A stretch of DNA of 64,000 nucleotides, taken from the NCBI GenBank assembly GCA_020073445.1, contig JAIQFE010000003.1, forward strand, positions 62,001 through 126,000. Direction: 5' to 3'. The position numbers were made by a program, and so were the translations under genes. Source of the DNA: Terriglobia bacterium (GTDB taxonomy: Bacteria; Acidobacteriota; Terriglobia; Bryobacterales; Bryobacteraceae). Under the pieces are notes generated by a model. That model was not told the DNA's origin and searched no databases. It saw only the letters and a list, made by a program, of their open reading frames with translations. This document shows positions 1 to 64,000 of this stretch, piece by piece. Numbering within the stretch: position 1 is the stretch's first letter; every line of letters starts with the position of its first letter.

Positions 1-1
1 G

Positions 2-223
2 CGCGGCGGTACTCAGGTGGTCCGCATCGGGAATGGACTGCTGCGCGTAGGAGGCGACCTTATCACCGCCGTGGACGGCAAGCGGGTGGAAGAAGAGAAT
101 GCGATCACCCGGGCCGTCGCTTTGAAGCATGCGGGCGAAACGCTGGACCTAACCGTTTGGCGCGACGGACGTACGGTGGACGTGAAGGTAACGCTCGCTG
201 AACAAAGCGATGGGGTACTTTAA
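2..223 (+). CDS. C-terminal fragment of a PDZ-domain protein (HtrA-like)
   Basis: The reading frame is open from base 2, so the gene begins before the window. The visible 73 residues read like the last PDZ domain of a periplasmic DegP/DegQ-type serine protease: GGDLITAVDGKRV is the typical strand and ligand-loop signature (GDxIxxxDGxxV), and the chain ends LTVWRDGRTVDVKVTLAE. No protease domain is visible, so another PDZ protein such as a C-terminal processing protease is possible. The stop lies 16 bases before the next gene, an MFS transporter on the same strand. Confidence 0.7.
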   Translation, partial: RGGTQVVRIGNGLLRVGGDLITAVDGKRVEEENAITRAVALKHAGETLDLTVWRDGRTVDVKVTLAEQSDGVL

Positions 224-239
224 TCCGCAGGATTGACGG

Positions 240-1496
240 ATGCAGGTTCACGCTCCCGAACCCGCGACCGGTTCCCCCGCTGGCGGGGATCCGCTCGGAT
301 CCTCCAGCGCGCGGCGGGCACTCGCCGGATTCTTCGTATCCGGAGTGCTGTTGTCGTTCCTCGGCACCATCCTGTTTTCCTGGGAGCATCACCTCACATC
401 GCAGTACGGCATCGTAGGCCTGTACTACGCGGGGTTGATCGCGGGACTGGTCGGATCCGCCCGTCTTTCGCCCGCTCTGCTGCGGCGCAAAGGTCTCGGC
501 TGGACGCTGGCGCTGGCGTGTGTACTAGCCGGAGCGGCGTTCCTCTACCTGGCGTTCGTATCTCCGCCGTTTTCCCCGTGGTGGCGCGTGGCGGGCATGG
601 CGATCGTCGGATTTGCCGCGGGCCTGCTGCATACCGCGATCTTTCACGCCATCTCGCCGATGTATCGACACGATCCGGCGGCCACCGTGAACCTTGCCGG
701 CATCCTGTTCGGGTCGGGATGCTTCGCGCTGGCGATCGTGATTTCGGGGACGTTTTACCTTTACACCGCGGCGGCAGTGCAGGTCTGGATCGCCGTGATT
801 CCGGCGCTGTTCGGCTGGATGTATTGGAAGACGCCCTTCCCGACTCAGCATGTTGAGCCCGTGCTTCAGCAGCCTCCGTCGCGCGAAGTCTTGTCCGAAC
901 TCCGCAGCACCGGAGCCGTGCTGTTGAGCCTGCTGTTATTTTTCCAACTGGGAAACGAATGGGCTCTGGCCGGCTGGCTTCCGCTGTTTCTGAGCCAAAG
1001 GCTCGGCATCAGCCCGCCGTCCGCGCTCGGGATGCTGGCGCTGTACTGGTTCGCTTTGACGATAGGACGAGCGGCGTCGCAATGGATCCTGCCGCGCGCG
1101 CGGCATGGCAGATTGCTGCTAGCGACCGTCACCGCGGCCATGTTCGGCTGCATCATCCTCAGCGCGACCGACAATCGCTTTGGAGCGATCACCGGCGTCC
1201 TGCTGGTGGGCTTGGCGTTCGCGCCGATTTATCCCCTGGTAGTGGAAAAGATCGGCCACCGTTTCCCGTACTATCACCCCGGTTTCTATAACGGGATCTT
1301 TTCTCTTGCGATGGCGGGAGGGCTTCTCACTCCGGGAATGATGGGCTACCTCGCGTCCGTGTACGGCCTCCGCATGATCATGCTGATCCCGCTGATCGGA
1401 TCGGTGGTGGTGTTCGTTCTGCTGCTATTGATTTGGTTGGAGTCGCGGCTGCGGGCGTATAGCTCGCCTCCGGCATCATCGGCGCACTCGGCGTAA
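240..1496 (+). CDS. MFS transporter, sugar-permease-like
   Basis: A 418-residue polytopic inner-membrane protein with about 12 hydrophobic segments and a normal length for the major facilitator superfamily. The N-terminal 30 residues are polar, then segments begin at about residue 33 (LAGFFVSGVLLSFLG). The loop after the second segment (ARLSPALLRRKGLG) is a weak form of the MFS loop-2 motif. The second half has FYNGIFSLAMAGGLLTPGMMGYLAS, as in FucP-like and related permeases, though the substrate cannot be told. The ATG at 240 lies 16 bases after the preceding PDZ gene; no strong ribosome site is visible, so translation may be coupled to the upstream gene. Confidence 0.75.
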   Translation: MQVHAPEPATGSPAGGDPLGSSSARRALAGFFVSGVLLSFLGTILFSWEHHLTSQYGIVGLYYAGLIAGLVGSARLSPALLRRKGLGWTLALACVLAGAAFLYLAFVSPPFSPWWRVAGMAIVGFAAGLLHTAIFHAISPMYRHDPAATVNLAGILFGSGCFALAIVISGTFYLYTAAAVQVWIAVIPALFGWMYWKTPFPTQHVEPVLQQPPSREVLSELRSTGAVLLSLLLFFQLGNEWALAGWLPLFLSQRLGISPPSALGMLALYWFALTIGRAASQWILPRARHGRLLLATVTAAMFGCIILSATDNRFGAITGVLLVGLAFAPIYPLVVEKIGHRFPYYHPGFYNGIFSLAMAGGLLTPGMMGYLASVYGLRMIMLIPLIGSVVVFVLLLLIWLESRLRAYSSPPASSAHSA

Positions 1497-1534
1497 GTCA
1501 CGAGCATTGGCTCGGGCTGGCTATGATCGACGCG

Positions 1535-1600
1535 ACTACGCTGCAACTTCTACGTAATCGACGGAAGTCCGGCAGACGATTTCCAATCTCCAAGATTCTT
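1535..1600 (-). pseudogene. Scar resembling an internally deleted hicAB locus
   Basis: On the minus strand this stretch encodes TSVDYVEVAA followed by a stop at 1536-1538, exactly the C-terminus of the intact HicB at 12260-12481. Over 1535-1568 the DNA matches 12259-12292 at 31 of 34 bases. A second block at 1581-1600 (core CCAATCTCCAAG) matches the region just upstream of hicA near 12694-12714. The two blocks are 12 bases apart here but about 400 apart in the intact locus, so hicA and most of hicB would be missing. No open gene remains. Confidence 0.55.
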
Positions 1601-1627
1601 GTCAGCCCCGGGGGGGGCACTCACGAT

Positions 1628-2839
1628 CTAGAGCTCGCCGCTGACGAAGTTCCGCCCGCGCTTCTCCGGTCCCAGCCCCACCGTTACCGCCGCGAGTATG
1701 AGAACCAGTGCCGCCATAACCCCCATCGCCGTCGAATAGCTGAACGCCGCGGCAAAGCGAGCTTCGATGTATGCGGAACCCGACGCCACCAGTACGCCGA
1801 TCTGGTAACCGAACCCGGGGAAGAAGCCTCGGGCCTCGGGCGGCGACAGTTCGTTGATATGCGCTGGGATTGCCCCCCACGCTCCTTGCACCACCACCTG
1901 CATCAGGAACGCCCCCAGCATCAGCAGCGGCTTCGTGGGCGCCAGGATCCATAGCGGGATCACCAGCAGTCCAGTTAAGGTCACGCTCGCGATCATGCGT
2001 CGGCGGCCCCAGGTGCTCGAGAAGTGCCCCAGCGTGACCCCGCCGATGATCGCGCCGAGCACGCCGATGAAGGTCACGACCGACGCGTCCTGCGCGCTGA
2101 AGCCGCGCTGGCTCTGGAGGAAGGTCGGATACATGTCCTGGGTGCCGTGCGAAATAAAGTTCATCGCGGACATGATCAGGCACAGGTACACGAAGAGCTT
2201 CCAGTTCGAGAACAGAATCGCGCGATAGCTGGCCGCGTCCGTTTTCGATTCCTTCCAGGCGCGCGATTCTTCGACACCCAGGCACAGCACGATGGTGATC
2301 AGCGCTGGGATCGCGCCGACAAAGAACATCGCGCGCCATCCGAAATGAGGAAATAGGGTGAAGTACGCGATCGCGGCCAGGCCGTTGCCCACGGCGTAAC
2401 CTTCCTGCAGGATCCCGGAGGCGATACCGCGCCATTTGACCGACACCGATTCCAGCGCGAGCGAAGCTCCCACGCCCCAATTGCCGCCCATCCCGACGCC
2501 GTAAAGCAGACGGAGCAGGAAGAACGCCGTGTAGCTGGGCGCGAGGCCCGACAGCACTTCCATCAGCGTGTAGAACGCGATATTGGCGATCAGAATAGGG
2601 CGGCGTCCAAAACGGTCCGCGAGCAGGCCGAAGACGAATGCGCCTATCGGGCGCGTCATCAGGCTGGCGGTGATGGTGAGCGCGACGTCGGGCACGGATC
2701 GGCCGAAGTCTTTCGCGATGGCGGAGACGCAGAACACCAGGACGAAGAAGTCGAAGGCGTCGATGGTCCAGCCGAGAAAACCGGTGGCGACCGCCTTCCG
2801 CATGTTTCGGGTTTCGGCAGTGCTGGTCCCGGCAGGCAT
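1628..2839 (-). CDS. MFS transporter, metabolite:H+ symporter (NanT-like)
   Basis: A 403-residue inner-membrane transporter of the MFS, closest in pattern to sialate/aromatic-acid/metabolite proton symporters. Visible motifs include GFLGWTIDAFDFFVLVFC in the first membrane segment (Asp-Asp pair typical of this group), the loop-2 motif GLLADRFGRRPIL and LLYGVGMGGNWGVGASLALE. The chosen start is the ATG at 2839. The frame stays open to 2968 but that would overlap the end of the ADOP gene and add residues with no family match. An AAGGAG lies upstream but about 35 bases away. The convergent gene tail at 1496 is separated by about 130 bases that hold the hicAB-like scar. Confidence 0.8.
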   Translation of the reverse strand: MPAGTSTAETRNMRKAVATGFLGWTIDAFDFFVLVFCVSAIAKDFGRSVPDVALTITASLMTRPIGAFVFGLLADRFGRRPILIANIAFYTLMEVLSGLAPSYTAFFLLRLLYGVGMGGNWGVGASLALESVSVKWRGIASGILQEGYAVGNGLAAIAYFTLFPHFGWRAMFFVGAIPALITIVLCLGVEESRAWKESKTDAASYRAILFSNWKLFVYLCLIMSAMNFISHGTQDMYPTFLQSQRGFSAQDASVVTFIGVLGAIIGGVTLGHFSSTWGRRRMIASVTLTGLLVIPLWILAPTKPLLMLGAFLMQVVVQGAWGAIPAHINELSPPEARGFFPGFGYQIGVLVASGSAYIEARFAAAFSYSTAMGVMAALVLILAAVTVGLGPEKRGRNFVSGEL

Positions 2840-2891
2840 CTGGACCTGTGTAACACATCCAGGTGTGTGAGCGCTCCTTAGGAGAATGACT

Positions 2892-5579
2892 TCACTCGCA
2901 TCGCAGCGCTTCGATGGGATCGATCCGGCTCGCTCGTAACGCCGGGAGCCACACAGCAAGAAGGGCAACGGCGATCAACAGAATTGGTACCAAGATGAAC
3001 ACGATCGGGTCCCAGGCTTTGACGCCGAACAGAAACCCGGCAATGAAGCGCGTCAGGCCCGCTGCCGCCAGGATACCGATCGCGATTCCCGTCAGCGCCA
3101 GACGCATGCCCTGACCAACCACCATGTTCCGCAGCGCGCCCGATTTGGCTCCCAGCGCCAGGCGGATTCCGATCTCCTGGGTGCGTTGGCGAACAGAATA
3201 GGACATCAGGCCGTAGATGCCGATCGCCGCCAACAGCAGCGCCGCGCCTCCGAAAATGCTCATGAGCATCATATTAAAGTCGTCGCGCGCCGTCGATCGG
3301 ACCGAGATCTCATCCATCGTACGGACCTGCGCCACAGGCAGACCGCCGCTTGCCTGCAGCAGTTCCCTTTCGATGCTAGAACTCAGCGAATAAGGTTCGA
3401 CTCGCGTGCGAATCACCCATGCAATAGGAGTCACACGCGTGAACAGAGCTGCGATGCCAGGGGCGATCTGCGCCAAGGGAACATACATAATGGGGCCCGG
3501 AGTACGATTGAGTCCCTCGTCATGAATATCTCCGGCGATTCCCACGATTTGGCGTGCCGGCTCGTCGAATCCTGGAGCGTATCCCTTTGCAATGACGATG
3601 CGATCGCCCACCGGATTTGTGTCAGGCCAGAACTTGCGCGCCATGGCCTGGTTGATAATGGCGACACCCGCCGCGCCGCCGCCATCGCGATCCGTAAAAG
3701 CTCGGCCACGCACTATGGGAATCCTGAAAACATCAAAGTAGCCCGGCGAGATAGCCGTATAGCTGACTCGCACGGGGCCGCCCGCAAGCGGGTGGCTAAC
3801 GACATCGAACGGAAGGCCGGCATTGTTTTGGAAGAGCGGCAGGGCAGTAGTAGAGCCGGCCGCTTCGACTCCGGGTAGTGCATCAATGCGCTGAACGCCC
3901 TCTCGGACGAGCTGATCCACGGCAGGTGTGTTCACAAAGTGTGTACCAGCCAGTGACATGGGAAGGATTAATACATCGTGTGAATCGAAGCCCGGATTCA
4001 CGGCACGCAAAGCGATAAAACTCCGGATCAATAAGGCCGATCCAATCAACAAGACTAACGCCATCGCCATCTCGCTTATCACCAAGGTCGAGCGGATTGT
4101 GTGTTGCCAAGAGGAGCCGGTGCCGGACCGGCTGTTGCTTTCCTTGAGGGACGAATTCAAATCGCCCCTGGCGGCCTGAAGCGCAGGCATGAGGCCAAAA
4201 AGGATACCAGTAGCGAGTGACATGATCAGTGTGAATATCGCCACACGCCAGTCCGCAGTTACGGCGGAACCATGCGCTCCGATGCGAGGAATATTGCCCG
4301 GGTTCATCGCCAGCAGGGCCTTTACGCCCGCCATCCCGAGCCCCAGACCGAAGCCGCCTCCGGCCACGGAAAGCACTACGCTTTCGGTCAGTAGCTGGCG
4401 GATAATGCGACCGCGCCCCGCGCCCACGGCGGCCCGGATAGCGATCTCGCGCTTCCTTCCGGTCGCGCGGACTAGCAGAAGATTGGCGACATTCGCGCAT
4501 GCGATCAGCAGAACTAAACTGACTGCGCAAGACAGAACCACTAGTGCGGGTCGTACATCGCTCACGAAACGGTCCTGAAGGCGCTCGACGCTGAAACCAT
4601 TACCCACGCCCGCATAATGTGGATACTTGCGGCGGAATTGAGCGTATGCGACTTGAAGCTGGGCATTGGCCATGGCGAGCGTTACACCCGGTTTAAGGCG
4701 GGCGGCGGCAGCGAAGTAATGGGCTTGATCTTCGCTGTTAGGATCGATTGGAAACGGAATCCAGACGTCAGGTGGAGGGTCGCTGTCGAAGTCGAATCCA
4801 GGTCCCAGGATTCCGATCACCGTGTGAGGCTCGCCGCCGAGCGAGATCGTCTTCCCAACCACGTGGGCGTCCCCTCCGAAGCGGCGTTGCCACAGAGCGT
4901 TGCTGAGAACCACGACCTGACCTTCGCCAGGGCGGTCTTCCTCAACGGTGAAGGTGCGTCCCTGGATCACCGGTGCGCCGAAAAGGTGGAAACATGCAGC
5001 GCTAGCCTGTGCTAGCGTGAGCTGCTCAGGGTGGGATTCGCCAGTGAGATTGATCGTGCCGAGCCGATAAGCGGACACGTCGTCGAACACACCGGTCTGT
5101 TGACGCCAGATATTTAGTTCCGCCGCTGAGCCGCCGACCGCTGGTCCGCCAGGCGTGCTCAGCATGAACTGCACAATGCGGTCTGGATTGGGATAGTTCA
5201 GTGGCTTCAGCAACACCGCATTGACCACGGAAAAGATCGCCGTATTCGCTCCAATACCGAGCGCCAGCACCAACACCGCCGTTACCGTAAATCCGGGCGA
5301 TCTGAGGAATATTCGTATCGCAAGCCGCAGATCTTGGAGGAATGTTTCAATCACCGGGAGGCTTTGACCTTCATACCGCTCCTGTTTCACCTCAGCAAAT
5401 CTCCCAAACTGGCGACGAGCTGCGTAAGACGCTTCCCTTCGAGCCATCCCTTCACGGATGAACTCCTCTGTGAGCAGGGACAGGTGAGTCTCAAGCTCTT
5501 CATCAAAGTTCTGATTCTGGCGGCCGCGAACGAAAATAGCGAAAAAGCGTGAAATCCAAACACGTAGCTTGGTCGGCAT
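2892..5579 (-). CDS. ADOP-type ABC transporter permease (MacB/FtsX-like, duplicated)
   Basis: An 895-residue protein with the layout of acidobacterial duplicated orphan permeases. A roughly 75-residue N-terminal head ([16 protein letters not shown], then [16 protein letters not shown]) precedes two MacB_PCD plus FtsX repeats. The first repeat opens with a membrane segment ([23 protein letters not shown]), and FtsX segments follow near residues 350-450. The second repeat begins near residue 500 and ends with FtsX segments ([29 protein letters not shown]). No ATPase gene is adjacent, as is usual for the family. The ATG at 5579 is four bases after the padR stop, so the two genes form an operon. 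Export substrate unknown. Confidence 0.9.
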
Positions 5580-5583
5580 ACTG

Positions 5584-5928
5584 TCACCTCTGACCTTCGA
5601 GTTGAAGCACTCGAGCGACGACGCCGGAAATCCGTTCCCAGTTCTTCACTTGACTGAGCAGCTGCTTGCGGCCGGTTTTCGTGATCGAGTAAAACCTCGC
5701 CCTGCGATTGTTCTCCGATGCGCCCCATTCGGCCGAGATCCATCCGCTCTGCCCGAGGCGCAGTAATGCGGCATAGACTGTCCCTTCGTTCAGCTTCAGG
5801 ACATCTTGGCTGAGTTGTTCAAGCCGCCTTGCGATCCCGTAGCCGTGAAGCGGACCCATGGCATCCAGCGCTTTTAGCACCAGAAGATCGAGGGTGCCTT
5901 GGAGAATCTCGGATCGAGGCTGTTGCAT
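5584..5928 (-). CDS. PadR-family transcriptional regulator
   Basis: A 114-residue winged-helix regulator. The pattern [30 protein letters not shown] is the PadR N-terminal helix-turn-helix signature; [19 protein letters not shown] is the recognition helix and wing. Residues 90-114 form the dimerisation helix. The ATG at 5928 is preceded by AAAGGAG at a 5-base spacing. The frame stays open upstream to 6105 but that extension has no PadR similarity. The gene lies directly upstream of the ADOP permease, and PadR proteins of this type usually repress their own operon. The IS1-type element has inserted about 87 bases upstream of the start. Confidence 0.92.
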
Positions 5929-6014
5929 TTGCTCTCCTTTGGTCTTGCCAAAGGAAGTGTAGCATAAGGTACTCGGGTGTTCCACGCTAGGCCTCGTGTC
6001 CCGTTGAACGCGGC

Positions 6015-6022
6015 TCATTCTG
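6015..6022. repeat. Left copy of 8-bp target-site duplication
   Basis: TCATTCTG lies immediately outside the left inverted repeat of the IS1-type element and is repeated exactly, in the same orientation, immediately outside the right inverted repeat (8923-8930). Eight to nine bases is the usual duplication for the IS1 family. Confidence 0.9.
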
Positions 6023-6047
6023 GGTAGTGTCTTAAATCTGCGTTGAT
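6023..6047 (+). repeat. Left terminal inverted repeat of the IS1-type element
   Basis: The end reads GGTAGTGTCT, then T, then AAATCTGCGTTGAT. Its reverse complement is found at 8898-8922 with a single mismatch, at the eleventh base. The outer GGT matches the ends of IS1-family members. Confidence 0.9.
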
Positions 6048-6098
6048 TGAAAACGGCGCACGATTGCTTTCCGATCCGCCCCGCCTTACCGTTGAAGT

Positions 6099-6398
6099 AT
6101 GGCATCTGACCGCCAATCCCTACAGGCGCTACGGAATCTGATTTCCGATGCGGACCTGATCCTTGAAACTACACCGGCTCTGCCTCAGAACCGTACAGCC
6201 TCCTGCCGTGAGAGTCTACGCGCTGCACTAGCCTTGACTGACGATCTGCTCAAGCAGGCCAAGATGACGCCCGCCGCTGCACTAGGGCACAAGGGCGGAA
6301 GCACCACGGCGAAAAGGCTCGGAGCCGATCATTACCGCCGTATGGCCGCTGCACGCAAGACGCGCGCTGGTGGACGCCCGCGTAAGCAAGCTGACTAA
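6099..6398 (+). CDS. Small basic KGG-like protein, element passenger
   Basis: A 99-residue soluble protein of unknown function. The C-terminal half has GHKGGSTTAKRLGADHYRRM followed by AGGRPRKQ, resembling the KGG repeats of stress-related and phage-borne small proteins and a DNA-contacting AT-hook-like GRP core. The N-terminal half is predicted helical. The ATG at 6099 has only a weak GAAG upstream. The gene is the first inside the IS1-type element, 51 bases from its left repeat. The family link rests on the short motif only. Confidence 0.6.
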   Translation: MASDRQSLQALRNLISDADLILETTPALPQNRTASCRESLRAALALTDDLLKQAKMTPAAALGHKGGSTTAKRLGADHYRRMAAARKTRAGGRPRKQAD

Positions 6399-6427
6399 TC
6401 CAACCGCTAGAATAGTCCCTGAAAACG

Positions 6428-6451
6428 AAAAAGCCCGGCGCGGAGGCCGGG
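6428..6451 (-). terminator. Intrinsic terminator hairpin inside the mobile element
   Basis: CCCGGC at 6434-6439 pairs with GCCGGG at 6446-6451 around a 6-base loop. Read on the minus strand it is followed by five T, so it would terminate antisense transcription. On the plus strand it follows the KGG-like gene and is only weakly T-rich, so any stop in that direction is partial. Confidence 0.6.
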
Positions 6452-6528
6452 GCAGTTTCGATGAGATCTAAGCACCCTCATCGTACTTCCTTCTCCCTAC
6501 TCTGCGCAAGAGGGAGGAGTGCGGCCAC

Positions 6529-7257
6529 TTGGCCTTACAATCAATCAGTCTTGAAGGACGTCGAGCATACCTGACAGCACTTGAGAAACATTGGCCAGAA
6601 GTGTTGGGAGCGTTACGGCGTGACGTTCTGCCCCACTTTGAACCAATCCCGGTACTGTCAAACGGTACAGCGTTCGTCCTAGAATCCTGGCAGGAATGCC
6701 AAGCGGCAGTGAACCGGTCGGAACTGGCGATGGCGCTCAAGCTATGGGGAGACGCTTTCCTGATAAGTGACGACTGGATCTTCGACGCTGCGCTGGAAAC
6801 TCTCGCAACCAACTGCCCCCAGCTGCGGAGGCCACAAATGCGGGATGAGGCCTGGCGCTGGTTCTTCGGATCACGCGAGTCCCATCCAGGATTCGATCCG
6901 CAGTTGAATAAAGCATATTGGTTCCCTCCACGCGGAGGATGGCCTGAAAGCTGGAAAGAGTTCAAGCATCGGATGGAGCGTCAATTTCGCACGCAACTCT
7001 TACAGTACAAACATGCCGTCGAAACCAGACTTGGAGTAGACCGTGAAAAGCAGATACTCAAGCTCGCCGTTTTGGCTGTTCGATGGCAGAAGGGAGAAAG
7101 CATCTCACAAATCGTTCAGACAATCCACATCGGTCAGCAAGCTGATCCTGAGCAGGCTACATACCGCGCGATACAGAGATTTTCAAAGAGCATCGGGCTG
7201 AAGTTAAGAAAGAGAAACCAGCGCCCAGCCCGATCTACTGTACAGCCGCTCCCATGA
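6529..7257 (+). CDS. Protein of unknown function, element passenger (242 aa)
   Basis: I do not recognise this family. It is a soluble 242-residue protein with no signal peptide or membrane segment and many Trp residues in the first two thirds (for example EAWRWFFGSRESHPG and AYWFPPRGGWPESWKEF). Residues about 180-235 (LAVLAVRWQKGESISQIVQTI, then ATYRAIQRFSKSIGLKLRKR) look like a helix-turn-helix, so DNA binding is possible. The start is TTG at 6529, chosen because AGGGAGGAG sits 9 bases upstream. The end of the gene already contains the first of a cluster of TGTACA palindromes. It lies between the KGG-like gene and the transposase. Confidence 0.65.
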   Translation: MALQSISLEGRRAYLTALEKHWPEVLGALRRDVLPHFEPIPVLSNGTAFVLESWQECQAAVNRSELAMALKLWGDAFLISDDWIFDAALETLATNCPQLRRPQMRDEAWRWFFGSRESHPGFDPQLNKAYWFPPRGGWPESWKEFKHRMERQFRTQLLQYKHAVETRLGVDREKQILKLAVLAVRWQKGESISQIVQTIHIGQQADPEQATYRAIQRFSKSIGLKLRKRNQRPARSTVQPLP

Positions 7258-7343
7258 AGTCGCTGTACAGATAATTGTACAAACCCTCATCCGCTTTGCC
7301 TGTACTGAGACCTGTACACGCCGTAAGCCATTCGATCCGTACA
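7238..7343. promoter_or_regulatory. Cluster of TGTACA palindromes
   Basis: TGTACA occurs at 7239-7244, 7264-7269, 7276-7281 and 7313-7318. Three of these are full 8-bp palindromes (CTGTACAG at 7238 and 7263, TTGTACAA at 7275). Near matches TGTACT (7301) and CGTACA (7338) add to the set. Such a cluster could be a binding array for a regulator or transposition protein of the element. No matching known regulator can be named from the sequence. Confidence 0.5.
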
Positions 7344-7606
7344 TTTGGATTCATGCTCATCGCGGCATACTGCGTAAAACACGAACGCCCCACGCGGTCA
7401 ACGTGAGGCGTCGAGATAGGAGGCCGATCAGATGCAGCCGCCATAAACTAACCGAGTGTCCAAGTCACCGGGCAACGGGCTTGCGACCGTCCCGGTCCAC
7501 CCCAGAATCTTAACGCTCTAACCCAAACAAAGTAAAGCAAAAAGAGCCTACAAGCGAAAGCTGATTTGCGTTGACAAACAGCTATCGTAAGCTGTATTAT
7601 TGAAGC
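7258..7606. other. Gene-free stretch upstream of the transposase
   Basis: These 349 bases hold most of the TGTACA cluster in the first 90 bases and the transposase promoter in the last 40. The middle (about 7345-7560) contains no convincing gene. A minus-strand frame of 69 codons exists but shows no family pattern or ribosome site. Confidence 0.6.
7571..7600 (+). promoter_or_regulatory. Transposase promoter with a palindromic operator in the spacer
   Basis: TTGACA at 7571-7576 and TATTAT at 7595-7600 are separated by 18 bases. The spacer holds the perfect inverted repeat ACAGCT-ATCGTA-AGCTGT (7578-7595), which touches the -10 box. Transcription would begin close to the ATG at 7607, so the message should be leaderless or nearly so. 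A repressor bound to the palindrome would block the promoter. Confidence 0.75.
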
Positions 7607-8572
7607 ATGAAGACCGAAACAAAACCCAGCCTGACAATGACTTGCAAGTCATGCGATACGCTGTGTCAACGCTTCGGTCTCCATCGCAATGGACTCCGCA
7701 GATTCCGCTGCCCCGGCTGCAAAAAGACCTACACGGAAGCCCACAAACCCGCCCTGGCTGGAAGCTACCTCTCCCAGGATCGAATCATCCTGGCGTTGCG
7801 ACTGCTCCTGGAAGGCAATAGCATCCGTTCCACGGAGAGAATTGCCGAGACGGACAGGAATACCATCATGCGGCTGCTGACACTGGCCGGTGAGAAGGCC
7901 GAGAAGCTGATGGCGCGGATGATCGTGAATATCCCGGTTCGCGACGTTGAATGCGACGAGCTGTGGGCGTTCGTCGGGAAAAAAGAAAAGCGCGTTCGCC
8001 CCGAGGACGATCCGAGCCTTGGAGACGCCTACTGTTTCGTCGCCATCGAACGAAATACAAAACTGGTTCTCAACTTCGCCCTTGGAAAGCGCAACCAGCG
8101 CACGACGGATACCTTCATCGAAGGCTTGCGTCACGCGACGGCGCGGTCACGATTTCAAATCACAACGGACGGCTTCGCGCCCTACAAATCCGCGATCAGC
8201 AACACGCTTCACGACCGTTGCGATTTCGCCCAACTCATCAAGGTTTATCGCGCTGCCAGCGAAGGCGAAGGCCGCTACAGCCCCGCCGAAGTATCTTCTG
8301 TGGAGGTGGTCCCAGTCATGGGCCAACCCGATCCCGACCGCATCTGCACATCCATCGTTGAACGCCAAAATCTGACAATCCGTATGCACATGCGCCGCTT
8401 AACCAGACTCACGAATGGGTTCTCAAAGAAATGGGAGAGCCTGTGGTCCGCTTACTGCCTGTATTTCGCGTTCTACAATTTCTGCCGTGTTCATAGTTCG
8501 ATCCGCGTCACTCCCGCAATGGAAGCGGGCATCACAGATCACGTGTGGGAACTGGCCGAACTGCTAGCCTAG
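7607..8572 (+). CDS. IS1-family-like DDE transposase
   Basis: A 321-residue transposase encoded in one frame, without the usual InsA/InsB frameshift. The N-terminal zinc ribbon has Cys pairs at 13/16 and 35/38. A helix-turn-helix follows (SIRSTERIAETDRNTIMRLL). The catalytic triad is visible as D117 (VECDELWAF), D188 (ITTDGFAPY) and E252 (SIVERQNLTIRM). The C-terminal pattern VTPAMEAGITDHVW is typical of single-frame IS1-like proteins. The gene starts at an ATG right behind its own promoter and has no Shine-Dalgarno site. The intact triad and intact element ends suggest it is active. Confidence 0.9.
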   Translation: MKTETKPSLTMTCKSCDTLCQRFGLHRNGLRRFRCPGCKKTYTEAHKPALAGSYLSQDRIILALRLLLEGNSIRSTERIAETDRNTIMRLLTLAGEKAEKLMARMIVNIPVRDVECDELWAFVGKKEKRVRPEDDPSLGDAYCFVAIERNTKLVLNFALGKRNQRTTDTFIEGLRHATARSRFQITTDGFAPYKSAISNTLHDRCDFAQLIKVYRAASEGEGRYSPAEVSSVEVVPVMGQPDPDRICTSIVERQNLTIRMHMRRLTRLTNGFSKKWESLWSAYCLYFAFYNFCRVHSSIRVTPAMEAGITDHVWELAELLA

Positions 8573-8600
8573 GAATTCGTCTTCCGTTTGGCTCAATATC

Positions 8601-8897
8601 ATGGCTCCCCCCGAGCTTCCGAGATGGTTAGTCTGGCTGGTGATTGGGATCACCGCCATCGCTTGGATCGCTCTCAACTTAACATCGAATCCCCGGACAC
8701 ACGATGCGATGTTCTGGTGTCTGATCTTCACTATAATCGCGCTGGCCGTCCTGGCGATTGCGCTTCACGCTGAGGACGACAAGGCAGACCGCGTGCGGTT
8801 AACACGCCTATTCTTCGTCGTGGAACTTTTTATATCGGTCGTTGGCGCTATATCGGCACTCTGGGCTTGGGTCGACGCGGGCAAGCGGCTTTGGTAG
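8601..8897 (+). CDS. Small three-segment membrane protein, element passenger
   Basis: A 98-residue protein with three hydrophobic stretches: residues about 8-27 (WLVWLVIGITAIAWIALNL), 38-55 (FWCLIFTIIALAVLAIAL) and 71-91 (FFVVELFISVVGAISALWAW). A short charged loop (HAEDDKADRVRLTR) lies between the second and third. No family is recognised. Its TAG stop ends at 8897 and the right inverted repeat starts at 8898, so the gene fits exactly inside the element. It lies 28 bases after the transposase and is probably transcribed with it. Confidence 0.6.
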   Translation: MAPPELPRWLVWLVIGITAIAWIALNLTSNPRTHDAMFWCLIFTIIALAVLAIALHAEDDKADRVRLTRLFFVVELFISVVGAISALWAWVDAGKRLW

Positions 8898-8922
8898 ATC
8901 AACGCAGATTTCAGACACTACC
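8898..8922 (-). repeat. Right terminal inverted repeat of the IS1-type element
   Basis: Reverse complement of the left end with one mismatch in 25 bases. It starts one base after the stop codon of the small membrane protein and is followed at once by the second copy of the target duplication. Confidence 0.9.
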
Positions 8923-8930
8923 TCATTCTG
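8923..8930. repeat. Right copy of 8-bp target-site duplication
   Basis: TCATTCTG, identical to 6015-6022. It lies 31 bases before the ATG of the secreted protein gene at 8962. Confidence 0.9.
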
Positions 8931-8961
8931 CATCGCCGTCACCTGTGGTTTAATCAGCTGT

Positions 8962-9771
8962 ATGCCTGGACATCTTTGGACTGGAATAGCGTTTGTGGGA
9001 GCTTGCCTGTGCGCGCAAGCCCAGTGGCAAAATCCGACTCCCGGGGCTCCGCGGACGCCCGATGGCAAGGTGAATATGACCGGGCCGGTTCCCCGCGTGA
9101 ACGGCAAGCCCGACCTTTCGGGAATCTGGCAGGCCGAGGCTGAGCCTCGCGGGCCGGGACTGTATGGACTAGGCGAATCCCCCAATTCGAAATACTTCCG
9201 GAACATCCTTTCCGATTTCAAGCCCGGCGAGGAGCCGCTGACGCCCGCGGGCAGGGAACTCATTCGCCTGCACAGCCAGCCGGGCGTGGTGGGTCCCAAC
9301 CTGCGCTGTTTGCCCGATGGCGTCCCACACGCCGATCTGCTGCCGGAGCCGTTCAAGATCATTCAGACGCCCGGCGAAATCCTGTTCCTCTACGAAGTGG
9401 AGACCATCTTCCGCCAGATCTTCACCGACGGACGCTCGCATCCCGCCGATCCGTCGCCGACCTGGCTCGGGTATTCGGTCGGCAAATGGGATGGGGACAC
9501 GCTGGTGGTGGATACCAAGGGGTTCAACGATATGAGCTGGCTGGACGCTCGCGGAACCGGGCACAGCGAAGACATGCGCGTCGAGGAGCGCTTCCATAGG
9601 CGCGATTTCGGCCACATGGAAGTCACGGCAACCATTACCGATCCGAAAACCTTCACCAAGCCGATCACCATCAGCTTCGTCGAGCAGCTTCTTCCCGACA
9701 CTGATGTTTTCGAGCACATCTGCTACGAAAACGAAAAGGACACCGCGCATATGCCCAAGCCGGGCAAGTAG
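8962..9771 (+). CDS. Secreted protein of an Acidobacteria-abundant family, unknown function (copy A)
   Basis: A 269-residue exported protein with a signal peptide (about residues 1-20, ending CAQAQ). It belongs to a family found six times in this window. Family motifs are PDLSGIWQ, FKIIQTPGEILFLYE, DGRSHPADPSPTWLGYS, WDGDTLVVDTKGFND, a His-Ser-Glu near the ERF box, and a final Tyr-Glu-Asn-Glu. No catalytic site is known to me. The ATG at 8962 is chosen because it gives a clean signal peptide; the frame is open further upstream but that part lies in the mobile element. The IS1-type insertion sits just upstream and has probably replaced the original promoter region. Confidence 0.75.
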   Translation: MPGHLWTGIAFVGACLCAQAQWQNPTPGAPRTPDGKVNMTGPVPRVNGKPDLSGIWQAEAEPRGPGLYGLGESPNSKYFRNILSDFKPGEEPLTPAGRELIRLHSQPGVVGPNLRCLPDGVPHADLLPEPFKIIQTPGEILFLYEVETIFRQIFTDGRSHPADPSPTWLGYSVGKWDGDTLVVDTKGFNDMSWLDARGTGHSEDMRVEERFHRRDFGHMEVTATITDPKTFTKPITISFVEQLLPDTDVFEHICYENEKDTAHMPKPGK

Positions 9772-9800
9772 GTCGCCCGTTCCATCTGCCGGGTTGAATC

Positions 9801-10118
9801 TTATTCGGTGAAGACTTCTTGCAGCGTGCTCAGAGTGGACGTGAGCGTCTTCGCGGACACGGCTCCCAGTTTCTTCGCTAAACGGGCCTTATCGACCGTG
9901 CGTATCTGATCCAGAAGAATCAGGCCCTTCTGGCCGCCATGCGTAACACCGATACGAAAAGGTGCCGGCCGGCTCTTAGTGGTCATCGGCGCGACGATGA
10001 CCGTACGCAGGTGATCGTGCAATTCGCCGGGAGACACCACAACGCAGGGACGCATTTTCTTGATTTCGCTCCCGACGGTGGGATCGAGATTCACTAGCCA
10101 AATCTCCCCACGCCTCAC
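9801..10118 (-). CDS. mazF: MazF/PemK-type mRNA interferase toxin
   Basis: A 105-residue toxin that cleaves mRNA at short sequence motifs. The family pattern is complete: RRGEIWLVNLDPTVGSEIKKMRPCVVVSP (nucleotide-binding loop and strands), VIVAPMTTK, then KGLILLDQIRTVDKARL. The start is taken as the GTG at 10118, whose second and third bases are the beginning of the mazE TGA stop, giving a four-base overlap. A TTG one codon earlier is also possible. Convergent with the secreted protein gene ending at 9771. Confidence 0.92.
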   Translation of the reverse strand: MRRGEIWLVNLDPTVGSEIKKMRPCVVVSPGELHDHLRTVIVAPMTTKSRPAPFRIGVTHGGQKGLILLDQIRTVDKARLAKKLGAVSAKTLTSTLSTLQEVFTE

Positions 10119-10378
10119 CAAGCCAGCTCCGAGTCCGCCGCATTACCAAATTCGCCCATCACCAGCGCATCGTCGCCAGCCTCGGCGATCTTCTTGGCTG
10201 CCGCCGCCCAGCCCTTTCGCGCAGTACTGGCCGGCTTGCGCAACACCAGGGCGTCCCCCTCGATGGTCATCTGCGCTCCTGCCTCGCCGTTCAGGCCCAG
10301 TTGCGCCAGAAACGGTTTGGGGATAACCACACCTTGTGAGTTGCCGATCTGTCGAATGGTTACGTGCATCGCCTTCAT
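10115..10378 (-). CDS. mazE: MazE-type AbrB-fold antitoxin
   Basis: An 87-residue antitoxin. The N-terminal swapped-hairpin DNA-binding domain reads VTIRQIGNSQGVVIPKPFLAQLGL, the MazE/SpoVT-AbrB signature. The C-terminal half is the flexible toxin-neutralising tail, ending in acidic residues. The ATG at 10378 has a second in-frame ATG three codons later (10369) preceded by AAGG, which could be the real start. The pair mazE-mazF overlaps by four bases and should be autoregulated through the palindrome directly upstream. Confidence 0.88.
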   Translation of the reverse strand: MKAMHVTIRQIGNSQGVVIPKPFLAQLGLNGEAGAQMTIEGDALVLRKPASTARKGWAAAAKKIAEAGDDALVMGEFGNAADSELAW

Positions 10379-10379
10379 C

Positions 10380-10418
10380 GTGATAACAATGTTATTACAA
10401 ACACTTGTCCTCTGTCAA
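10380..10418 (-). promoter_or_regulatory. mazEF promoter with palindromic operator
   Basis: Reading toward mazE, TTGACA (10413-10418) is followed by TAATAA (10392-10397) at 15 bases, with an alternative -10 (TAACAT) at 18. A near-perfect palindrome ATAACA-A-TGTTAT lies at 10383-10395 (extended arms to 10380-10398) and overlaps both candidate -10 boxes, as expected for MazE/MazEF autorepression. Confidence 0.65.
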
Positions 10419-10465
10419 GTCTGGACACTTGATGCCAGGCACGACATTGCCTTGGAAGTGTCGGC

Positions 10466-10906
10466 ATGATATCAATCAAGACAACACGAATGAAGAAGTC
10501 AGTCAGACCGCTCGCGCTGGTTGTGCTGCTGTTCGCCGCCGGTATCGCGTTCGCCCATCACGGAAACACTGCCTACGATGAAACCGCCCGTGTCCGAATT
10601 AAGGGCACCGTTACGGAGTTCATCTGGACCAACCCGCATTCCCAAATCTATCTGGACGTGAAGGACAGCTCTGGCAAAGTCGTCAATTGGGGCGTCGAGA
10701 CCAATAGCCCGGGGATCTTGACTCGGGCCGGCTGGACGCGCCGCTCACTCAAGGCAGGCGATCAGATCACGATTATTCTCTGTCCTGCCAAGAACGGCCA
10801 ACCCGTGGCTTATGCCGGGTCGGGAGACCCCGGCACGAAGGTTATCTTCTCCGACGGTCGCGAGCTGGACTTCACCGATAAGACGGTCGACAAGACCGCT
10901 CCCTAA
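10466..10906 (+). CDS. DUF6152 family exported protein
   Basis: A 146-residue exported protein. The hydrophobic signal segment (LALVVLLFAAGIAFA) ends just before the family hallmark AHHG. The DUF6152 pattern follows: IKGTVTEFIWTNPHSQIYLDV, NWGVETNSPGILTRAGWTR and LKAGDQITI. ATG 10466 is chosen because GGAAG lies 7 bases upstream; a second ATG at 10490 would also give a good signal peptide. The stop is four bases before the next gene, a member of the large secreted family, and the same pairing recurs near 39.4 and 45.8 kb. Function unknown. Confidence 0.8.
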   Translation: MISIKTTRMKKSVRPLALVVLLFAAGIAFAHHGNTAYDETARVRIKGTVTEFIWTNPHSQIYLDVKDSSGKVVNWGVETNSPGILTRAGWTRRSLKAGDQITIILCPAKNGQPVAYAGSGDPGTKVIFSDGRELDFTDKTVDKTAP

Positions 10907-10910
10907 AAAC

Positions 10911-11657
10911 ATGCGCATCGCGATCCTGCTCGTTTTGCTGTCGTGCTTCGCCTTTGCTCAAGCTCCCGCACCCAAGCGCGATCTGTCCGGCGTGTGGGGA
11001 ATGCAGGCCGGACGCGAAACCTCCGAGGACGATAAACAGTCGCCCGGCGGCGAAATTCCTCCCATGACCGCCTGGGGCAAAGCCCGCTATGACCTGCAGA
11101 AGCCCGGCTACGGAAAACGAGCCGCGCCCGGCGGGAACGATCCCATCCTGCAATGCGACCCCATGGGCTTCCCGCGCATTTTGTATTTCCCTACGCCGTT
11201 CGAATTTGCGCAGATCTCCAACCGCGTCCTGCAAATGTTCGAACGCGACCACGTGGTTCGCGAAATTTGGACCGACGGCCGCGCTCTTCCTGCCGATCCC
11301 GACCCGCTCTGGTACGGATACTCGACCGGCAAGTGGGTGGACGATACCACCTTCGTCGTCGAGTCCACCGGCTATGACGACCGCACCTGGCTGGGGGCCG
11401 CCGGTTTTCCTCACAGCGAGACCATGCATCTCGAGGAACGCTACCAGCGCGTGGATCGCGACACGATCAACTTCACCCTGAAGATCGACGATCCGCAAGC
11501 CTATACCAAACCCTGGACCGCCTTGCCGCGCGTATTCAAACTGCGCCCTCGCGCCGAAATCCGCCAGGGTTACTGCGTAGCCTCCGAAGAGAATGCCTTC
11601 ACCAAGCGGATTCGCGAACCCGGTGCGCTGAAGACCGACACTGCTCCGAAGAAGTAA
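10911..11657 (+). CDS. Secreted protein of the Acidobacteria-abundant family (copy B)
   Basis: A 248-residue exported protein, signal peptide about residues 1-17 (ending AFAQA). Shared motifs: RDLSGVWG, ILYFPTPFEFAQISNRVLQMFE, IWTDGRALPADPDPLWYGYS, WVDDTTFVVESTGYDDRTWLG and PHSETMHLEERY. It starts four bases after the DUF6152 stop, so both are translated from one message. The usual WDGDTLVV is WVDDTTFVV here. Function unknown. Confidence 0.75.
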   Translation: MRIAILLVLLSCFAFAQAPAPKRDLSGVWGMQAGRETSEDDKQSPGGEIPPMTAWGKARYDLQKPGYGKRAAPGGNDPILQCDPMGFPRILYFPTPFEFAQISNRVLQMFERDHVVREIWTDGRALPADPDPLWYGYSTGKWVDDTTFVVESTGYDDRTWLGAAGFPHSETMHLEERYQRVDRDTINFTLKIDDPQAYTKPWTALPRVFKLRPRAEIRQGYCVASEENAFTKRIREPGALKTDTAPKK

Positions 11658-11783
11658 CCGCGAAAAGTTAAGCGATCAGAAACAGAGACTGCAGTCGCTC
11701 CGGGGAAACCGGACTCCGCGAAGCAGCACTGCGGCGCTGTACGGTATCATTCTCTCGGATATTGACGGGAAAAGCTCGATACG

Positions 11784-12245
11784 ATGCCTGATTTTCTCAA
11801 AATCACTCTGCCTCTCATCGGAGCGGTTGTCGCTTGGTTCGTCAATCAATGGCAGCAACGATCACGAGACGACTATCTTCGCAAAGAGAAACTCTACCGC
11901 GATTTGTTAGACGCGGTTCAAGGCTTCTACGAGAATCCGGGCGGTCCAGTTCCCGCCTCGACTGGGCTCCAGCCGATCAGTGGCCAATCTTCTCGTTTGC
12001 AGAACTTTCTTGACCAGGTTCGACTTGCGTGGCTCTATAGTCCAGATGACGTGATCCGGTGTGCGTACGCCTTCCTGGACCTCATTCATGAAGACCGTGA
12101 TCCCAAGCCGACGAAGCCAGAGATGGAATTAGCACTCGGTAACATCATCGCAGCTGTGCGTGGGGATCTTTTCCGACCGCGATTCTTTTTCTGGGAGAGA
12201 ACCAAGTTGACGGGAGCCGAATACCGGCATCTGAAGGCAAGATAA
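11784..12245 (+). CDS. Hypothetical protein with N-terminal membrane anchor
   Basis: A 153-residue protein, family not recognised. Residues about 5-22 (LKITLPLIGAVVAWFVNQW) form one membrane segment, followed by a charged helix (QQRSRDDYLRKEKLYRDLLDAVQGFYE) and a mostly helical soluble part. The pattern resembles small membrane-anchored helical proteins with an N-terminal anchor, common in genomes as solitary hypotheticals. The gene lies alone between the copy-B secreted protein and the hicAB module. Confidence 0.6.
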   Translation: MPDFLKITLPLIGAVVAWFVNQWQQRSRDDYLRKEKLYRDLLDAVQGFYENPGGPVPASTGLQPISGQSSRLQNFLDQVRLAWLYSPDDVIRCAYAFLDLIHEDRDPKPTKPEMELALGNIIAAVRGDLFRPRFFFWERTKLTGAEYRHLKAR

Positions 12246-12259
12246 AGTGAACGAATGGA

Positions 12260-12481
12260 CTACGCGGCGACTTCCACGTAATCGACGGAAGTGTGCGGTT
12301 CCGGGATGGGCTCGCCGACCTCGCGCATAGCCTCGAAGTGCGCAATCAGGGCATCCTGGAAATTCCGACGAGTCTCTTCCTCGGTATCGCCAGCGGCGGC
12401 ACATCCGGGAACGTCGGGTGAATAGGCAGAGTAGCCCGTCCCTGTTGGTTCGATGACTACTGGATAACGTTTTGCGCTCAT
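12260..12481 (-). CDS. hicB: HicB-family antitoxin
   Basis: A 73-residue partial RNase-H-fold antitoxin. Family pattern: YPVVIEPTGTGYSAYSPDVPGCAAAGDTEEE with TRRNFQDALIAHFEAM and a GEPIPEP turn. There is no C-terminal DNA-binding domain, as in short HicB forms. Its ATG overlaps the hicA stop (ATGA), so translation is coupled. The final codons are those duplicated in the scar at 1535-1568. Confidence 0.9.
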   Translation of the reverse strand: MSAKRYPVVIEPTGTGYSAYSPDVPGCAAAGDTEEETRRNFQDALIAHFEAMREVGEPIPEPHTSVDYVEVAA

Positions 12482-12669
12482 TTCAGCCCTGCCTTCTTGA
12501 GTATAGCTTTCAGGGTGCCCGGTGCGAGTTCCGTCCCTTCGTTACCCGGCACAGTGATCACGAGGGCCTCGCTGGGATGTTTGAATTGCCGATGACTTCC
12601 CCTGGACCGCATCTTCACCCATCCGTGCTTCTCGAGCAAACGAATCACCTCGCGCACCTTCAGCGGCAT
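12478..12669 (-). CDS. hicA: HicA-family mRNA interferase toxin
   Basis: A 63-residue double-stranded-RNA-binding-fold toxin. The pattern is complete: VREVIRLLEKHGWVKMRSRGSHRQFKHP with the catalytic His in GSHRQF, then VITVPGNEGTELAPGTLKAILKKAGL. Toxin-first order and four-base overlap with hicB are normal for the type. The sequence just upstream (about 12694-12714) is the second block kept in the hicAB-like scar. Confidence 0.93.
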   Translation of the reverse strand: MPLKVREVIRLLEKHGWVKMRSRGSHRQFKHPSEALVITVPGNEGTELAPGTLKAILKKAGLK

Positions 12670-12919
12670 CTAAAGATAAGTGCCGCCAAGCAGTTCCCAA
12701 TCTCCAAGTTCTTTCTACCCATCCGTTCCAGTCAGTTGTCCTCCATCTCGCACTCACCGCCATTCCTTCCGACTCTAAACTCTGAGTTGGAGCCCACTCC
12801 CCATGAACACCTTTCCCGTACAAACGACCCACAAAAATACCCGTTCCTTTGGATTCAAGTACTTCCTGGGTTCGTTTTGTCGTAGCGTTTTCCGCGCCCG
12901 AATGTGCGATTCTCGGAGC

Positions 12920-14365
12920 ATGGGACGATCTTGGGCCGCGCTTCTGCTAGCCGCCATCCCATGTTCCGCCGCCGACTTGCCGCAGGCTATCGATGCGCTG
13001 ATGCAGGCGAGTCCCGTTGCGCGCGCCTCCGTCGGCATCCAGGTCGTCGATCTCAAGACCGGCAACGCTCTGTACTCGCGGAATGCGGATCGACTCTACC
13101 TGCCAGCGTCCAACATGAAGTTATTCACTTCCGCGTTGGCGCTCGAACGCCTGGGTCCCGAGTACCGCCTGACCACGCGCCTGGTGCGCGCCACATCCGG
13201 CGATCTGATTCTGGTGGGCGGCGGCGATCCGTCGCTGTCCGGCCGCACGTATCCCTACCAGAAGAATGCTTCGGCAAATAATCCCCTGCAAGCGATCGAG
13301 GAACTGGCCGATCAAGCCGTAGCGGCCGGCGTCCAGCGCGTCGACGGCGACATCGTGGGCGACGATCAGTTGTACCCTTGGGCGCCCTACCCGCCCAGTT
13401 GGACTGTAGACGACATGATCGGGGAGGACGGCGCGCCAATCAGCGGCCTCACGCTGAACGACAACGCGGTCACGCTCGCGATTCGTCCCGCAGCGCGGGC
13501 GGGCGATCTGGCGGCGGTATCGTTTGAACCCGCGATCGAGTATTACGCGGTCGACAATCGCGTGCTTACGGTGGCCGGCGAGAAGGAAGCCCGCATCCGG
13601 CTGAGCCGCTTGCCTGGATCGCGGCAGCTTCTGGTTTGGGGGACCATCCCCTTGGCTGGAGCAACGGCGCGCGAAACCGTTGCCGTGGACGATCCGGCGT
13701 TGTTCGCAGCATGCGCTCTGTACGACGCTCTGGCGCGCCGCGGCGTGGCCATCCGGGGACGACCCGTCGCCCGGCACCGTGCCATCTCCGAAGATCCGTG
13801 GCCGGTGGAGGGCGACGTCATTGCCACCCGCATGTCTCCGTCGATGGTGGAAATGCTGCAGGTGATCGAAAAGGTCAGCCAGAATCTTCACACGGAGTTG
13901 ATGCTACGAGAGGTGGCCCGTGTAACTCGTGGCGCCGGCACTCGTGAATCGGGCCTCCAGGAGCTCGCTGCGTGGCTCGCCAGTCTCGGAATCAAGGCCG
14001 AGGAATGGCGCGCGGAAGATGGTTCCGGATTGTCGCGGAACGACCAGGCATCGCCGCGAGCAGTCACCCGCTTGCTTACCCACATGGCCGCCTCGAAGAA
14101 TGCGGCGGCTTGGGTGTCCCTGCTTCCTGTGGGCGGAGAAGACGGAACGCTGGCGAACCGCCTGTGCTGTGTCTCGGATGCAAGCGCCGCGAAGCAAGTG
14201 CGCGCGAAGACCGGGACTCTGTCTCGGGCGGTTGCGCTTTCAGGCTACGCCGATAGCCGCACTCGCGGAAGGCTGGCCTTTTCCATCCTGGTCAACAACT
14301 TTTCCGCCCCTCCCGCCGAAGTGCGCGCCTGGGTTGATAAAATAGCGTTGAGCCTTGTTGAATAA
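12920..14365 (+). CDS. dacB: D-alanyl-D-alanine carboxypeptidase/endopeptidase (PBP4, S13 family)
   Basis: A 481-residue periplasmic penicillin-binding protein that trims or cleaves peptidoglycan peptides. The three active-site motifs are present: SxxK in LPASNMKLFTS, SxN in GSGLSRNDQ, and KTG in RAKTGTLS. The inserted domains between SxxK and SxN typical of S13 enzymes are present (VDGDIVGDDQLYPWAP and onward). The ATG at 12920 gives a compact signal peptide ([14 protein letters not shown]). The frame is open back to 12803, but those residues look non-native. The ribosome site is poor, so the start is uncertain. Confidence 0.88.
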   Translation: MGRSWAALLLAAIPCSAADLPQAIDALMQASPVARASVGIQVVDLKTGNALYSRNADRLYLPASNMKLFTSALALERLGPEYRLTTRLVRATSGDLILVGGGDPSLSGRTYPYQKNASANNPLQAIEELADQAVAAGVQRVDGDIVGDDQLYPWAPYPPSWTVDDMIGEDGAPISGLTLNDNAVTLAIRPAARAGDLAAVSFEPAIEYYAVDNRVLTVAGEKEARIRLSRLPGSRQLLVWGTIPLAGATARETVAVDDPALFAACALYDALARRGVAIRGRPVARHRAISEDPWPVEGDVIATRMSPSMVEMLQVIEKVSQNLHTELMLREVARVTRGAGTRESGLQELAAWLASLGIKAEEWRAEDGSGLSRNDQASPRAVTRLLTHMAASKNAAAWVSLLPVGGEDGTLANRLCCVSDASAAKQVRAKTGTLSRAVALSGYADSRTRGRLAFSILVNNFSAPPAEVRAWVDKIALSLVE

Positions 14366-14395
14366 GGTCGTGGAGTGAGACTCCGGGAGTGATCT

Positions 14396-14635
14396 ATGCC
14401 TATCTTTGAATACCTGTGTGAAGACTGCGGTAACAAGTTCGAGAAGCTCGTGCGCCGCTCTGCATCAGAAAACGGCGCTAACGGGGTGCACTGCCCTTCC
14501 TGCGGCCAGGAGCATCTCAAGCAGCAGTTCTCCACCTTCGCCGCGCATGCCAACGGATCTTCGCACGCGCAAGACTCCATGCCTTCGTGCCCCTCGGGGA
14601 TGTGCCGCACGCCGGATCTGTGCGGACGGAATTAG
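14396..14635 (+). CDS. FmdB-type zinc ribbon protein
   Basis: A 79-residue protein with the FmdB/CxxC zinc-ribbon N-terminus: MPIFEYLCEDCGNKFEKLVR, then CPSCGQ, giving two Cys pairs. The Ser-rich tail (AHANGSSHAQDSMPSCPSGMC) has extra Cys residues. GGGAG lies 6 bases before the ATG. Often annotated as a putative regulatory protein; actual role unknown. Its stop overlaps by four bases with the convergent response-regulator gene. Confidence 0.85.
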   Translation: MPIFEYLCEDCGNKFEKLVRRSASENGANGVHCPSCGQEHLKQQFSTFAAHANGSSHAQDSMPSCPSGMCRTPDLCGRN

Positions 14636-14979
14636 GCCGAGCCTTTCAAACCTTTCTCGACCGCTTCGGCCAGCATCTGCGGGAGAAATGGCTTTTGCAG
14701 AAACGCTACACCCGCACTGCGGGGCACGTAGGGATACCCGCTGGTAATGATCGCCGGAAGCCCGGGGCGGACCTGGCGCATGCGCTCGATCAGTTCCTCA
14801 CCGTTCAGTGGCGCGAGCGACAGGTCGGTAATGGCCATGGAGAACCGGTCCGGCCCCGCCTGAAACAGGGCGAGCGCTTCCTGGGCGTCGCCGCAGGTTT
14901 CGACTTCGTATCCGAGACGTCCCAGGTAACGGCTCAACAGATCCAGGAGCTTCGGCTCGTCGTCGACAATCAGCAACAT
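14632..14979 (-). CDS. Stand-alone response regulator receiver (CheY-like)
   Basis: A 115-residue single-domain receiver. It has the acidic pair in MLLIVDDEPKLL, a candidate phospho-acceptor Asp in AITDLSLAPLNG, the switch residue region AIITSGYP and the conserved Lys in VAFLQKPF. No output domain and no kinase is nearby. The ATG at 14979 has AGGGGA at 4 bases. The gene lies 17 bases after the beta-barrel protein on the same strand, so it may be co-transcribed with it. Confidence 0.85.
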   Translation of the reverse strand: MLLIVDDEPKLLDLLSRYLGRLGYEVETCGDAQEALALFQAGPDRFSMAITDLSLAPLNGEELIERMRQVRPGLPAIITSGYPYVPRSAGVAFLQKPFLPQMLAEAVEKGLKGSA

Positions 14980-14996
14980 CGGTCCCCTGTCCAGGA

Positions 14997-16313
14997 TCAG
15001 TGAAAGGCGAGCGGGATATCGGCCGGGCTGAAGGAGATCCCGATCGTGGCCCGATAGCTGTCCTGGAGATATACGCCGTTGGTGATTTCCTGGTGGCGGG
15101 CGTCGTACTTGGCCAACACTTGGATCGCGTGGGTGAGGGCGTAGGTGACCCCGGATCCACCAGTGAATTGGGAATAGGGTTGCAGGTTCTGCCCGATTCC
15201 CGTCAAACGAGAGTACCCTCCGCTGGCGGAAAAGCTCCACTTGCGGTTAGCCGTGTAGCTGAAGTTAACGTTTCCATTGTCTTGGCGTGAGGTCAGATAG
15301 ACGCCGTTTCCCCCGTTGGCTCCGCTCTGATATTGGAATGACAATGTGGCGCGTTGGAACCGCCGGGTAAGAGTCCCATTCCACTGAGGAAATATACTTT
15401 TCTGGTAGAACGTTTGCAATGCCGTTTGGACGCCGAGCAGCGCGGCGATTTCGGGAGCTACGGCGACTTGTTGAAGACCTTGCGCCTCTACTACATATGC
15501 TCCCCCCTGCACGTTGACGGTCCAGAACTGGCCTAGCTGGGTGGCAAAGGTTCCTGAAAACGAATTGACATCCGACTCGCCGAAAGCCTTTGGGTAATCA
15601 TAGTGCGTGTGTTGATAGCTCACTCCCAGCGTGGTCCGTTTCGTTACGCGGCGCTGAATTGCCCCGCGGAGAGTGTAGCCTTCCATCCCGATCAAGCCCG
15701 TAGCCTTTCGCCAAACACCGAACCCGTCGCCTCCGAGCGTTAAAGTGGTGTGCTCTGATAGACGGAAATTTACGTCCAGAGTAGACTGCAGATAATTCAT
15801 TCGGTTATCGAACAGGAGCGAGGATGGCGTCACGACGGAATCCGTAACGGGAAGAACGTTACCGAAAGGGGTGCCTTGCGAGACTGTTCCGGCCGTCTGC
15901 CGCATATCAAAAACCAGGCGCCGCGATTTCTGGTAGGTGTATCCGAGTGCCAGCGTATGATCGGTGCCGTCGAAGAAAGAATTCCCCGTGTAATGCCGGT
16001 AGGTTCCCCTGTAATCCAGTCCCAGCCGCGCGTGCCGGAAATTGTGGATACCGTAAACTCCTAAAGAGGTTTCGATCCCGTACAATCCGTCGACGGTTAC
16101 CAGGTGGCCGGCGCCATCCACCGAGTAGGGCTGAAGGCCGGTGTCATAAATTCCATTGACGTTGGCAAAGAACCGAAGATTTACGTCCTGGCCTGCCCGT
16201 GTGCCGATGTCCCCGGCGCCCCGGGTCAGGATGCCTGGTCCTAGATAGTCGCTGATTTGCGCGGTCATGGTCGAGCAGCAGGCCAAGACTATCGCTATGA
16301 TTCCGGTTTTCAA
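14997..16313 (-). CDS. Outer-membrane beta-barrel protein
   Basis: A 438-residue protein with signal peptide (TGIIAIVLACCSTMTAQ) and then many alternating aromatic-flanked strands, for example YGIHNFRHARLGLDYRGTYR and TLALGYTYQKSRRLVFDMRQ. It ends in a strand-like FSPADIPLAFH. The TTG at 16313 is chosen because GGAGG lies 7 bases upstream and gives a clean signal peptide; the frame remains open to 16466. Likely a porin-like or cell-surface barrel; substrate unknown. Divergent from the DUF4139 gene. Confidence 0.75.
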   Translation of the reverse strand: MKTGIIAIVLACCSTMTAQISDYLGPGILTRGAGDIGTRAGQDVNLRFFANVNGIYDTGLQPYSVDGAGHLVTVDGLYGIETSLGVYGIHNFRHARLGLDYRGTYRHYTGNSFFDGTDHTLALGYTYQKSRRLVFDMRQTAGTVSQGTPFGNVLPVTDSVVTPSSLLFDNRMNYLQSTLDVNFRLSEHTTLTLGGDGFGVWRKATGLIGMEGYTLRGAIQRRVTKRTTLGVSYQHTHYDYPKAFGESDVNSFSGTFATQLGQFWTVNVQGGAYVVEAQGLQQVAVAPEIAALLGVQTALQTFYQKSIFPQWNGTLTRRFQRATLSFQYQSGANGGNGVYLTSRQDNGNVNFSYTANRKWSFSASGGYSRLTGIGQNLQPYSQFTGGSGVTYALTHAIQVLAKYDARHQEITNGVYLQDSYRATIGISFSPADIPLAFH

Positions 16314-16460
16314 GAGGGTTCCTCCGGTTCGGTCGGTTGGTAAACTCGAGGCAGCAACTACTACCGAGTCTGACGCCGTCCAAATGGCTGTGTCAACTTC
16401 GGCGGCTACCTGCAAGGATCGGCCGTCAGGCGGCATTCCCTTAACGAAAGGATCTCCGTA

Positions 16461-18467
16461 ATGCAAAAACTCCTTCTATTGGCTCAGATAGCTCTGGTGG
16501 GGGCGACTGCCGTGCAGACCATGGCTGCCGACCTGCCGATTCGGGAAGTCATTCTCTATAAGCATGGCGTGGGTTATTTCGAGCGTGCGGGTGAATTGCG
16601 CGCCGGCGAAACGGCGCGGCTCGATTTCAAGGCCTCCGACATGAACGATGTGCTGAAATCCCTGACCATCGTGGACCGGAACGGCGGCGTTATCGGGGGC
16701 GTCCGCTATGACGCCGCGGAACCCCTGGAAAAGCGCTTGCAGGACTTCCCCTTCGCCGTGGACCGCCAGGCGTCTCTGGCGGCCTTTCTGGACCAGATGA
16801 AGGGCGCGCGCCTGGAACTGCGGCTGGGCTCGGACACGGTCGCCGGGACCATCGTAAGCGCGCGGACGTCCAGGCCGGACGAGAAGACCGCGGAGCGCGA
16901 GACGGTGCTGCTGCTGACCGATACCGGCGAGATCCGGACGTTTGAGCTGAGCGCTGCGAGCTCGGTGAAGCTGTCGGACCCCAAGCTTCAGGGCCTGCTC
17001 AGGGACTACCTGACGGTTCTGAGCGGCGCGCGCTCCAAGGATCGCCGCAGCGTGTACATCGATGCTGGTACGGCGGCAGGCGGGACAGCGACACGGCAGC
17101 TGAGCGCCAGCTACATGACGCCCTCGGCGATATGGAAGTCCAGCTACCGCTTGATTTTCGGGCCGCAAGCAGAGGCGACGCTTGAAGGCTGGGCGATTAT
17201 CGACAACACCTCTGGCGACGACTGGACCAACGTGAAGCTGTCCGTCGTCTCCGGCCGCCCGATTTCCTTCATCACGCAGTTGTACGAGCCCAAGTACGTC
17301 CAGCGCCCCACGGCTGAGCTGGCGGAGAACCAGCCGGTGGCGCCGGTTGTATTGCAGGGCGCGATCGGCGGCAGGGCCGAGCTGGCGAATCGGGCTGCAA
17401 TGGCGGCGCCGCCCGCTCCGATGCAGGCGCGCGAGTTTCTGTCGGACAGCCTGCTCAAGAGTGAGTCCGGGCAGGCGTCCTCCATCGCCCCTACGACAGG
17501 CACCCGCGATCTGGGCGAACTGTTCGAATACAGCTTCTCGTCGCCGGTCTCGGTAAAGCAAGGCGAATCGGCCATGCTGCCGTTCCTGCAACAGAAGATC
17601 AACACGCGGAAGCTTCTGATCTACATGGAGAGCTTCGGGCTGCATCCGATGAACGCCGCCGAGATCGCCAATTCCACGGGAAAGACGCTCGACGGGGGAC
17701 CGATCACCGTCTACGACGCCAACACCTACGCGGGCGAAGCGCTGGTGGAAACGCTGAAGGCAGGCGACAAGCGCCTGATCACGTACGGAATCGACCTGGG
17801 ATCTCGTGTAACAACAGCATTCGATTCGTCGAAGGCGAATGTACGCGAGATTCACTTCTCGCGCGGAGTTCTTACCACCCGCAACGCGGTGGCCGAGACC
17901 AAGACCTATACCATCAAGAACGTCGATCCGGGCCGCAAAACCGTGATCATCGAACATAAGCAGCGCCCGGGCTACAAACTCCTGGACGGGAAGCCTTCGG
18001 AGACCACTGCCGACGCGTATCGCTTCGAAGTGAACGTGGGCGGCAATGCAACCGAGGCGTTCGCGGTGCGCGAGGAGCGGGTCTACGATCAGACCATGAG
18101 CATTTCGAGTATCACACCCGATGTGATCGCGACGTACCTACAGAACAAAGCCCTGAGCGACGCCGGGCGCCGCCAGCTGGACCTGATAGCGCAAAAGAAG
18201 CGCGAGGTCGCGGCCAATGACGGCCAGCTTCGGCAAGCGCAGGCCGATCTCAATAACCTGACACAGGACGAAGAGCGGCAGCGCCGGAATATCGAGAGCT
18301 TGCGGAACGTCGCGGGACAGCAGAATCTCGTGCAGCAATACGCAAGCCAGCTAGCGGCAGCGGAAGTGAAGCTGGCCGGGCTTCGCGATCAGCAAGGCGA
18401 GCTGCAGCGCAAGAAGACCGCGCTCGATGCGGAGCTGAACGGGTTGATCGAAAAGGCCGAGTTCTAA
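16461..18467 (+). CDS. DUF4139 domain-containing exported protein
   Basis: A 668-residue exported protein, signal peptide about residues 1-22 (ending TMAA). The N-terminal DUF4140-like region starts REVILYKHGVGYFERAGEL. The DUF4139 domain includes YMTPSAIWKSSYRLIF, WAIIDNTSGDDWTNVKLSVVSGRPISF and YTIKNVDPGRKTVIIEHKQR. The C-terminal 100 residues are a coiled coil rich in Glu, Gln and Arg (RQLDLIAQKKREVAANDG, AQADLNNLTQDEERQRRNIE). The role is unknown. AAAGGA lies 9 bases before the ATG. Convergent with the GT39-like gene, with a strong hairpin between them. Confidence 0.85.
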   Translation: MQKLLLLAQIALVGATAVQTMAADLPIREVILYKHGVGYFERAGELRAGETARLDFKASDMNDVLKSLTIVDRNGGVIGGVRYDAAEPLEKRLQDFPFAVDRQASLAAFLDQMKGARLELRLGSDTVAGTIVSARTSRPDEKTAERETVLLLTDTGEIRTFELSAASSVKLSDPKLQGLLRDYLTVLSGARSKDRRSVYIDAGTAAGGTATRQLSASYMTPSAIWKSSYRLIFGPQAEATLEGWAIIDNTSGDDWTNVKLSVVSGRPISFITQLYEPKYVQRPTAELAENQPVAPVVLQGAIGGRAELANRAAMAAPPAPMQAREFLSDSLLKSESGQASSIAPTTGTRDLGELFEYSFSSPVSVKQGESAMLPFLQQKINTRKLLIYMESFGLHPMNAAEIANSTGKTLDGGPITVYDANTYAGEALVETLKAGDKRLITYGIDLGSRVTTAFDSSKANVREIHFSRGVLTTRNAVAETKTYTIKNVDPGRKTVIIEHKQRPGYKLLDGKPSETTADAYRFEVNVGGNATEAFAVREERVYDQTMSISSITPDVIATYLQNKALSDAGRRQLDLIAQKKREVAANDGQLRQAQADLNNLTQDEERQRRNIESLRNVAGQQNLVQQYASQLAAAEVKLAGLRDQQGELQRKKTALDAELNGLIEKAEF

Positions 18468-18488
18468 GGTTAAGACGCGCAAAACGGA

Positions 18489-18533
18489 GCGCGGCGCGTT
18501 CGACTCCGAGGCTGCTGAGGGTGCGCGCCGCGC
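18489..18533. terminator. Shared terminator hairpin between convergent genes
   Basis: GCGCGGCGCG at 18489-18498 pairs fully with CGCGCCGCGC at 18524-18533 over a 25-base loop. On the minus strand it is followed by TCCGTTTT and on the plus strand by CCCTTTG. It lies between the ends of the DUF4139 gene and the GT39-like gene. Confidence 0.65.
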
Positions 18534-18542
18534 CCTTTGCGC

Positions 18543-20423
18543 TTAGCGAAATCCGATGCCGGTGACGATCACGCCCAGGTTGCGGCGGTCGCCCGGCGCG
18601 GAGAAAGTCTTATCCACCGTGATGCTGACGGTGCCCGTGGGGTTCGAGGACTGCAACGGCGCCGCCAGCTTGTACGATCCCGGTCCCGGGAATGTGTCCT
18701 CGGCCACCTGTTGGCCGTCGACGAGCAACTGCACATCCCGGGCGGGAGCGTTCGGCGGAATGTAAAGCACCACTTCGACGGAACTGAGCTTTTCAGGCGT
18801 CTTAAGAAGAACGGAGGCGCGCTCGCTCGACCATCCATCCGGGAAAAGGCCGGAAAGGATGTGAGCTGGCGCTTGGGAATCCTTCGGGTCAAGGTAGCTC
18901 AGCACGGGTTTGCGGTCGACCACGGTATCGGCGCGCACACGATCCACCGGACCGTTCGAGATTTCGAAGGGCAGCAGACCGCTCGCGGCGCTCGAATAGG
19001 CCGAACGGCGGCTTAAGGAGATCAGGCGCAGCGGAATGCTCGGGACAATCTCCGCGGCGCTCACCTGTGCGATGGGAGCGTTCACGGTGACCGCATGAGC
19101 CAGCGCACTGGAGACGATCGTGTCACCGGGCTGAATCAGTTGATCGCGCGACAGAGGCAGCGCACCCTCCGATTCTAAGTAGTAGCGCAGGCCCCATTCC
19201 GAATCGACCCAGACGCGTTTTTGCGCAGCGTCGGCGGCCAGAGTCTTCGCAAACTGGCGATAACCGTCCCAGTGCTGATAATTGGCAGTGGCCAAGCCGA
19301 GCGACAGGATCATTTGCAGCGCGAATCCCGCCGTGAGCCAGCGCGGTTCCGCTGTGCGCGCGGCGAGAATAGCGACCGGCGCTGCGATCGGCAGCAGGTA
19401 ACGGGCCGATCCGGCGAAGAAGATCAGCAGAGCGCCGGCGAAGAAGATAGCCGCCCACGCTGCCAGAAAATCCCAGCGCAGAGATTCGGTGACCAGCCAT
19501 GTCACGACAAGTACGCCGCATCCCACCGAGAGCCAGAAGAGGGGGTTTAGGTCGTAGAACGCTGCTGCGAGCATCGCTGCGCTCGCTGCAAGCAAACGCC
19601 ATTTGTCGTTCCTATTAAAAAACGCCGCGATCACCAGGAGCGGAGATACAATCCAGCCCGAGTGCACCACCAGGGCGACGGCGCTGCGCAGCGTGTTCGA
19701 CGTCTTGTTGAACGAGTAGCTGCGCATGTAGCCCATCAGCACCGCCGCCGGAAGCGCTCCTCGAGTCTTCCATTCCCAGGCTTGCCACACGGCGATCGCA
19801 ACGGGAGCTGCAATTACCACCGTCCATGCCGGAATCCAGGTGCGGCGCCGCTGGAACAGGTAGACGGCCAGAACCGGTGTGAGCAGGATCGCCTGATATG
19901 CCGTCAGTCCGGCGAATGCCCCCGCGATCGCCGATCCCGCCAGGGCGAGGATCGAATCGTCATCCACCGCCTTTACGAACAGCGCGACGGAAGCCATCCA
20001 GAACGCCAGAAAGGGCAAATCGGCTTCAAACGAGTTACCGTTCACCACAAACGCCGGAACCGCGATAAACAGCAGTGTAGCCGCGAACGGCCGCTCGCAG
20101 AATCGGCGTGCGAGGGACCACATCGCCAGCGCGGCGATGATCGAGAGCAAAGTGTACGCCAGATGAAATGGCACCTCGCGCACGTCGCCCATGGCCGCGA
20201 GCAGGATCGCCAGGATCCACGGATTCCCCGGGCCATGCGAGTGCCCCCGCATATCGACCATATCGCCCGAGAACATGTAATGCGTGTTCAAGGGATGCAG
20301 AGGATCGATCTGAGCGTGTTCGGCCCCGTACAGGTAATCGAGGTCATCGCCTTGGATGGGTTGATGGAGGAACGGCAGCCGCAGAAGGATGACCAGCGCG
20401 ATAATGGCCAGCGTCTGCCGCAT
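18543..20423 (-). CDS. Polytopic membrane protein, GT39/ArnT-like glycosyltransferase
   Basis: A 626-residue protein with about 10-12 membrane segments in the first 400 residues. The early loop carries QGDDLDYLYGAEHAQIDPL, the acidic DD motif expected in the first periplasmic loop of dolichyl/undecaprenyl-phosphate-dependent transferases. A C-terminal soluble part, from about residue 420, ends in a beta-rich domain. The substrate cannot be told. ATG 20423 is preferred; a GTG two codons upstream also exists. It starts 14 bases after the UPF0173 hydrolase. Confidence 0.65.
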   Translation of the reverse strand: MRQTLAIIALVILLRLPFLHQPIQGDDLDYLYGAEHAQIDPLHPLNTHYMFSGDMVDMRGHSHGPGNPWILAILLAAMGDVREVPFHLAYTLLSIIAALAMWSLARRFCERPFAATLLFIAVPAFVVNGNSFEADLPFLAFWMASVALFVKAVDDDSILALAGSAIAGAFAGLTAYQAILLTPVLAVYLFQRRRTWIPAWTVVIAAPVAIAVWQAWEWKTRGALPAAVLMGYMRSYSFNKTSNTLRSAVALVVHSGWIVSPLLVIAAFFNRNDKWRLLAASAAMLAAAFYDLNPLFWLSVGCGVLVVTWLVTESLRWDFLAAWAAIFFAGALLIFFAGSARYLLPIAAPVAILAARTAEPRWLTAGFALQMILSLGLATANYQHWDGYRQFAKTLAADAAQKRVWVDSEWGLRYYLESEGALPLSRDQLIQPGDTIVSSALAHAVTVNAPIAQVSAAEIVPSIPLRLISLSRRSAYSSAASGLLPFEISNGPVDRVRADTVVDRKPVLSYLDPKDSQAPAHILSGLFPDGWSSERASVLLKTPEKLSSVEVVLYIPPNAPARDVQLLVDGQQVAEDTFPGPGSYKLAAPLQSSNPTGTVSITVDKTFSAPGDRRNLGVIVTGIGFR

Positions 20424-20436
20424 TACCACTGAACTT

Positions 20437-21135
20437 TTACCACTTGACGGGTTTGCCGGGCTCGAGCGTCCAGACTTCGGTGTCGGGAAGATCTCGCAGC
20501 AATTCGACTAGTTGATCCGGCCGGCCTGTGAGGGCCGGAAACGTTCCGAAGTGTAGAGGAATCACGCGGCGCACATTCAGCATCCGGCATGCGAGCGCCG
20601 CCTCGCGCGGACTCATGGTGTAGAGATCGCCGATGGGAAGAAATGCGAGCTCGGGATGATACAGGCGTTCGATGAGCTGCATATCGGTAAACACGTTGGT
20701 ATCGCCCGCGCAATAGACCACGCGGCGGTCGGGCAGGCGCATCACGTAACCGGCCGCCTCGCCGCCGTAGACGATCTGATCGCCATCCAGAATCCCGCAG
20801 CTATGGATGGCGTGCGTCATCGTAACCGAAATGGGCCCGACCGCGGCGGTGCCACCCTTATTCATGCCGAGCGTGTTTTTGGCGCCCTTTTTTTCGAGCC
20901 AATGGGCGGTCTCATAGATGGCCACGATCTGCGGGGAAAACTTCTTAGCCAGCGGCAGCACATCATGGATGTGATCGAAATGGCCGTGCGAAACCAGGAT
21001 GACGTCCACCCGGTCGATGGAGTGCCCCTTGGGGTACGAAGGATTCCCTTCGATCCATGGGTCGACCAGAATAATTTCGCCAGTGGTCAGGCGGAACTGG
21101 TAGGTTCCGTGACCGAGCCAAGTGATCTCAACCAT
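20437..21135 (-). CDS. UPF0173 metal-dependent hydrolase (metallo-beta-lactamase fold)
   Basis: A 232-residue cytoplasmic protein. The metal site is visible as HGHFDH (SHGHFDHIHDVLPLA) together with CAGDTNVF and the final PLHFGTF His. N-terminal EITWLGHGTYQF is the UPF0173 signature. The real substrate is unknown for this family. The ATG at 21135 is nine bases from the aldo/keto reductase stop, and the three genes run in the same direction. Confidence 0.88.
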   Translation of the reverse strand: MVEITWLGHGTYQFRLTTGEIILVDPWIEGNPSYPKGHSIDRVDVILVSHGHFDHIHDVLPLAKKFSPQIVAIYETAHWLEKKGAKNTLGMNKGGTAAVGPISVTMTHAIHSCGILDGDQIVYGGEAAGYVMRLPDRRVVYCAGDTNVFTDMQLIERLYHPELAFLPIGDLYTMSPREAALACRMLNVRRVIPLHFGTFPALTGRPDQLVELLRDLPDTEVWTLEPGKPVKW

Positions 21136-21144
21136 CTTTAGATT

Positions 21145-22176
21145 TTAACCGCGCTTCAGCATGCTCTTCGCCGAGGGCTGGGCGTGACCCAAAATGCCAT
21201 GCGGCCGATAGTTTTTCTCAAGGGCCGCGATCTCCTCCGCGGTGAGCTTGAGATCGACGGCTCCGATCACATCCTTGAGATGCGCGGCCTTAGTAGCGCC
21301 GATGATGGGCGCCGTGACGCCGGGAGCCTGTAAAACCCACGCACACGCGATCTGGGCAGTCGAGACGTCGCGCGCCTTCGCAACCGCGGCGACAGCGTCG
21401 GCGATAGCGAAATCGTCTTCCGAGTGATACATGTCTTTCGCAAACGTGTCGACAGTGGCTCGAGTGGTAGCATCGCCGTCGCGACGCCGATTTCCGGTGA
21501 GGAATCCGCGCGCCAGCGGGCTCCAAGGAATGATGGCGAGCCCTTGGTCGACGCATAGTGGAATCGTCTCGCGTTCTTCTTCGCGGTAGACCAGGTTGTA
21601 ATGGTTCTGCATCGATACGAAGCGGTGCCACCCGTTCTCTTTAGCCGTGTACAGTGCCTTCGAAAGCTGCCATGCCGCCATGCTGCTGGCGCCCAGATAT
21701 CGCACCTTGCCCGCGCGAACCAATGAATCGAGAGCGTCCAGCGTTTCTTCGATGGGCGTTTTGGGGTCCCAGCGATGGATCTGGTAAAGATCGACGTAAT
21801 CCATCTGAAGACGGCGCAGGGAATTCTCGCAGGCTTCGATTATGTGCTTGCGGCTGAGGCCGCGCTGGTTGGGACTCGGACCCATTACGCCGTGTACCTT
21901 GGTCGCGACAACGATGTGGTCGCGGACGGACATTTCTTTCAGATGCGCGCCCGTGATCTCCTCGCTGAGGCCGATGGAGTAAACGTCGGCAGTATCGAAA
22001 AAATTGATCCCGGCGTCGAGTGCGATGCGGAAATGCTCGCGCGCGTCCTCTTTATTGACGTGCCAGCCCTTGGTGCCCAGCGCCCAGTCGGGTAGATCGC
22101 CGCCGCCGTAGCTCATGCATCCCAGGCAGAGGCGGGACACGGTGATTCCGGTATTTCCGAAGTTAGTGAATTGCAT
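21145..22176 (-). CDS. Aldo/keto reductase
   Basis: A 343-residue NADPH-dependent oxidoreductase with TIM-barrel fold. The catalytic tetrad is visible: Asp and Tyr in FFDTADVYS, Lys in VVATKVHG and His in DLYQIHRWD. The C-terminal coenzyme-binding part reads GVTAPIIGATKAAHLKDVI. The pattern LGCMSYGGGDLPDWALGTKGWH is seen in the YajO/PdxI-like branch. Substrate not clear. ATG 22176 is chosen because the family begins MQFTNFGNTGITVSRLCLG; the frame is open far upstream without similarity. Confidence 0.88.
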   Translation of the reverse strand: MQFTNFGNTGITVSRLCLGCMSYGGGDLPDWALGTKGWHVNKEDAREHFRIALDAGINFFDTADVYSIGLSEEITGAHLKEMSVRDHIVVATKVHGVMGPSPNQRGLSRKHIIEACENSLRRLQMDYVDLYQIHRWDPKTPIEETLDALDSLVRAGKVRYLGASSMAAWQLSKALYTAKENGWHRFVSMQNHYNLVYREEERETIPLCVDQGLAIIPWSPLARGFLTGNRRRDGDATTRATVDTFAKDMYHSEDDFAIADAVAAVAKARDVSTAQIACAWVLQAPGVTAPIIGATKAAHLKDVIGAVDLKLTAEEIAALEKNYRPHGILGHAQPSAKSMLKRG

Positions 22177-22187
22177 GTTTTTAGATT

Positions 22188-23957
22188 TTAGCGGGACTTT
22201 GCAGGCAACTGGATGCCGTCGCCGAGCTGAGCGAATCCCGGAATGCTTACAGGGGTGTGCCCGGTGATGGGGATTTCGCCGAACAGAGCCTTGACGGCGG
22301 CAATCTCCGAGGGCAACGACGAACTGAACGTCGCGAGAAACACGGCGGCGCTCGGAACGCTGGTCAGGAGATAAGGATTCTCGAAGGGCAGCAGGACCAT
22401 CGGTGCGGCGCTTGTCGAGAGCAGTGTGAGGAATGGCTTCACGTCCTTCAGGTCGGCGGACACCGAGGCGAAGGACGCGACAACGATCGCCGAACACGTG
22501 GTCATGTCGCCAGCCGTGGCTTGGAGGGCAGCGAGGGGCAATCCTGTATCCACCGAAACTACTTTTAAGTTCGGCGCCCGCCGGCGAAATTCCTGGATGG
22601 TCCTTTGCCCCAATTGGGAAATACGCAGCTCGGTGATGACGACCAGGCAAGGACGGCTCGACGTTGCTAATGGCAGGACGTCGTGATCGGTGCGAATCAG
22701 CGTCACGGCGTGATCGGCGACCGCCTGGGCTTTGTCGGCGGCTACGGGCGAATCCAGGACGTCTGAAATCGCATCCAGATTCACCAGCTTCTTCTTATTC
22801 GACAGCCCCAGCGCAAGTTTCGCGGCCAATACGCGCGCCACGCTCTGCTCCAGGCGCTGGCGTGAGATGCGTCCATCTTCCACCGCGCCCACCACGGCGC
22901 GAATGGCTTTGTCCGGATCGGGCGGCATCAGCAGCACGTCGGCTCCCGCGATGATCGATCGCACGGATCCTTCGCCGCTATCGAACAGCATGGCCAGTCC
23001 CTGCATCGCCATAGAATCAGTCACAATCAGACCCTTGAACTTGAGCTCGTCGCGCAGCAATCCCGTGAGCACCCTGGGAGACACCGTTGCCGGCATGCCC
23101 GACGGTTCCAGAGCGGGAACGGCCATATGCGCTGTCATGATGGAGTCGACGCCGCGCGCAATGGCGGCCTCGAACGGCTTCAGCTCCATGGCGTCCAGAC
23201 GCTCGCGCGGGACTTCGAGCCGTGGCAGACTCAGGTGGCTATCGACATCGGTGTCGCCATGCCCTGGAAAATGTTTGGCGGTGACCAGGACGCGACTGTC
23301 AGGATCGGAATGCGCGCCGTCGATGAATGCGGCGACGTGGCGCGAGACCTGCTCCGGATCTTCTCCATACGAACGCAAGTTGATGATCGGGTTCGAGGGA
23401 TTGTTGTTGACGTCGGCCACCGGCGCGAAGATCCAGTGGATCCCCATCGCGCGGGCTTCGCGAGCGGCAGTGAGTCCTTCGAACTTAGTGGCAGCGAGGT
23501 CGTTCGCGGCGCCGAACGCCATGCTGTGCGGGAATCGAGTGCCGCCGGTGACGCGCATGGAAGCGGCGCGTTCGAAATCCGAGGCGACAAGGAGAGGAGT
23601 CTTCGCCAGCCTTTGCATCTGGTTCAGGAATAGAGCCAAGGCATGAGGCTCTGCATTGCGAACCAGGCCGTATTGGGATGCGTTGTTAATGATGATGCCG
23701 CCGACGTGCAGATCGGCGACCCAATGGCGATACTTTTCGTAATCGGGAGATTTCGTGCTGTAGACTTCGCCGTTGGCGGAGACGATCACCAATTGCGCGA
23801 CCTTATCGCGCAAGCTCATCGTCTTCATTTGCGCTTGTGTGGCGCGTTGTTCCGGTGTTAGCGGCGGGGCCTTGGGCTTCGGGGTCTTAGACGCTGCGGT
23901 GATGGCTCCGGCGGCGATCAGCAGTGAAACAAATAGCCGTCGGGCGCGCATGTTCAT
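22188..23957 (-). CDS. Exported glycoside hydrolase family 3 protein (NagZ-like)
   Basis: A 589-residue exported enzyme. Signal segment LFVSLLIAAGAITAAS, then a family-3 TIM barrel with the NagZ hallmark KHFPGHGDT at residues 228-236 and the nucleophile Asp314 in VTDSMAMQGL. A second domain (residues about 400-589) resembles the family-3 C-terminal domain. It probably releases N-acetylglucosamine from peptidoglycan fragments or similar sugars. The first ATG overlaps the stop of the upstream Fe-S protein (ATGA); a second ATG two codons later is possible. Confidence 0.85.
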   Translation of the reverse strand: MNMRARRLFVSLLIAAGAITAASKTPKPKAPPLTPEQRATQAQMKTMSLRDKVAQLVIVSANGEVYSTKSPDYEKYRHWVADLHVGGIIINNASQYGLVRNAEPHALALFLNQMQRLAKTPLLVASDFERAASMRVTGGTRFPHSMAFGAANDLAATKFEGLTAAREARAMGIHWIFAPVADVNNNPSNPIINLRSYGEDPEQVSRHVAAFIDGAHSDPDSRVLVTAKHFPGHGDTDVDSHLSLPRLEVPRERLDAMELKPFEAAIARGVDSIMTAHMAVPALEPSGMPATVSPRVLTGLLRDELKFKGLIVTDSMAMQGLAMLFDSGEGSVRSIIAGADVLLMPPDPDKAIRAVVGAVEDGRISRQRLEQSVARVLAAKLALGLSNKKKLVNLDAISDVLDSPVAADKAQAVADHAVTLIRTDHDVLPLATSSRPCLVVITELRISQLGQRTIQEFRRRAPNLKVVSVDTGLPLAALQATAGDMTTCSAIVVASFASVSADLKDVKPFLTLLSTSAAPMVLLPFENPYLLTSVPSAAVFLATFSSSLPSEIAAVKALFGEIPITGHTPVSIPGFAQLGDGIQLPAKSR

Positions 23958-25768
23958 AGCATCTCACTCTTAGCAGGAAGCGATGCGGCCACGATCTGCG
24001 CCACATCGAGTAACTTCGGCGGCGAGGGCGATACGGCGGACAGCGCATCCCGAAACATCGTGTTGCAGAACGGACATGCTGCCGCGACCGTGCCCGCGCC
24101 CGTCGCCACCAACTCGCGTGCCCGGTTGTGACTGACGCGGTCACCTTGTTCTTCGCCCAGGAACGCCAGACCACCGCCGGCTCCGCAACAGAAACTGCGT
24201 TCTCGTGAACGCGGCGGATCGACTACTTCTCCGGACCGCGAAAGCACGGAGCGCGGCTCGTCATAAATATTACGATAGCGGCCCAGGTAGCAGGGATCGT
24301 GATAGACGATGTTGTCGCCTTTCGACTGAGGCAACCGGTCGATGTGGCGAGCCATGAACTCGCTGTGATGCTCGATCGGCGGGGCTTGCCCGTGCTCTTG
24401 CCAGTCCGTCGAGATCGTACGAACGCAATGTGGGCAGATGGAGACGATCTTAGTGACCTGGCCCTGCCGCAAGGTTTCGAGATTGGATTCGGCGAGCTGC
24501 TGAAACACCAGATCGTTGCCGAGCCTGCGGGCCGGATCGCCCGTGCACTTCTCTTTTTGCAGAACTCCGAACGTCGTCCCCAGGTGCTTCATCACGCGGG
24601 CGAAGGCGGCGATGATCTCGCGGCCCTGCGGATCGTACGCGCCCATGCAGCCCATCCACAGGCAGTATTCCTGGGAGCCGTCGAAGATCGGCAACTGTTC
24701 CTTGGCGATGAACTTGTCGCGCTCTGCGGAGCTGAATCCGAGCGCGTTGCCGTTGCGTTCGAGCGCGAGAAACAGCTTGGTACCGTAGCTGTCCTCCCAT
24801 TTACCGGTGTTCACCGCGCCGCGCCGCAAGCCGACGATGATCGGAAGGTGCTCGACGCCCACAGGGCATTGGTATTCGCACGCGCCACAGGTCGTGCACT
24901 GGAACGCGGCTTCCTGCAAGAGATGCTTGCCGAAGAGCGGCTCTGCCGAAGCGGGACCGAACTCGTTCAGGTAGCCGCGCACGCCCAGCGCGATTTTCTT
25001 GGGATCGAGAATCTTGCCCGTGTTGTTGGCTGGACAGTGTTCCGTGCAGCGGCCGCATTCGACACAGGAGTACGCCTGCAGCGCGACGATCTGCGTCAGG
25101 TCCTTGCCGGTGTCGAGGCCGAAGTCTTCATCGCCGGCGAGTGGCGGGATCTTGGCGAAGCCGCCGCGCGAGAGAAATATCGAAAACGGGCTGAGCACCA
25201 GGTGCAGATGCTTCGTGTGTGGAATTAACGGAAGGAAAATGACCAGCGCCGCGGTGTGCGTCCACCAGAGGGCTTTCGAATCGCCGGCCCAGAACGCGAC
25301 AAGAAACGTCGCCATCAGCACGAAGATGAGCAGCGCGATTACGCCGGACTGATATGACAGCTCGCCCAGCCACTTGGGCCGCAGGAGGAACCGTCGGACG
25401 AACAACGCCGAAATAGAAACCGCCACCAACACCGCAAAGACCGCCGCCAGTTGGAAGTAGAAACCGCCGGGTGTTAGAAATCGGCTGCCGAATCCGATCG
25501 CGATGTGATTCAGCGTGACCAGGGCAAAGGCGCAAAACCCCCAAAATACGAAAGCGTGCGCCAGGCCGGGCAAAGGGCGTTCGCGGATGACTTTGGCTTG
25601 GAGCATTACTTCCCAGACCAGTTCGCGGATCCGCGGTCCCAGCGGAAATAGCGAGAAATCCGCATCCGGCTTGGCCGAGCGGATCCTGCTTAGTACTGCT
25701 CCGAAACGCCACCAGAATCCGGCGAGGGATGCGGCCAACAACGCAGCGAGCAGCAGTTTCTCAAACAT
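23954..25768 (-). CDS. Membrane Fe-S oxidoreductase (HdrD/HdrE-like)
   Basis: A 604-residue protein. The N-terminal 200 residues hold about five membrane segments resembling a nitrate-reductase-gamma/HdrE-type quinone-reactive domain. Two 4Fe-4S ferredoxin motifs follow ([24 protein letters not shown]), then two CCG domains ([30 protein letters not shown]). Such proteins often pass electrons from electron-transfer flavoproteins to menaquinone, but no etf gene is visible here. ATG 25768 is used; an ATG seven codons earlier (25789) is also in frame. Confidence 0.85.
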
Positions 25769-25817
25769 CCTCACCCAAAAATGTAACATGCAGGGTCAAC
25801 CGGGTAGAATGTTAGAG

Positions 25818-26756
25818 ATGCGTCATCTTGTTTCCGGGGCCGCGGGGTTCATCGGTTCCCATTTATGCGATCGGCTGCTGGCGGACGGCGGCGAGGTGGT
25901 GGCTCTCGACAACCTGATCACGGGTTCGGAGCGCAACATCGAACACTTATCGGGCAAGCCGAAGTTCACCTATCGTAAGTTCGACGTCACCAAACCCATC
26001 GAAGAAGGCGGCAAGTTCGATCAGGTCTGGCACCTCGCCTCTTTGGCGAGCCCCAAATTTTATCTGGCATATCCCATCGAAACGCTCGAATCGGGTTCGA
26101 CCGCCACGCGTAACATGCTGGAGATCGCCCGCCGCGACGGCGCGCGCTTCCTGATCACGTCGACTTCGGAATGCTATGGCGATCCGCTGGAGCATCCCCA
26201 GGTGGAGACCTACTGGGGCAACGTGAATCCGGTGGGGCTTCGCTCCTGCTACGACGAGAGCAAGCGCTACGCGGAAGCTCTCACCATGGCGTACCATCGG
26301 ACGCACGGCGTGCGCACCAACATCGCGCGAATCTTCAACACCTACGGTCCCCGCATGGCACTGGATGACGGGCGCGTGGTGCCCGCATTCATGGATCAAG
26401 CGCTGCGCGGCCAGCCTCTCACCGTGTTCGGCGACGGCTTGCAGACCCGCAGCTTTTGCTACGTGAGCGATATGGTCGAAGGGCTGGTCCGCCTCGCGAA
26501 TTCTGAAGAACGTTTTCCGGTGAACCTCGGCAATCCCGTGGAACTCACCATGCTGGAGTTCGCCGAGCGCATCAGCCGGCTGGTGGGTATCAAAGGCCAG
26601 ATTGTGCATCAGCCTTTGCCTTCCGACGATCCCAAACGGCGCCAGCCGGATATCGCCAAGGCGAAGAAGGTGCTCGGCTGGGAGCCGAAGGTCGCTTTGG
26701 AAGATGGCCTTCGCGAAACGGTAGCGTATTTCAAAACACGACTAACGACCGCTTGA
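25818..26756 (+). CDS. NAD-dependent sugar epimerase/dehydratase, UDP-glucuronate decarboxylase type
   Basis: A 312-residue extended SDR. The Rossmann motif is [14 protein letters not shown]. The catalytic Thr/Ser lies in [10 protein letters not shown] and YxxxK in [11 protein letters not shown]. The pattern [16 protein letters not shown] and [10 protein letters not shown] is that of UDP-xylose synthase (decarboxylase of UDP-glucuronate). The ATG at 25818 gives the usual [13 protein letters not shown] start; an ATG at 25809 is in frame. It lies divergent from the Fe-S protein, and its last 15 bases overlap the end of the convergent DUF423 gene. Confidence 0.88.
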
Positions 26757-27119
26757 CCGTAGCGCACACACCGCCAGCGTCACCCAGGCGGCGATAAACG
26801 AAGCGCCTCCGAACGGAGTTACTGCGCCGAGCGTCCGCACTCCGGTGATCGCCAGCACATACAGGCTGCCGGAAAACAAGACGATCCCGGCCAGCAGCAG
26901 CCAGCCGGTCCAATTGCCCGCCGATTCCGAAATCAACCCCGCGCGGACCAGCAAAGGGACCGCCAGCATTCCCAGCGCGTGAAAGAAATGGTAGATCACG
27001 CCTTTCTCGTAGACGCCCAGCGAGTAGGTGTCCAGGCGGCTTTGCAATCCGTGAGCTCCGAATGCGCCAATGGAAACCGCAAGCGCAAGCATGATCGCGG
27101 CTACCGCTGTCCAGTTCAT
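26742..27119 (-). CDS. DUF423 family membrane protein
   Basis: A 125-residue protein with four membrane segments and the DUF423 signature: [10 protein letters not shown], then [27 protein letters not shown] and [15 protein letters not shown]. Function is unknown. ATG 27119 is used, with AGAGGTG just upstream. It overlaps the convergent SDR gene by 15 bases at its 3' end. Confidence 0.88.
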
Positions 27120-27129
27120 CACCTCTACA

Positions 27130-27786
27130 TTAACCCGCCGCCACCCACACCTTCGCGGCCGCGGCGCCGCCGAGCTGCACTGGCTTGCGATCCACGCGAA
27201 GCGTCATAGTCTGGTCGTAATTCTTTCCGACCACTTTTAACTGCGCACCCGGGCGGATGCCGAGCCCGTTCAGGTACTCCAGAAGTTTGCGATCGCGCTC
27301 GAACACGCTCATGACGCGGACGCCGGCGCCTCCGGCAGCCTCATCCAGGGGAATCCAGCCACGCTCGCGGCGATCGCGCGGACGATCCCGGCCGACTCGA
27401 TTGCCGTGAGGGCAAGCCTCCCCGTCGCCCAGCTTGTCCAATAGCTTGCGTTCGAAATCCGCCGAGACGGCGTGCTCCAGTTGCTCCGCCTCGTCATGGA
27501 CCTTGTACCACTCCATTCCAAAAACTTCCGTCAGCATCCGCTCGATCAGGTGATGCCGGTTGAGCACGCGATTGGCGATCTCGCGCCCGTCGCGGGTGAG
27601 GCTGAGCTCGCCCGATGCCGCGACACGAATCAACCCATCGCGCTTTAACCGGCGAATCGCCATGGTGACGGCGGGAGCCGATACCTCCAGCCACCGTGCC
27701 AGAGTCGCGGCGATGACGGTTTCGCCCTCGCTTTCGGCTTCGGCAATGGCCTTGAGGTAGTTCTCCTTGGAGATGGTGATCTGCAC
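27130..27786 (-). CDS. DtxR/MntR-family metal-dependent regulator
   Basis: A 218-residue repressor. The N-terminal winged helix reads ISKENYLKAIAEAESEGETV, then VSAPAVTMAIRRLKRDGLI. The dimerisation and metal-binding part has NRHHLIERMLTEVFGMEWYKVHDEAEQLEH, with the expected His and Glu ligands. A FeoA-like SH3 domain is at the C-terminus (LNGLGIRPGAQLKVVGKN). The start is GTG 27786. It ends 11 bases before the DUF423 gene. Divergent from the M28 peptidase gene. Confidence 0.88.
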   Translation of the reverse strand: MQITISKENYLKAIAEAESEGETVIAATLARWLEVSAPAVTMAIRRLKRDGLIRVAASGELSLTRDGREIANRVLNRHHLIERMLTEVFGMEWYKVHDEAEQLEHAVSADFERKLLDKLGDGEACPHGNRVGRDRPRDRRERGWIPLDEAAGGAGVRVMSVFERDRKLLEYLNGLGIRPGAQLKVVGKNYDQTMTLRVDRKPVQLGGAAAAKVWVAAG

Positions 27787-27825
27787 GCTATCCGAAATTG
27801 TAATATGGACTCCAAGAAGGTGCTC

Positions 27826-29580
27826 ATGACCACGACGCGCCGCATCCGAGTTTTAGAGGCAGCTGAAAAAGGGGACAGACCGCTCTGTCCACTCCCACGA
27901 TTGAACGCGAGGTCCGCGCCTTACGCGAGGGGACAGAGTAGTCTGTCCCCCTTTTTCTTAATTGCCCTGGTGTTGCTGCCGCTTCAGGCGGAGGAGCACG
28001 TCGACCTGAACGCGATCCATAAGATCCGGGAAGAAGCCTTGCAGAATTCCAAGGTGATGGACCACGTCTTCCAGCTCAGCGACGTTTATGGCCCCCGCCT
28101 GACGAACTCGCCCGGCTTCTTTGCCGCGGCCGACTGGGTGGTCAAACAGCTGAAGGAGTGGGGCATTGAAGGGCACGAGGAGAAGTGGGGTCCGTTCGGC
28201 CGAGGCTGGACGTACACGCACTTTTCTGCGAACCTGATCGAGCCGCAATACGCGCCCCTGATCGGGTTTCCGCTGGCTTATTCTCCGGGGACCAATGGCA
28301 CCGTGACTGGTGAGGCGATGGTCGCCAACATCGCCGCCGAATCCGACTTCGACAAGTACAAGGGCATGCTGAAGAACAAGATTGTGTTCATGGGCGTCGG
28401 ACGGGAACTGACTATGATTACGACGTCCCAGGGCCAACGCTACACCGACGACGAGCTCGCCAAGCTGAGTCTCGCCGCGGATGACGGTGGGCGCGGCGCT
28501 GCGCCGGGGACAGTGGCATTGGGCGATGGCCGGGGAGGCCGTGGAGGTCGAGGGGGCCAGGCTGCTCCAGGGGGTCTGACGCCCCAGCAGCAGTTCCAGA
28601 ACCAGCTCAACAAATTTCTCAAGGACGAAGGTGTGGCCGTCGTGGTCCGCCTGGGCGGCGGCCAGAGCAGTGGAGGCACCGTCTTCGGCCAGGCCGCCGG
28701 AACACGCGACATCAAGGATCCCGTTCCGCCTCCCACTGTCGCGCTGACGCCGGAGCACTACAATCGCGTCCTGCGTCTCCTCGATAACAAAATTCCCGTC
28801 AAGCTGGAATTCGAAATCCAGGCGAAATTCCTGGACGACCGCACCGATTCCGTGAACGTCATCGGCGAGATTCCGGGCGGACGCAAGCGCGATGAGATCG
28901 TGATGATCGGCGCGCACCTGGATAGCTGGCAGGGAGGCACGGGAGCCACCGACAACGCGGCCGGCTGCGCCGTGATGATCGAGGCGTTGCGTATTCTCAA
29001 GACGCTCAATCTGCCCATGGATCGCACCGTTCGCATGGCCTTGTGGAGCGGGGAAGAGCAGGGCCTGCTGGGTTCGCACGCCTATGTCGACGAGCATTTC
29101 GCGAAACGCGAGGATATGAAACTAAAGCCCGAGCATGCCAAGCTGGCCGGCTATTTCAATGTCGATAATGGCAGCGGAAAGATTCGCGGCATCTATCTGC
29201 AGGGCAATGACGCCATGCGGCCCGTTTTCGAAGCGTGGTTCAAGCCATTTGAGGACCTCGGCGCCGGGACCATCAGCATCCGCAACACCACCGGCACCGA
29301 TCATCAAAGCTACGACGCGGTAGGCCTGCCGGGCTTCCAGTTCATTCAGGACGGCCTTGAGTACAATTCGCGAACGCACCATTCCAACATGGATGTATAC
29401 GACCGCGTACAGCGCGCAGATATGGCCCAGATGGCGGCGATCGTAGCGTCGTTCGTGTACCAGGCGGCGAATCGTGACGAAATGCTGCCTCGTAAACCGC
29501 TGCCGAAGCCACAGCCTCCGCAGAATGGCGCGCCGGCCAATGGCACTCCGGCAAACGGCACGCCCGCGTCGGCGAATTAG
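27826..29580 (+). CDS. Exported M28-family metallopeptidase
   Basis: A 584-residue secreted di-zinc peptidase. Zinc ligands are visible in IGAHLDSWQGG (HxD), ATDNAAG and WSGEEQGLLGS (catalytic Glu pair), with a later His in TGTDHQSYDAVG. A PA-like insert lies around residues 170-280 and contains a Gly/Arg-rich stretch (GRGGRGGRGG). The ATG at 27826 has AAGG five bases upstream. The signal peptide is split by a 93-bp palindromic element (27865-27957) that adds 31 residues between MTTTRRIRVLEAA and LIALVLLPLQA. The C-terminus is Pro/Ala/Asn-rich (ANGTPANGTPASAN). Confidence 0.88.
   Translation: MTTTRRIRVLEAAEKGDRPLCPLPRLNARSAPYARGQSSLSPFFLIALVLLPLQAEEHVDLNAIHKIREEALQNSKVMDHVFQLSDVYGPRLTNSPGFFAAADWVVKQLKEWGIEGHEEKWGPFGRGWTYTHFSANLIEPQYAPLIGFPLAYSPGTNGTVTGEAMVANIAAESDFDKYKGMLKNKIVFMGVGRELTMITTSQGQRYTDDELAKLSLAADDGGRGAAPGTVALGDGRGGRGGRGGQAAPGGLTPQQQFQNQLNKFLKDEGVAVVVRLGGGQSSGGTVFGQAAGTRDIKDPVPPPTVALTPEHYNRVLRLLDNKIPVKLEFEIQAKFLDDRTDSVNVIGEIPGGRKRDEIVMIGAHLDSWQGGTGATDNAAGCAVMIEALRILKTLNLPMDRTVRMALWSGEEQGLLGSHAYVDEHFAKREDMKLKPEHAKLAGYFNVDNGSGKIRGIYLQGNDAMRPVFEAWFKPFEDLGAGTISIRNTTGTDHQSYDAVGLPGFQFIQDGLEYNSRTHHSNMDVYDRVQRADMAQMAAIVASFVYQAANRDEMLPRKPLPKPQPPQNGAPANGTPANGTPASAN
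27865..27957. repeat. REP-like double-hairpin element inserted in the M28 gene
   Basis: The outer ends GAAAAAGGGGACAGAC (27865-27880) and its reverse complement (27941-27957, one extra base) form inverted repeats. Two inner hairpins are perfect: GGACAGA-CCGC-TCTGTCC (27873-27890) and GGGGACAGA-GTAG-TCTGTCCCC (27929-27950). The length, 93 bases, is 31 whole codons and contains no stop in the reading frame. The structure matches repetitive extragenic palindromes of the kind mobilised by RAYT transposases. Confidence 0.75.
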
Positions 29581-29601
29581 GCCGCGCACGGCTCAGTCGG
29601 C

Positions 29602-29802
29602 TTAGCGCTTAGTTTGTTTCTTCTGTGGGAAGCCGGCCTTCAAGGCGGCGCGGAAGCTGTTATTGGCACTCTTCAGGCAGCTATGGATCTCTTCGCCGTC
29701 GAGAAGCTTGGTTTCATCGATCTGGTTCAAGGAAGCCTGGATCGACTGAATCTTCAACATGCTATCCGTGATGACTTCGCGCTCGAGTTTGGTTAAAGGC
29801 AT
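29602..29802 (-). CDS. Small helical protein, unknown function
   Basis: A 66-residue soluble protein, MPLTKLEREVITDSMLKIQS onward, mostly helical with a Leu/Ile-rich first half. Family not recognised, although such short acidobacterial proteins are common as hypotheticals. ATG 29802 lies inside the end of the upstream gene (41-base overlap), which suggests translational coupling. The basic tail (FPQKKQTKR) is in contrast to the acidic middle. Confidence 0.55.
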   Translation of the reverse strand: MPLTKLEREVITDSMLKIQSIQASLNQIDETKLLDGEEIHSCLKSANNSFRAALKAGFPQKKQTKR

Positions 29803-30064
29803 TAAAGTCCGAGCAGCCGTGCGTTTCCACGTGGCGCAGATAGGCATACTTCGCGGACAGCTTCCTCTCATTGGCCATGTGGATCAGGATGTCGAAACGG
29901 CAACTCTCAAAGTCACCGTCGAGAATCGCAAACCATTGCTGCTCGTGTAGCTCCAGGAGCTCACGAACCGCGGCGCCGAAGCTCTCCAGACAGCGGGCAT
30001 GTTCCTGACAGCCAGCCAGTGCCGGCACCGCGTCGGCGCTTCGTCGCGAATTATCGACATCCAT
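29762..30064 (-). CDS. Small soluble protein, unknown function, paired with the next gene
   Basis: A 100-residue protein with pattern LLELHEQQWFAILDGDFESCRFDILIHMANERK and a conserved-looking His/Cys C-terminal part (RHVETHGC). Mainly helical. ATG 30064 is chosen because GAGGG lies 8 bases upstream; the frame extends to 30130 with weaker starts. The last 41 bases overlap the next gene on the same strand. Function unknown; the HEQQW and HMANER motifs would make it searchable. Confidence 0.6.
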   Translation of the reverse strand: MDVDNSRRSADAVPALAGCQEHARCLESFGAAVRELLELHEQQWFAILDGDFESCRFDILIHMANERKLSAKYAYLRHVETHGCSDFNAFNQTRARSHHG

Positions 30065-30210
30065 CGCTTTAGCCCTCGCCTCCGCCCGACTCGGATGCAA
30101 TCGGCTGGCCAGAGCATCCATCCTTCGCAACGCATTGTGAATACAGTGTTTAGGACGTCTAGCCTGGAGTCTTTTTCGTCAGTAAAAAAGACTATCTGTG
30201 CACTTCGTGC

Positions 30211-31427
30211 CTAGGTGTGGAAACTCATACCGGCGAAGCTGACCACGCTCTGCGGGTCGATGTTCCACTGCTGGTAGTGCAGCAGGCTGCCGCGGATGTC
30301 CGGTATCGCGCGCAAGAACGTGTAGATCGGCGATGAGCCGCACCACTTGAGATCGTCGTTTCCGTGATCGCGATTCTCCCGCACTTGTTCCCAGAAACCG
30401 GCCGCATCGCCTTGCTCCATACGCTCGATGCGCAGGCGGTCCCGCCGCGCGACGTCCTCCATCTCTCCCCGATCCGCGGCAGCCTCGAAGCCGTCTCCAT
30501 ACCTGCGGCCCATATGCGCCATGTCGACGCCCAGTACCCATAGCAGCCGGTCGCCTTCGCGCGCGGCGATCTCACCCAGCGCTCCGATGGTTCTCCGCAC
30601 GGCCTCGTCGTCATCGGGCTGCGCGCCTGACTTCATGCCGCGCGAGAACGCTCCGCACAGAATCGGCAGCACCTTCACATTTGCCCCGAACAGGTGTTGC
30701 AGGAAGACCACCTGAAACTCGATGGAATGCTCAATCGAGTGGCAGTAGTCTTCCATTAACACTCCGTCTCCGGCAGCGCGCGCGATCTCATCGACCAGAG
30801 CCAGATTGGTGCTTGTCTCGCCGAAGGGCGTCACGAAGGCTTTCCGCGTGAGACCGAAACGGTCGGGATGCCCGTAGTGCGAAGTGCCCAGGACTACGAA
30901 CGTCTTTTCGGCGTCGGCCGGCGTGAGCGAAGCGTACGCGGCGCGATAGGAATCAATGCCGCCAAAGGGGCTCACATGCGGAGCCGCGATCGCCCGCACG
31001 CGACTCGTGTTCGCCGCCGCGGGGCCTCCCAGGTAGCCCCGCAGCGTGGACGTAAGCTCCGCGGGATTGTCGGGATAACCCGTGCCGGCATGTACGGACT
31101 CCCGCGTGGGCGCGTTGGCGAAATTGCGTTCGGCTGCTTCCTTGCGCTGGAAGAATTTCTCATCTTCCAGAAATCCCGCCTCGCTGAGCGTATCGATCAG
31201 GTGCTCTGCAGCCCGGTGACATCCAGATCCCCCGTCAGGCGAACCAGATGCTCCCGCAGATCGAGCGAGCTGTGATCGCCGTCGAAAAACGTCAGGCTTT
31301 CCACCAGCACCGGCGGGATGATCAGCGTCGCGTCGGAAAAGTAGAATGGATCGCGGATCAGAAGACCTGGTTTATCCTGAACGGGCGACGGCATGAAATC
31401 GAGTGTTGGGCGCAGGCGAGCCAGCAT
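30211..31427 (-). pseudogene. MEMO1/AmmeMemoRadiSam system protein B, frameshifted
   Basis: The C-terminal part (from about 31203 to 30211) is an extradiol-dioxygenase-fold MEMO protein: IAAPHVSPFGGIDSYRAAYA, VLGTSHYG, DYCHSIEHSIEFQVVFLQHL and VDMAHMGRRYGDG. The N-terminal part (MLARLRPTLDF from 31427, ending DLDVTGLQST) lies in another frame and stops at 31197-31199. Natural continuation would read LDVTGLQ, then HLIDTLSEAGFLEDEKF. Removing AG or restoring one base near 31203-31206 joins the two frames. Either a true pseudogene, a sequencing error, or a frameshift site. No AMMECR1 or radical SAM partner is nearby. Confidence 0.75.
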
Positions 31428-31478
31428 CGGGAACCACCAGATCCCAAGCATACCGCGGCGTTAGCGTACCTTAAAGAC

Positions 31479-33278
31479 TTGGACGAATATCGAAAGCGCC
31501 TGGACCGCTGGCGTACGGAACACGCCCGGAATGAACTGCTGCATCGGCGGCTGGGAAACGCTCGCCTGATCAGCGGACTCTTGCTGGTGGCGGTCGCCGC
31601 TATCTCGCTGGGCGCTGGAAGAATGTCGCCTTGGTGGTTATTGCTGCCGGTCGTCGCGCTCATCGTGCTGGTGGTGATTCACGACCGCGTGGATCGCGAC
31701 CTGCGCCGGGCAGCGCGCGGAATCGCATACTACGAGCGCGCGTTAGGGCGTCTCGATAACCGGTGGATCGGCGCCGGCAATCAGGGCGAGCGTTTCCGCG
31801 ACCCTCGCCACGTATTCGCCGACGATCTGGACCTGTTCGGCCGCGGATCGCTGTTTGAACTGCTCTCTACCGCGCGCACTCGCATGGGAGAACGCGTGCT
31901 GGCAGGCTGGCTGTTGACGCCGGGTGATCCCGAAGAGGTCGCCGCGCGCCAGGAATCGGTCAAAGAACTTCGTCCCCGCATCGATTTGCGTGAGGAGATC
32001 GCGATGATGGGCGAAGACCTCCGCGCCGCGCTGGACGATCGCAGGCTGGGCGAGTGGGGAAACGAGCCTGCCGTCATTTTCTTCCCCGGGGCCCGCTGGC
32101 TTGCGCTGATTCTGGCGATAGCGGCCGTCGTGACGGCGACCACCGTGCTGCTCGATCGGACCAGCCTCGTCCCGTTCTTGTTCGTCGTCCTGGGCGAGCT
32201 TATATTCATGATGGCCACCCATCGGGCGACCAGCCAGGTTGCCGGGAGTGTCGGCACGCCCGCGCACGAGTTGCGGTTGATCGCGCTGCTGCTGGAACGG
32301 CTGGAGCGGGAGCCATTCCGCTCGCCGGCGCTGGCTGGATTAAGGGAAAAGTTACTAGTGGAAGGCGTGCCCGCCACCCGCCAGATCCAGCGCTTGGTCG
32401 GTTTAGTCGATCGGCTCGATTGGGCGCGCAATCTCTTCTTTCGCATACCCGCGGCAGCGCTGGTCTGGATGCCGCAGTTCGCCATGGCGATCGAGAAGTG
32501 GCGCGTCCGCTACGGCCCGCATGTGGCCGGATGGGTGGCCGCGATCGGCGACTTTGAAGCCATGAGTTCGCTGGCGTGTTTCGCCTATGAGCGACCCGAT
32601 GCGGCATTTCCGGAGCTGGCGGATTCCTCAGAAGGGTTTTATGAGGCGCAGGGGCTCACGCATCCGTTGATTCCTGCGGCGGAGGCCATCGCGAACGACG
32701 TGAAGCTGGGCGGCGATACGCGGTCATCGCCGGAGAGCGATGTCAGGCTATGGATTATCAGCGGATCGAACATGTCGGGCAAGAGCACGCTCCTGCGCGC
32801 CGTGGGTCTGAGCGTCGTTCTGGCCTGGGCGGGTGCCCCCGTAACGGCGACCCGGTTGCGTCTTTCGCGATTACGGCTGGGCGCCTCGCTGCGCACCAGC
32901 GATTCGGTGACCGACCATCGCTCGCGGTTCTACGCCGAGATCAGCCGCTTGAAGGACGTCGTGGATCTGGCACGCTCCGGCGAGCCTCTGCTGTTTCTGC
33001 TGGACGAGCTGCTGAGCGGCACCAACTCGCATGATCGGAGGATCGGCGCACAAGCTCTGCTGATTGGATTAGTCGAGCGCGGCGCGATCGGTCTGGCCAC
33101 CACGCATGACCTGGCGCTGGCCGAGATTGCCGAACAACTCAAGGGCCGCGCGATCAATGTTCATTTCGAAGACCATCTGGAGGGCGGCGAGATCCGTTTC
33201 GATTATCATCTGCGTCCCGGTGTTGTCGCGCGGGGCAACGCCCTGGAACTGATGCGCGCGGTGGGTTTAGATGTCTGA
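31479..33278 (+). CDS. MutS-like ATPase with two membrane regions
   Basis: A 599-residue protein of the MutS/MutS2-related group. Two hydrophobic regions (about residues 30-70 and 205-240) are followed by core helices and a MutS ATPase: Walker A ISGSNMSGKST near residues 425-437, Walker B LLFLLDELLSGTNSHDR and the trans-loop TTHDLAL. It lacks the mismatch-recognition domain and the C-terminal Smr domain. Likely not classical mismatch repair. The start TTG at 31479 (reading MDEYRKRLDRW) is chosen by family pattern; it has no clear ribosome site and the frame is open upstream. Divergent from the MEMO gene. Confidence 0.8.
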   Translation: MDEYRKRLDRWRTEHARNELLHRRLGNARLISGLLLVAVAAISLGAGRMSPWWLLLPVVALIVLVVIHDRVDRDLRRAARGIAYYERALGRLDNRWIGAGNQGERFRDPRHVFADDLDLFGRGSLFELLSTARTRMGERVLAGWLLTPGDPEEVAARQESVKELRPRIDLREEIAMMGEDLRAALDDRRLGEWGNEPAVIFFPGARWLALILAIAAVVTATTVLLDRTSLVPFLFVVLGELIFMMATHRATSQVAGSVGTPAHELRLIALLLERLEREPFRSPALAGLREKLLVEGVPATRQIQRLVGLVDRLDWARNLFFRIPAAALVWMPQFAMAIEKWRVRYGPHVAGWVAAIGDFEAMSSLACFAYERPDAAFPELADSSEGFYEAQGLTHPLIPAAEAIANDVKLGGDTRSSPESDVRLWIISGSNMSGKSTLLRAVGLSVVLAWAGAPVTATRLRLSRLRLGASLRTSDSVTDHRSRFYAEISRLKDVVDLARSGEPLLFLLDELLSGTNSHDRRIGAQALLIGLVERGAIGLATTHDLALAEIAEQLKGRAINVHFEDHLEGGEIRFDYHLRPGVVARGNALELMRAVGLDV

Positions 33279-33293
33279 TAAAGTCGGATCATA

Positions 33294-33584
33294 GTGGCAA
33301 AACTCACCGATTCCCAGATTTCCGAAGGCTTAGCCAAGCTGCCAGACTGGAAGGTCGAGCACGGCAAGCTGCACCGCGAGTATAAATTTGCCGATTTCCC
33401 CCACGCGATCGGTTTCATGACCATCGCCGCGCCGTCGATCGAGAAGAACGACCACCATCCCGAGTGGGCCAACGTCTATAACAAGGTGACTGTCGATCTG
33501 GTAACCCACAGCGCCGGCGGTATCACGCAGAAGGACCTCGACCTGGCCACGCGGCTCGAGGGCATCGCCAAAAAACTCTTATGA
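33294..33584 (+). CDS. phhB: 4a-hydroxytetrahydrobiopterin dehydratase (pterin-4a-carbinolamine dehydratase)
   Basis: A 96-residue enzyme that recycles the pterin cofactor of aromatic amino-acid hydroxylases. The signature is NDHHPEWANVYNKVTVDLVTH, with the active-site His-His, and YKFADFPHAIGFM upstream. The start is GTG 33294. The stop overlaps the next ATG by four bases (ATGA), so it is translationally coupled to the beta-lactamase/NamZ gene. No phenylalanine hydroxylase is visible in the window. Confidence 0.9.
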   Translation: MAKLTDSQISEGLAKLPDWKVEHGKLHREYKFADFPHAIGFMTIAAPSIEKNDHHPEWANVYNKVTVDLVTHSAGGITQKDLDLATRLEGIAKKLL

Positions 33585-35809
33585 GATTGGTGCTGGCGGC
33601 GTTGTTATCAACGGGCCTTGCATCTTGTGCGTTCGCGCAATCTTTCGCCGGCTCTGCCGCGCTCGACACAGCCACCGAACAGGCCATCCGCGACGGCTTG
33701 ATCCCCGGCGCGGTCATCATCGTCGGCCGCGATGGAAAAATCGTCCATCGCAAGGCGTATGGCGCGCGGGCGCTGGTTCCCACCCGCGAATCCGCGACGC
33801 TCGACACCATTTATGACATCGCGTCGCTGACCAAGGTCGTCGCGACCACGCCATCCATCATGAAGCTCTATGAGCAGGGCAAGATCAAGCTCGACGATCC
33901 TGTGACCGCCTACCTGCCGGAGTTTCAGGGCGGCAAAAGCAACATCACCATTCGTAATCTACTGACGCATTATTCAGGGTTGCGCCCCGATCTCGACATC
34001 GACCCGGCGTGGAGCGGGTACGACACCGGCATTCGCAAGGCGCTTGTCGACAAGCCCGCCGGCCCGCCCGGAGTGAACTTCGTTTATAGCGACATCAACT
34101 TCGAGTTGTTGGGCGAGATCGTACGGCGTGTGAGCGGCCAGCCGCTCGACCAGTTCGCGCGCGCGCAGATTTTCGAACCGCTGGGGATGCGCGATACAAC
34201 GTTCAAGCCCGCGGCTTCGCTGATCGCGCGGATCGCGCCGACGGAGATCGATGTTGCAACGGGCAAACCGTGGCGAGGGGTCGTGCACGATCCCACCGCG
34301 CGCTACATGGGCGGCGTCGCCGGGCACGCTGGTGTGTTCTCGACCGCGGATGACCTCGCGCTGTATGCCCAAGCGATGCTGAGCGGCATCCTGTTCAAGC
34401 CGGCTACGGTCGAGCTGTTCACTTCGCCGGCGAGTCCGCCGGATCATCCGATCCTGCGCGGCCTGGGCTGGGATATCGACTCGCCGTATTCTTCGAATCG
34501 CGGCGATATCTTCCCGCGCGGCATATCCTACGGCCACACCGGCTTCACCGGCCCCGCGCTATGGATCGACCCGGCCAGCAAATCGTTCGTCGTGATCATG
34601 ACCAACCGCGTCCATCCCAAGGGTGGGCGCAGCATCAACGAATGGCGCCGGAGTATCGCGACGATCGCGGCACGCGGGTTGGGCCTCGGCCCAGCGAATC
34701 ACACGACGCTTACTGGCCTGGATGTTCTGGAACAGGAAGCCTTCGCATCGCTCAAGGGCAAACGCATTGGCCTGCTTACCAATCAGACCGGTGTCGACCG
34801 TCAGGGCCGCCGCAACGTGGACGTGATGCTCGCCGCGGGCGTGAAGGTGACGGCTCTGTTCGGCCCCGAGCATGGGATTGCCGGTACGCAGGATCAGCCT
34901 ACTGTTGCCGATTCGCGGGATCCAGCCACCGGGCTGCCGGTATTCAGCCTGTACGCGAATAGCCGGTTCCGCCTGACTCCCGAGATGCTGCGCGGCGTCG
35001 ACATGCTCGTGTTCGACATTCAGGACGTCGGGGTGCGTTTCTTTACATACAACTGCACCATGCTCTTCGCGCTCGAAGCTGCCGCCAAAGCGAATCTTCC
35101 GTTCTACGTGTTGGACCGCCCGGATCCGATCACAGGACTTCACGTCGAAGGTCCCATGCTCGATCCAGATTTGCAGGGCATCACGGGATGCTTCAGTCTG
35201 CCGGTGCGGCACGGGCTCACGCCGGGCGAACTTGCCACCATGGGAAACGCCGAACGCGGTGTTCATGCAGATTTGCACGTCGTCAAGATGCAGAACTGGG
35301 AGCGCGGCGACTGGTTCGATTCGACCGGTCTGCCGTGGGTGGATCCGTCGCCCAACATGCGCAGCCTCAATGCGGCGACGCTCTATCCCGGCCTGGCTCT
35401 GATCGAGTCGTCCAAGAACTATTCGGTGGGGCGGGGCACCGATGCTCCGTTCGAACAGATTGGCGCGGATTGGGTCCACGGCGTTGAGTTGGCGGACTTC
35501 CTGAACGGCCGCTACATCCCGGGCGTTCGTGTCTATCCCACGCACCTCACGCCCAAGACGGAAGGCGTGCGATTCGTCATCACCGATCGCAATCAATTCG
35601 ACTCGATCCGCCTGGGCCTGGAAGTCGCGTACGCTCTGCACAAGCTATATCCCGGCAAGATCGACTTCGAGCTGTCGAAGCAGTTGATCGGCAATCGTAA
35701 GGTGATCGACGCACTCAAAGCAGGCGACGATCCGCGGGTGATCGAGCAAGGCTTGATGAACGACATCGCAGCGTTCATGAATCGCCGCCGCCCCTTCCTT
35801 CTTTACTAA
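33581..35809 (+). CDS. Exported fusion: class C beta-lactamase-like domain plus NamZ/DUF1343 domain
   Basis: A 742-residue exported protein, signal peptide about 1-19 (ASCAFAQ). Residues about 25-360 are an AmpC/esterase-like serine hydrolase with SxxK in IASLTKVVATT, YxN-equivalent YSDINFELLGE and HTGFTGPALW. Residues about 375-742 are DUF1343, now known as NamZ exo-N-acetylmuramidase (GLLTNQTGVDRQGRRNVDVM, FGPEHGIAG, FDIQDVGVRFFTY, YNCTM). Together they could act on muropeptides: the second domain on the sugar end and the first on the peptide. Coupled to phhB by a four-base overlap. Confidence 0.88.
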   Translation: MRLVLAALLSTGLASCAFAQSFAGSAALDTATEQAIRDGLIPGAVIIVGRDGKIVHRKAYGARALVPTRESATLDTIYDIASLTKVVATTPSIMKLYEQGKIKLDDPVTAYLPEFQGGKSNITIRNLLTHYSGLRPDLDIDPAWSGYDTGIRKALVDKPAGPPGVNFVYSDINFELLGEIVRRVSGQPLDQFARAQIFEPLGMRDTTFKPAASLIARIAPTEIDVATGKPWRGVVHDPTARYMGGVAGHAGVFSTADDLALYAQAMLSGILFKPATVELFTSPASPPDHPILRGLGWDIDSPYSSNRGDIFPRGISYGHTGFTGPALWIDPASKSFVVIMTNRVHPKGGRSINEWRRSIATIAARGLGLGPANHTTLTGLDVLEQEAFASLKGKRIGLLTNQTGVDRQGRRNVDVMLAAGVKVTALFGPEHGIAGTQDQPTVADSRDPATGLPVFSLYANSRFRLTPEMLRGVDMLVFDIQDVGVRFFTYNCTMLFALEAAAKANLPFYVLDRPDPITGLHVEGPMLDPDLQGITGCFSLPVRHGLTPGELATMGNAERGVHADLHVVKMQNWERGDWFDSTGLPWVDPSPNMRSLNAATLYPGLALIESSKNYSVGRGTDAPFEQIGADWVHGVELADFLNGRYIPGVRVYPTHLTPKTEGVRFVITDRNQFDSIRLGLEVAYALHKLYPGKIDFELSKQLIGNRKVIDALKAGDDPRVIEQGLMNDIAAFMNRRRPFLLY

Positions 35810-35817
35810 GCGGAGCT

Positions 35818-35846
35818 TTGCCACCGGCGATCAGAGCCGCTATAAT
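35818..35846 (+). promoter_or_regulatory. Near-consensus promoter for the solute-binding protein gene
   Basis: TTGCCA at 35818-35823 and a perfect TATAAT at 35841-35846 are spaced by 17 bases. Transcription should begin around 35852-35854, only a few bases before the ATG at 35860, so the leader is very short. Confidence 0.7.
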
Positions 35847-35859
35847 CCCCACTGGCAAC

Positions 35860-36909
35860 ATGCGAACCCTCACGTTATCCAGCTTGCTCGCGGCCGCCAC
35901 CGCAGCCGCCGCGCTCACAATGTTGGCGCAAGCACCTGCGTCGCAGAACATCACCATCAACTATCCGGCCAAGGCTCCCGCCAATTGGCCGCTGTTCCTC
36001 GCCAAAGAGGGCGGCTACTACCAGAAGTACGGCGTTAACGCGACCATGGTGTTCGGCGTCCATCCCGCCGGTATCGCGATGATCGTCAGCGGCGAAGCGC
36101 AAGCCACGAATTACCCGATGGAGCAGGCCATGCAGGCGGCTTCGCTCGACGGATCGCTCGTGATCATGGGGAGTCCCATGAATCGCGGCCTCTTCGCGAT
36201 GATGACCAAGAACGACGTCAAGAGTGTCAAGGATCTCAAGGGCAAGCGATTCGGCGTCAGCCAGCTCGGCGATCCGCCCTACAACTTTGCGCTGGCGATT
36301 CTCGCCAAGAACGGGCTGAACTCCCGCGACGTCCAGTGGATCCCGCTGGGCACCGATGGCAACGGCCGCGTCGCCGCGCTGGTGAGTGGCCGCGTCGACG
36401 CCACCATGTTGCCGCCCCCGGCTTACTTCAAGCTCGAATCCCAAGGCTTCAAGGAAATCGCCAATCTGGCCGACTACCAGGACCTGTACGCGCCCATGGC
36501 GTATGTGTTCAAGAAGAGCACCATCGCCGCGAATCCCAAACTGCCCGAGCTGCTGATCAAGGCGCAGGCCGAAGGCATCAAGCGCTATTACGACGATCGA
36601 GCCATGGCCGTGAAGGCCTATGCGGTGTACGATCCGCAAACGCAGGCCGATGTGGAGCGGCTGTACGATCACGACCGCAAGGCCGAATCGTACGAGCGCA
36701 TTCCCTATGTGCTCGCTCCCGCGGTGCAGTACATCGTGGAGCATCAGGCCGATGCGCAGGTCGGCGCGCGCCTCAAGGCCTACGACTTCCACAAGGTGAT
36801 CGACAACAGCGTCGTTGACCGGCTGGTGCGCGAACATTTCTTCGAAAATCTGTTCGGATCGTCGGTCAAAGCGGAAGAAGACGCGAGAGCCAAGCTCGCA
36901 TTCAAGTAG
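35860..36909 (+). CDS. ABC-type substrate-binding protein (NMT1/SsuA-like)
   Basis: A 349-residue exported binding protein. Signal peptide about 1-22 (TAAAALTMLAQA). The NMT1-like pattern follows: NYPAKAPANWPLFLAKEGGYYQKYGV, PMEQAMQAA, then SVKDLKGKRFGVSQLGDPPYNFALAIL and WIPLGTDGNGRVAALVSGRVDATMLP. Such proteins bind sulfonates, thiamine precursors or aromatic acids. No permease or ATPase gene follows; the next gene is a LigB-type dioxygenase 18 bases on, which hints at an aromatic ligand. That is inference. Confidence 0.8.
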   Translation: MRTLTLSSLLAAATAAAALTMLAQAPASQNITINYPAKAPANWPLFLAKEGGYYQKYGVNATMVFGVHPAGIAMIVSGEAQATNYPMEQAMQAASLDGSLVIMGSPMNRGLFAMMTKNDVKSVKDLKGKRFGVSQLGDPPYNFALAILAKNGLNSRDVQWIPLGTDGNGRVAALVSGRVDATMLPPPAYFKLESQGFKEIANLADYQDLYAPMAYVFKKSTIAANPKLPELLIKAQAEGIKRYYDDRAMAVKAYAVYDPQTQADVERLYDHDRKAESYERIPYVLAPAVQYIVEHQADAQVGARLKAYDFHKVIDNSVVDRLVREHFFENLFGSSVKAEEDARAKLAFK

Positions 36910-36927
36910 TACACTCAAGATTCACAT

Positions 36928-37920
36928 ATGGCTGAAATCGTACTGGGTATCGGATCGTCTCATGGGCCTCTGCTGTCGACGCCCCCCGAGCAATGGGATC
37001 TGCGCGCGAAAGCCGACCGCGAAAACAAGAAGCATTGGTTCCGCGGCAAGACTTACGACTTCGAAACGCTACTGAAAGAGCGCGCCCCGGGATTCGCCGA
37101 CCAGGTTACCGTCGAGGTTCGCCGCGAACGTTTTCAGCAATGCCGCCGCGCCATGGAAGTCCTCGGCAAAAAGTTTAAAGAGACCGCGCCCGACGCAGTG
37201 GTCATTTTGGGCAACGATCAGCGCGAGTTCTTCGATGAAGGACTGACGCCTTCGATCACGGTCTATCGCGGCGCCCAGATCAAGAACGTTCAGCATCTGC
37301 ATGAGGACGCTCCCGGCTTGAATATCGCTGAGCCGGGCAACTCACCGGAAGAGGGCGCAACCTATCCGGGCGCGTCGGAGCTGGCGGATCATATCCTCGA
37401 TTCTCTGGCTGCCGAGAACTTCGACCTGGCGCAATCCGACATCACTCCCAAGGCTGCCCCGCGCGGCGGGATTCCGCACGCCTATGGGTTCCTGTATCAC
37501 TCCATCCTGGGCGACACGCCTCCGCCCAGCGTGCCGATCATCTTGAACGTCCATTTCCCGCACAACGTGCCTAAGAACGCACGCTGCCTGCAGTTCGGTC
37601 ACGCGCTGTATCGTGCGATCAAGAATTTCAAGGGCTACGGCCGAGTCGCTCTGATGGCTTCAGGCGGCCTGACGCACTTCGTGATCGACGAAGAACTCGA
37701 CAAGACGATCCTGGACGCCATGGAAAAGGGTGACGAAGCCGCTCTCGAACGGATCCCTGAGAACGTCTTCAAAGTGGGCACCGCCGAGACCAAGAACTGG
37801 TACCCGGTGATCGCCGCGATGAACGCGGCTGGCCGGAAGTATCACAAGGTCGATTACGTGCCCTGTTATCGCTCGGAAGCGGGCACCGGCAACGCGATGG
37901 CGTTCGTCTACTGGGATTAA
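36928..37920 (+). CDS. Extradiol ring-cleavage dioxygenase, class III (LigB-like)
   Basis: A 330-residue non-heme iron(II) dioxygenase. LigB superfamily features: EIVLGIGSSHGPLL (first His ligand), VVILGNDQREFFDE, HFPHNVPKNARCLQFG and MASGGLTHFVIDEELD (second His region). It may open catecholic rings; substrate unknown. It lies 18 bases after the binding protein, forming an operon of two. Its stop is followed at once by a paired-hairpin repeat that separates it from the convergent secreted protein gene. Confidence 0.82.
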   Translation: MAEIVLGIGSSHGPLLSTPPEQWDLRAKADRENKKHWFRGKTYDFETLLKERAPGFADQVTVEVRRERFQQCRRAMEVLGKKFKETAPDAVVILGNDQREFFDEGLTPSITVYRGAQIKNVQHLHEDAPGLNIAEPGNSPEEGATYPGASELADHILDSLAAENFDLAQSDITPKAAPRGGIPHAYGFLYHSILGDTPPPSVPIILNVHFPHNVPKNARCLQFGHALYRAIKNFKGYGRVALMASGGLTHFVIDEELDKTILDAMEKGDEAALERIPENVFKVGTAETKNWYPVIAAMNAAGRKYHKVDYVPCYRSEAGTGNAMAFVYWD

Positions 37921-37924
37921 CGAT

Positions 37925-37970
37925 GTGGCGCACGCACTCGTGCGTGCCGTATCGACACTCGTGTCGATAC
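37925..37970. repeat. Paired-hairpin palindromic repeat, copy 1
   Basis: Two adjacent hairpins with identical CTCG loops: GCACGCA-CTCG-TGCGTGC (37930-37947) and GTATCGACA-CTCG-TGTCGATAC (37949-37970). With the flanking bases the element fills the whole 53-base gap between the convergent stops of the LigB and copy-C genes. A second copy lies at 44713-44758, with paired base changes in the second stem. Confidence 0.85.
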
Positions 37971-37973
37971 CTC

Positions 37974-39005
37974 TTACTTCTTCGGCGCGTCCACCTGCCG
38001 CACGAAGTTATTGTTGTCGACCTTGGTGTTCGCGCCTTCCTTCTCCAATGTGCGAGCGCCGGTGAGCGCGTCGACCATCATGTAGTTGCCTTCGTGGCAA
38101 GCGTACTCATAGATCGTGTAGCTCGGATCCTCTTTATACGGCATGTGGATGGTGAAAGGTGCCGTCCAGGTCTTCGGATCGTTGACCGTCAGATCGTAGC
38201 TCAACTCGTCCTTGGAAATGCGGCGGAACTTTTCGGTGAGCACCGCGGCGTCGCTGAAGAAACCGCCGCCCGTGCCGGTCTTGTTGTTCAGGTTGGTGGT
38301 CTCGACCACCAGCGTGTCGCCGTCCCAATGGCCGCGTGAATCGCCCATGTAAGTCTGCAGGCCTTTGCCGACGTGCGGACGCCCGTCGAGTGGAATCACA
38401 CGCGTCTCGTGAATCATTTCATTGCGAATCACCACGACTCCCGGAGCCTGTACGATTTCGTTGCCGAAGTTGTAGAGCGTCGGCAGCATGCTGCTCACCA
38501 GGCCGCGCGTGATGCAGCGGCTGTAGAAATCGAAATCCTCCCAGGTGTCGACCTTTTCCGGGAAATGGCTGCCCGGCCCGAGCCCGTTCCGCAGGCTCTT
38601 GGCATAAGCCGCGCCTGCCGGAGTCAAAGCCGGAATCCGGCCGTTCGGAGGATCCACTACCAGCGACGCCTGGGCGTTGGGCTTGCCGTGCTCCACCCAG
38701 TATCCCGGCGGATTGATGTTCACCGTGTCCTTTGAAGACACGAACTCCTCGCTATCGCCTTCCGCCTGGCGCGCGGCTTGTGTCTCGCGCTCCTTCAACT
38801 CTTCTGGCGTGAGCGTGGCTCGATTGCCGAGATTCGCCGGACGCTGCATCGGGATGTTGGCCGTCGCGGGCCATTGTCCCTGCAAATCCGGATCGCCCCA
38901 CGGCGTCTTCGGCGCGGTGTACCCTTTAGAGGCTTTCGCAACTGGCTTTGCCGTCTGTGCCGCCAACGGCACCGCAATCAGAACAAGCGCAAGAAATCTG
39001 CTCAT
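37974..39005 (-). CDS. Secreted protein of the Acidobacteria-abundant family (copy C)
   Basis: A 343-residue exported protein, signal peptide ending near residue 15 (VPLAAQTA). It has a longer N-terminal part than its paralogs (YTAPKTPWGDPDLQGQW onward). Core motifs are shared: NEIVQAPGVVVIRNEMIHETRVIPLDGR, GDSRGHWDGDTLVVETTNLNNKTG, LTEKFRRISKDELSYDLTVND and YTIYEYACHEGNY. AGGAGG precedes the ATG. It is the last gene of a three-gene minus-strand group with a DUF6152 protein and copy D. Function unknown. Confidence 0.75.
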   Translation of the reverse strand: MSRFLALVLIAVPLAAQTAKPVAKASKGYTAPKTPWGDPDLQGQWPATANIPMQRPANLGNRATLTPEELKERETQAARQAEGDSEEFVSSKDTVNINPPGYWVEHGKPNAQASLVVDPPNGRIPALTPAGAAYAKSLRNGLGPGSHFPEKVDTWEDFDFYSRCITRGLVSSMLPTLYNFGNEIVQAPGVVVIRNEMIHETRVIPLDGRPHVGKGLQTYMGDSRGHWDGDTLVVETTNLNNKTGTGGGFFSDAAVLTEKFRRISKDELSYDLTVNDPKTWTAPFTIHMPYKEDPSYTIYEYACHEGNYMMVDALTGARTLEKEGANTKVDNNNFVRQVDAPKK

Positions 39006-39013
39006 GGGCCCTC

Positions 39014-39433
39014 CTATTGCTGCTTACCGGCATTCGGATCGTCGGGATTCGAACCGCCGACGAACAGTTTCTTCCCGTCCGCGAAGGTCACGCTGCTGCC
39101 GTTGGCCCGCATGCTGCCGTTCTTGGCCTGATATCCCTGAACTGAGATGTCCGTGCCCACTTCGAGCGACCGTTTGGTGAATCCGCGCCGCAGCATGATG
39201 TTGGGGCTGCCGCACTCCACCATCCAGTTGGTCACCGTGCCGTCCGGATTCTTCACGTCGATATGAATCCACGCGTGAGGGTTGATCCACTCCATGTCGG
39301 TGACCTTGCCTTCCAGCTTGACAGGCTTGCGCTGGTCGAACTCCGCCTGAAACGCATGGTGCGCCCACGCCGGAGCCGACGCGGCCAGCAACAATCCGGT
39401 GCAGATACTCACGACCCAAAGTATTTTCTTCAT
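39014..39433 (-). CDS. DUF6152 family exported protein
   Basis: A 139-residue exported protein. Signal segment ILWVVSICTGLLLAASAPAW ends before AHHAF. DUF6152 signature: KLEGKVTDMEWINPHAWIHI, NWMVECGSPNIMLRRGFTK and LEVGTDISVQG. ATG 39433 is preferred over TTG 39439 because AAGGAG lies 8 bases before it. It stands between copy D and copy C, with gaps of 12 and 8 bases, so all three are one operon. Confidence 0.85.
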   Translation of the reverse strand: MKKILWVVSICTGLLLAASAPAWAHHAFQAEFDQRKPVKLEGKVTDMEWINPHAWIHIDVKNPDGTVTNWMVECGSPNIMLRRGFTKRSLEVGTDISVQGYQAKNGSMRANGSSVTFADGKKLFVGGSNPDDPNAGKQQ

Positions 39434-39445
39434 ACGCAACGCTCC

Positions 39446-40258
39446 TTACTTGGCAGGTTGTTTCTTAAACTGTCCGTACAGCAGCTCTTCGGCGAACTCC
39501 ACGCACTTGAACTCCAGCAGCTGCGCGTTCTTTTCCATTCTCTTGTACAGAGGCAGACTGATCTTCCAGGGCCGCGAGAAGACCGAAGGATCTTCGATCG
39601 TGGCCTCGTAGTTGAGGTGATAGGGACTCGCCCGCGTAAATCGCTCCACCACGTGGAGCTTGCTGCTGGCGAAATCGCCTGCGCGATCGAACCAGGCGAG
39701 GCCGTTTAGCCCCGTCACGCCGACCACCAGCGTGTCGCCCTCCCAATGCCCGTTATTGGTGCCCATCCACGTGTCCGATCCGGCTTCCTGCGGCTTGCCC
39801 ATGTTGACCATGCGATTCGCCGTCGCGTATTCGTACACGAACAGAATCCCGCGCGGCGATTGCACGATCTGGAACGGATACGGCATGTAGTTCGCGCGAG
39901 GAATGCCCGGCAGGTAGCACTTGGCCTCCGGGTCCTGTGTGCGCCGGTTCTCGAAATGCTGCTTCTTCTTCGCGGCGGCGGCCGGCAGATAGGGAATCTC
40001 GCCGCCCTCGACGACGCTCTGCCCGGCTGGTACCGCCCCGATCGCCCCCATTTGCCACATCGGACCCGGCTCCGCGGGATGATCCTGAAGATCCCAGTTG
40101 GCCGTGCCCATGTACTCCCAGATTCCGCCCAGGTCGGGATGCCCGTCGGCGGCCTTGGGCGCTTTATAGGCTGGCGCTTGCGCGTGGCTGGGGGTGGGTA
40201 TCGCTGCCAGCATCAACAAGGCTAGCCCGGCGGTCGTGGCCGAAATCCAATTTCGCAT
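39446..40258 (-). CDS. Secreted protein of the Acidobacteria-abundant family (copy D)
   Basis: A 270-residue exported protein. Signal peptide ATTAGLALLMLAAIPTPSHAQA. Shared motifs: DGHPDLGGIWEYMGTANWDL, PYPFQIVQSPRGILFVYEYAT, GTNNGHWEGDTLVVGVTGLN, LHVVERFTRASPYHLNYEATIEDPS, SRPWKISLPLY. GGAGAGGGAG lies just before ATG 40258; the frame is open to 40339. First gene of the D-DUF6152-C operon. Function unknown. Confidence 0.75.
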   Translation of the reverse strand: MRNWISATTAGLALLMLAAIPTPSHAQAPAYKAPKAADGHPDLGGIWEYMGTANWDLQDHPAEPGPMWQMGAIGAVPAGQSVVEGGEIPYLPAAAAKKKQHFENRRTQDPEAKCYLPGIPRANYMPYPFQIVQSPRGILFVYEYATANRMVNMGKPQEAGSDTWMGTNNGHWEGDTLVVGVTGLNGLAWFDRAGDFASSKLHVVERFTRASPYHLNYEATIEDPSVFSRPWKISLPLYKRMEKNAQLLEFKCVEFAEELLYGQFKKQPAK

Positions 40259-40472
40259 CAAGCTCCCTCTCCGGAAGGCTGGTCCCAAAGGTGCCCGCAG
40301 CACGGCTAAGATGTTACTGCACAGCATCTTCAGAGTCAAGCTAAACTAGCCCTGCGCGCTCTTGCTGGAACTAACTCGGCCAGGGTACTGAGGCAATTTC
40401 CGAAATTTGGCTAAGGCAAGATTCGCTAGAATTTTCCCCTGGAGGTCTGCGCGAAGTGCCGAATACTTAATC

Positions 40473-41243
40473 GTGCTTTGGCATACGTTCCGCTTCGCAC
40501 CCTCGGCGGGTCTGGCTGTGCTCGTCTGTCTGGTAACCATTTTTGGGTGTTTCCGGCTGTTGCGGCGGGGCATATATTACACCCTGGATCGGTTTCTTCT
40601 AGGATTTATCGGCCTGTTGTCGATTTATCAGGGGCTGCGCGTGTTAAAGGAAATCGGCCTGATGAGCGTTTTTTCCAACCGGATTCTCAACAGCTTCGTG
40701 GAGTTGGCCGTGGCCCTTCTTTACCTCCTGGCCACCGGGATCATGCGGCTATCCGGCGAACAGCGGCGGTATGTAAACTTTCAGCTCCGGGCTGCCAAGG
40801 CCGAACCGAAGCAACCGCTCGTAATTACTCCCGTCGCAGGGCCGCCTTTACCGAAGGAATATGTCACACCGATCGAACAGCTCGCGCCCGTTCTGACGGA
40901 TCCAGCCTTCAAGCTCTACTTCTACCTCTGCACTCGCAGCGAGGCGAGTACCGGGTGGGTAACGGTGGATGACTCTGCCTTGCAGGCCCTTCGAAAGGGT
41001 TTCGACGAGGTTGCGAGTCTACTGAAGGAATTGGCGCAGCAGGGCATGTGCCATCTGAGCGAAGACCAATCGGCACGGCCGATCGTCGTGCAGCTTCTCT
41101 CGCCACGTCACGAAACCGGACCTGCGACAACCGAGACCGCCGCTGATTCTCTCCTTGCCCTGGATCGCGAGCTGCGCGACGCCAGCGCCCAGATCATTGC
41201 CGAAGCCCGGGCCACCGAGCAGCACCAGCTGTGGCCGGTATAG
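40473..41243 (+). CDS. Membrane protein with C-terminal helical soluble domain, unknown function
   Basis: A protein of about 256 residues with three membrane segments in its first 90 residues (GLAVLVCLVTIFGCFRLL, FLLGFIGLLSIYQGLRVL, LAVALLYLLATGIM), then a charged soluble part. Residues about 140-215 (LAPVLTDPAFKLYFYLCTR, LQALRKGFDEVASLLKELAQQGMCHL) resemble a winged-helix/MarR-like arrangement. I do not recognise the family. GTG 40473 is chosen tentatively; TTG 40407 is an alternative and neither has a good ribosome site. Convergent with the cytochrome c gene. Confidence 0.55.
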   Translation: MLWHTFRFAPSAGLAVLVCLVTIFGCFRLLRRGIYYTLDRFLLGFIGLLSIYQGLRVLKEIGLMSVFSNRILNSFVELAVALLYLLATGIMRLSGEQRRYVNFQLRAAKAEPKQPLVITPVAGPPLPKEYVTPIEQLAPVLTDPAFKLYFYLCTRSEASTGWVTVDDSALQALRKGFDEVASLLKELAQQGMCHLSEDQSARPIVVQLLSPRHETGPATTETAADSLLALDRELRDASAQIIAEARATEQHQLWPV

Positions 41244-41244
41244 G

Positions 41245-41721
41245 CTACTTAAGAGATCGCAAATAGCTGACGATGTCCGCGACTTCCTCGGAGCTCAGCT
41301 TGCCCTTGTACGACGGCATCAGTCCTTTGGTGACAATGGTCGTCTCGCTCAGCTCGGACTTCGGAAACGACTTCAGGTTGCCCTGGCTATCCACGAGCTG
41401 CACCGTGAACATGTCCCGGTTGACCAGCCGGCCCGTGATGATCGTGCCGTCCTTTTTGAGGGTCACCCGAACGCCCCGATTCGCCCTCGCGACGTCCGCG
41501 TCAGGATCGAGCAAAGCCCGTTCCAGATAAGCGGGTGTGGCCCGGCGTTCCTTGCCGATCAGTGTAAGCTCGGGTCCCGTCCTCGATCCAGTCACCTTGA
41601 TTCGATGGCAGCTCAGGCAATCGCCCTTGCCTTCGAAAATCACTTTGCCCCGGGCGGCGTTGCCCGGAGGCTGGGCGCATAGCACGCCCGCCGCAAAAAT
41701 CCAGATAGCAAGTTTATTCAC
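41245..41721 (-). CDS. Exported cytochrome c family protein
   Basis: A 158-residue periplasmic single-heme protein. Signal segment LAIWIFAAGVLCAQ, heme-binding CLSCH near residue 34, and C-terminal GLMPSYKGKLSSEEVADIVSYLRSL with the axial Met. The middle part (TLKKDGTIITGRLVNRDMFTVQLVD) is an insert seen in PVC/Acidobacteria heme proteins with a small beta domain. The GTG start overlaps the stop of copy E (GTGA), so the two are translationally coupled. Confidence 0.85.
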   Translation of the reverse strand: MNKLAIWIFAAGVLCAQPPGNAARGKVIFEGKGDCLSCHRIKVTGSRTGPELTLIGKERRATPAYLERALLDPDADVARANRGVRVTLKKDGTIITGRLVNRDMFTVQLVDSQGNLKSFPKSELSETTIVTKGLMPSYKGKLSSEEVADIVSYLRSLK

Positions 41722-42704
41722 TTCAGGTGTGGGACGTCCTTCTCGTTTTCGTTGCAGATGTACTCGGCGATTTCTTCGCCGGGAGCCAGATCCCAGACGT
41801 CGCGGATCTTCCAAGGCTTCCTGAACGCGCCTGGATCCTCGATCGTGATTTCCTTCTCGAGATGTCCCAGGTCCGGGCGGCGCATGCGCTGAACGACGTG
41901 CAGCATCTCCGTATGCGGAAACACCCGCAGCCAGCTCCGGTCGTTATATCCGACCGTATCCACGACCAGTGTGTCCTTGTCCCAGCGGCCGATCGAGTGT
42001 CCCATCCAGCTCGGATCGAGGTCCTTCGGATGCCCGCGCCCGTCGAGGAAAATCTGGACGATGCCAGGAACATTTCCTTCCCACAGAATCGCGATCACCG
42101 CCGGCGTCTGAATGATTTTGTAAATGAATGGCGAGATGAGCAGGTTGTCGCCCGGCAGGCAGGACTCCGATGGATTTCCCGTTCCTCGCGCGCGCCGCTG
42201 CTTGGTGATTTCCTCGGCCCATGGCAGCAAGTCAGGAGCATCCGCGTCTGGTGCGTTTCCAGTCCAGACGGCGGAGAAATCCGTTTTTCCGTCGCGTCCC
42301 CGCGGTGCCGGACCCAAAGGCGATCCCTTGGCTTTTTGGCGGATGAGGAGTGAGAAGTCGTCACCCGGCGTACCCAGATTCCCGCCCCACGCCAACCGGA
42401 TATCGAGCTTCGCCGTTTGTCCCGCCTGAATCGCCACGCCCTTTTGCTCGTATTTGGGAAATGTGAACGTGATTGGCGGAACGGTGATGTCGTACATTCC
42501 TGGCGGAAGTTTCGACAGCGTGTAGGAGCCCCCGGCGATTGCAGCGGTCTTGTAGACCCTGCCCGTCGCCGCATTCTTGGCCTCGACAGGGGCCGTAGGA
42601 ACACCGTGGCCATCCGGGTCGCTAATCGTGCCCGCGAGAGTTCCGGTGCCGGTTTGCGCCGCGGCCAAACTCAGCAACCCGAAAAACACACTCAGCAAAC
42701 GCAT
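41718..42704 (-). CDS. Secreted family protein fused to a carboxypeptidase-regulatory-like domain (copy E)
   Basis: A 328-residue exported protein. Signal peptide LLSVFFGLLSLAAAQ, then residues 20-105 a carboxypeptidase-regulatory-like beta sandwich (GTLAGTISDPDGHGVPTAP, YTLSKLPPGMYDITVP), then the secreted family core: IIQTPAVIAILWEGNVPGIV, FLDGRGHPKDLDPSWMGHS, WDKDTLVVDTVGYNDRSWL and YICNENEKDVPHL. It is coupled to a cytochrome c gene downstream by a GTGA overlap. Divergent from the beta-helix gene. Confidence 0.75.
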   Translation of the reverse strand: MRLLSVFFGLLSLAAAQTGTGTLAGTISDPDGHGVPTAPVEAKNAATGRVYKTAAIAGGSYTLSKLPPGMYDITVPPITFTFPKYEQKGVAIQAGQTAKLDIRLAWGGNLGTPGDDFSLLIRQKAKGSPLGPAPRGRDGKTDFSAVWTGNAPDADAPDLLPWAEEITKQRRARGTGNPSESCLPGDNLLISPFIYKIIQTPAVIAILWEGNVPGIVQIFLDGRGHPKDLDPSWMGHSIGRWDKDTLVVDTVGYNDRSWLRVFPHTEMLHVVQRMRRPDLGHLEKEITIEDPGAFRKPWKIRDVWDLAPGEEIAEYICNENEKDVPHLK

Positions 42705-42736
42705 AATTCATAGTACTGGAGTGATAGAATCCCGTC

Positions 42737-44704
42737 ATGCGCACTTCCATCGTTCTGGCCCTGCTCTTTCTCACGACTGCGCTGCAGGCGGCGAACCGGA
42801 CCACGACTGGCGAGTTCATTGCCGAACGCCCCACGCTCATTTCCCTGGGTTTTGAATGGCACATCGATGGCGACGACAACCATAACGCCGCCGTTTCGGT
42901 CTTCTACCGCAAGAAGGGCGAGCAAGCGTGGAAAGAGGGGCTGCCTCTGCTCCGCCTGGACCACGAACGGATCAACGAAAACGCGCTGCAATATATCGTT
43001 CCCAACATGTTCGCCGGGAGCATCTTCGATCTGGAGCCCGCCACCGATTACGAGTGCCGGTTTGTCCTGGCCGATCCCGATGGCGTCGACGGCAAGGCTG
43101 AGAATATCGTCACCGTCCACACGCGTCCCGAGCCCAAGCCGGCCGCGGGAGGCAAGGTCTATCACGTGTATCCGCCAGGCTTCAACGGCCAGAAGCAGGA
43201 GCCCGCGTTCACCGGTCTCCAAGCCGCGTACTACATGGGGAGCAACGGAGCGGATTACTTCAATAGCTTCCCGGCCCGGGTTCAGCCCGGCGATGTGATT
43301 CTGGTGCACGCCGGTGTGTACAAGGACGACCGTTACAAATATGGAGGCCAGCTCGGCACTCTCTCCAGCGGCACGTATTTCCTAACGCAGAGCGGCACCG
43401 CCGACAAGCCCATCGTCATCAAAGGTGCGGGCGACGGCGAAGCAATCTTCGATGGAGATGGTGCCTTCAACCTGTTCAACCTCATGGCCGCGAATTACAA
43501 CTACTTCGAAGGCCTGACGGTTCGCAACACCGAGCTCGCATTCTGGGCGGGCTACAAGAACATCACCGGCGCGAGCGGCATCACCATCAAGAACTGCAAG
43601 CTGGAGAACATCGGACGCGGCGTCTATTCCGATTGGTCCGGATCGAAGGATTTCTACATCGCCGATAACACCTTTGTCGGGAAATTCCGGCCGGATATCC
43701 TGATGGGCTTCACCGGACGCGAGTGGCAGGCGTATCCGGAATTCGGAGCCAAGCTGGTTTCCGAATACGCAGTGAAGCTTTACGGGCAGGGCCACGTGGT
43801 GGCCTATAACTACGTCACACAGTTCCACGACGGTATCGACATCGCCACTTACGGAAATCCGGACGGCGCTCCCAACGCGATTCAGGACCGCCTGCCGGTT
43901 TCGATCGATTTCTACAACAACGACGTCACCAACGTCGAGGACAACTGCATCGAGACCGATGGCGGCGCGCACAATATCCGCGTCTTCCGCAATCGCTGCT
44001 TCAATAACGGGAATCGTGCTCTCAGCGTGCAGCCGATGTTCGGCGGTCCGGTGTATTTCATCCGCAACATTGTGTACGATTCGCCGGAGGGCGGAGCCTT
44101 GAAGCTCACTGCATCGGCGGCCGGCATCCTGGTCTATCACAATACGTTCCTGGCGCCGGTCGAGCCCATGCTTCTCGCAACTTCGAACCTCCACTTCCGC
44201 AACAATCTGATTTTGGGAAAGAGCCAGAACCCCGGGATCTTTTCCATCGAGTCCAACACCAACTACTCGAGTGCGGACTACAACGGCTTCCGGCCGAATG
44301 AAGGCGCCGAATATTCCTTCGAGTGGAGCACGCCGCCGTTTTCGGTCCGTGCCCTATTTCCCGGAGAGATGGGTGCCCTCGCGATGCAGCCGCAGAACCA
44401 GCTCGAAGCCAAATCGCGCGAGCGCAGGCGGTTCAAGACGCTCAAGGAGTACACCGAAGCCACCGGCCAGGATCGCCACAGCGTGATCATCGATTACGAC
44501 GTGTTCCAGAAGGTGACGCCTCCCGGTCCCGATTTGCGGACGCTATACAAGCCTGCGGATTTCGATTTCCAGCTTCGTCCAGGATCGGCCGCGGTGGACG
44601 CCGCGGTTCGGCTGACCGGAGTGAACGACGATTTCACCGGCCGCGCCCCGGACCTGGGGGCGTTAGAGGTCGGCCGCCCGGTCCCGCGCTACGGTCCGAG
44701 ATAG
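42737..44704 (+). CDS. Secreted right-handed beta-helix protein
   Basis: A 655-residue exported protein, signal peptide about 1-18 (LALLFLTTALQAA). An N-terminal beta domain (residues 20-130) is followed by a parallel beta-helix with repeated short Asn/Gly turns: YNYFEGLTVRNTEL, SGITIKNCKLENIGRGVYSD, KDFYIADNTFVGK, IDFYNNDVTNVEDNCIE, VFRNRCFNNGNRALS. Pectate-lyase-like or other polysaccharide-active folds share this pattern; no active site can be assigned. The stop is followed by the second paired-hairpin repeat. Confidence 0.8.
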   Translation: MRTSIVLALLFLTTALQAANRTTTGEFIAERPTLISLGFEWHIDGDDNHNAAVSVFYRKKGEQAWKEGLPLLRLDHERINENALQYIVPNMFAGSIFDLEPATDYECRFVLADPDGVDGKAENIVTVHTRPEPKPAAGGKVYHVYPPGFNGQKQEPAFTGLQAAYYMGSNGADYFNSFPARVQPGDVILVHAGVYKDDRYKYGGQLGTLSSGTYFLTQSGTADKPIVIKGAGDGEAIFDGDGAFNLFNLMAANYNYFEGLTVRNTELAFWAGYKNITGASGITIKNCKLENIGRGVYSDWSGSKDFYIADNTFVGKFRPDILMGFTGREWQAYPEFGAKLVSEYAVKLYGQGHVVAYNYVTQFHDGIDIATYGNPDGAPNAIQDRLPVSIDFYNNDVTNVEDNCIETDGGAHNIRVFRNRCFNNGNRALSVQPMFGGPVYFIRNIVYDSPEGGALKLTASAAGILVYHNTFLAPVEPMLLATSNLHFRNNLILGKSQNPGIFSIESNTNYSSADYNGFRPNEGAEYSFEWSTPPFSVRALFPGEMGALAMQPQNQLEAKSRERRRFKTLKEYTEATGQDRHSVIIDYDVFQKVTPPGPDLRTLYKPADFDFQLRPGSAAVDAAVRLTGVNDDFTGRAPDLGALEVGRPVPRYGPR

Positions 44705-44712
44705 TTGGCTAT

Positions 44713-44758
44713 GTGGCGCACGCACTCTTGCGTGCCGTGTCGAGACTCTTCTCGACAC
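44713..44758. repeat. Paired-hairpin palindromic repeat, copy 2
   Basis: Hairpins GCACGCA-CTCT-TGCGTGC (44718-44735) and GTGTCGAGA-CTCT-TCTCGACAC (44737-44758). Compared with copy 1, the second stem differs at two positions on each arm and all remain paired. Both loops are CTCT here but CTCG in copy 1. It lies between the beta-helix gene and the lone HicB gene. Confidence 0.85.
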
Positions 44759-44786
44759 CTGTTTGCACGAAAGCGGGAGATTCTTG

Positions 44787-44996
44787 ATGACCAAGCACGA
44801 AATCATTCTCTACTGGAGCGAAGAGGCCCAAGCCTTTATCGCTGAAGTCCCGGAACTGGCCGGCTGCTTCGCCAACGGGGCCACCCGCCAAGAGGCTCAT
44901 GCGAATGCGGAAACGGTGATCGCGGAGTGGATCGAAACCGCCAAGGAACTTGGACGCCCGATCCCTGAACCCAAAGGCCGCCTGTTGTCAGCGTGA
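44787..44996 (+). CDS. Solitary HicB-like protein
   Basis: A 69-residue HicB-family partial RNase-H fold: EIILYWSEEAQAFIAEVPELAGCFANGATRQEAHANAE, then IAEWIETAKELGRPIPEP. No HicA gene lies next to it, so it is an orphan antitoxin or a protein with another role. The ATG at 44787 is preferred over TTG-type and upstream starts (for example 44763). It differs clearly from the HicB at 12260. Confidence 0.85.
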   Translation: MTKHEIILYWSEEAQAFIAEVPELAGCFANGATRQEAHANAETVIAEWIETAKELGRPIPEPKGRLLSA

Positions 44997-45026
44997 CGCG
45001 CCGCCTGCGAACGCAGCCACACATGT

Positions 45027-45827
45027 CTACCGTTGCCCGTGATGATCGTCGTTCAGTAGCCGATGCGCGTCGTCTTCGATGCAGCGCGGCGATTCTTCCA
45101 GAGGCTCGTTCGTCGGTTTCACCACGCGAGGCGTCACCGTCCACGGCTGAGCCAGAACCTTGGGATCGTCCACAATCGCCTGCCACACCAGGTTGTTGTT
45201 GGCATCCAGCCACAGCCGCTCGGTGACATGCATCGCGTCGGTGTGGAAATAGCCGCCCTCGCCGAACCAGGTATTGTCGTCGAAGTTCGTCACGTCCACC
45301 ACCAGCGTGTCGCCATCCCAGTGCGCGACAGAGTCGCCATAGGCGCCCGGATTCGCATCCTCGCGATGCTTGCGGCCGTCTGTCGGAATCACACGATACG
45401 TATCGCCCGACATGTCCTCATACAAGAAGATCATCTCGTTCGGCAGTTGCACGATCTTGCGCGGCGGTCCGATGCGCGGTACGCCTGGCCGGCCGCAGTA
45501 GAACACCGGATCGGTCCGGCTCTCATGGTCGATCAGGTCCTTCACCTTGGCCTGAAACTCGGGCTTGTACGCCGGAGCCGCCGTGAAGGGCAGCGCTCCC
45601 TTCACCTCGCCCTTAGGCGCTCGGCGATTGCTCAAATCCGCTTGCTTGACGACGACCTTCCCGTCGGCTTGGCGCTTGATCCCGCCCGCCGGCAAATCCA
45701 CCGCATACGCCCAGAGCCCGCTCAGATCCGGATGCCCATCGGCCGTGCGCTTTACCTTAGTTGACTGCTGCGCGGCCACCAATCCGACCAGGAGCAGTCC
45801 CGCCGAGATCGCACTAAAGAGCTTCAT
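45027..45827 (-). CDS. Secreted protein of the Acidobacteria-abundant family (copy F)
   Basis: A 266-residue exported protein, signal peptide about 1-17 (GLLLVGLVAAQ). Shared motifs: DGHPDLSGLWAYAVDLPAG, PRKIVQLPNEMIFLYEDMSG, IPTDGRKHREDANPGAYGDS, HWDGDTLVVDVTNFDDNTW, FHTDAMHVTERLW. AAGGAGAA lies before ATG 45827. It follows the DUF6152 gene by 11 bases, as in the other two pairs. Function unknown. Confidence 0.75.
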   Translation of the reverse strand: MKLFSAISAGLLLVGLVAAQQSTKVKRTADGHPDLSGLWAYAVDLPAGGIKRQADGKVVVKQADLSNRRAPKGEVKGALPFTAAPAYKPEFQAKVKDLIDHESRTDPVFYCGRPGVPRIGPPRKIVQLPNEMIFLYEDMSGDTYRVIPTDGRKHREDANPGAYGDSVAHWDGDTLVVDVTNFDDNTWFGEGGYFHTDAMHVTERLWLDANNNLVWQAIVDDPKVLAQPWTVTPRVVKPTNEPLEESPRCIEDDAHRLLNDDHHGQR

Positions 45828-45838
45828 GGCTGTTCTCC

Positions 45839-46237
45839 TTACTTCTCGGGAATCTGTCCCGCCGCGACGGTTTCGAGCGAACTTCCGTCGGCGAACGTAA
45901 TCTTCTGCAGATAACCGTAGAGCGTGCCGTCCTTGGCCCGGACGCCGTCCACGGTGATCGTCTGGCCTTGGAACTTGGCGATGTCGTTCTTGTTCACGCC
46001 CACCCTGCGGAACCACGCCGGTGGACTGCCTTCGAAGTGCCACGCGTCGTTTCCACCATGTTCGCCCTTGGCGTCGACATAAATCGAGATGTGCGGGTTG
46101 ATCCACTCGACCCGGTTCAGAGTTCCGGTCACCTGGATCTTCTTGCCCATGTCGAAAACGGCCGTGGTGGAATGGTGCGCCCGCAGCGACCCAGCCGCCA
46201 TCGCCGCAATCAAAACCGCGAAGATTCCGTATTTCAA
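45839..46237 (-). CDS. DUF6152 family exported protein
   Basis: A 132-residue exported protein. Signal segment YGIFAVLIAAMAAGSL ends at RAHHS. DUF6152 pattern: IQVTGTLNRVEWINPHISIYVDA, AWHFEGSPPAWFRRVGVNK, FQGQTITVDGVRAKDG. TTG 46237 is chosen because AGGAG lies 7 bases upstream and the signal peptide is then normal; the frame is open to 46393. It is the first gene of an operon with copy F. Confidence 0.8.
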   Translation of the reverse strand: MKYGIFAVLIAAMAAGSLRAHHSTTAVFDMGKKIQVTGTLNRVEWINPHISIYVDAKGEHGGNDAWHFEGSPPAWFRRVGVNKNDIAKFQGQTITVDGVRAKDGTLYGYLQKITFADGSSLETVAAGQIPEK

Positions 46238-46310
46238 ACGACTTCTCCTCGATACAGCATCGGCCCTGAACATACCGGTGTCAAGGGTCAAGCCCAGCAG
46301 CCCGGCGGGC

Positions 46311-48101
46311 CTATTTCGACGCGGCAGTTCGGAATCCCACCGGCGGCAGATACTCGCCATGCGGTTCGCGATGCCACCAGGCCCCAGTTTCACGACGCTC
46401 CGCCCACGTGGAGAAATGATACTCGTAGGTCACCGCCCGCACGAAGCGCGGCGGATGATCGGGAAACGGATTTTTCGCGAGCAGAGCCACCACTTGTGGA
46501 GACCCTTCCAGCAACCGCTCCGCGAACGCCACAAACCAGGGGTTCGTGCGATAGTCGCTCAGCGCCGCGAACCACATCTGCCAGTCCAGGCGCGGCTGAT
46601 ACGGCGCGGCCCACCGCGGCGCCCGATTTACATCACCCGGCTTGTAGGGGAATTCGTATGCACGCCACTGCTGGCCATCGTCCGACCCTTCGACGACAAT
46701 CTCCAGCCTCTCCGTCGTCATCACCGCAAACAGCCCATACGAATTGACCACCTGAAAGGGCGACGTATACCGAGCCAGCAATTCGACCGGCGCAGGCAAT
46801 TTCTGCGTCACGTTCTCGAAAATCCGCGTGAGACCGAGCGGCAGAATCAGCAGCGTCAGCGCCGCCGCGGCGAGCCGTCCCGCGCGTCCAGTCCGCGCCG
46901 GTTCCGACATCACCCATTCGCGGACTCGCCTCGGGGTCCACACGACGCCGCGCAGCGCTTGATCGTCGAACAGAAACACGGTGATCGCCGCGGCCAGCAG
47001 ATTGAAGAACGTGTAATTCCCGGTGAGGAAGATCAGCGCTTCCAGGCCGAGCAGCAACCAAGCTCCAAACAACCGGATCCGCCGCGGCATGAAAATCAGG
47101 AACGGCGCTCCGAGTTCGATCGCCAGCACCATGAAAGTGGATGCGTGCTGGAACGCGCGCGGCAGCTTATCCGCGTACCAGGCCACGACCGTCGGCAGCG
47201 GCTGCGTCCAGTAGTGGAAATCGAGCGCGCTCAAGTTGCGCCAGTTTGGATCGCCGCTGGCCAGCTTCACGAAGCCTGACAGAAAATACAGGCGGAACGC
47301 CAGCCATCGATACAGCCACGCGATCGTCTTTTGCGTGGTTCTGGTGTGGCCGAAGAAGATCGCCAGGAACCCCACTTCGAGCAGCAGAGCGTCCCACTGG
47401 AAGGATAGGAACTCCTGGCCGGCCAGGCTGAACGAAAGGTACAGCACGTACAGCAGCACCAGCGCGAGGCGCTCCAGACGGCCGATGAACAACACCGCGC
47501 CCAAACCGACGCCCATCCACGCCGCGCCCACCAGTATCTTGTCGGTCGAGTTCAGCCAGAACACGCTCGGCGCCGCCCACCAGCGCATCCATCCGAGATC
47601 CGTCCCGATGCGGCCGAAGAAATCGTGCGCGGGCGAGATGCCCTGCGCGCCCAGGAGTCCGGTCACCTGCACCGCCAGCGATGCGAACGCCACGATGTAA
47701 ATCGCGGCCAGCAATCGCAGGAACAGCCACTGCGTGAGCGCGAATCGAGCCGGTTCGATCCGCTTCCCGAAGGTCAGCCGCGTCACCCAGTAGAAGAAGC
47801 TTCGCCGCCTGGCGATGAACCGGTAGGCGGCTTCTGACGACGCCGCAACCCAGCTTGACGACTCGTAAATTCTTTCGCGGCCGAGCGTTTCGAACACCGC
47901 GCGCGCGCCGCTGGCAACCGAGCCGTCGGGCCGGACCAGTTGGACCGCTTGGGCAAACTCCTCCGCGGGAATCTGCGGAAACCGGTCTCCGGCCTCTTGC
48001 GAGGGCGCGAAATCGATTTGCCCCGCCGTCAGCCGCTTCCAATAGTCGATCCAGATGCGGCAGAAACCGCACCGGCCGTCGAATATGAGAAGTGGCTGCA
48101 A
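46311..48101 (-). CDS. Fusion of DCC thiol-oxidoreductase domain and lipase maturation factor-like membrane protein
   Basis: A 596-residue protein. Residues 1-110 are a DCC1-like domain with the CxxC motif in FDGRCGFCRIWIDYW. Residues about 125-440 hold 8-10 membrane segments, including FQWDALLLEVGFLAIFFGH. The C-terminal soluble part has the lipase-maturation-factor pattern SPFQVVNSYGLFAVMTTER, IVVEGSDDGQQWRAYEF and APYQPRLDWQMWFAAL. The start TTG 48101 has AGGTGG upstream. A membrane redox protein that may aid disulfide formation in exported proteins is a reasonable inference. Confidence 0.85.
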   Translation of the reverse strand: MQPLLIFDGRCGFCRIWIDYWKRLTAGQIDFAPSQEAGDRFPQIPAEEFAQAVQLVRPDGSVASGARAVFETLGRERIYESSSWVAASSEAAYRFIARRRSFFYWVTRLTFGKRIEPARFALTQWLFLRLLAAIYIVAFASLAVQVTGLLGAQGISPAHDFFGRIGTDLGWMRWWAAPSVFWLNSTDKILVGAAWMGVGLGAVLFIGRLERLALVLLYVLYLSFSLAGQEFLSFQWDALLLEVGFLAIFFGHTRTTQKTIAWLYRWLAFRLYFLSGFVKLASGDPNWRNLSALDFHYWTQPLPTVVAWYADKLPRAFQHASTFMVLAIELGAPFLIFMPRRIRLFGAWLLLGLEALIFLTGNYTFFNLLAAAITVFLFDDQALRGVVWTPRRVREWVMSEPARTGRAGRLAAAALTLLILPLGLTRIFENVTQKLPAPVELLARYTSPFQVVNSYGLFAVMTTERLEIVVEGSDDGQQWRAYEFPYKPGDVNRAPRWAAPYQPRLDWQMWFAALSDYRTNPWFVAFAERLLEGSPQVVALLAKNPFPDHPPRFVRAVTYEYHFSTWAERRETGAWWHREPHGEYLPPVGFRTAASK

Positions 48102-48117
48102 GCCACCTCAATTTTAC

Positions 48118-48381
48118 TCAGCGCGCGCCCAGGTTGGCGTACACCCACAGGCTCGCCATGGCGATTAGGAGCAGGCCGGACAGAACCCCCAGCCCGACCG
48201 CGAACTTATTCACATGGGAAATACGAGCCTGCAAGACTTGCTGCTCGCGCGCCATGTGCTCCTCTCCGGATGCCAAGAAGAGTTGATCTTCTTCCCGCAT
48301 GCCAATCAGAGCACGGTAAATCAACAGCGCCACCAAAACCACAGTGACGGAAGCCCACGACAAACTTATCACGTTGAACAT
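48118..48381 (-). CDS. Small two-segment membrane protein
   Basis: An 87-residue protein with membrane segments at about residues 8-28 (WASVTVVLVALLIYRALIG) and 64-83 (FAVGLGVLSGLLLIAMASLW), and a charged helix between (REEDQLFLASGEEHMAREQQ). Family not recognised. GGAGGTT precedes ATG 48381. It is followed by the DCC/lipase-maturation gene on the same strand, with 16 bases between. Confidence 0.7.
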   Translation of the reverse strand: MFNVISLSWASVTVVLVALLIYRALIGMREEDQLFLASGEEHMAREQQVLQARISHVNKFAVGLGVLSGLLLIAMASLWVYANLGAR

Positions 48382-48719
48382 AGAACCTCCCGAACTCGAC
48401 AACCACGTTTAGTCGATTCGGGGCCCGAACGCAAGGCCCCCAAAGCATGCCCAAGACGGACTAAGGAGCGCTTCCATATCTGGTAGCAGCCTCCACTGGG
48501 GCCACAGGGGTGGCGCCTCTATTAGTTCCTATTTCACGCGAAATTCGCGCCCTTGGGCCCGTTCTACTGCGCACGGAATCAGATCTTCCGGGAATCATAG
48601 AGCGGTCGGATGTCCTTTTTCCCTTGACATTCATTAATCTCAAACGGTAAGATCAGCCAAAGTTAGCTGTTAGTGCGTTTTCGTGGGGAAATTTCGTTAC
48701 ATCGACCTTGGGGGTATCA
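48382..48719. other. Intergenic region with receptor promoter
   Basis: This 338-base gap separates the minus-strand small membrane protein from the plus-strand TonB-dependent receptor. No gene is visible. A promoter facing the receptor lies at 48624-48653 (TTGACA, 18 bases, TAAGAT). The rest shows no clear structure. Confidence 0.65.
48624..48653 (+). promoter_or_regulatory. Promoter of the first TonB-dependent receptor gene
   Basis: TTGACA at 48624-48629 and TAAGAT at 48648-48653, spaced by 18 bases. The leader to the ATG at 48720 would be about 60 bases. Confidence 0.6.
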
Positions 48720-51700
48720 ATGCGATCTTTAGTCATTCTTGTAGGGCTCTGCCTGTGTGCGCTTGCTGCCTTTGGGCAGACCGACCGTGGAACCATTACG
48801 GGGGCTGTTGCCGATCCGGCCGGCGCCGTGGTTGCCAACGCGCCCATCCAAATCAAGAACACCCAGACTGGAGCTGTCTATCAGGCCGCCAGCAGCGACA
48901 CCGGGAATTACACCCTTCCGCAGCTGCCGGTTGGCGTCTACGAACTGACGGTCACAGTGGCGGGCTTTAAGAAATTTGTTCGCCAGAACATAACCGTTCA
49001 GGCGACGCAGACGGTTCGTGTCGACGTAACGCTCGAGGTCGGCTCGGCCACCGAATCCGTTACCGTCAGCGCGGAGACTTCACTCCTTAAAACCGAGAGC
49101 AGCGACGTCAGCGTCAACGTCACCGGAGACCGTTTGGTCAACCTCGGCGTGCTGCCGATCGGAAACGGCTTCTCCAGTTCCCATGGCGTTCGCAACCCGA
49201 TGGCGGTGTCCACTCTCTCCCCGGGAACCTATTTCGATCCGAACCTCAACATCCGCGTCAACGGCGCGCCCAGCAATACCGAGTCGGTGCGTGTCGAAGG
49301 CCAGGATGTGACCAACGGCGTCGTCACGTTCTCCCAGGCGCAGACGCAGCCTAGCGTCGAGGCTCTCCAGGAACTCACTGTCCAGTCCAGCAACTTCGCC
49401 GCTGAATTCGGACAAGCCGGCGCGGGCGTATTCAACTACACCGTCAAGTCCGGTACCAACAATTTCCATGGCTCGCTGTTCGACTACAACTCGAACGAAG
49501 CTTACAATGCTTCTCACGCCTACAAGCACGACCTGCCGAAGACCCGCCGCGACGATATGGGCGGAACCCTGGGTGGCCCGGTATGGATTCCCAAGGTATA
49601 CAACGGGCGCGATAAGACGTTCTTCTTCTTCAGCTATGAATTGTTCCGCGAAGTAGGCATCATTTCCAATCAGAACCCGACCGTTCCCACGGAAGCGTAT
49701 CGCGCGGGCAACTTCGCTCAAGCCATGCTGACAGGTCCCGGCGGAACGCTGAAGCCGCTGAACAATTCGATTAAGGACGTCACCGGCCAGATCGCCTACG
49801 ACGGTCAGATCTTCGACCCGGCCTCCCAGTTCACCGCCTCCGATGGCCGGCGCGTGCGTACGCCCTTCGTCAATAACGCGATTCCACTGTCACAGTTCGA
49901 TCCGTCCGCCAAGAAAGTGCTTGCCCTGATCCCCCATGCGACGTCCGCGGCCCTGGTAAGCAATTTCAATCAACCGTACAACACGGACCGCAGGACGCCG
50001 ATTCCAGCTCTCAAGCTCGATCACTCGCTGAGTTCGAAGATGAAGGTCTCCTACTATTGGTCCACCACCGAGACCGCCGTGCAATATTGCACGCCCTTGT
50101 GCGGATCGGATGGCTTACCTGATCCGATCACCGCCACCCGCGGAACTTTTATCGAGTCGTATACCCAGCGCCTGAATTTCGACTACACCCTGACGCCCAC
50201 CATGCTGCTGCACTTGGGTGCGGGCCTCGCGCATAACGACTTTAAGGACAAGGCTCCCACCACCAACTTCGATCTGGCGGGCACGCTGGGAATCGCTGGC
50301 GCTCCCGTCGGAACCGACGGTGGCCGCTTCCCGGTTTTCGCCGCAATGACGGGCCAGAACAGCTCGGGCGGTATGAACACCATGGGTCCCGGGGCTGGCC
50401 AGGTTCGTGCGGTCGAAATCAAGCCGACCTTCAACGCCAGCGTTTCCTGGGTGAAGGGCAACCACACTTACAAGTTCGGCGGTGACAGCCGCCTCGAAGG
50501 CTTCATCGATTACACCTTCTCCAATACCACCGGAAACTTTGTCATCGGCGCGGACCAGACCGCCAATCCCTGGTTCTCCGACAACGGCACCGTCCTGTCG
50601 GGCGGCGCTTCGGGTTTTCCTTTCGCCAGCTTCCTCCTGGGCCGCGTCACCAGCTACCAGTTGTCGCCTCTGTCAGCCTTCCGCGGCGGGCGATTCTATC
50701 TCAGCTTCTTCGGGCAGGATACCTGGAAGGTGACTCGCAAGTTGACCCTGGACTACGGCTTGCGCTACGACTATTCCACTTATGCGAAGGAACAGTACGG
50801 CCGCGTGCCGGGCTTCTCCCCGACTACTCCGAATCCAACGGCAGGCGGGCATCCCGGTGCGTCGATCTATGAAGGCGACGGACCTGGCCATTGCGGATGC
50901 AATCTGGCGAACAATTATGGCTTAGCCTTCGGCCCGCGGATCGGAGTCGCTTACCAGATCGATCCGAAAACCGTGTTTCGCGCCGGGTTCGGCGTGTCCT
51001 ACGCGCCGTATACTGGTGGCCGCTACGCTGGTGCGCCTGGCGCAAATCAGACCGTGAACGCCCCGGGTGTCTCCGACCCGGCGATGATCCTCAGCGGCGG
51101 ATTCACGAATACCGTCAACGGTGTCACGGCGCCGTTCCGGCCCACTTGGCCCGACCTTCGTCCGGGTCTCTTCCCGGCTCCCGGGACCATTTCCGGAGCG
51201 CCGACTGTGTTCGACCAGAACAGCGGCCGGCCCGCGCGCCAGGTGCAGTGGCAAGTCGGAATTCAGCGCGAGATCTTCCGCGACTTGGCCGTCGACGTTT
51301 CCTACGTTGCGAATCGCGGCGCGTGGTGGCGTACGAATACTCTCACCAACCTTAACGTCTACTCTCAGGATTTCCTGAAATCGCAATATGGCCTGGACAT
51401 CACCAACGCCGCGGACCGCACCATTCTGACGTCCCAATTGGGGCAAGCCGGCGCCAAGCAATTCCAGGGCAAGATTCCTTACACCGGTTTCTCACTCTCC
51501 AATAGCGTGGCTCAGTCGCTGCGTCCGTTCCCGCAGTTCGGGAACCTGCAAGGTGCGGGTCCCCTGGGCGATACCTGGTACGATTCGCTCCAGGCGAAGG
51601 CTACCAAGCGTTTCTCCCACGGCCTGGACGCCAGCTTCGCGTTCACCTGGGCGAAAGAACTCCAGTTAGGCGCCGATACCGATGGCGGCGGCGGCACGAT

Positions 51701-52406
51701 CAATGACATTCTCAATCGGAATTCCAACAAGCAGCTATCGAGCTTCTCGAGGCCCTTGGTCAGCATCCTGGCTCTGAACTATACCCTCCCGAAATGGGGA
51801 CCGAACAAGTGGGTCAAGTACGCTGTTGCCGACTGGATTGTGGCCGGTTCCTTCCAGTACGCCAGCGGCCAGCCGATTCAAGTCCCGACCACGGCCGTCT
51901 CTACCAGCAACCTGTCCACCGCGTTCCTCCGCGGAACCTTTGCCGAGCGCGTTCCGGGCGTGCCGTTGTTCCTGGCGGACCTGAACTGCCACTGCTTCGA
52001 TCCGGCCCAGACGCAAGTGTTGAATCCGGCCGCCTGGAAGGATCCCACGCCGGGAACCTTCAGCCCCTCGGCCGCTTATTACGACGATTACCGGTATCGC
52101 CGGATTCCCCGCGAGAGCCTCAGCTTTGGGCGTACGTTCCGTATCAAGGAGCGCATCACCTTCACGGCGCGCGCCGAGTTCACCAATCCCTTCAATCGCG
52201 CGCAGGTTCCGAACCCGTTCAACGGGACGGGCGGACTTACCGGAGTCACCTACAACTCGGCAGTCACCACCACGAATGGAATCGTCGAGGGAGTTCCTGG
52301 CGGGCTGAAGGTCAACAACTCCGGATTCGGGGTGATCCAGACGCTCGGTGCCAACGCCGTCATCGGCGAGCGGTCCGGACTGCTGGTCGGACGCTTACAG
52401 TTTTAA
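48720..52406 (+). CDS. TonB-dependent receptor, Oar-like, with carboxypeptidase-regulatory-like domain (first)
   Basis: A 1,228-residue outer-membrane protein. Signal peptide about 1-19 (GLCLCALAAFGQ), then a carboxypeptidase-regulatory-like beta domain (residues 20-105, DRGTITGAVADPAGAVV, SDTGNYTLPQLPVGVYEL), a plug-like region (VRVEGQDVTNGVVTFSQ, VQSSNFAAEFGQAGAGVFNYTVKSG) and a long beta-barrel. Family hallmarks are GGPVWIPKVYNGRDKTFFFFSYE and the final strand ending in RLQF. Such proteins take up or bind large polymers; the ligand is unknown. GGGGGT lies before the ATG at 48720. Confidence 0.88.
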   Translation: MRSLVILVGLCLCALAAFGQTDRGTITGAVADPAGAVVANAPIQIKNTQTGAVYQAASSDTGNYTLPQLPVGVYELTVTVAGFKKFVRQNITVQATQTVRVDVTLEVGSATESVTVSAETSLLKTESSDVSVNVTGDRLVNLGVLPIGNGFSSSHGVRNPMAVSTLSPGTYFDPNLNIRVNGAPSNTESVRVEGQDVTNGVVTFSQAQTQPSVEALQELTVQSSNFAAEFGQAGAGVFNYTVKSGTNNFHGSLFDYNSNEAYNASHAYKHDLPKTRRDDMGGTLGGPVWIPKVYNGRDKTFFFFSYELFREVGIISNQNPTVPTEAYRAGNFAQAMLTGPGGTLKPLNNSIKDVTGQIAYDGQIFDPASQFTASDGRRVRTPFVNNAIPLSQFDPSAKKVLALIPHATSAALVSNFNQPYNTDRRTPIPALKLDHSLSSKMKVSYYWSTTETAVQYCTPLCGSDGLPDPITATRGTFIESYTQRLNFDYTLTPTMLLHLGAGLAHNDFKDKAPTTNFDLAGTLGIAGAPVGTDGGRFPVFAAMTGQNSSGGMNTMGPGAGQVRAVEIKPTFNASVSWVKGNHTYKFGGDSRLEGFIDYTFSNTTGNFVIGADQTANPWFSDNGTVLSGGASGFPFASFLLGRVTSYQLSPLSAFRGGRFYLSFFGQDTWKVTRKLTLDYGLRYDYSTYAKEQYGRVPGFSPTTPNPTAGGHPGASIYEGDGPGHCGCNLANNYGLAFGPRIGVAYQIDPKTVFRAGFGVSYAPYTGGRYAGAPGANQTVNAPGVSDPAMILSGGFTNTVNGVTAPFRPTWPDLRPGLFPAPGTISGAPTVFDQNSGRPARQVQWQVGIQREIFRDLAVDVSYVANRGAWWRTNTLTNLNVYSQDFLKSQYGLDITNAADRTILTSQLGQAGAKQFQGKIPYTGFSLSNSVAQSLRPFPQFGNLQGAGPLGDTWYDSLQAKATKRFSHGLDASFAFTWAKELQLGADTDGGGGTINDILNRNSNKQLSSFSRPLVSILALNYTLPKWGPNKWVKYAVADWIVAGSFQYASGQPIQVPTTAVSTSNLSTAFLRGTFAERVPGVPLFLADLNCHCFDPAQTQVLNPAAWKDPTPGTFSPSAAYYDDYRYRRIPRESLSFGRTFRIKERITFTARAEFTNPFNRAQVPNPFNGTGGLTGVTYNSAVTTTNGIVEGVPGGLKVNNSGFGVIQTLGANAVIGERSGLLVGRLQF

Positions 52407-52424
52407 GGAATTTGACGGCCTGAG

Positions 52425-52462
52425 CCGGCCCCCGCAGCTCCTCTAATGGCGGGGTGCCGGCC
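52425..52462 (+). terminator. Hairpin downstream of the first receptor gene
   Basis: GCCGGCCCCCGC (52425-52436) pairs with GCGGGG-T-GCCGGC (52450-52462) through 12 pairs with one bulged T, over a 13-base loop. It starts 18 bases after the stop. No T tract follows, so it may act as a 3' end stabiliser or with Rho. Confidence 0.5.
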
Positions 52463-52702
52463 GGGCGCGTCCAACTTGACTTGCGTCGCTTTGTTGGACC
52501 GCAAGGCTCCCCGGATTGCGATTCAAAATCTGGTAGACCGGCAGGCCTCAGCCTCGATTCGTGGCGTCCCTCGCGGGTTTTGCATGCAACTTTTGTGAAC
52601 TCGGCCTGGGCTTGGATAGCTTCTTCCCGCGTTCCGTAAAACCGGATTCATCCCTGCGCTTACTTCTAGAAACCATAGATATAACGCCCGTAACGTTTTA
52701 AC

Positions 52703-52731
52703 TTGACAGGGGTTAGCGGCGACGCTACTAT
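52703..52731 (+). promoter_or_regulatory. Promoter of the second TonB-dependent receptor gene
   Basis: TTGACA at 52703-52708 and TACTAT at 52726-52731 with a 17-base spacer. The leader to the ATG at 52819 would be about 80 bases. The second gene therefore has its own promoter. Confidence 0.6.
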
Positions 52732-52818
52732 CGGCTTGAAGTGGCCCCCTTTTGATGGTTGTCACCCCGTTGTAGTTTGATCTACGTTTTGAAACCTAAC
52801 CTTCTAGTCGGAGAAACC

Positions 52819-55800
52819 ATGCGGTTATATCGTATTGTCATAATTCTATGCGCGTGCGCGTTCGCTGCCTTTTCGCAGACGGATCGCGGCACAATTACAG
52901 GGACAGTGTCCGACCCGGCAGGCGCCGTGGTTGCGAATGTTCCGATCGAACTTAAGAACACCCAGAACGGTACCGTCTACCAGGCGGCCTCCAGCGAGAC
53001 GGGCAATTACACCCTGCCGCAGATACAGATCGGCACCTATGAATTGACCATCTCCGCCGCTGGGTTCAAGAAATTCGTCCGCCAGAACATCACCGTCCAG
53101 GCGACGCAGACGGTTCGTATTGACGCCGTCCTGGAAGTCGGTTCGGCCGCCGAATCGGTCACTGTCAGCGCGGAAACATCTCTCCTGAAGACCGAAACAG
53201 CCGATGTGAGTCACAACGTCACCAACGAAATGCTGAACACGCTCCCCATGTTGGGCGTGGGCAGCGCGGCCTCCGGAAGCTCGGGCATTCGCAATCCCAA
53301 CAATGTCCTCGAAGTGATCCCCGGCACCTACTACGCGCCGAATTCCCAGGTCAAGATCAACGGAGCGCCCAGCAATTCGCAGGCGTATCACGTCGAGGGA
53401 ATGGATACAACAAATCAGGGCTTCCCGTATGCCGCGGCGCAAGTACAGCAGAGCGTCGATTCGATCCAGGAAATATCCGTCCAGACCAGCAACTTTGCAC
53501 CGGAGTTTGGCGCCGCGGGCGGCGGGTTCTTTAACGTGACCATGCGCTCGGGCGGCAACCAGTACCACGGCACTGCGTACGATTACCTGGTGAACGAAGC
53601 CCTCAACGCGGGTACGCCATTTACGGACGCCGGCGCCACCAACAGCCTGAAGGCCGGGCAATTGGTGCGGCCACCCGCGCGCAGGAACGATTATGGCTGG
53701 ACCATCGGCGGTCCGATCTCCATCCCGAAGGTGTATGACGGCCATAACAAGACATTCTTCTTCTTCAACTTCGAACAGTTCCGCGAAACCCAGACCATCA
53801 ACAATATCAAGGTCACGGTTCCCATCGATGCCTACCGCCAGGGCGATTTCAGCCAAGCCATCTCTTCCTTGAAGGTTGGAGGGCAGCTCTTGACTCTGCC
53901 GGGCGGCGGTGGTTCCACGGACGTTTTGGGACGGACGTTGATTGCCAACACCGTTTACAATCCGGCTAGCGTCAGAGTTCTCCCCAGCGGCCAGACCGTG
54001 TCCGACCCGTTTGTGGGCAACATCATTCCGCTCACCCAGCAGGATAAAGTCGCGTTGAACGTGCAGAAGGTGATCCCCGAGCCGAATCTCCCCGGCTTGA
54101 TCAATAACTACCTTCCGACCTATCCCAGCACACGGCACTCAACGATTCCCGCCGTGAAGCTCGATCAGAATATCGGCAGCCGGGCCAAGCTCTCTTTCTA
54201 CTGGTCCGAAACCCAAACGAATTCGGCATATTCACCGACCTATGGCGCCTCGGAAGGTTTCCCCGACCAGATTACGGCAACCCGTGGCACGTTTATCCAC
54301 TCGAATGTCGAGCGGCTGAACTACGATCAAACCCTGTCGCCGACGCTGCTTCTCCATTTGGGCGCCGGTTATCAGGTGAACAACTTCTATGACGCCGCTC
54401 CCATCACGAACTTCAACGCGGCGGCGACCTGGGGCTTGGTTGGCGCTACCTTGAATCGGAACGTCCCCGTCTTTACCGGAATCTGCACCGGTGCCTGCAC
54501 GGCGGCGGGCGGTATCGGCACCATGGGGCCAAGCGCTGGCCAAAGCAACGATTACTGGGAGAAGCCGTCCTTCAACGCGAGCGTGACGTGGGTGAAGCAA
54601 AACCACACGTTTAAGCTGGGCGGCGAACTATACATCAACGGTACGCCTTCAACCTCCTACACCGGAACCAGCGGGACATTCAATTTCACCGCCAACCAGA
54701 CCGCCCTGCCGTACCTGGTGGGAACGACTCTTTCGGGTGGCTCCCTGGGCTTCCCCTATGCCAGCTTCCTGATGGGAAGCGTGGATAATTACAGCATCGC
54801 GCAGCCGGCTTCGTTCCGTTTTGGAAAGAAACAGCTGGCCTTCTTCCTGCAGGATTCCTGGAAGGTGAGCCGGAAGCTGACTATCGATTACGGCGTTCGT
54901 TGGGACTACGGCACCTACTACAAAGAACAATTCGGACGCGGGATGGGCTTTTCGCCGACCACGCCTAACCCCAGCGCGGGCGGGTATCCCGGAGCGTGGA
55001 TCTTCGAGGCTACCTGCAAATGTAACTTCGCCAGCAACTATCCGTATGCCGTCGGCCCGCGGATCGGCCTGGCGTATCAGATCACCCCGAAGACGGTGTT
55101 CCGCGCCGGATGGGGCATCGTCTACAACGCGACGTCAACCAACAACGCCGGTGTGAACACGGCCGGTATTGCGCCGTCAAACGCCGTGGGTAACTCCGGT
55201 CTTGGCCAGGCAGCTCTGACCTTGGCGAACGGGATCCCCGTATCCGCCATCCCCGCTTTCCCCAACTTCAACCCCGGAATCGCGCCTCTGCTGCCGATCG
55301 GCAACCAGGGCACTCCAGTCTTGGGTGTGGGTGGATTCTCTAACGCCGGCTTGATCGATGCTGGCATTGCGCGTCCCGCAAGACAGAACCAGTGGAGCTT
55401 CGGTATCCAGCGCGAAATCCTGCGTAATCTCGCCTTGGAAGTCTCCTACGTGGGCAACCGCGGAGTCTGGTGGAACGCCGGCGGTCTGGTCAACGTGAAC
55501 GCCCTGACGCCCCAGCGGCTATTGGCTGAGGGAATCGATGTTAACAATCCGACGCAGCTGGGACTGCTCACACAGCAGCTCGGCAGCTCGGCGGTTCAGG
55601 CGGCAGGTTTCCGGGCTCCCTATACAGGCTTCTCGAATTCGCAGACCCTGGCTCAGGCCCTGCGGCCGTTCCCGCAGTTTGGGACCATCAATGCCATCGG
55701 TTCGCCCCTCGGCAAGACCTGGTATGACTCGCTGCAGGCCAAGGCTACCCAGCGTTTTTCGCATGGCCTGACGTTCACCAGCGCGTTCACCTGGCAGAAG

Positions 55801-56535
55801 AACTTGCAACAGGGCGTCGATAGCAATGCTGTCCTAAACAACATCGTCGCGAATCCCGCCAACAGCAAGAGCCTCTCCAGCTTCGACCAGCCGTTCACCT
55901 TCGTCATCTCGGCCAGCTACACCACGCCGAAGTTGAACATCAACAAGGCCCTTGCGTATGCGGCGCGGGATTGGAATATCGGCAGCATTCTGCAATACGC
56001 CAGCGGTCTTCCCATTGCGACGCCCACCACGGCGTCCACTCTGAACTCCCAGCTGTTCCAAAACACTCTGGCCAACCGCGTAGCCGGCCAGCCGCTGTAT
56101 GCCACGACCTGGGTAGACCGGAACGGTCAGACTCAGACCACTCCGCTGGATATCAATTGCAAGTGCTTTGATCCAGCCAAGACGTTTGCGCTGAATCCGG
56201 CTGCTTGGGCCAACCCGGCCAACGGCCAGTTCAGCAATTCGGCGGAGTTCTACAGCGACTTCCGCTATCAGCGCCACCCCAACGAGAGCATCGGTCTCGG
56301 CCGTACTTTCAAGTTCACCGAACGCATGAACTTGATGGTCCGAGTCGATTTCTCTAACGTCTTCAACCGGACCTATCTGAACAACCCGCTCAATACCGGT
56401 TACTTGAGCCCGCAGTCCAAGAGCGCGGCCACCGGGTTGAACACAGGTGGCTTCGGGTACATCAATCTGGCGACCACAGGCACACAATTTGGTCAGCCGC
56501 GAAACGGAACTTTGGTAGCTCGGCTGACCTTCTAG
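52819..56535 (+). CDS. TonB-dependent receptor, Oar-like, paralog (second)
   Basis: A 1,238-residue outer-membrane protein, clearly a paralog of the preceding gene. Signal peptide about 1-19 (ILCACAFAAFSQ), regulatory beta domain (DRGTITGTVSDPAGAVV), shared FKKFVRQNITVQATQTVRID, GGPISIPKVYDGHNKTFFF and a barrel end (RNGTLVARLTF). The plug region differs, for example RNPNNVLEVIPGTYYAP instead of RNPMAVSTLSPGTYFDP. GGAG lies five bases before ATG 52819. Ligand unknown. Confidence 0.88.
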   Translation: MRLYRIVIILCACAFAAFSQTDRGTITGTVSDPAGAVVANVPIELKNTQNGTVYQAASSETGNYTLPQIQIGTYELTISAAGFKKFVRQNITVQATQTVRIDAVLEVGSAAESVTVSAETSLLKTETADVSHNVTNEMLNTLPMLGVGSAASGSSGIRNPNNVLEVIPGTYYAPNSQVKINGAPSNSQAYHVEGMDTTNQGFPYAAAQVQQSVDSIQEISVQTSNFAPEFGAAGGGFFNVTMRSGGNQYHGTAYDYLVNEALNAGTPFTDAGATNSLKAGQLVRPPARRNDYGWTIGGPISIPKVYDGHNKTFFFFNFEQFRETQTINNIKVTVPIDAYRQGDFSQAISSLKVGGQLLTLPGGGGSTDVLGRTLIANTVYNPASVRVLPSGQTVSDPFVGNIIPLTQQDKVALNVQKVIPEPNLPGLINNYLPTYPSTRHSTIPAVKLDQNIGSRAKLSFYWSETQTNSAYSPTYGASEGFPDQITATRGTFIHSNVERLNYDQTLSPTLLLHLGAGYQVNNFYDAAPITNFNAAATWGLVGATLNRNVPVFTGICTGACTAAGGIGTMGPSAGQSNDYWEKPSFNASVTWVKQNHTFKLGGELYINGTPSTSYTGTSGTFNFTANQTALPYLVGTTLSGGSLGFPYASFLMGSVDNYSIAQPASFRFGKKQLAFFLQDSWKVSRKLTIDYGVRWDYGTYYKEQFGRGMGFSPTTPNPSAGGYPGAWIFEATCKCNFASNYPYAVGPRIGLAYQITPKTVFRAGWGIVYNATSTNNAGVNTAGIAPSNAVGNSGLGQAALTLANGIPVSAIPAFPNFNPGIAPLLPIGNQGTPVLGVGGFSNAGLIDAGIARPARQNQWSFGIQREILRNLALEVSYVGNRGVWWNAGGLVNVNALTPQRLLAEGIDVNNPTQLGLLTQQLGSSAVQAAGFRAPYTGFSNSQTLAQALRPFPQFGTINAIGSPLGKTWYDSLQAKATQRFSHGLTFTSAFTWQKNLQQGVDSNAVLNNIVANPANSKSLSSFDQPFTFVISASYTTPKLNINKALAYAARDWNIGSILQYASGLPIATPTTASTLNSQLFQNTLANRVAGQPLYATTWVDRNGQTQTTPLDINCKCFDPAKTFALNPAAWANPANGQFSNSAEFYSDFRYQRHPNESIGLGRTFKFTERMNLMVRVDFSNVFNRTYLNNPLNTGYLSPQSKSAATGLNTGGFGYINLATTGTQFGQPRNGTLVARLTF

Positions 56536-56565
56536 GCTGGCCCTAAGCCCCAAAGCATTTTCAAG

Positions 56566-56615
56566 CCCCGCTGTTTCGGAACTCGCCTCCCGCGGGTCCG
56601 GCGCAGCGGGGTTTT
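56566..56615 (+). terminator. Intrinsic terminator after the second receptor gene
   Basis: CCCCGCTG at 56566-56573 pairs with CAGCGGGG at 56604-56611, followed by TTTTC. The loop of 30 bases contains a small inner palindrome (CCCGCGGG). It begins 31 bases after the stop. Confidence 0.7.
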
Positions 56616-56787
56616 CGGGTTCTCGGAGCCCGGTCTCCCGGAGGGGTAGGCCAACTTGACTACCTCTCCCTGTTGCGCTATCCTTACAATTCGTTCATCT
56701 TCTGGTAATCCGCCTGTAGTAGATCCAGCTTGCCCCTCAGTCCCAGGCAAGCCCGAGTGACCGAGCCGAATATATAATGAGAAAACT

Positions 56788-57675
56788 ATGAAGCAGCATT
56801 ACTTCGTGGTCGTCCTGGCCCACTCGCTTCATGGACGCTTGCGCCGGATTCACATTCCGCACCAGGCTCTGTATGTCCTCCTCGGACTGGCGCTATTCGG
56901 TTCCTTCTCGTTGTTCGGCATGGTTTCCAGCTACCTTCGCATGACCTGGAAGGTCGCCAATTACAACAGCTTGCGGACCGAAGTGGATACGTTACGTCAC
57001 CAGTACAAGGCCCTGCGGCAGGAAAACGACCAGAAGGATGCGCAGCTCGCCGAACTCCAATTGCTTGCCAGCCAGGTGAGCTTGGCGCTAGGCCTGAAGC
57101 GAACCGTGGATAGTTCCAGCGATTTCGAGGACGAAGGCCTCCTGGTTCCCACCTTCCGCGAATCCATCGACGAGTACAACTTCCTCAAGTCCGCCAGTTT
57201 CTCCCGCATCACACGTAGCTATCCCCGAGCTTGGCAAAAGAACACCATGCCGGCTATCTGGCCGGTCAATGGCAGGCTCCTGAGCCATTTCGGCGACCGG
57301 CAGGATCCGTTTTCCGGCGAAGGCGCGTTTCATACCGGCGTCGACATCTCCGCCGCCCAGGGAACTTCGGTTCGAGCTACCGCGGACGGTGTTGTGGAGC
57401 ATGCCGAGTTTGCCTCTGGCGGCTACGGCAAGCTGGTCGTGATCGATCACGGCAACGGAATCCAGACCTGGTACGCGCATCTTTCCGGATTCGAGGTCGT
57501 ACCCGGCCAGGAAATCCGCCGAGGCGAGATTCTGGGCTACTCGGGCGCTACCGGGCGCGTGACCTCTCCCCATCTGCACTTTGAAGTGCGCCGTCAAGGC
57601 AGTCCTGTGAATCCCTATCCCTATCTGGCGAAGTCTACGCTGGTTGAGCCCGCTCCTCCCGATCTCCCGTTCTAA
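56788..57675 (+). CDS. M23-family (LytM-type) membrane-anchored peptidase
   Basis: A 295-residue protein. N-terminal membrane segment at about 28-50 (LYVLLGLALFGSFSLFGMVSS), a coiled coil at 55-100 (LRTEVDTLRHQYKALRQENDQKDAQLAELQ) and a LytM domain at the C-terminus. Zinc ligands and catalytic His are in FHTGVDISAAQG (HxxxD), YAHLSG and SPHLHFEVRR (HxH). Cleaves or senses peptidoglycan cross-links; both active Zn ligands are intact. TATAAT occurs at 56773-56778 just before the ATG. Confidence 0.88.
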   Translation: MKQHYFVVVLAHSLHGRLRRIHIPHQALYVLLGLALFGSFSLFGMVSSYLRMTWKVANYNSLRTEVDTLRHQYKALRQENDQKDAQLAELQLLASQVSLALGLKRTVDSSSDFEDEGLLVPTFRESIDEYNFLKSASFSRITRSYPRAWQKNTMPAIWPVNGRLLSHFGDRQDPFSGEGAFHTGVDISAAQGTSVRATADGVVEHAEFASGGYGKLVVIDHGNGIQTWYAHLSGFEVVPGQEIRRGEILGYSGATGRVTSPHLHFEVRRQGSPVNPYPYLAKSTLVEPAPPDLPF

Positions 57676-57701
57676 CGCTAATATCACGCTAATATCAAAA
57701 G

Positions 57702-58841
57702 ATGAGTCTCGCGAACAAGTGTTCGCGGCGGCTATTCCTGGCTTCCATACCCGGCGTCTGCGTGGCCGCCACTATCGGCAAGGGCAGTCTACTGCCGTCT
57801 TCGGTTTTTCGCTACGCCGATCCCACCACCGAGTTCCCGGTCTTCCGCCTCACCCACCCCCAGCACACCAGCGCTCTGCCGCCGCACTACGCGCGAGCCA
57901 TCTCGCGGAAGGGCAACTTCCTGCTTTATTCATCCGACGAATCCGGCACGGCGCAGGCCTACCGCCTGGATCTCAAGACCGGTCAGTCGCGCCTTCTGAC
58001 AGACGCGGAGAACTTCGCTCCTGCCTGCTTTACGCTCCTGGCCGATGAGCGAAGCTTCTGCTACGTCGACGGCGGGCGCCTCTATCTCAGCGGTCTCGCG
58101 TCGCTCCGGCCCCGGCAGGTGTATCAGGCGCCGGAAGGGTATCAGCCAACTGGTCTGAGCGTCACGGACGACGGGCTTTCGGCGGCGCTGGTGGAGCGCA
58201 AGGGCTCGCATTATCGCCTGCAGTGGATCCGGATGATGGATGGCATGGCCGTAACATTAGTGGAGGCAGATCAGGAGAACGACGAATTAAACGATCCTGC
58301 ACCGCGTCCGCGCCGCGCATCCGTTCTCTACCGCCGGGCCGGCGGGGTGTGGCTGGCCAACGTGGACGGGAAGCAGAATTACCGCCTTCGGCTGGCCGAT
58401 GGGCAGGCTCTTTCCGCCACCTGGACCCCGGACGGTAAAGATGTCCTGTACTTGAACGTTCCGTCCGATCCGCACAAGCTGCGCAACATCCGCCAGTTCA
58501 CCCCGGACACCAATGAAGACAAGCCGATCTCCGACACCACTCAGTACGCGTGTTTCGAGCGGAACGCCGACGGCAGCGTGTTCGTGGGCGCCAGCGGCAG
58601 CCAGGCCTCGCCTCACGTGCTGCTGCTGGTGCGCGCGGTGCGCCGCGAATTCACTCTATGCGAGCATCGCTCCAGCGATCCCGCCAAGGTGTCGCCGATT
58701 TTCTCGCCCGACAGCCGGAACGTGTTCTTCGCGAGCGACCAGCACGGTAAGCCTGCGATCTACCGCATCACTGTGGACAAATTAGTAGAGGCGACGGAAG
58801 AGACTCCCGCCGCCCCCGAACGCACCAGCGAACACAAGTAG
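57702..58841 (+). CDS. Exported beta-propeller protein (oligogalacturonate-lyase/TolB-like)
   Basis: A 379-residue protein. The N-terminus looks like a twin-arginine signal (RRLFLASIPGVCVAAT). Six to seven blades carry PD40-type motifs: FLLYSSDESGTAQAYRLDLKTGQS, PDGKDVLYLNVPSD and FSPDSRNVFFASDQHGKPAIYRI. Oligogalacturonate lyase is one related family, but its metal-binding His set is not evident. Function uncertain. A tandem 11-bp duplication lies in the short gap before its ATG. Confidence 0.7.
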   Translation: MSLANKCSRRLFLASIPGVCVAATIGKGSLLPSSVFRYADPTTEFPVFRLTHPQHTSALPPHYARAISRKGNFLLYSSDESGTAQAYRLDLKTGQSRLLTDAENFAPACFTLLADERSFCYVDGGRLYLSGLASLRPRQVYQAPEGYQPTGLSVTDDGLSAALVERKGSHYRLQWIRMMDGMAVTLVEADQENDELNDPAPRPRRASVLYRRAGGVWLANVDGKQNYRLRLADGQALSATWTPDGKDVLYLNVPSDPHKLRNIRQFTPDTNEDKPISDTTQYACFERNADGSVFVGASGSQASPHVLLLVRAVRREFTLCEHRSSDPAKVSPIFSPDSRNVFFASDQHGKPAIYRITVDKLVEATEETPAAPERTSEHK

Positions 58842-58843
58842 CT

Positions 58844-59473
58844 TTAGAACGTCAGGCCGAGCATGAAATCGCCCTGGTTCTTGTTGGTTTGAAGCAGATC
58901 GGCGATGGGATCGCGGAAATTTTCCGTGCCCCAGCGCGTATAGCGGAATTCCGGCGTCACCCGCAGCCAGCCGGCCTTGAATTCGATGCCCGCGCCGAAT
59001 GTCGCGCCGATATCGAAGTCTTTATGGAACTCGGGAACCGAGCTTACGTTCACATTCACCGCGGTCGCGGTGCTGCGGATCTGATCCACTCCCGAGACGT
59101 GGCGGAAATTTGCGCCGAAATCGACGAACGGACGCACTGGACCGGGAAGAATGGCCCACTTTCCGAGCACCGGAAATTCCCAGGAATTCGCCCTCGTACT
59201 GGTGAACGTCGGACTGCCCGCGCCACCGAACTGGTTGTAGTCAAACCCAAGCCGCCTGTAGAGCGCGTCGACCTCTACTGAGAATCGCAGGGGGAGATTG
59301 AACTGCACGGTGGGACCGACCAGATAGCGATGCGTGTTGGTCGCATACGCAGCCTGATTCCCTCGCGCTGTATCGAAGGCGTCCGTGATCGGGACGCCGC
59401 CCTTCACACCTATCGAAACAGGTTGCGCAGCTGCGGTAAGCGCCGCTGCAAACACCAAAAGCGTTCGTTTCAT
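58844..59473 (-). CDS. Small outer-membrane beta-barrel protein
   Basis: A 209-residue exported protein with signal peptide (LLVFAAALTAAAQPVSIGVKGG). The chain is made of alternating strands (VQFNLPLRFSVEVDALYRRLG, WLRVTPEFRYTRWG) and ends in the terminal aromatic strand FMLGLTF, as expected for an 8-stranded OmpA/porin-like barrel. Convergent with the beta-propeller gene. Confidence 0.8.
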   Translation of the reverse strand: MKRTLLVFAAALTAAAQPVSIGVKGGVPITDAFDTARGNQAAYATNTHRYLVGPTVQFNLPLRFSVEVDALYRRLGFDYNQFGGAGSPTFTSTRANSWEFPVLGKWAILPGPVRPFVDFGANFRHVSGVDQIRSTATAVNVNVSSVPEFHKDFDIGATFGAGIEFKAGWLRVTPEFRYTRWGTENFRDPIADLLQTNKNQGDFMLGLTF

Positions 59474-59570
59474 ACTCCGAGACTTGCAAGTGCTCTGCCA
59501 ATCCTAAGACGCTGATTTCTTGGGTTCTCGGGTTGGGCTCACATGCAGAATATGCATGCCTCCGGCAGGC

Positions 59571-60266
59571 TTAACTGATCAGCTTGGCGATCAAGTACGC
59601 AGCTCCTGCCGCCAGTCCGCCGATGGCCGTGGTCCGCAGCGAGCTACGGAGTTTCGGAGCGCCCGTGAAGTGCCCTTTCACGTACCCGAAAACAGCCAGT
59701 GCGATCAGCGTGGCGCCCACGGAATAGAGCAGGGCAGTGTGGGAATCGGGAGTGATCATATAGGGCGCCAGGGGGATCAATCCGCCGGCGATGTACGATA
59801 CCGCGATCGTCAACGCGCTGGTGACGGCACGCTTCGGATCCGGTTCTTCGAGCCCCAGCTCGAATCGCATCATCCAATCCACCCAGACTTTCGGCCGGGC
59901 TTCGAACGCCGCCAGGATCGGCGTGGTCTGTTCGTGCGTCAGCCCATACGATTCCAGGATCTCGATCACCTCGTGACGCTCATCGTCGGTGCGCTCGACG
60001 ATCTCCATCTCCTCGCGCCGGCGCTCGCTCTCGTAGTGTTCGGCGTCGCCTTTGGCCGCGAGGTATCCGCCCAGCCCCATCGCGATCGAGCCCGCGGCTA
60101 CTTCGGCCAGCCCGGCGATGATGATCACCGTGGAAGCGTTTACCGCGCCGCTGAGTCCCGCCGCCAGCGCGAACGGCACGGTGAGGCCGTCGGCCATGCC
60201 GATGACCACATCGCGCACTACCAGTGACGACGTAAAGTGTTTTTCAACGTGCGTAGTTTGTGGCAT
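59571..60266 (-). CDS. VIT1/CCC1-family transporter
   Basis: A 231-residue inner-membrane protein of the iron/manganese vacuolar-type transporter family. The first segment reads VVIGMADGLTVPFALAAGLSG, then AGLAEVAAGSIAMGLGGYLAAKGDAEHY, with the conserved Asp, Glu and Met. A charged cytoplasmic region with Glu residues for metal binding follows (ERRREEMEIVERTDDERHEV). Last segments are at about 160-230. It probably exports Fe2+ or Mn2+. The gene follows uvrA by 16 bases on the same strand. Confidence 0.87.
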   Translation of the reverse strand: MPQTTHVEKHFTSSLVVRDVVIGMADGLTVPFALAAGLSGAVNASTVIIIAGLAEVAAGSIAMGLGGYLAAKGDAEHYESERRREEMEIVERTDDERHEVIEILESYGLTHEQTTPILAAFEARPKVWVDWMMRFELGLEEPDPKRAVTSALTIAVSYIAGGLIPLAPYMITPDSHTALLYSVGATLIALAVFGYVKGHFTGAPKLRSSLRTTAIGGLAAGAAYLIAKLIS

Positions 60267-60282
60267 GTGTCTGGGGCATTGT

Positions 60283-63102
60283 TTATTTGGCCAGGTTCAT
60301 TTCGGCTTTCAGGTATCTGCCAGTATAGGATTCCGCGACCTCCGCGATCTGCTCCGGAGTTCCCTCCGCCACGATCCGCCCGCCTGCGTCGCCGCCCTCA
60401 GGTCCGAGATCGATCACCCAGTCCGCCCTGCGAATCACTTCCAGATTGTGCTCGATGATCAGGATGCTGGCGCCCGTGCGCAGCAGCCGCTCAAAGGCAT
60501 CCAGGAGCTTGGCGATATCGTCGAAATGCAGCCCCGTGGTCGGCTCGTCGAAAATGTACAGCGTGCCCTCGCTGGTGGCTTGCGACAGGTGCGCCGCGAG
60601 TTTCACGCGCTGCGCTTCTCCTCCGGAGAGCGTCGTCGCCGATTGCCCCAGCCGCAGATATCCGAGGCCGACGTCCGCGAGCACCTCCAGCTTCTGGGCC
60701 AGCCGCGGCGTGGCTGAAAAGAACGAGATCGCCTCTTTCACGGTGAGTCCCAGCACCTCGTGAATGTTCAGCCCGTGATACAGAACCTCCAGAACGCCCG
60801 GCTTGAAGCGCGTGCCCTTGCAGTCGTCGCAGATCAGCTCGACGTCCGCCAGGAATTGCATCTCCACCGTCACCGTCCCGTCGCCCTGGCAGGTTTCGCA
60901 GCGACCGCCCGGAATGTTGAACGAAAAATGCCCCGCGGTGTAGCCCCGCCGATCGGCCTCAGTGGTCGATGCAAACAGCTCACGGATCATATCGAACGCC
61001 TTGATGTAGGTGATCGGATTCGAGCGCGGCGTGCGGCCGATGGGCGACTGGTCCACCAGCACCACCTGCTTCAACAACTCCGCCTTCTCCACCTTGCGGC
61101 ACGTGAGTTTCTCCGGCGGCACGCCCCAGTCTTCGGGCGATGTGCCTGTCAGCAGCGTCGATTTTCCCTCTTCGTGGCTCAGGCGTTTTTCGAGCGTCTG
61201 ATAGATCACGTCATGCACCAGCGTCGATTTGCCGGATCCTGAAACACCGGTGATCGCCACCATCACGTTGAGCGGAATCGACACGTCGATGCCCTTGAGA
61301 TTGTGCGCCTGCGCCCCCAGGAATCGCACGGCGCGCTTGGGGTTCGGCGTTCGGCGTCCACTGATATAGGAGGTCTGCAAATCGCCGCGCAGGTACTTGG
61401 CAGTGAGTGAAGTGCCCTTTGCGATGAGCTTTTTAAAATCTCCCTCGAAAACGATGTTGCCACCGTTCTCACCCGCTCCCGGCCCCAGATCGACGATGTG
61501 ATCGGCCGAGCGCATCACGTCCGGATCGTGTTCCACCACCAGGATGGTATTCCCCAGATCGCGCAGCTCTTCGAGAATGCTCACCAGCCGGGCCGTATCG
61601 CGGCTATGCAGACCGATCGACGGCTCGTCGAGCACGTAACAAGCGCCCACCAGCCGCGAACCCAGGCACGTCGCCAGTTGGATACGCTGCGCCTCGCCGC
61701 CGGATAGCGTCGCCGACAGCCGGTCCAGCGTCAGATATTCGAGCCCCACGTCGTTCAGGAACTTCAGCCTCTGCCGGATTTCGATCAGGATCTTGTCGGC
61801 GATCGCCATTTCCTCCGGCGCTAGCTGGAGCGAAAGGAAAAAGTCCTGGGCCTGCGCGATGTTCATGCGCGTTACCTCGGCCATATTCTTCCCGCCCACG
61901 CGAATCCATAGCGCTTCGGCCCGCAACCGCGAACCGCCGCAGTCCGGACACAGCGTATAGCCGCGATACCGGCTCAGGAACACCCGCACATGGACTTTGT
62001 ACTTCTTCTTCTCCACTTCCTTGAAGAAGTCGCGAATGTGCTGATGGACGATGGCCATCTCCTCTTTGCGCAGATCGAAGATCGGCACGCTGAGGCGAAC
62101 TTTGCCCCGATTGTCCTTCTTGAAGTCGACCCCGAACCCGGAGTACTGTGGCTTGGTCCACGGATCCACGGCGCCCTGCTGGATGGACAGCGCCCGGTTC
62201 GGGATCACCAGATCCAGGTCATAGTCGATCGTATTCCCGAACCCCTGGCAGCGCCTGCAGGCCCCGAAGGGGTTATTGAAGCTGAATAGGCTCGGTTCCG
62301 GCTCGGTGAAAGTCTTGCCGCACAGCTTGCAGGAGAACTGTTCGTTGAAACGAAGCGTCTGTCCGCCGCCCGCCGGCTCAAAAAGCACCTCCCCCGATTC
62401 GCGATAGCCGATCTCAACGGAATCCACCAGCCGCTGGCGGATATCCGGCGTGATCGCGATCCGATCCACCAGAATGAACACGGGCTTCGAGAAATTGACA
62501 TCCAGGAGCGACTCGGGCGTCGAGAATTCGAACACCTTCCCGCCCTGATACAACCGGTTGAAGCCGCGCTTGCGCAGATCGAACAACTTGTCGCGCAGCG
62601 CATCGGTGCCTTTTTCGGTCGGTGTTTTCTCGTTCACCAGCGGAAACAGGACATACCAGCGCGATCCATCCGGCTGTGCCCGCATGCGCGCGGCCACCTG
62701 ATCCACCGAATCCCGTTCTACATAGACATCGCAATTAGGACAATAGGTTCGGCCCGCGCGCGCCCACAACAACCGCAGGAAATCGTACAGCTCCGTCGAA
62801 GTGGCCACGGTCGATCGCGGATTGCGTGTGGTGTTCTTCTGCCGGATGGCTACCGGCGGCGCGATACCGTCGATGTCATCCACGTCCGGCTTTTCCATGC
62901 GCTCCAGGAACTGCCGCGCGTAAGCCGAGAGTGATTCCACATAGCGCCGCTGCCCCTCCGCGTAGATGGTGTCGAACGCCAGTGACGACTTCCCCGATCC
63001 GGACACACCTGTGACCACGGTCAGGCGATCGTGCGGGATCGCCAGCGAAATGCCCTTCAGGTTATGAACCCGGGCGCCACGAATACGAATGGAGTCGTTC
63101 AA
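60283..63102 (-). CDS. uvrA: Excinuclease ABC subunit A
   Basis: A 939-residue ATPase that recognises bulky DNA damage with UvrB in nucleotide excision repair. Two ABC modules are intact: Walker [15 protein letters not shown] and [14 protein letters not shown], signatures [12 protein letters not shown] and [12 protein letters not shown]. Zinc-module Cys clusters: CKLCGKTF with CRRCQGF, and CETCQGDG with CDDCKGTRF. The start is TTG 63102. It is divergent from the mutY gene, with only 27 bases between the two start codons. Confidence 0.96.
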
Positions 63103-63129
63103 GGGAGGGTTACCTACTAGTATAGAGAA

Positions 63130-64000
63130 TTGAACTCAGCGGGCATCCGGCGGAAACTCGTTCTTTGGTACGAGCGGCATAAACGCGACCTCCCTTGGCG
63201 GCGTACCACCGATCCTTACGCCATCTGGATTTCAGAGATCATGCTGCAGCAGACGCGCGTGGCCGCGGTGATCCCGTACTTCGAGCGCTTCCTGAAACGA
63301 TTTCCTCGCGTGGAGGATCTCGCCGAAGCGTCGGAAACAGAAGTCTTGTCATTATGGGCGGGCCTCGGATACTACTCGCGCGCACGAAACCTGCAGAAGG
63401 CCGCCCGCCAGATCGTCCGCCAGAGCATGGACGAAGGCGGTTTCCCGACTGATCACGCATCCATCCGCGAACTGGCCGGTGTCGGCGATTACACGGCCGC
63501 CGCCGTGGCCAGCATCGCCTTCGGTCTGCCCCATGCCGCGATCGATGGGAACGTCCGCCGCGTCGTCATGCGCCTTGCCGGCGACGCCACCGCCGATATC
63601 GGAGCGCTCGCGACTCAACTAATGTCCCGGCGCGACCCAGGGCGATGGAACCAGGCCATGATGGAGCTCGGCGCGACCGTGTGCCTGCCGCGCGACCCCC
63701 TCTGCGATGCATGCCCTATATCGGGGGAATGCCAAGCCCGCCGCCTCGGCATCCAGAAGGAGTTGCCGCCCCGGAAGACGAAAGTAATGATTCGGCGGGA
63801 GCATACGCTTCTGGTGATCCGCCGGAAAGGCCGCATCCTGCTGACGCCAAGCCCGCGCGTCTCGGGCTTCTGGGAGCTTCCCGAAGTCTTCTCAGGTGTT
63901 CGCCTCGGACCGAAACTAGGCGCCTTCCGCCACGTCATCACCAACAGCCAGTATCATTTCGAAGTCCGCGAGGCTCGAATCACCACCAGCCCGCGCGAAT
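63130..64000 (+). CDS. mutY: A/G-specific adenine glycosylase, partial (runs off the window)
   Basis: 290 residues visible, open to the end of the window. The catalytic Glu is E36 (ISEIMLQQT) and the Asp is D139 (AAIDGNVRRV). The helix-hairpin-helix is LAGVGDYTAAAVAS. The 4Fe-4S ligands are Cys185 with the usual spacing C-x6-C-x2-C-x5-C (CLPRDPLCDACPISGEC). The C-terminal Nudix-like domain begins (HTLLVIRRKGRILLTPSPRV). It removes A opposite 8-oxoG. The start TTG 63130 fits the family N-terminus; divergent from uvrA. Confidence 0.93.
   Translation, partial: MNSAGIRRKLVLWYERHKRDLPWRRTTDPYAIWISEIMLQQTRVAAVIPYFERFLKRFPRVEDLAEASETEVLSLWAGLGYYSRARNLQKAARQIVRQSMDEGGFPTDHASIRELAGVGDYTAAAVASIAFGLPHAAIDGNVRRVVMRLAGDATADIGALATQLMSRRDPGRWNQAMMELGATVCLPRDPLCDACPISGECQARRLGIQKELPPRKTKVMIRREHTLLVIRRKGRILLTPSPRVSGFWELPEVFSGVRLGPKLGAFRHVITNSQYHFEVREARITTSPRE

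Follow-up and report, generated by a model that had tools for sequence, protein, structure and literature searches.

The unit at positions 6023–8922 of the window, by which we denote the entire analysed stretch of 64,000 nucleotides, represents a complete passenger-carrying IS1-family transposon and a member of a lineage that combines a chassis with exchangeable cargo; we assign this reading a probability of approximately 0.9.

Ends, transposase and passengers of the window element

The unit comprises 2,900 bp and is framed by terminal inverted repeats and an exact duplication of TCATTCTG. The left repeat (6023–6047, plus strand) starts with GGTAGTGTCT and is complementary in 24 of 25 bases (96%) to the 25-nt right repeat (8898–8922, minus strand); GGTAGTG forms the start of both ends. 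The 8-bp target-site duplication is read directly at 6015–6022 and recurs exactly at 8923–8930. Four open reading frames, all on the plus strand, lie inside the unit: a KGG-like gene (6099–6398, 99 aa), a first passenger gene (6529–7257, 242 aa), the transposase gene (7607–8572, 321 aa) and a second passenger gene (8601–8897, 98 aa). At a threshold score of 22 or more, the end-finder gave false positives at 0 of 120 decoy anchors within the window and at 0 of 89 chimeric decoy loci. The end pattern, with up to three mismatches, occurs four times in the genome of the window, at both ends of two elements, and 0 times in the backwards control in the same genome. From the decoys and this control, we reject chance repeats as the origin of the ends; the rule combining ends and duplication fired on no decoy, which argues against a chance flanking repeat as well. 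The sequence-only reading had described an IS1-type element with near-perfect end repeats, exact 8-bp direct flanks, a DDE transposase and passengers, and the repeats, the homology to InsA and InsB and the reading frames confirm this description. An Rfam scan yielded a single match (E 0.47), far below its cut-off.

The transposase is encoded in one frame, with an N-terminal zinc finger followed by a DDE domain. It scores 35.7 bits against the Pfam model DDE_Tnp_IS1 (cut-off 24.1) and is homologous to E. coli InsA (29% over 90 aa, 1e-6) and InsB (2e-6). Its residues D117, D188 and E252 are invariant in 46/46 aligned relatives and correspond in the alignment to the D, D and E residues of IS1A InsB; the DDE triad is intact, as had been read from the letters. 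The NCBIfam equivalog transpos_IS1 gives 90.1 bits, under its cut-off of 100, and by this yardstick the transposase is divergent, the model being a naming rule and not a family definition. Assignment to the IS1595 family was rejected: the IS1595 DDE model is absent among the Pfam matches of the window element up to E = 1, and the zinc model shared by IS1 and IS1595 reaches 19.0 bits at a cut-off of 28. Four of the five relatives read in plasmid records are annotated as ‘IS1 family transposase’; these five records list the neighbouring genes and leave the transposon unit unmarked.

Ends of the IS1 family take the form GGnnnTG, and its target duplications measure 8–9 bp. The window element fits both rules, the latter together with 55/55 distinct elements of the lineage, for which the duplication was a selection criterion. 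Classical IS1 has insA and insB in two frames joined by a frameshift and is compact (about 0.7–1.2 kb) and cargo-free, whereas the window element has a single 321-aa frame and, at 2,900 bp, two passenger frames. Compared with IS1A of E. coli K-12 (768 bp, separate insA and insB frames), the transposase is homologous from the zinc finger through the DDE domain, and the ends start with GGTAGTG instead of GGTGATG/GGTAATG.

The 242-aa passenger gene has a TTG start with GAGGGAGGAG upstream. Its product was described as a protein without family and remains an orphan, matching no Pfam, NCBIfam or PADLOC model and nothing in the plasmid collection; the AlphaFold model is of no use (pLDDT 41). The gene would probably be of the conflict or regulatory kind. 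Among 201 genomes it is found in its own only (1/201), and no relative carried the passengers at this place without the ends. The 98-aa passenger is hydrophobic and a probable membrane protein, with below-cut-off matches only, mostly to membrane families. Of the three passengers originally proposed, these two stand, while the KGG-like gene belongs to the chassis. The estimate that two thirds of the element is cargo holds for non-transposase DNA (67% of the unit), but the two passenger frames account for only 35%, the rest being partly chassis. Among the relatives examined, no element-free locus was found for the window copy: relatives conserve its right flank (in G014 from 8930 on) but not its left flank. 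From its ends and duplication, the passengers of this copy would move together with the ends.

Size, mobility and cargo turnover in the lineage

We searched for relatives by transposase and obtained 90 loci with a match. In 55 of these 90 loci, 56 elements with ends and an exact 8-bp duplication were found, and 55 distinct elements were retained after dropping L107, which is the same element as L017. Their sizes range from 1,969 to 7,450 bp. The view of cargo as an exception in IS1-type elements does not apply to this lineage, in which 55/55 distinct elements exceed 1.9 kb. The other 35 loci lack an end pair by our rule, because the locus lies at a contig edge, the copy is degraded or the ends were missed, and may include a bare or end-less minority. 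The target consensus across insertions reveals weak base preferences only.

A Sphingopyxis genome contains two copies that agree in 3316/3316 bases and occupy different sites, with the duplications CGGAGCCG and CAATGCGC. Because identical copies lie at different sites, the whole unit moves in this lineage, and the passengers travel with the ends, by which transporter IS are recognised. For one of these copies, two of five relatives examined (G177, G212) have an element-free locus, at a resolution coarser than the target octamer; for the flank of the second copy, a search of 80 genomes at E <= 1e-20 gave no match in any other genome. Cargo turnover is visible in pairs of transposases that are at least 80% identical: 39 of 42 such pairs, counted among 46 alignable transposases with L028 left out, have less than 20% of their other DNA in common.

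The genome of the window itself contains a sibling, the C4 copy, with the same ends, the 99-residue gene and the transposase in common and with unrelated cargo. Two conserved blocks, both on the plus strand, were delineated by comparison of the copies: a left block (6023–6485) of 80% DNA identity and a transposase block (7377–8572) of 87%, which ends at the transposase stop codon. Only these blocks are conserved, and the DNA between them is unrelated. The sequence-only reading had named ends and transposase always occurring without the window passengers as counter-evidence; the C4 copy indeed lacks them but carries other cargo. Its locus is element-free in two of three relatives examined (G019, G020), again at a resolution coarser than the target octamer.

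These data bear on two simpler explanations. A single capture of neighbouring genes by an ordinary bare IS1-type element, and thus an isolated oddity, would be in line with IS1A of E. coli MG1655, which is annotated with insA and insB alone, but the size distribution of the relatives speaks against it, and near-identical transposases come with differing cargo; we reject this explanation and consider it highly improbable. Even less probable is a composite transposon or larger island whose outer repeats are the remnant of two IS copies. Several genes do sit between two repeat ends, yet the unit has a single transposase, a single end on each side and the 8-bp duplication at its outer edges, the relatives follow the same single-unit plan, and neither a second transposase copy nor internal ends were seen within the unit. 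With the end pattern present only at element ends and no second transposase, this explanation was rejected too, in favour of a single passenger-carrying transposon.

A chassis gene and a candidate transposase operator

The KGG-like gene had been counted as a passenger, which the comparison with relatives does not bear out. Of 201 genomes, 19 contain relatives of it, at 25 places in all. In 17 of 24 alignable relatives, a repeat end lies just upstream of the gene (in 12 of the 17 at a distance of 76–80 bp from the start codon), and we therefore assign it to the chassis. The C4 copy leads to the same assignment for the gene and for the roughly 230 bp that precede the transposase, since both copies have them in common; 45 of the 63 differences between the two genes fall at codon position 3. 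The predicted fold of the protein is helical (AlphaFold pLDDT 82) and has no PDB match at E <= 0.001. Homology of this acidobacterial family to the alphaproteobacterial small proteins of the GG..RA..RW type is not established (hhalign probability 27.9%).

A candidate operator precedes the transposase gene at 7571–7600 (plus strand). It consists of a promoter-like TTGACA-18-TATTAT, with 11 of 12 consensus bases, and the palindrome ACAGCT-N6-AGCTGT (7578–7595) inside; the consensus scan returned 2 sites versus 1.6 expected by chance. L073, L074, L075, L081 and L085 have a similar promoter with palindrome in the corresponding position. All six palindromic-promoter elements carry the KGG-like gene, which suits a regulator, weakly because all six are close relatives. 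Transposase expression would probably be held down by a protein bound to the palindrome, and the strongest candidate for this role is the KGG-like protein. Somewhat less probable, in our view, is that the protein acts as an accessory transposition or target factor instead of a repressor. This alternative accommodates the coupling of the gene to the left end, its conservation and the helical fold without PDB match, and the gene is also present in L077, L088 (truncated) and L089, where the promoter palindrome of the six elements is absent in the stretch examined; the co-occurrence in six of six elements, limited by their close relationship, speaks for the repressor.

The chassis comprises (i) the left end, joined in the sub-lineage of the window by the KGG-like gene, (ii) the transposase, which has a promoter of its own, and (iii) the right end, together about 1.7 kb. 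Cargo occupies two slots, the first following the KGG-like gene and extending to the transposase block, the second lying between the transposase stop codon and the right end. In this model, the transposase would bind the 25-bp ends, move the whole unit and generate 8-bp duplications, as we infer also for the window copy. The replacement of cargo far outpaces the divergence of the transposase.

Defence genes among the cargo

We compared cargo proteins with proteins encoded in the flanks. The 107 cargo proteins correspond to open reading frames of at least 120 aa from 51 elements, selected by a greedy rule after removal of clusters 4, 5 and 6 (spurious or antisense), the transposase cluster 0, the duplicate L028 and frames flagged as, or overlapping, transposase; the 107 flanking proteins were drawn at random from 322 frames obtained by a similar rule. 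The alignment-based scans listed 25 of 103 PADLOC and 25 of 39 Pfam families, with matching members identifiable only where scanned singly. Among the PADLOC matches listed, the RosmerTA model RmrA accounts for 8/107 and PD-Lambda-2_B for 5/107 cargo proteins, compared to 0/107 flanking proteins for the RmrA and PD-Lambda-2 models (both models together, Fisher p = 1.7e-4). In L037, L038, L080 and L114, the protein encoded next to the member of the RmrA cluster is matched directly by RmrT models, and RmrA itself is assigned from the cluster to which the protein belongs and from the total of 8; in L019 and L081, RmrT models match none of the neighbours tested. The window element does not encode adjacent RmrT and RmrA, and its 242-aa protein lacks a PADLOC match.

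It is possible, although we regard it as less likely than not, that the cargo is random captured DNA without defence bias and that the success of two sub-lineages produces the PADLOC signal. The 13 PADLOC matches equal in number the members of two sequence clusters (8 and 5 proteins), the 107 cargo proteins match 39 Pfam families, thymidylate kinase and proteasome-like proteins being among those listed, and 14 of 30 singly scanned cargo proteins are without any Pfam family at E <= 0.05. The absence of both defence models from the flanking proteins argues against random capture, as does further cargo of defence or toxin type (methylase-Mrr fusion, HEC-04, HEC-09, SoFic, TIR, MqsA and PemK). An excess of anti-phage modules in the cargo would favour keeping the element. 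We give even odds to the lineage being a small modular immunity shuttle, in which a chassis of about 1.7 kb with two slots exchanges anti-phage and toxin-antitoxin modules faster than its transposase diverges, across Acidobacteria and Alphaproteobacteria, part of the lineage having a palindromic operator together with a small regulator specific to the element.

Defence genes ride on prophages, plasmids and large transposons. If a unit with a single IS1-type transposase routinely carries them, the hopping of single modules from genome to genome without a large vehicle becomes testable, and so does the exchange of cargo between fixed ends. Exact ends delimit each cargo module, and orphan genes inside are therefore direct candidates for new defence systems; if the shuttle reading is true, orphan cargo such as the 242-aa protein constitutes a list of such candidates. 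Long IS1-family members of the ISMhu11 type in ISfinder reach several kb, and a possible overlap with the lineage would lower its novelty. The literature search, which covered sources other than ISfinder and most subscription papers, gave no report of the lineage among the matches listed.

Transporter IS carry genes unrelated to transposition between IS ends, as described in PMC3129680, citing Siguier, Gagnevin and Chandler 2009 on the IS1595 family, and the window element shares this property. Unlike those of the IS1595 family, the window element lies on the IS1 side, without an IS1595 DDE match; in its lineage, every element found with ends and an 8-bp duplication is above 1.9 kb in size, and cargo turnover is quick. 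Tn3-family transposons (PMC7157771) likewise carry conflict modules, namely toxin-antitoxin pairs, with passenger sets that differ between related units; they differ in having a Tn3 transposase, a resolvase and a res site, the pair being located mostly in the transposition module beside res. For Tn7-like transposons, PMC8649781 gives 96% with cargo and an enrichment of anti-MGE defence genes, a likeness to the cargo of our lineage; they differ in their Tn7-like core genes and in having arrays of transposase-binding sites, where our lineage has one transposase in a chassis of about 1.7 kb.

Ends, genes and transposase of the window element

The inverted-repeat arms of the element (6023–6047 and 8898–8922, 25 nt) are 96% complementary and the 8-bp duplication TCATTCTG is exact at both outer edges (6015–6022 and 8923–8930), in agreement with the inverted ends and exact flanking repeat of the sequence-only reading. 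Four + strand ORFs inside the unit, whose GC content is 55.1% compared with 60.2% for the window, were taken as genes: a KGG-like gene (99 residues, 6099–6398), a 242-residue passenger (6529–7257), the transposase (321 residues, 7607–8572) and a 98-residue passenger (8601–8897). At up to three mismatches, the end pattern occurs four times in the 6.58-Mb genome, marking both termini of the window element and of a second element on contig C4, and its backwards control does not occur there. Left of the window element, at 2892–5943 on the − strand, lie an 895-aa ORF that on visual inspection looks like a permease, and a PadR regulator of acidobacterial type (TIGR03433).

The transposase scores above the Pfam DDE_Tnp_IS1 cut-off and does not reach that of the NCBIfam IS1 equivalog (90.1, cut-off 100); the IS1595 DDE model gave no match in the Pfam scan. 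When it is compared with IS1A from E. coli MG1655, the N terminus matches InsA (29% over 90 residues, 1e-6) and the catalytic part InsB (2e-6), with the InsA-then-InsB order kept; judged by sequence, the protein resembles InsA and InsB combined in a single frame. Residues D117, D188 and E252 do not vary in any of the 46 aligned relatives, and the earlier assignment to an IS1-like transposase with an intact DDE triad holds. IS1A has the ends GGTGATG and GGTAATG, whereas those of the window element start GGTAGTG. Two additional relatives of the transposase in this genome are more divergent (71% and 45% identity). In the C4 transposase, a short deletion breaks the reading frame.

Extent and mobility of the lineage

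Searches with the transposase yielded 37 loci in a one-genome-per-species collection; at E ≤ 1e-20, 55 of 151 genomes had a match, counting the one that holds the window. The 90 loci with a transposase match were scanned by script for repeat ends plus a flanking duplication to both sides of the transposase. The scan detected 56 elements at 55 of these loci, or 55 distinct elements, since L107 and L017 represent one and the same; it found no end pair with duplication in the remaining 35 loci, at 120 decoy anchors or in 89 chimeric decoy loci. Elements have a median size of 3,187 bp (range 1,969–7,450), none found by the script is shorter than 1,600 bp, and five of the smallest (L011, L014, L078, L098, L101) all carry ORFs additional to the transposase. 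The ends are commonly of two types, GGTAGTG...TGCGTT and GGTAGTG...CAGTTTGAAATTT; going by record titles, the 26 named loci belong to Acidobacteria and Alphaproteobacteria. The window element therefore belongs to a lineage rather than being an oddity.

Among five plasmid-borne relatives inspected, ends with an 8-bp duplication are present in two (Mesorhizobium L211, Hoeflea L213), ends without duplication in one (L210), and ends were not found in two. At the Acidiphilium plasmid locus L212, where ends were looked for and none found, RES-domain and MbcA/ParS/Xre antitoxin genes lie directly behind the lineage transposase. At L084 (2886–9335), two different lineage elements abut in opposite orientation with one duplication in common: GTTCAGGA stands left of the first element, between both and right of the second, as though the duplication of the first had been the exact insertion point of the second. 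Element-like ends also directly adjoin the element at L101 and L124.

Sphingopyxis sp. PET50 carries two copies identical at 3316/3316 bases that differ in their flanks, CGGAGCCG at one site and CAATGCGC at the other; the cargo travels together with the ends. For the first copy, the joined flanks align continuously through the junction, with the element absent, in two of five relatives fetched (G177, G212). This copy (L178/L027) lies inside a REP-like intergenic repeat, dispersed with many occurrences across the genus. The flanks of the C4 element (L073:2630–5997) are likewise joined without element in two of three relatives fetched (G019, G020), where the target octamer is not resolved because the spacer is shorter; in G014 (L221, contig C19), 1,082 bp without match to the loci compared lie between the same flanks. 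An empty site for the window copy itself, which the sequence-only reading had proposed to look for, did not emerge from the relatives compared: in G014 the conservation of its right flank sets in at 8930, and the left flank is neither conserved nor found beside the right one.

The IS1 family includes long members (ISMhu11 group), and no report of this lineage appeared among the matches listed in the literature searched, which excluded ISfinder and most subscription papers. Passenger-bearing IS had been called a known class, and excerpts of PMC3129680 describe them as 'transporter IS'; Tn3-family units with toxin–antitoxin pairs (PMC7157771, in excerpt) and Tn7-like elements with defence cargo (PMC8649781, in excerpt) are also known. 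Given known transporter IS, long IS1 members and the limited literature scope, we rate the lineage as a new form of a known kind, the passenger-carrying IS.

Conserved chassis and the KGG-like gene

Window and C4 elements share three aligned blocks, in element coordinates: 1–463, with the left end and the KGG-like gene, at 80% identity; 1355–2550, covering 230 bp ahead of the transposase and the gene through its stop codon, at 87%; and the final 23 bp, at 100%. The comparison gave no further match between the blocks except each end pairing with the opposite end. The C4 copy is thus a case of the same ends and transposase with different intervening DNA, as the earlier reading had suggested seeking. 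Lineage-wide, 39 of 42 transposase pairs at least 80% identical have less than 20% of the remaining DNA in common; the exceptions are L038/L041 (0.78), L033/L035 (0.49) and window/C4 (0.33), where the common fraction is for the most part chassis.

Of 201 genomes, 19 carry the KGG-like gene, at 25 places in total. A repeat end (at least 15 of 22 bases) lies just upstream in 17 of 24 alignable places, with 76–80 bp between the end and the start codon in 12 of the 17; the other seven score 11–14, and in at least two of them (L190, L192) the adjoining ends are one base out of register with the pattern. The gene is part of the chassis in this sub-lineage, so that of three passenger genes claimed previously, only those for 242 and 98 residues stand as such. 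The window-element and C4 versions of the gene differ at 63 positions, 45 of them third codon positions; conservation at the C terminus of the protein, which is predicted to be helical, centres on KGG, RKT and GGRPRK. Near the left end, alphaproteobacterial elements frequently encode another small protein, of GG..RA..RW type, whose homology to the KGG-like protein was not established by comparison. L198:1501–1812 is an internally deleted derivative in which a KGG-like N terminus continues in frame into the C-terminal portion of the transposase.

Upstream of the window transposase, a promoter-like TTGACA-18-TATTAT matches 11 of 12 consensus bases (two such sites in the region scanned, 1.6 expected by chance) and contains the palindrome ACAGCT-N6-AGCTGT. 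L073, L074, L075, L081 and L085 have a similar promoter at the same place, with exact or imperfect palindromes, giving 6 of 26 rows together with the window element, one locus filling two rows. All six elements have the KGG-like gene, which occurs without that promoter in L077, L088 (gene truncated) and L089. We infer that the KGG-like protein may repress the transposase, less firmly because the six elements are related.

Cargo genes

Anti-phage systems that have been tested include RosmerTA (RmrT plus RmrA) and PD-Lambda-2. Among 107 cargo ORFs of at least 120 aa from 51 elements, PADLOC models for RmrA matched eight and PD-Lambda-2_B five (1e-10 or better), and neither matched any of 107 flanking ORFs of the same loci (13 versus 0, p = 1.7e-4 with relatedness ignored); defence-model matches in the flanks were confined to methyltransferase models and PD-Lambda-5_B, one member each. 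In L037, L038, L080 and L114, though not in L019 or L081, the adjacent gene is matched by RmrT models; its partner is assigned to RmrA by cluster membership, with a single-protein test for L081 alone. Both systems are among the defence systems listed in excerpts of PMC12824646, and RosmerTA in those of PMC13216270. The cargo further includes P63C (4/107), PemK (two) and TIR (one) domains, matches to AAA/HEC-04, SoFic, NYN/HEC-09 and MqsA, a DNA methylase with an Mrr-type nuclease domain (L085), and thymidylate kinase, dCTP-deaminase-like, proteasome-like and aspartyl-protease-like proteins; 14 of 30 proteins scanned singly lack a Pfam family match.

Searches of Pfam, NCBIfam, PADLOC and the plasmid collection gave no match for the 242-residue protein of the window element, consistent with its earlier description as family-less; among 201 genomes it was found in one, and its single-sequence structure model was unusable. 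The 98-residue protein resembles a membrane protein. Our best guess, by analogy with the lineage, is that this cargo would have a conflict or regulatory role. Five TGTAC motifs (7239, 7264, 7276, 7301 and 7313; span 7239–7317) cluster at the end of the 242-residue gene and just behind it, outside the part common to the C4 copy, and possibly form an operator array.
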